Assembly (NCBI GenBank): GCA_023393155.1
Contig: JAEWML010000236.1
Span: 1-11,711, forward strand
Reading direction: 5' to 3'
Length of the DNA stretch: 11,711 bases
Source of the DNA: Bacillota bacterium
GTDB lineage: Bacteria; Bacillota; Clostridia; Oscillospirales; Oscillospiraceae
Under the pieces are notes generated by a model. It was not told the DNA's origin. It was given only the letters and a program-made list of their open reading frames with translations, and did no database searches. Shown here in pieces: positions 1 to 11,711 of the stretch. The stretch's first letter is position 1; the number at the start of each line of letters is the position of its first letter. Both the position numbers and the translations under genes were made by a program.

Positions 1-2969
1 CGTCTTTGACGGTGACCTCCTCCATCCCGGCCTCCTGCGCTCAGGCAGGAAAAAATTATTACGCCTGTATGGACGGCTGCGGATATCAGCGGGAGGAGAT
101 TGTTCCCGCGCTGCCTCACACGCTGTCCGGCGAGTGGAAGTCCAACGATACGGAGCACTGGCACCCCTGCGCGGTGTGCGGACAGGAGTATCCCGGCAGT
201 AAGGCCGCTCACACCTACGAGGCAAACTACACCTCGGATGCCGCCTCCCACTGGCAAAGATGCACAACCTGCAACGGAAGCTCCGCCAAGGTGGCCCATG
301 TGGACGCGAATAACGACGGGGTATGCGACGTGTGCATGCGAGGCGGACTGCCCGTCTCCGCGAAATACACCGTGACGTTTATCAACTCCGGGAGTGTCTT
401 CGGTACCCCTCAGAGCGTGAATAAGGACGGGCTTGCCACTGTGCCCGGAACACCCTCTAAGAGCGCAGCCAACTGCACGTATACCTTCAAGGGCTGGACT
501 ACGTCCAACCCCGGCACCGCCGCCGCCTACTTTGGTCAGGCCGTCTACACCGCCGCGCAGGTGGCCGCAACGAAGGTGACGGCCAACATTGCATGGTACG
601 CGGTCTATACCCTGAGCGCCACGAATCAGAGCGCGGCGCTGGACCTTACCGGAACGGGAGAGGCCACTGTGGGCTCCTCGGTCCAGAGCAAGCTCAACGG
701 CGTGTTTGCGGGCCTGACGGGCCGGAATTTTGTGAACGTGTCTCTCTCCGGCATGTCCACCTCCGCCTATGGAATGCTGTATGCCAACAGCTCCAGAACC
801 GACCTTGCCCGGACCTATACATACAGCGGGGGAAGCTATCCTATCGCCAGCGTGTACTTTGTGCCCTCCGGAACTAGGGGGACCAGCTCCGTGACCTATA
901 CCGCGACAGACGGATACAGCACCGTTCAGGGGACCCTTTCCATTACCAGCAACGCCACCGGCTACGGCACCACCATCAACTATACGGTGCAGCCTGGAGA
1001 GCGGGTGTCCATGGACCGGGCGGACTTTAACAGGGCATATCAGTCCCGCTATTCCGATACGGTCCGCTGGGTGGAATTTACCTCCGTCACCGCCTCCTCC
1101 TCCGGCGGCGGAACCTTCTGCTATAATTACGGGAGGTCCGACCAGAAGGAGCTGTCCCTTTCCGCCGTGGACGATTATTCCTACTATTACAGCAGCTCCA
1201 GCTACGGGTCCTATCCTCTCGACGACCTCAGCTTTTTAGCCGCCTCCGGTGCGTCCAAGGGAAGCGTCACCGTCAACTTCCGGGCGTATTATTCCAGCAG
1301 CCGCTATGTGGACGGGGTGATGGAAATTCAAATCAGCGGCGCCGGCTCCGGTGAAACAATTACCTATAAGGCAAGCCAGGGAGAGGCGGTCCCGCTGGAC
1401 ATCGGCGATTTCAGGCGCGTGTTTCAGAATGGCCAGTCGGGCTATGAATTTCGGTTTGTCACCTTCCTGACCACCTCCGCCTATGATCAGACGGACGGAC
1501 TGCTGTACTACAATTACGGCGGGAGAAACGAAACTGCCTTCAACAAAAATAATTACAACACCTATATCTATTACGTGGATAATTCCAAATACGGAGACTA
1601 TCCTCTCAGCGAAATGAGCTTTGTGACCTCCAGCAGCTTCAGCGACAGCGTGCGGCTGCCCTTCCGGGCCTATTACGACGCGGGCCGCTATGTGGACGGA
1701 ATTCTGGAGGTTCGGGCGGAGGACACCGTGATTCGGGGGGATATCCGGTATAACACCACTGGCGGAACCAATGTGCAGATTAACCCCAACGACATCGCCC
1801 GGTTTATGAATCAGGCGTATTCCGGCTCCGTGCTCCAGTCCGTGAAGCTTGGGGGCGTGCCGGACACCGGGACGCTGTACTACAATTACTACGGCGTCAG
1901 CAGCTATGGAACGACGGGCCTGAAGCTGACAAGCGGCAACTGCGCCAGCCAGCTTCTGTATTTCAGCCCGTCCGGATCAAGCCAGTACGCCCTGAGTGAG
2001 CTGACATACGTGCCCACCGGAAACAACTACTGCACCACGATTCCATTCACCGCCTACGGAAGCGGAAACCGCACCGCGCAGGGCACAATTCTCATCAGCG
2101 TCAACAGTGCGCTTGTGCAGGACGTGTATGGGGCCACGCCCATGAACACCTCCGTTACCTTCCCGGCGGACGCGATTTATAAAGCGGTTTCCTCGGCGGC
2201 CTCCGGCGCTTCCATGTCCAGTCTCCAGCTTCTGGAGCTGCCCGCCTCCCGGCAGGGGACGGTCTACGTGGGCACCGGCTCCGTCAGGGCCGCAGCCAAC
2301 AGCCGCTACGTCTATTCCGGCAGCTCCGGCAGCGGGCGAATCGGGGATTTGCGCTTTATGCCCGCCTCGGGCTTCACCGGCTCGGTGGAGATGCCCTACG
2401 TGGCGTACAACAGCGCGGGCAAGGCCATTACCAGCGGCAGGTTTTGCCTGGGGATTGTCAGCGGACTCAAGAGCTATCGGGACGTAAGCTCCTCCGTGTG
2501 GTGCTATAAATATGTGGCGGAGCTGAGCGACGAGAAGGTCATCGACGGCTATCCCGACGGCTATTTCAAGCCGGACAAAACCGTGACCTACGGGCAGGCG
2601 CTGAAGCTGATCATGCTGGCCGCGGACTACAAAGTACAGCCCCCCTCCGGCAAGCATCCCTTTAGCGGCTATCTCTCCCGCGCCAAGTCCGACGGACTGC
2701 TTACCGACGTGAAGGAGAGCGATCTGGACCGGCCCATCAGCCGTCTGGCGGTGGCGCAGATTACCGCCAAGTCCATGAAGCTGAACCTGAGCAGCCTTTC
2801 CAGCGTGAAGCCCTTTACCGACACCGGCGACGTCTACGTGCAGGCGCTCAGCGCCGCCGGAATTGTGGAGGGATATTTCTCCAACGGAACCAGCACCTTT
2901 AAGCCCGCCAACACCATGACCCGGGGCCAGATTTCCGCCATTGTGTGGCGGATGAACCGGGCGGGATAA
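1..2969 (+). CDS. SLH-domain cell-surface protein (5' partial)
   Basis: The frame is open to the left edge and the first possible initiator is only a TTG at base 6, so the true start and signal peptide lie upstream; 987 residues are visible (numbered from base 6). In order: Cys/His pairs (HWxxCxxC at 51-58 and 82-89, CxxC at 107-110); an InlB B-type repeat at about 119-205 ending in an F-K-G-W and W-Y-A-V-Y pattern; five tandem beta-rich repeats at about 207-818 sharing G-x-L/F-x-Y-N-Y, P-L-x-x-L/M-S-F and R-Y-V-D-G elements; and three SLH domains at about 821-878, 883-925 and 936-983. SLH domains normally bind pyruvylated secondary wall polymer, so the protein is inferred to be exported and attached non-covalently to the wall. 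The usual TRAE-like SLH motif appears here as TYGQ, SRLA and TRGQ. The very high Tyr/Ser/Gly content and absence of catalytic motifs suggest a structural or binding role. The ligand is unknown. Confidence 0.92.
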   Translation, partial: SLTVTSSIPASCAQAGKNYYACMDGCGYQREEIVPALPHTLSGEWKSNDTEHWHPCAVCGQEYPGSKAAHTYEANYTSDAASHWQRCTTCNGSSAKVAHVDANNDGVCDVCMRGGLPVSAKYTVTFINSGSVFGTPQSVNKDGLATVPGTPSKSAANCTYTFKGWTTSNPGTAAAYFGQAVYTAAQVAATKVTANIAWYAVYTLSATNQSAALDLTGTGEATVGSSVQSKLNGVFAGLTGRNFVNVSLSGMSTSAYGMLYANSSRTDLARTYTYSGGSYPIASVYFVPSGTRGTSSVTYTATDGYSTVQGTLSITSNATGYGTTINYTVQPGERVSMDRADFNRAYQSRYSDTVRWVEFTSVTASSSGGGTFCYNYGRSDQKELSLSAVDDYSYYYSSSSYGSYPLDDLSFLAASGASKGSVTVNFRAYYSSSRYVDGVMEIQISGAGSGETITYKASQGEAVPLDIGDFRRVFQNGQSGYEFRFVTFLTTSAYDQTDGLLYYNYGGRNETAFNKNNYNTYIYYVDNSKYGDYPLSEMSFVTSSSFSDSVRLPFRAYYDAGRYVDGILEVRAEDTVIRGDIRYNTTGGTNVQINPNDIARFMNQAYSGSVLQSVKLGGVPDTGTLYYNYYGVSSYGTTGLKLTSGNCASQLLYFSPSGSSQYALSELTYVPTGNNYCTTIPFTAYGSGNRTAQGTILISVNSALVQDVYGATPMNTSVTFPADAIYKAVSSAASGASMSSLQLLELPASRQGTVYVGTGSVRAAANSRYVYSGSSGSGRIGDLRFMPASGFTGSVEMPYVAYNSAGKAITSGRFCLGIVSGLKSYRDVSSSVWCYKYVAELSDEKVIDGYPDGYFKPDKTVTYGQALKLIMLAADYKVQPPSGKHPFSGYLSRAKSDGLLTDVKESDLDRPISRLAVAQITAKSMKLNLSSLSSVKPFTDTGDVYVQALSAAGIVEGYFSNGTSTFKPANTMTRGQISAIVWRMNRAG

Positions 2970-2991
2970 TAGGCAGGCCGAAATGACAGTG

Positions 2992-3036
2992 AAATCCCCG
3001 CCACCGCGTTTTTTGCGGCGGCGGGGATTTGTTTTT
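2992..3036 (+). terminator. Intrinsic terminator of the SLH protein gene
   Basis: Arms 2992-3007 and 3015-3030 pair over 15 base pairs with one A/C mismatch. The seven-base loop is T-rich and a run of five T follows at 3032-3036. It begins 22 bases after the SLH stop codon, so it should end that transcript. Confidence 0.88.
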
Positions 3037-3264
3037 GCCGGTTCTGAATGGCCTCCGTGGAGGAACAGGCGCGGCAGGAAAAAGGAGCTGGCGTTTTGCG
3101 AGGCGCGGCGCAAAAAAGGCAGGATATTTTGCCCCTGTTGACAAAACCCTCGATTCCTCCGGACAAATGTCCGCAATGAGCGGCGGCTTCCGCGGAGCCG
3201 CCAAGTATGGGACCCAAGAAAAAGGACTGCTGAAAAATATTTTGGGAAAATATAAATTTAGGGG
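3037..3264. other. Intergenic stretch with small inverted repeats, no gene seen
   Basis: No reading frame here has both a ribosome binding site and plausible protein composition. It holds three short inverted repeats: 3094-3100 with 3109-3115 (TTTTGCG/CGCAAAA), a near-perfect dyad at 3160-3173 (CGGACA-AA-TGTCCG), and a GC hairpin at 3182-3202. A TTGACA at 3138-3143 has no credible -10 box 16-18 bases downstream. The dyad could be a regulator site, but nothing identifies the regulator. Confidence 0.5.
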
Positions 3265-3293
3265 TTGACAGAAGGGGCTGTCCGTGGTATTTT
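3265..3293 (+). promoter_or_regulatory. Near-consensus sigma-A promoter of the putative ncRNA
   Basis: TTGACA at 3265-3270 and TATTTT at 3288-3293 are separated by exactly 17 bases. The DNA just upstream is AT-rich (around 3235-3260), as in an UP-like region. Transcription should begin near 3299-3301. No protein start codon with a ribosome binding site follows before the terminator, so the product is inferred to be an RNA. Confidence 0.75.
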
Positions 3294-3299
3294 AAATAT

Positions 3300-3480
3300 G
3301 CAGTTAGTTATAACTAATCGGACACGCCGGATGGCCCGATGCAAATGGGGGCAAAGGACCTCTCACGGCGCGAAAGGTTGTCGCTGACAGGCTAGGAGTT
3401 TTTCTACATTGGATGCGCGGCTTGCGTATTCACCCTCCGGTTTGGCTGACACCGGGCGGGCAGAGGAAAAGCTTCCCGTT
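3300..3480 (+). ncRNA. Putative structured non-coding RNA (possibly raiA-type; unproven)
   Basis: This stretch follows a strong promoter, lacks a credible reading frame and folds well by eye. A GCCC/GGGC stem at 3334-3352 is capped by AT/AT pairs and a GCAA (GNRA) tetraloop. CGGCG at 3366-3370 pairs with a downstream CGCTG around a CGAAAGG-containing loop. ATGCGC and GCGTAT pair over six bases around 3413-3430. CCC-T-CCGGT at 3433-3441 pairs with ACCGG-G-GGG at 3451-3460 with one bulged C. CCTCT at 3359-3363 can pair with AGAGG at 3462-3466, enclosing the later stems. GAAA- and GCAAA-rich joints resemble tertiary-contact elements. I checked it against remembered cores of c-di-GMP, TPP, FMN, SAM, glycine, T-box, 6S, SRP and RNase P RNAs and saw no match. 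Size, complexity and host type would suit the raiA motif, but I cannot verify that, and no raiA gene is in the window. Confidence 0.5.
3304..3317. promoter_or_regulatory. Perfect 14-bp palindrome at the ncRNA start site
   Basis: TTAGTTA/TAACTAA is a perfect palindrome lying within about the first 18 transcribed bases. The position suits a repressor that blocks initiation or early elongation. The TTAG...CTAA ends are reminiscent of metal-dependent DtxR/MntR-family operators, but that is resemblance only. In RNA the same bases are self-complementary without a loop, which favours a DNA role. Confidence 0.45.
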
Positions 3481-3519
3481 TCCTTTCTTTTCCTTTATTT
3501 CCTGTTTTCCCTCATGAAA

Positions 3520-3551
3520 GGCCCCGGGCGGACGCCATACCGCCCGGGGCC
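3520..3551 (+). repeat. Perfect 12-bp GC hairpin downstream of the ncRNA
   Basis: GGCCCCGGGCGG at 3520-3531 pairs perfectly with CCGCCCGGGGCC at 3540-3551 around an eight-base loop. No T-run follows, so it is not a classical terminator alone. A pyrimidine-rich tract of about 40 bases (about 3474-3513) lies just before it. It may stabilise the RNA 3' end or pause polymerase ahead of the terminator 14 bases downstream. Confidence 0.6.
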
Positions 3552-3565
3552 GAACTCTGTCTATG

Positions 3566-3597
3566 GGCCGCCGATTTTCGGCGGCCTTAGCTTTTTT
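3566..3597 (+). terminator. Intrinsic terminator of the ncRNA cassette
   Basis: Arms 3566-3574 and 3578-3586 form a perfect nine-base-pair GC stem with a TTT loop. TTAG separates it from a run of six T at 3592-3597. It closes the unit that starts at the 3265 promoter and isolates it from the downstream kinase gene. Confidence 0.8.
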
Positions 3598-3788
3598 GGA
3601 CGAAGGGGAGGAGTGTGCAGGGGATGCACAGGGGGGACGCAGAAAACATGAAGACTTTTTACGTTTTGGTGGCTCCTTCCATACAAGCGGTCAGGCACAA
3701 AACGACTGACCACCAAGGTAAGCAAATCGGGGGGCGATTTTCCAAATGACAAGCGGCGCGACGGCGGAGGAAATTCAAAGCTTCGCTC
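3598..3788. other. Region upstream of the kinase promoter with competing inverted repeats
   Basis: No gene is supported here. Three overlapping pairings are possible: CGTTTTG at 3662-3668 with CAAAACG at 3698-3704; TTGGTGG at 3666-3672 with CCACCAA at 3710-3716; and GGTCAG at 3689-3694 with CTGACC at 3706-3711. The first and second share bases, as do the second and third. A further hairpin pairs TGTGCA at 3614-3619 with TGCACA at 3625-3630. They could be regulator sites or, if transcribed, alternative RNA folds. Confidence 0.35.
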
Positions 3789-3817
3789 TTGCATTTCGGA
3801 GCGGAGTATCGTATGAT
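3789..3817 (+). promoter_or_regulatory. Promoter of the ribokinase gene
   Basis: TTGCAT at 3789-3794 and TATGAT at 3812-3817 are separated by 17 bases. The predicted start near 3824 leaves a leader of about 54 bases before the kinase ATG. This promoter lies inside the longest open frame of the kinase, which supports the downstream start at 3878. Confidence 0.6.
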
Positions 3818-3833
3818 GTAAGTAACTGGAATA

Positions 3834-3847
3834 GAAAACGATTGCGC
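3834..3847. promoter_or_regulatory. Possible LacI-family / CcpA (cre-like) operator
   Basis: GAAAACGATTGCGC sits about ten bases after the predicted kinase transcription start. Its left half and central CG match the general cre / LacI-family pattern, but the right half is poor. The position would suit a roadblock repressor responding to sugar supply. The match is weak and regulation is inferred. Confidence 0.25.
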
Positions 3848-3877
3848 ATGACCAAATGCATAGAAAGGAGCCGGATT

Positions 3878-4876
3878 ATGCTGAGAAGGCCAAAGATTTT
3901 GGTGGCTGGCAGCTTCATGATGGATTTGATTGCGTCCACACCCAGGGCGCCTTCTGCGGGAGAGACGGTCATCGGGACCGATTTTCGCACCGCACCCGGG
4001 GGAAAGGGCTCAAATCAGGCGGTCCAATGCGCCCGGCTGGGCGCGGAGGTCACCATGGTGGGACAGGTGGGAGACGACGCCTTCGGGCGGGCGCTGCTTG
4101 ACGCGGCGGAGCGCTCCGGCGTGGATGTGAGCCGGGTGCTGACGGACCCGGACAAAGCAACCGGCATCGCCCACATTCTTCTGGAGATTACGGAAAACGG
4201 CGTGCAAAACCGTATTACCGTGGTTCCCGGGGCAAACTATTCCACCACCTGTGAGCAGGTGGCGTGGCTGCGGGATGAAATCGGGTGCTTTGATCTGGTG
4301 ATGCTCCAGCTTGAGATTTCCATGGAGATCAACGTTGCCGTGGCGCAGTACGCCAAGGCGGCGGGAGTGCCGGTGATGCTGAACCCCGCCCCGGCGGCGG
4401 CGCTTCCGGAGGAGCTTTTGCGCTGCGTCACCTATCTCTCGCCCAACGAGCACGAGGCGGCGGCCCTCACAGGCCTGCCCCTGCGGGCGGACGAACGCGG
4501 CGTTGATCGGGAAGACGTGGAGGCGGTTTCGGCGGCGCTGCTTCGGCGTGGGGTGGAGAACGTGATGATAACACTGGGTGAAAATGGCTCCGTCGTGGCA
4601 GGCTCCGGCGAAATTGCCTATACCCCCTGCGTGAAAATGCCGGAGGTGAAGGACCCCACCGCCGCCGGCGACTCCTTTGTGGCGGCCTTCTGCACCGGGC
4701 AGGCCGCGGGACTGCCCAGGGAGCAGGCGCTGGCCTTTGCCTCCCACGCCGCCGCCATCACCGTGTCCAGGATGGGTGCCATGCCGTCCCTCCCCACCGT
4801 GGAGGAGGTCCAGGCCCTGCTGCGGGAGCGCGGATACGCGGGGTTTGACATCTCGGAGCTGGACGCGCTGCGGTAA
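3878..4876 (+). CDS. rbsK: Ribokinase (PfkB-family sugar kinase)
   Basis: This 332-residue protein is the length expected for ribokinase, which phosphorylates D-ribose at O5 with ATP in the cytoplasm. An early V-A-G-S-F-M-M-D strand leads to the PfkB signature GGKGSNQA (residues 41-48). An N-E-H-E element (LSPNEHEAAALTG) and a TLGENGS strand follow in the C-terminal half. The catalytic loop is DPTAAGDSF (259-267), with Asp265 as the expected base; many ribokinases have DTTGAGDSF. The start is ATG 3878 because AAGGAG lies eight bases upstream at 3865-3870 and the family's first beta strand begins right after it; the open frame continues back to 3746 but crosses the promoter. No ribose transporter or regulator is adjacent, so a related sugar or nucleoside is possible. 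The phosphoketolase downstream would consume pentose phosphate. Confidence 0.88.
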   Translation: MLRRPKILVAGSFMMDLIASTPRAPSAGETVIGTDFRTAPGGKGSNQAVQCARLGAEVTMVGQVGDDAFGRALLDAAERSGVDVSRVLTDPDKATGIAHILLEITENGVQNRITVVPGANYSTTCEQVAWLRDEIGCFDLVMLQLEISMEINVAVAQYAKAAGVPVMLNPAPAAALPEELLRCVTYLSPNEHEAAALTGLPLRADERGVDREDVEAVSAALLRRGVENVMITLGENGSVVAGSGEIAYTPCVKMPEVKDPTAAGDSFVAAFCTGQAAGLPREQALAFASHAAAITVSRMGAMPSLPTVEEVQALLRERGYAGFDISELDALR

Positions 4877-4877
4877 G

Positions 4878-4917
4878 GCCGGAACTTGTGCCCCGCGAGG
4901 GTGGGGCCAAGTCCGGC
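4878..4917 (+). repeat. Long GC hairpin just after rbsK
   Basis: The sequence folds into one stem starting one base after the kinase stop codon. GCCGG (4878-4882) pairs with CCGGC (4913-4917), ACTTG (4884-4888) with CAAGT (4908-4912), and GCCCC (4890-4894) with GGGGC (4903-4907), giving 15 pairs with single-base bulges at 4883 and 4889. No T-run follows, so it could be a factor-dependent or weak terminator, an mRNA stabiliser or a dispersed repeat. The remaining 193 bases to the next gene contain no clear promoter; TTGGAA 5011-5016 with TGTATT 5035-5040 (18-base spacer) is a weak candidate. Confidence 0.55.
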
Positions 4918-5110
4918 GGCGCGGCAAGCTTGGCCGCTTTGGCGCGACCCTGATTTGACGGGACGGGAAGCCCCAGAGCTGCATTGATAGAATATTCCCT
5001 CAAGAAAAGCTTGGAAGCATCACCTGAAAATGCGTGTATTACGATTTACGCCCGATAGGCGAACATGAAACAGAGCCGCAAAGGCGGCGTGAAAGAATGG
5101 AGGTTTCAGC

Positions 5111-7477
5111 ATGAGCGAATGCATGGAAAGACAGCCGCTGACGGAGGACTACCTGAAAAAGATGGACGCCTATTGGCGTGCGGCAAACTACCTGTCTGCG
5201 GCGCAGCTTTATCTGTTGAAAAATCCCCTGCTGCGGGAGCCCCTGCGTGCGGACCAGATTAAAAAGAAGATTGTGGGCCACTGGGGTACCGTCCCCGGGC
5301 AGAACTTTGTCTACGTCCACCTGAACCGCATCATCAAACAGTACGATCAGGACATGATTCTTCTTTCCGGGCCGGGCCACGGGGGCAACTTCTTCGTGTC
5401 CAACACGTATCTGGAGGGGACTTACAGCGAGGTGTATCCCAACGTGAGCCGGGATATGGAGGGGCTGCAAAGGCTGTGCAAGCAGTTTTCCTTCCCCGGC
5501 GGCATCGCAAGCCACGTGGCTCCGGAGACGCCGGGCTCTATCAACGAGGGCGGCGAGCTGGGCTACTGCCTGTCCCACGCCTATGGCGCGGTGTTTGACA
5601 ACCCCGGACTGATCGCCGCCGTCACCGTGGGCGACGGCGAGGCGGAGACGGGCCCTCTGGCTACCTCGTGGCTTGGAAATCAGTTTTTGAACCCGGCGGC
5701 CGACGGCGCGGTGCTGCCCATCCTCCACCTGAACGGCTACAAAATCAGCAATCCCACGCTCTTCGCCCGAATGAGCCATGAGCAGATTGACAGCTATTTT
5801 AAAGGCTGTGGCTGGAAGGCCCACTTTGTGGAGGGGGACGACCCCATAACCATGCACCGCCTGATGGCCGACACGCTGGATACGGTGATGGCCGAGATTC
5901 AGGCCATTCAGGCCGCCGCCAAGGCCGGTGAGACGGCACACAGGGAGTGGCCCATGATTGTCCTGCGGACGCCCAAGGGCTGGACCGGCCCCAAGGAAGT
6001 GGACGGAAAAAAGGTGGAGGGAACCTTCCGCGCCCATCAGGTGCCCATCTCCATGGAGAAGCCGGAGCATCTCAAGATGCTGGAAGAATGGCTTTTGAGC
6101 TACCGTCCGGAGGAGCTGTTCGGCGAGAACGGACGGCTGATTCCCGCGCTTGAGGAATTGGCCCCGGTGGGGCTGCGCCGCATGGGCGCAAATCCCCACG
6201 CCAACGGCGGAAAGCTCCGCCGGGACCTGCGGCTGCCGGACTTCCGGGACTACGCCGTGGAGGTCCCCGCCCCCGGCGCGGTGGAGGCGCAGGACATGAT
6301 CGAGCTGGGCGGCTATGTGCGGGATACGTTCCGGCTGAACGCCGACGCAAAGAACTTCCGTATTTTTGGGCCGGACGAAACCATGAGCAACCGCCTTGGC
6401 AAGGTGTTCGAGGTCACGGGCCGCGGTTGGAACAGCGCCACGGTGGAGGGAGACGAATTCCTCGCCGCCGACGGGCGGGTGATGGACTCCATGCTCTCCG
6501 AGCACATGTGCGAGGGAATGCTGGAGGGGTATCTCCTCACCGGGCGGCACGGTTTTTTTGCCAGCTACGAGGCGTTTATCCGCATCGTGGACTCCATGTG
6601 CGCCCAGCACGCCAAGTGGCTGAAAACCTGCAACGAGCTGCCTTGGAGAGAGTCCATTTCCTCTTTGAACCTGATTCTTTCCTCCAATGTCTGGCAGCAG
6701 GACCACAACGGCTTCACCCATCAGGACCCGGGCTTTTTGGACCACATCGCCAACAAAAAGGCGGACGTGGTGCGGCTCTATTTGCCGCCGGACGCCAACT
6801 GCCTGCTTAGCTGCTTCGACCACTGCATCAAGAGCCGGGACTATGTGAACGTGCTGGTGACCAGCAAGCATCCCCGGCCTCAGTGGCTGACCATGGAGCA
6901 GGCTGTGAAGCACTGCACCCAGGGCGTTGGCATCTGGAACTGGGCCAGCAGCGATCAGGGAAGCGAGCCGGACGTGGTGATGGCCTGCTGCGGCGACACG
7001 CCCACGCTGGAGACGCTGGCGGCGGTGACCATTCTGCGGGAGAAGATGCCGTCCATCAAAATCCGGGTGGTAAACGTGGTGGATTTGATGAAGCTCCAGC
7101 CCGCCACGGAGCATCCCCACGGGCTTAGCGACCCGGAGTACGACGCGCTGTTTACGGTGGATAAGCCCATCATTTTTGCGTTCCACGGCTATCACACACT
7201 GATTCACGAGCTGACCTACCGCCGCCACAACCGCAATATCCATGTGTACGGCTATAAGGAGGAGGGGACCATCACCACCCCCTTTGATATGCGGGTGCAG
7301 AACGAGGTGGACCGGTTCCATCTGGTGAAAAACGTGCTGCGGTATCTGCCGGAGCTGACGGGGCGCAGCGCCCATCTCATTCAGGAGATGAACGACAAGC
7401 TGGTGGAGCACGGGCAGTATATCCGGGAATACGGCGAGGACCTGCCGGAAATCCGCGACTGGAAGTGGCGCGGGTAA
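5111..7477 (+). CDS. xfp: Xylulose-5-phosphate/fructose-6-phosphate phosphoketolase
   Basis: A 788-residue thiamine-diphosphate enzyme of full family length. It splits xylulose 5-phosphate with phosphate into acetyl phosphate and glyceraldehyde 3-phosphate; many members also split fructose 6-phosphate to acetyl phosphate and erythrose 4-phosphate (EC 4.1.2.9 / 4.1.2.22). Visible hallmarks are GHWGT (56-60), GPGHGG (87-92), EGTYSEVYP (102-110), the first signature [15 protein letters not shown] (146-160) and the second, diphosphate/Mg-binding signature [14 protein letters not shown] (174-187). The second half carries GPDET (420-424), [18 protein letters not shown] (about 464-481) and [12 protein letters not shown] (531-542). 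All three transketolase-like regions are intact. ATG 5111 has TGGAGG at 5098-5103 seven bases upstream. Substrate preference cannot be read from the sequence. It follows rbsK by 234 bases in the same direction, so the two may be co-regulated, but the hairpin between them leaves co-transcription open. Confidence 0.96.
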
Positions 7478-7507
7478 AAAACCGCTGAAAAAGAAGCATT
7501 TACCGGG

Positions 7508-7538
7508 CCGCCGGTTCTGCAATCGGCAGAACCGGCGG
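7508..7538 (+). terminator. Hairpin terminator after xfp
   Basis: CCGCCGGTTCTGC at 7508-7520 pairs perfectly over 13 bases with 7526-7538 around a five-base loop. The bases that follow (TTCATTGTC) are only moderately T-rich, so termination may be partial. It starts 30 bases after the phosphoketolase stop. Confidence 0.65.
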
Positions 7539-7563
7539 TTCATTGTCGAACGAAAGGTGAAAA

Positions 7564-7622
7564 TTCTCTCTTTGCGCTGTTACGTTCCGGGCGCCCGGCG
7601 CGTCTATGTGGCAAAGAGAGAA
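7564..7622 (+). repeat. Widely spaced 12-bp inverted repeat in the sigma gene leader
   Basis: TTCTCTCTTTGC at 7564-7575 is the exact reverse complement of 7611-7622. The 35-base interval contains a perfect CCGGGCGCCCGG palindrome at 7587-7598. If transcribed, the leader would form a stem whose base ends nine bases before the ribosome binding site of the sigma gene (about 7632-7637). Translation control or a paired protein-binding site are both possible. Confidence 0.5.
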
Positions 7623-7641
7623 CGCGGGAAGGGGGAGAAGC

Positions 7642-8175
7642 TTGCTGCCGATTTATTTTGCGGTGATGGACGAGGATTGCGACAGGGAACTGTTTGACAT
7701 GGTCTATCAGCAGTTTTACAACAGGATGATGCGTGTGGCGCGGCAGATTCTGCCCTCCCAGACGCAGGCGGAGGACGCGGTACACGACGCGTTTTTAAAG
7801 ATTATTCAACATTTTGACGATTTAAAGGCGGTGCCGGAGGAGCGGCGGATTTACTGGGTCGTGACGGTGACGAAAAACGCCGCGCTGGACCTTTTGCGAA
7901 AGGAGAGGCGGGATTTGCCCATGGATGAGGAAGTGCAGCGGCAGGCGCCCGCCGTACCTGCGGAGGAGGGCGGCTTCCGCGCACTGGTGGAGATCATCCG
8001 GCAAATGCCGGACACCTATCGCCGGGTGCTGGAGCTGCGGTTTTTAACGGAATGGAGCCACGCGGAGATTGCCCGGGAGCTGCACATCAGCGAGGGCGCG
8101 GTAAAAACCCGCGTGGCCCGGGGGCGGCAGATGCTGATTGAGTCCATGAGAAAGGAGGGATACGTCTGTGAGTAA
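7642..8175 (+). CDS. RNA polymerase sigma-70 family (ECF-like) factor
   Basis: The 177-residue protein has a region 2 at about 16-88 (core binding and -10 recognition; AEDAVHDAFLKII at 43-55) and a region 4 at about 112-165. The region 4 helix-turn-helix covers EWSHAEIARELHISEGAVKTR (137-157, -35 recognition). There is no region 1.1 or 3, as in ECF-type factors. I prefer TTG 7642 as the start: GGGGAG (7632-7637) lies just upstream, and the resulting N-terminus, MLPIYFAVMD, resembles relatives I recall from Clostridia. ATG 7606 has no ribosome binding site and overlaps the inverted repeat; ATG 7666 is a less likely alternative. The gene overlaps the next by eight bases, indicating translational coupling with its probable partner. 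Target promoters are unknown and no autoregulatory promoter was recognised upstream. Confidence 0.86.
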   Translation: MLPIYFAVMDEDCDRELFDMVYQQFYNRMMRVARQILPSQTQAEDAVHDAFLKIIQHFDDLKAVPEERRIYWVVTVTKNAALDLLRKERRDLPMDEEVQRQAPAVPAEEGGFRALVEIIRQMPDTYRRVLELRFLTEWSHAEIARELHISEGAVKTRVARGRQMLIESMRKEGYVCE

Positions 8176-9337
8176 GCTGAATCTGGATGAACACCTGACA
8201 ACGGCTTTGATGGAGGCCCTGCGGGAGGACTGGGAGCAGGTGCTGGAATGCGAGGAGGCCCCCCGGATGTCCTGGCGGCAGCGCCGCCGGCTTAAGCGGA
8301 TGCTGGCGGACCCGAAGGGCTACTGCCGCCGGTATTTGCGGGACAGGGAGGAACCCTCCCAAAACGGAGCGCTTGCAAGCCCCGGCGAGGTGCGCGTCAG
8401 AAGAAGGCATATGAGGCGGGCGGTGATGGCGGCCGCGGCTGCGGCGCTGCTGGGCGGCTCCGCGCTGGCGTATTCCCTGACGGGCGGGGTGTTTTTCACC
8501 CGTATGTTTGACTTTTTCGGACAGGAGCTGGGGCTGGACGCCGGTGTTGCCGACATGTCCCAGCTTGCCAAAACGGACGGCGCGGCTCTGGGTATCATCC
8601 TGGAGACGGACGAGCTGCGCGTTGAACTGCTGGACGCGGTGTCCGGCGGCTACATGTCCATGACCGCCCTGCGGGTAACCTGCAAGCAACTGGACACCGT
8701 TCTGGAGAAGGACGAAAATGGGGATGTTCTGTGGCAGGCCATGTTTGGCGACATGGATGGAAGCATCACCGACAACGCCACGGTTTACGGCAGCAGCTAC
8801 CAGTATACGGGGGAGGAACTGGGGCTGGAGCTGGCAAGCAATCAGTTCTGCCTGATTTTCAACACCAACAGCACCGAAACCATCAAGGCGGGAATCTATA
8901 CGCTGGAGCTGCACAATCTGGTGAAAACCAGTTGGGACACGGAGGATACGATGCTGCACACGGGGGACTGGACATTGAATATCCCCTTGGAGGACGGTGC
9001 GAAATATGCCCGCACGGCGCTGGTTGGAGGGAAGTATACCATCAGCGGGACGGAGTATCTTCTGGAGCGCGTTCAATATTCGCCCCTTTCCATGAACCTC
9101 TATTTTTCCTCGGAAATGCCTGCGGCGGACAGGTTTAATTTTACCGACTATTCCGTGACGCTGAAGGACGGCAGGGTGTTGGACGGCCCGTGGCTGTTCT
9201 GCGGCGTGGGCAGCGGGAGCGACGCATCCGGGAGCAGCGCACAGGTGACGCTGGAATTCAACGCACCGCTGAACGTGGATCAGATTGCCTCCGTCCAGTT
9301 CTGCGGGTATTCGTTGGACCTGACCGCCGCAAAATAG
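8168..9337 (+). CDS. Membrane protein, probable anti-sigma factor
   Basis: A GTG start at 8168 has AAGGAGG at 8152-8158 and overlaps the sigma stop codon, so the two are co-translated. The 389-residue product has a charged N-terminal cytoplasmic part (about 1-84, rich in Arg, Glu and Leu), one membrane helix at about 85-103 after a cluster of Arg and His residues, and an external part of about 285 residues. That part is beta-rich by pattern, with an F-F-T-R-M-F segment right after the helix. This topology and pairing are typical of membrane anti-sigma factors that hold a sigma factor until an outside signal arrives. The N-terminal part lacks the HxxxCxxC zinc motif of the ZAS class, so inhibition is inferred from context only. 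The external domain may be DUF4179-like, but I cannot confirm it. The ligand is unknown. Confidence 0.75.
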   Translation: MSKLNLDEHLTTALMEALREDWEQVLECEEAPRMSWRQRRRLKRMLADPKGYCRRYLRDREEPSQNGALASPGEVRVRRRHMRRAVMAAAAAALLGGSALAYSLTGGVFFTRMFDFFGQELGLDAGVADMSQLAKTDGAALGIILETDELRVELLDAVSGGYMSMTALRVTCKQLDTVLEKDENGDVLWQAMFGDMDGSITDNATVYGSSYQYTGEELGLELASNQFCLIFNTNSTETIKAGIYTLELHNLVKTSWDTEDTMLHTGDWTLNIPLEDGAKYARTALVGGKYTISGTEYLLERVQYSPLSMNLYFSSEMPAADRFNFTDYSVTLKDGRVLDGPWLFCGVGSGSDASGSSAQVTLEFNAPLNVDQIASVQFCGYSLDLTAAK

Positions 9338-9527
9338 AAACAGGCAAACCGCAAAAACCGACGCGAAGCGCCGGAAATTTGTCGTTCTCTGTCTGCCTGT
9401 GCAAACCTCTGTTCGCGAAAACGGAGGAGCGGCTGCTTTCTCGCCGCAGGCGGAATGCGCTTCGCAGAGGGGGCGGGCTGTGCTTTGGTGTGGGCCTTGA
9501 CGGCGGCGGGGAAGAAAGACAAAATGT

Positions 9528-9560
9528 AAGAGGCTGAGGAATTCTCTTCCTCAGCCTCTT
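9528..9560. terminator. 14-bp perfect hairpin, probable end of the sigma operon
   Basis: Arms 9528-9541 and 9547-9560 are perfectly complementary around a five-base loop. The T-run is poor in both directions (CTT then GAACTG on the plus strand), so it may act as a transcript-stabilising end or a weak terminator. It lies 190 bases after the stop codon of the membrane protein. Confidence 0.5.
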
Positions 9561-9596
9561 GAACTGCATTGCCCGCAGGAAATCGATATATCATGC

Positions 9597-9622
9597 AAAA
9601 AACCGGCCTAAGCCGGTTTTTT
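9597..9622. terminator. Bidirectional intrinsic terminator
   Basis: AAAAAACCGGC at 9597-9607 pairs with GCCGGTTTTTT at 9612-9622 around a CTAA loop. Six A on one side and six T on the other give a proper U-run on both strands. It serves rpsF-ssb-rpsR (66 bases after the rpsR stop) and backs up the sigma operon. Confidence 0.9.
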
Positions 9623-9687
9623 GACGCATCGCCCGCAGGCAATGGCGCTTATTCAATCATTCCCGGACACGGAAAGCGTTTAAAGTC

Positions 9688-9942
9688 TTAGTCCGTGACG
9701 TAGGGCAGCAGGGCGATCTGCCGGGCACGCTTGATGGCCTCGGTCAGCTCGCGCTGATGCATGGCGCAGGTGCCGGTGGTGCGGCGGGGCAAAATCTTGG
9801 CCCGCTCGGAGATGAAGCGGTGAAGCTTCGAGGCGTCTTTATAGTCGATGAACTCCGTCTTGTCCGCGCAGAACTGGCAAACCTTGCGGCGCTTGTTCCG
9901 GTTCATGGGACGAGAGGGTCTGGAATCACGATCATAAGCCAT
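9688..9942 (-). CDS. rpsR: 30S ribosomal protein bS18
   Basis: The 84-residue protein matches bS18 along its length. It has a basic N-terminus, [22 protein letters not shown] in the core (with DYKD starting near residue 33) and the [19 protein letters not shown] region near the C-terminus. bS18 binds 16S rRNA together with bS6 in the small-subunit platform. Cys22-x-x-Cys25 and Cys59-x-x-His62 could form a zinc site, as in the zinc-binding form of S18. AGGAGG at 9951-9956 on the minus strand precedes the ATG. It is the last gene of rpsF-ssb-rpsR, 40 bases after ssb. Confidence 0.97.
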
Positions 9943-9982
9943 GATAAATTCCTCCTTTTACAAAAATGGCGCTGACAGACGG

Positions 9983-10435
9983 TCAGAACGGCAGCTCGCC
10001 GTCTTCTTCCCCGATCTCAGCAAAATCGGAGTGGGCGTCCACGGGGGCCGGAGCATGTCCTCCGGCAGGCGCGCCGTAGGCCGGAGCGTGATAACCGCCG
10101 CCGGACTCTCCGTCGCGCTTGGAATCCCCAAAATATACGTTGTCGGCCACGACCTCGGCAGAGCGGCGCTTGCCGCCCTCCTTGTCGGTCCAGTCGCGAA
10201 GCTGCAAGCGGCCCTCTACAATGGCCATGCGGCCCTTGGTGAAGTATTTGCTCACAAATTCCGCGGTGGTGCGCCAGGCGACAATGTCGATGAAATCCGT
10301 CTCCTTTTCGCCGCTCTGGGACTTAAAGTCCCGGTCCACAGCCAGAGAGAAGGAAGTCACGGCAGTGCCGCTGCCGGTGCGGCGCAGCTCGGGGTCCCGG
10401 GTGAGACGACCCATGAGGATAATCTTATTGAGCAT
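9983..10435 (-). CDS. ssb: Single-stranded DNA-binding protein
   Basis: The 150-residue protein opens with MLNKIILMGRLTRDPELR, the typical SSB beginning, and its OB fold covers about residues 1-110. The disordered Gly/Pro/Ala-rich linker leads to an acidic tip EEDGELPF, which in SSBs recruits replication and repair partners. It binds and protects single-stranded DNA in replication and repair. The start is ATG at 10433-10435, since the reading frame upstream (to 10609) only overlaps rpsF. A GGGGG-rich ribosome binding site lies in the 11-base gap after the rpsF stop codon, suggesting coupled translation. Confidence 0.96.
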   Translation of the reverse strand: MLNKIILMGRLTRDPELRRTGSGTAVTSFSLAVDRDFKSQSGEKETDFIDIVAWRTTAEFVSKYFTKGRMAIVEGRLQLRDWTDKEGGKRRSAEVVADNVYFGDSKRDGESGGGYHAPAYGAPAGGHAPAPVDAHSDFAEIGEEDGELPF

Positions 10436-10446
10436 ATCCTGCCCCC

Positions 10447-10743
10447 TTATTCGCCCTTGCAGACGATCAGGGAACGCATGATGCCGTCCGTAATGCCGAG
10501 AATACGGTCCAGCTCCCGGGGGAAAGCCGCGGGACTGTTGAACGTCATCAGCACGTAGTAGCCCTCGTTTTTGAAGCTGATGGGATAGGCCAGCTTGCGG
10601 CTGCCCCACTCCTCTACTTCCACGTTGGACCCGTTCTGCTCGGCGAGGGTTTTGAACTTCGCCACCAGAGCGGCGGTGTCTTCCTCACTGCGTGCAGGGT
10701 CGATAATGTAGACGACCTCGTAATTGGCGGTAATTTTTGCCAT
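10447..10743 (-). CDS. rpsF: 30S ribosomal protein bS6
   Basis: The 98-residue protein has the bS6 layout: an N-terminal strand with NYEVVYIIDP, a helix with EEDTAALVAKFKTLAEQNG, then WGSRKLAYPI and GYYVLMTFNSP strands and the ELDRILGITDGIMRSLIV helix/strand. bS6 pairs with bS18 on the 30S platform. ATG at 10741-10743 has a strong AAGGAGG at 10751-10757 seven bases upstream. The open frame extends 11 codons further but without a ribosome binding site. It is the first gene of the operon and probably subject to S6:S18 autoregulation through the leader. Confidence 0.97.
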   Translation of the reverse strand: MAKITANYEVVYIIDPARSEEDTAALVAKFKTLAEQNGSNVEVEEWGSRKLAYPISFKNEGYYVLMTFNSPAAFPRELDRILGITDGIMRSLIVCKGE

Positions 10744-10762
10744 TTTTGCACCTCCTTTTGGA

Positions 10763-10815
10763 CATATGGCCCCCATTCAAGGATGGGGGCAAGGATATGC
10801 TTGCAGACTGCAAGC
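10763..10815 (-). promoter_or_regulatory. Structured rpsF leader, candidate S6:S18 autoregulatory element
   Basis: Read on the minus strand, the leader has two hairpins between the predicted start (about 10815) and the ribosome binding site. The first is GCTTGCA/TGCAAGC (10799-10815) with a three-base loop. The second has a CATAT/ATATG base (10795-10799 with 10763-10767), an internal loop CCTT opposite C, then GCCCCCAT/ATGGGGGC (10769-10776 with 10783-10790). An mRNA element bound by the S6:S18 complex is known upstream of rpsF in many bacteria. I do not see its characteristic CCG clearly, so the assignment is tentative. Confidence 0.45.
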
Positions 10816-10821
10816 CCTATT

Positions 10822-10849
10822 ATTATACAGGAAAGGGGTCAAATGTCAA
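10822..10849 (-). promoter_or_regulatory. Promoter of rpsF-ssb-rpsR
   Basis: On the minus strand, a perfect TTGACA (10844-10849) and a perfect TATAAT (10822-10827) are 16 bases apart. The flanks are AT-rich. The predicted start is near 10815, giving a leader of about 72 bases before the rpsF ATG. Confidence 0.88.
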
Positions 10850-10908
10850 GAAATATTTAAAAACAGCCGGATTGGCCCCACACAGCGCCGCATACGCGGG
10901 CGCGCGGG

Positions 10909-11711
10909 TCAGCCACGGTTGGAGCGCAGGGGAAAGCGGAAAACGCAGTCCCCGGAGTTGAGGTCGTAATAGCAGAACGCACCGTTCTGCACGGCTGCGC
11001 ACAGGCCGTTCCAGATTGAAGGCTCGTAAAACATGGAATCGTCGTCACTTATGGAGAGGAGGAAGTTTTTCTCCGCGTCCAGAATGCGTACTTTGGAGGC
11101 GGCGGAGTCGGAATCATCGCGGGTGAAATAGTAGAGTTCCCCGGTCACGGCATCCCGGATGGAATTGTATCCGTCGTCCCCGCCATCCGGAGGCATGTAA
11201 GGCCGTTCCACGGAAAAGCCCTCCGGCGGATTGGCGCTGACAGTGCCGTCGGCAAGGTTCAGGTAGCAGAAAATGCGGGAGTCATTCAGCGCCGGGTCGT
11301 AGCCCTCGGCAAAGAGAATATCGCCTCTGGAGGACAAATAGGGGCCGCCCTCATAGCCAAAGTAGGGCTTTTCAAGGCCGCGCAGATAGGGCGTGACGGC
11401 CTCGCCGGAAAAGAAGGCGGCGGTTTCGCCGTCGGCAGAAAGGACGGTGACGGAGTTGTCCGGCTGAATCACCGCCAGACGGCCGCCGTCCAGATATTGT
11501 ATTCCGGCCACGCCGAAGTCCCGTACCCAGCGGCCGTCGGTTGCGGATATGATGCGGGTAAATTCGCCCGCCATAGAATCTCTGCCGTTGCCCGTTCCCG
11601 CGTCCGGATCGCCCTTACTCAAAATTAAAAAGGACGCAGGGGCCGACGGGTTAATGGACCATCCGGAGGAGGAATACACGTCGGCGTACACCGGTTCCGT
11701 CACAATCCGCC
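10909..11711 (-). CDS. Hypothetical beta-propeller-like protein (5' partial)
   Basis: The frame is open to the right edge, so the N-terminus is missing. The first in-frame initiator, a GTG at 11701-11703, has no visible ribosome binding site and is probably internal. About 267 residues are visible. They show repeated short beta-strand patterns with Asp/Gly turns (DGGRLAVIQPDNSVTVLSADG, SRGDILFAEGYD, GELYYFTRDD, GAFCYYDLNSGD) like blades of a WD40/PQQ-type propeller. I see no catalytic motif, membrane segment or anchor in this part. It may be the extracytoplasmic part of a lipoprotein or membrane protein whose start lies outside the window. It precedes the ribosomal operon on the same strand but that operon has its own promoter. 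Function unknown. Confidence 0.7.
   Translation of the reverse strand, partial: RIVTEPVYADVYSSSGWSINPSAPASFLILSKGDPDAGTGNGRDSMAGEFTRIISATDGRWVRDFGVAGIQYLDGGRLAVIQPDNSVTVLSADGETAAFFSGEAVTPYLRGLEKPYFGYEGGPYLSSRGDILFAEGYDPALNDSRIFCYLNLADGTVSANPPEGFSVERPYMPPDGGDDGYNSIRDAVTGELYYFTRDDSDSAASKVRILDAEKNFLLSISDDDSMFYEPSIWNGLCAAVQNGAFCYYDLNSGDCVFRFPLRSNRG

Follow-up and report, generated by a model that had tools for sequence, protein, structure and literature searches.

A segment at positions 3300-3597 of the window, the whole analysed stretch of 11,711 nucleotides, appears to encode a small regulatory RNA (sRNA), hitherto unlisted, of Oscillibacter-like gut bacteria; judging by its operator, it is apparently controlled by an iron-sensing repressor. 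With moderate confidence we read this segment as a stand-alone gene for an iron-regulated sRNA resembling FsrA, IsrR and MrsI, which would pair with Shine-Dalgarno regions. What is observed is the architecture of the gene, an operator shared with feo, flavodoxin and DtxR genes, a set of helices, and the lack of both a conserved reading frame and a common downstream gene. The source of the window is, by the 78% identity of its kinase to the O. ruminantium GH1 kinase, an Oscillibacter-like bacterium. The features of the window copy are as follows.

3265..3293, plus strand: sigma-70 type promoter, TTGACA-17-TATTTT, from a promoter scan; kept in both relatives in genome G485
3303..3318, no strand: operator GTTAG-TTATAA-CTAAT, the core TTAG-N6-CTAA occupying 3304-3317; proposed site for a DtxR-family protein, spanning the start point
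3300..3597, plus strand: predicted sRNA transcript of about 298 nt, its start placed from the -10 hexamer and its end from the terminator
3412..3430, plus strand: helix of the long form, 8 pairs; 8/8 pairs kept in three sequences, 4 changed on both sides
3437..3455, plus strand: helix of the long form, 5 pairs; 5/5 pairs kept in three sequences, 1 changed on both sides
3494..3515, plus strand: C/U-rich strand, proposed seed; sequence kept in the stand-alone copies and in those of operon 3' UTRs, function putative
3520..3551, plus strand: 12-pair hairpin with loop ACGCCATA; 12/12 pairs changed on both sides among 34 distinct sequences
3565..3597, plus strand: intrinsic terminator of the window copy, stem 3565-3587, then a T-run to 3597

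A sequence-only reading of the window had described a promoter and an intrinsic terminator enclosing no credible reading frame, and these claims stood. TTGACA (3265-3270) and TATTTT (3288-3293) are separated by 17 bases; since the window contains five promoter-like sites against 3.6 in shuffles, the promoter match alone is not significant. Both hexamers and the 17-base spacing are identical in the two full-length relatives found in G485. The terminator stem and T-run are present, and the transcript contains only frames of 18, 34 and 18 codons, with no Shine-Dalgarno match. The RNA folded more stably than shuffles (z -4.84, 0/200). Two finer details of that reading, a GNRA cap and a long-range CCTCT/AGAGG pairing, are not kept at the aligned positions in both G485 relatives (alignment A4, by eye). 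The operator had been overlooked: TTAGTTATAACTAA, a perfect palindrome of 14 bases, occupies 3304-3317. Searching the window for this palindrome gave one match at three or fewer mismatches, against 0.06 expected, and a match of this kind turned up in 11 of 200 shuffles.

Within the genus of O. ruminantium (G001), a DNA search of 86 genomes brought up two relatives spanning the full length of the RNA, both in G485: one at C1:1228917-1229223 (E 2.2e-22) and one in two pieces at 1461250-1461550. The first lies between a LysR-type-like regulator gene (by eye) and a gene whose product begins like the phosphoketolase of the window; given this position, the first copy and the window RNA gene are probably orthologous. 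Relatives of the 3' part were found in other genomes, for example behind flavodoxin in G476 (E 2.3e-10). A covariance model of the 3' part (R1), made with the window copy, the two copies of G485 and one of G476, found 56 places in 38 of the 86 genomes at E 0.01 or better, and we inspected the best 45 (E 5.5e-4 or better, three of them in the model); one of the 11 weaker places is the opposite strand of a known place. Fifteen of the 45 are stand-alone genes with promoter and operator, 20 stand directly behind a flavodoxin gene and 6 behind a DUF3793 gene (five by tblastn, and L117 by reading, at a contig edge), so that the element is at the 3' end of an mRNA in 26 of the 45 inspected relatives, the window copy itself being stand-alone. 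By manual count, 32 of the 86 genomes carry a copy supported by its context. Flavodoxin, DUF3793, FeoA, FeoB and DtxR were assigned with Pfam for representatives and with tblastn for the rest. The four remaining places (L119, L141, L146 and L151) had no supporting context and were set aside. At L119 (1501-1565; contig C5 of O. ruminantium G001), only the hairpin part remains, directly behind a LysR-like gene and with neither promoter nor operator, and it looks like the remnant of a stand-alone sRNA gene. Of the 20 flavodoxin-type loci, 12 also have a DUF3793 (PF12672) gene ahead of flavodoxin inside the flank that was fetched (e.g. L102, 424-1481), which suggests a role for DUF3793 in iron metabolism.

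In every one of the 16 stand-alone copies, that of the window among them, a promoter with a 17-base spacer, chosen by script as the best near the operator site, is followed by TTAG-N6-CTAA, which is exact in 15 and has one mismatch in L133; it lies exactly 10 bases after the -10 hexamer in 14 of the 16, and 7 and 11 bases after it in the other two. Sites of this kind were also present in the fetched flank upstream of 25 of the 26 operon copies, the remaining copy being at a contig edge. The longer form GTTAG-N6-CTAAC occurred 15 times in 2.0 Mb of G485, always in intergenic positions according to a simple gene caller, compared with 4, 0, 0, 0, 0 and 0 times in six first-order Markov control sequences, and GTTAG/CTAAC at spacings of 3, 4, 5, 7, 8 and 9 occurred nowhere in the same 2.0 Mb. 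The shorter TTAG-N6-CTAA gave 22 sites there, all intergenic, versus 7-14 in the Markov controls. In the flanks of L138 and L114 at least two TTAG-N6-CTAA sites stand in a row, and in L138 one of them is inside the predicted RNA.

The genes at the 15 G485 sites include two DtxR-family regulators, each preceded by an operator-type site, a FeoB, a DUF3793 gene with flavodoxin and the element behind it, an ABC transporter, an ATC_hydrolase-family gene, the gene of a 1602-residue protein and both sRNA copies. Three sites (1436206, 1447232 and 2889765) had no called gene start within 350 bases, and one of the three lies some 1.3 kb ahead of a flavodoxin element. Next to the second sRNA copy, two tandem operators (L109, G485:C1 near 1460652-1460715) precede the gene of the 1602-residue protein, possibly an iron-regulated surface protein. 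At 12 of the 45 inspected places feoA is 0.7 kb or less downstream, and at L142 one of the two DtxR genes sits between flavodoxin with its element and feoA-feoB. PF02742 proteins were present in 8 of the 8 genomes searched. DtxR-family proteins sense manganese too, and the identity of the metal is therefore read from the feo and flavodoxin company, which suggests iron rather than manganese. By its geometry, TTAG-N6-CTAA fits a DtxR-type operator to which a repressor would bind: the DtxR/IdeR-type half-site and its position, as described in PMC10317159, correspond to CCTAA-type repeats over the -10 or start site, an arrangement found in these copies with a pattern that does not require the outer C/G.

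The conserved core of the RNA consists of CUUAUCUCCUUUUUUCCCCUCA and, behind it, a GC hairpin of 12 pairs whose loop contains GCCAU in most copies. Of the 46 sources available, nine near-duplicate or doubtful loci were omitted and 37 supplied to alignment A7, which took up 36. Among its 34 distinct rows, 98.8% of hairpin cells are paired and all 12 pairs are changed on both sides, figures that lean towards structure because A7 was fitted to it; 0 of 500 shuffles scored as high, and slid pairings reached at most 52.9%. The helices at 3412-3430 and 3437-3455 are likewise conserved, in three sequences. Mean conservation is barely higher in the C/U strand than in the stem (1.31 vs 1.24 bits per column). 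The complement of the C/U strand is Shine-Dalgarno-like.

The window and G485 copies have an additional 5' domain containing these two further helices. In the three sequences 13 of 13 pairs are kept and 5 are changed on both sides, and 8 of 500 shuffles scored as high. A model of this long form (R3) found 19 places in 16 of the 86 genomes, with strong scores only for the two G485 copies and no match to the long-form domain in the 13 other stand-alone copies; the other 17 places (E 0.001-0.043) were taken as chance on score. Searching the DNA of 14 genomes, and that of 400 family genomes, returned only short weak matches. Another model, R2, found 39 places in 35 of the 400 family genomes at E 0.001 or better, a count with likely misses because its first pass scored only 13 candidates per genome. 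Of the 26 new R2 loci that we read, four (L170, L172, L173 and L177) have TTAG-N6-CTAA in the fetched flanks, and the 22 with no such site in their flanks look like ordinary terminators and were rejected.

We propose that a DtxR-family repressor loaded with ferrous iron keeps the gene off by sitting on TTAG-N6-CTAA across the start site, a step suggested by the architecture and by the company of genes with the same operator. Under falling iron, the RNA would be produced alongside the feoAB and flavodoxin operons, which carry this operator as well. The C/U-rich strand before the terminal hairpin would then pair with the Shine-Dalgarno regions of mRNAs and reduce their translation, giving what may be an iron-sparing response. 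As the element is also found in the tail of flavodoxin messages, the RNA probably helps against iron shortage. Because the same strand and hairpin end the DUF3793-flavodoxin operon mRNAs of relatives, an sRNA of this kind may also be released from the 3' UTR of these messages; a short fragment freed in this way would begin near CUUAUCUCC. More tentatively, one strand-plus-hairpin module may be used twice in a single iron regulon, in free sRNA genes and in the 3' UTR of the flavodoxin operon. The flavodoxin mRNA, which encodes an electron carrier free of iron, would thereby help to silence iron-requiring proteins, and the stand-alone copies would have arisen from a 3' end placed under a DtxR-type promoter, or the reverse.

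To score predicted targets, duplex energies were computed for 1491 start regions in part of G485, with three seeds and 60 shuffled seeds for each. Proteins with iron-sulfur motifs numbered 0 in the top 50 for each of the three seeds (shuffled averages 0.9, 1.1 and 0.8). Rank tests were not significant for all iron-sulfur-motif proteins (p 0.26, 0.60 and 0.72), and for the ferredoxin type they gave p 0.066, 0.096 and 0.13, values matched by 18%, 20% and 55% of shuffled seeds. The test had low power because only 32 of the 1491 genes carried such motifs and the calling of starts was crude. A second scoring, judged by eye, brought out no clear protein class. The complement of the seed, allowing up to three mismatches, was matched in 41 of the 86 genomes, many of the matches being the element itself; a frame start lay behind 2 of the 16 places inspected, namely a doubtful 76-codon GTG frame (L196) and a frame of 374 codons that is aldo/keto-reductase-like by eye (L217).

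This negative target test, the T-runs that follow many copies, and the position of the element directly behind the last gene of an operon in those 26 inspected places are what one would expect if the C/U strand and hairpin were a dedicated 3' end of iron-regulated transcripts, serving as terminator, stabiliser or processing site with no action in trans, and if the stand-alone copies were remnants or by-products. We consider this improbable, since 15 inspected copies, like that of the window, are each equipped with a conserved promoter and operator, the transcripts of L136 and L152 are only about 100 nt long and hold little beyond the element, and termination needs no single-stranded C/U tract so conserved. 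It is also rather unlikely that the RNA uses its C/U-rich tract to bind a protein or titrate another RNA instead of repressing mRNAs. That the tract is strongly conserved, yet no target class emerged, would agree with such a role, but its complement resembles a Shine-Dalgarno sequence, and the C-rich motifs of FsrA and IsrR act on Shine-Dalgarno regions according to the sections of PMC9410917 drawn on here.

The base-pairing sRNA gene that we favour stands between an SLH-domain gene, whose end is at 2969, and a kinase gene of the pfkB family, which starts at 3878 on the same strand. This position upstream of the kinase could suggest a cis-acting leader or attenuator of the downstream gene, a reading we hold to be very unlikely: the RNA ends at a terminator 280 bases short of the kinase start, the next larger gene is a phosphoketolase at the first G485 copy, the next gene at the second is on the opposite strand, and 80 kinase-relative loci gave only chance-level matches upstream of the kinase, none convincing. 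A separate kinase promoter, placed near 3789 by the sequence-only reading, was absent from the five sites of the promoter scan. Its broader view of an independent non-coding RNA gene was borne out, as promoter, operator and helices are conserved, no reading frame is, and the downstream genes differ among the stand-alone relatives. Farther along the window, Pfam identifies a phosphoketolase at 5111-7474. At 7606-9337, a gene for a sigma-70 family (ECF-like) factor is directly followed by a 389-codon frame with no Pfam match, which could encode a partner regulator of the adjoining sigma gene. On the minus strand at 9691-10849, the order rpsF-ssb-rpsR (Pfam: Ribosomal_S6, SSB, Ribosomal_S18) has a promoter-like site in front with a 12/12 match (TTGACA-16-TATAAT, 10849-10822).

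That the segment belongs to a structured RNA family already known (raiA or some other in Rfam) or is a small-peptide gene, as its length and stable folding might hint, is scarcely credible, because no Rfam 15 family reached its gathering score for the window, L095/L109 or 12 relatives, 11 of the 16 stand-alone transcripts have no complete frame of at least 15 codons, and the 38-codon frames at the same place in the two G485 relatives share just 9 of 38 residues (manual count). The raiA-type RNA offered by the sequence-only reading is thus not supported. Its other suggestion, an unclassified RNA, holds for the family, whereas for the class the operator and genomic company indicate an iron-regulated, probably base-pairing sRNA. 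The best sub-threshold match of the window was ylbH, at 29.1 bits where 50 are needed; the alignments to ylbH, P6 and sX11 rest mainly on strong hairpins, and these candidates were rejected.

Searches of the open-licence literature on Oscillibacter with sRNA, iron or flavodoxin showed no description of such an RNA, none of the papers listed for iron limitation naming Oscillibacter, and a search on DUF3793 with flavodoxin showed nothing relevant. Extracts of open-licence papers on UTR-derived sRNAs, on DtxR/feoB in Clostridia and on DtxR-type operators in Clostridiales held nothing describing this system, and flavodoxin, feo, DUF3793 and Oscillibacter were unmentioned in the main text of two surveys of structured RNAs, as far as a term search of that text extends. 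If our reading is true, the Oscillibacter group has an RNA of the iron-sparing type under a DtxR-type operator, of which these searches gave no example. The operator, regulator, sRNA, flavodoxin and feo genes would offer a compact regulon for study, and the copies a natural series for asking whether 3' UTRs become independent sRNA genes or the reverse.

The proposed RNA can be compared with four known systems. Three of them, FsrA, IsrR and MrsI, belong with RyhB to the functional class of iron-sparing sRNAs. FsrA of Bacillus subtilis has an Rfam model and is controlled by Fur. The RNA described here differs in having no Rfam match at gathering score and in carrying a DtxR-type operator. The two would be alike as stand-alone sRNAs of Gram-positives, and the proposed C/U seed recalls the C-rich motif with which FsrA, in the account that we used from PMC9410917, binds Shine-Dalgarno sequences. 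The same portion of that source gives IsrR of Staphylococcus iron-repressor sites at its promoter and C-rich single-stranded regions, both of which recall the proposed operator and seed of the present RNA; in IsrR, however, these are Fur boxes and three C-rich regions, whereas here there are TTAG-N6-CTAA and a single long C/U strand, next to the last hairpin that is conserved. Mycobacterial MrsI, which in the excerpt of PMC8628891 used is about 100 nt long and has a promoter box for IdeR, a DtxR-family protein, is alike by this description but belongs to another lineage, and the RNA here has no Rfam match at gathering score. Finally, the module at the 3' end of DUF3793 and flavodoxin genes in 26 of 45 places resembles the sRNAs from 3' UTRs of metal-regulated mRNAs, such as that of Streptomyces sodF as presented in the part of PMC3919588 consulted; unlike the sodF 3' UTR RNA described there, the present module occurs, in addition, in genes that have promoters of their own and the same type of operator.
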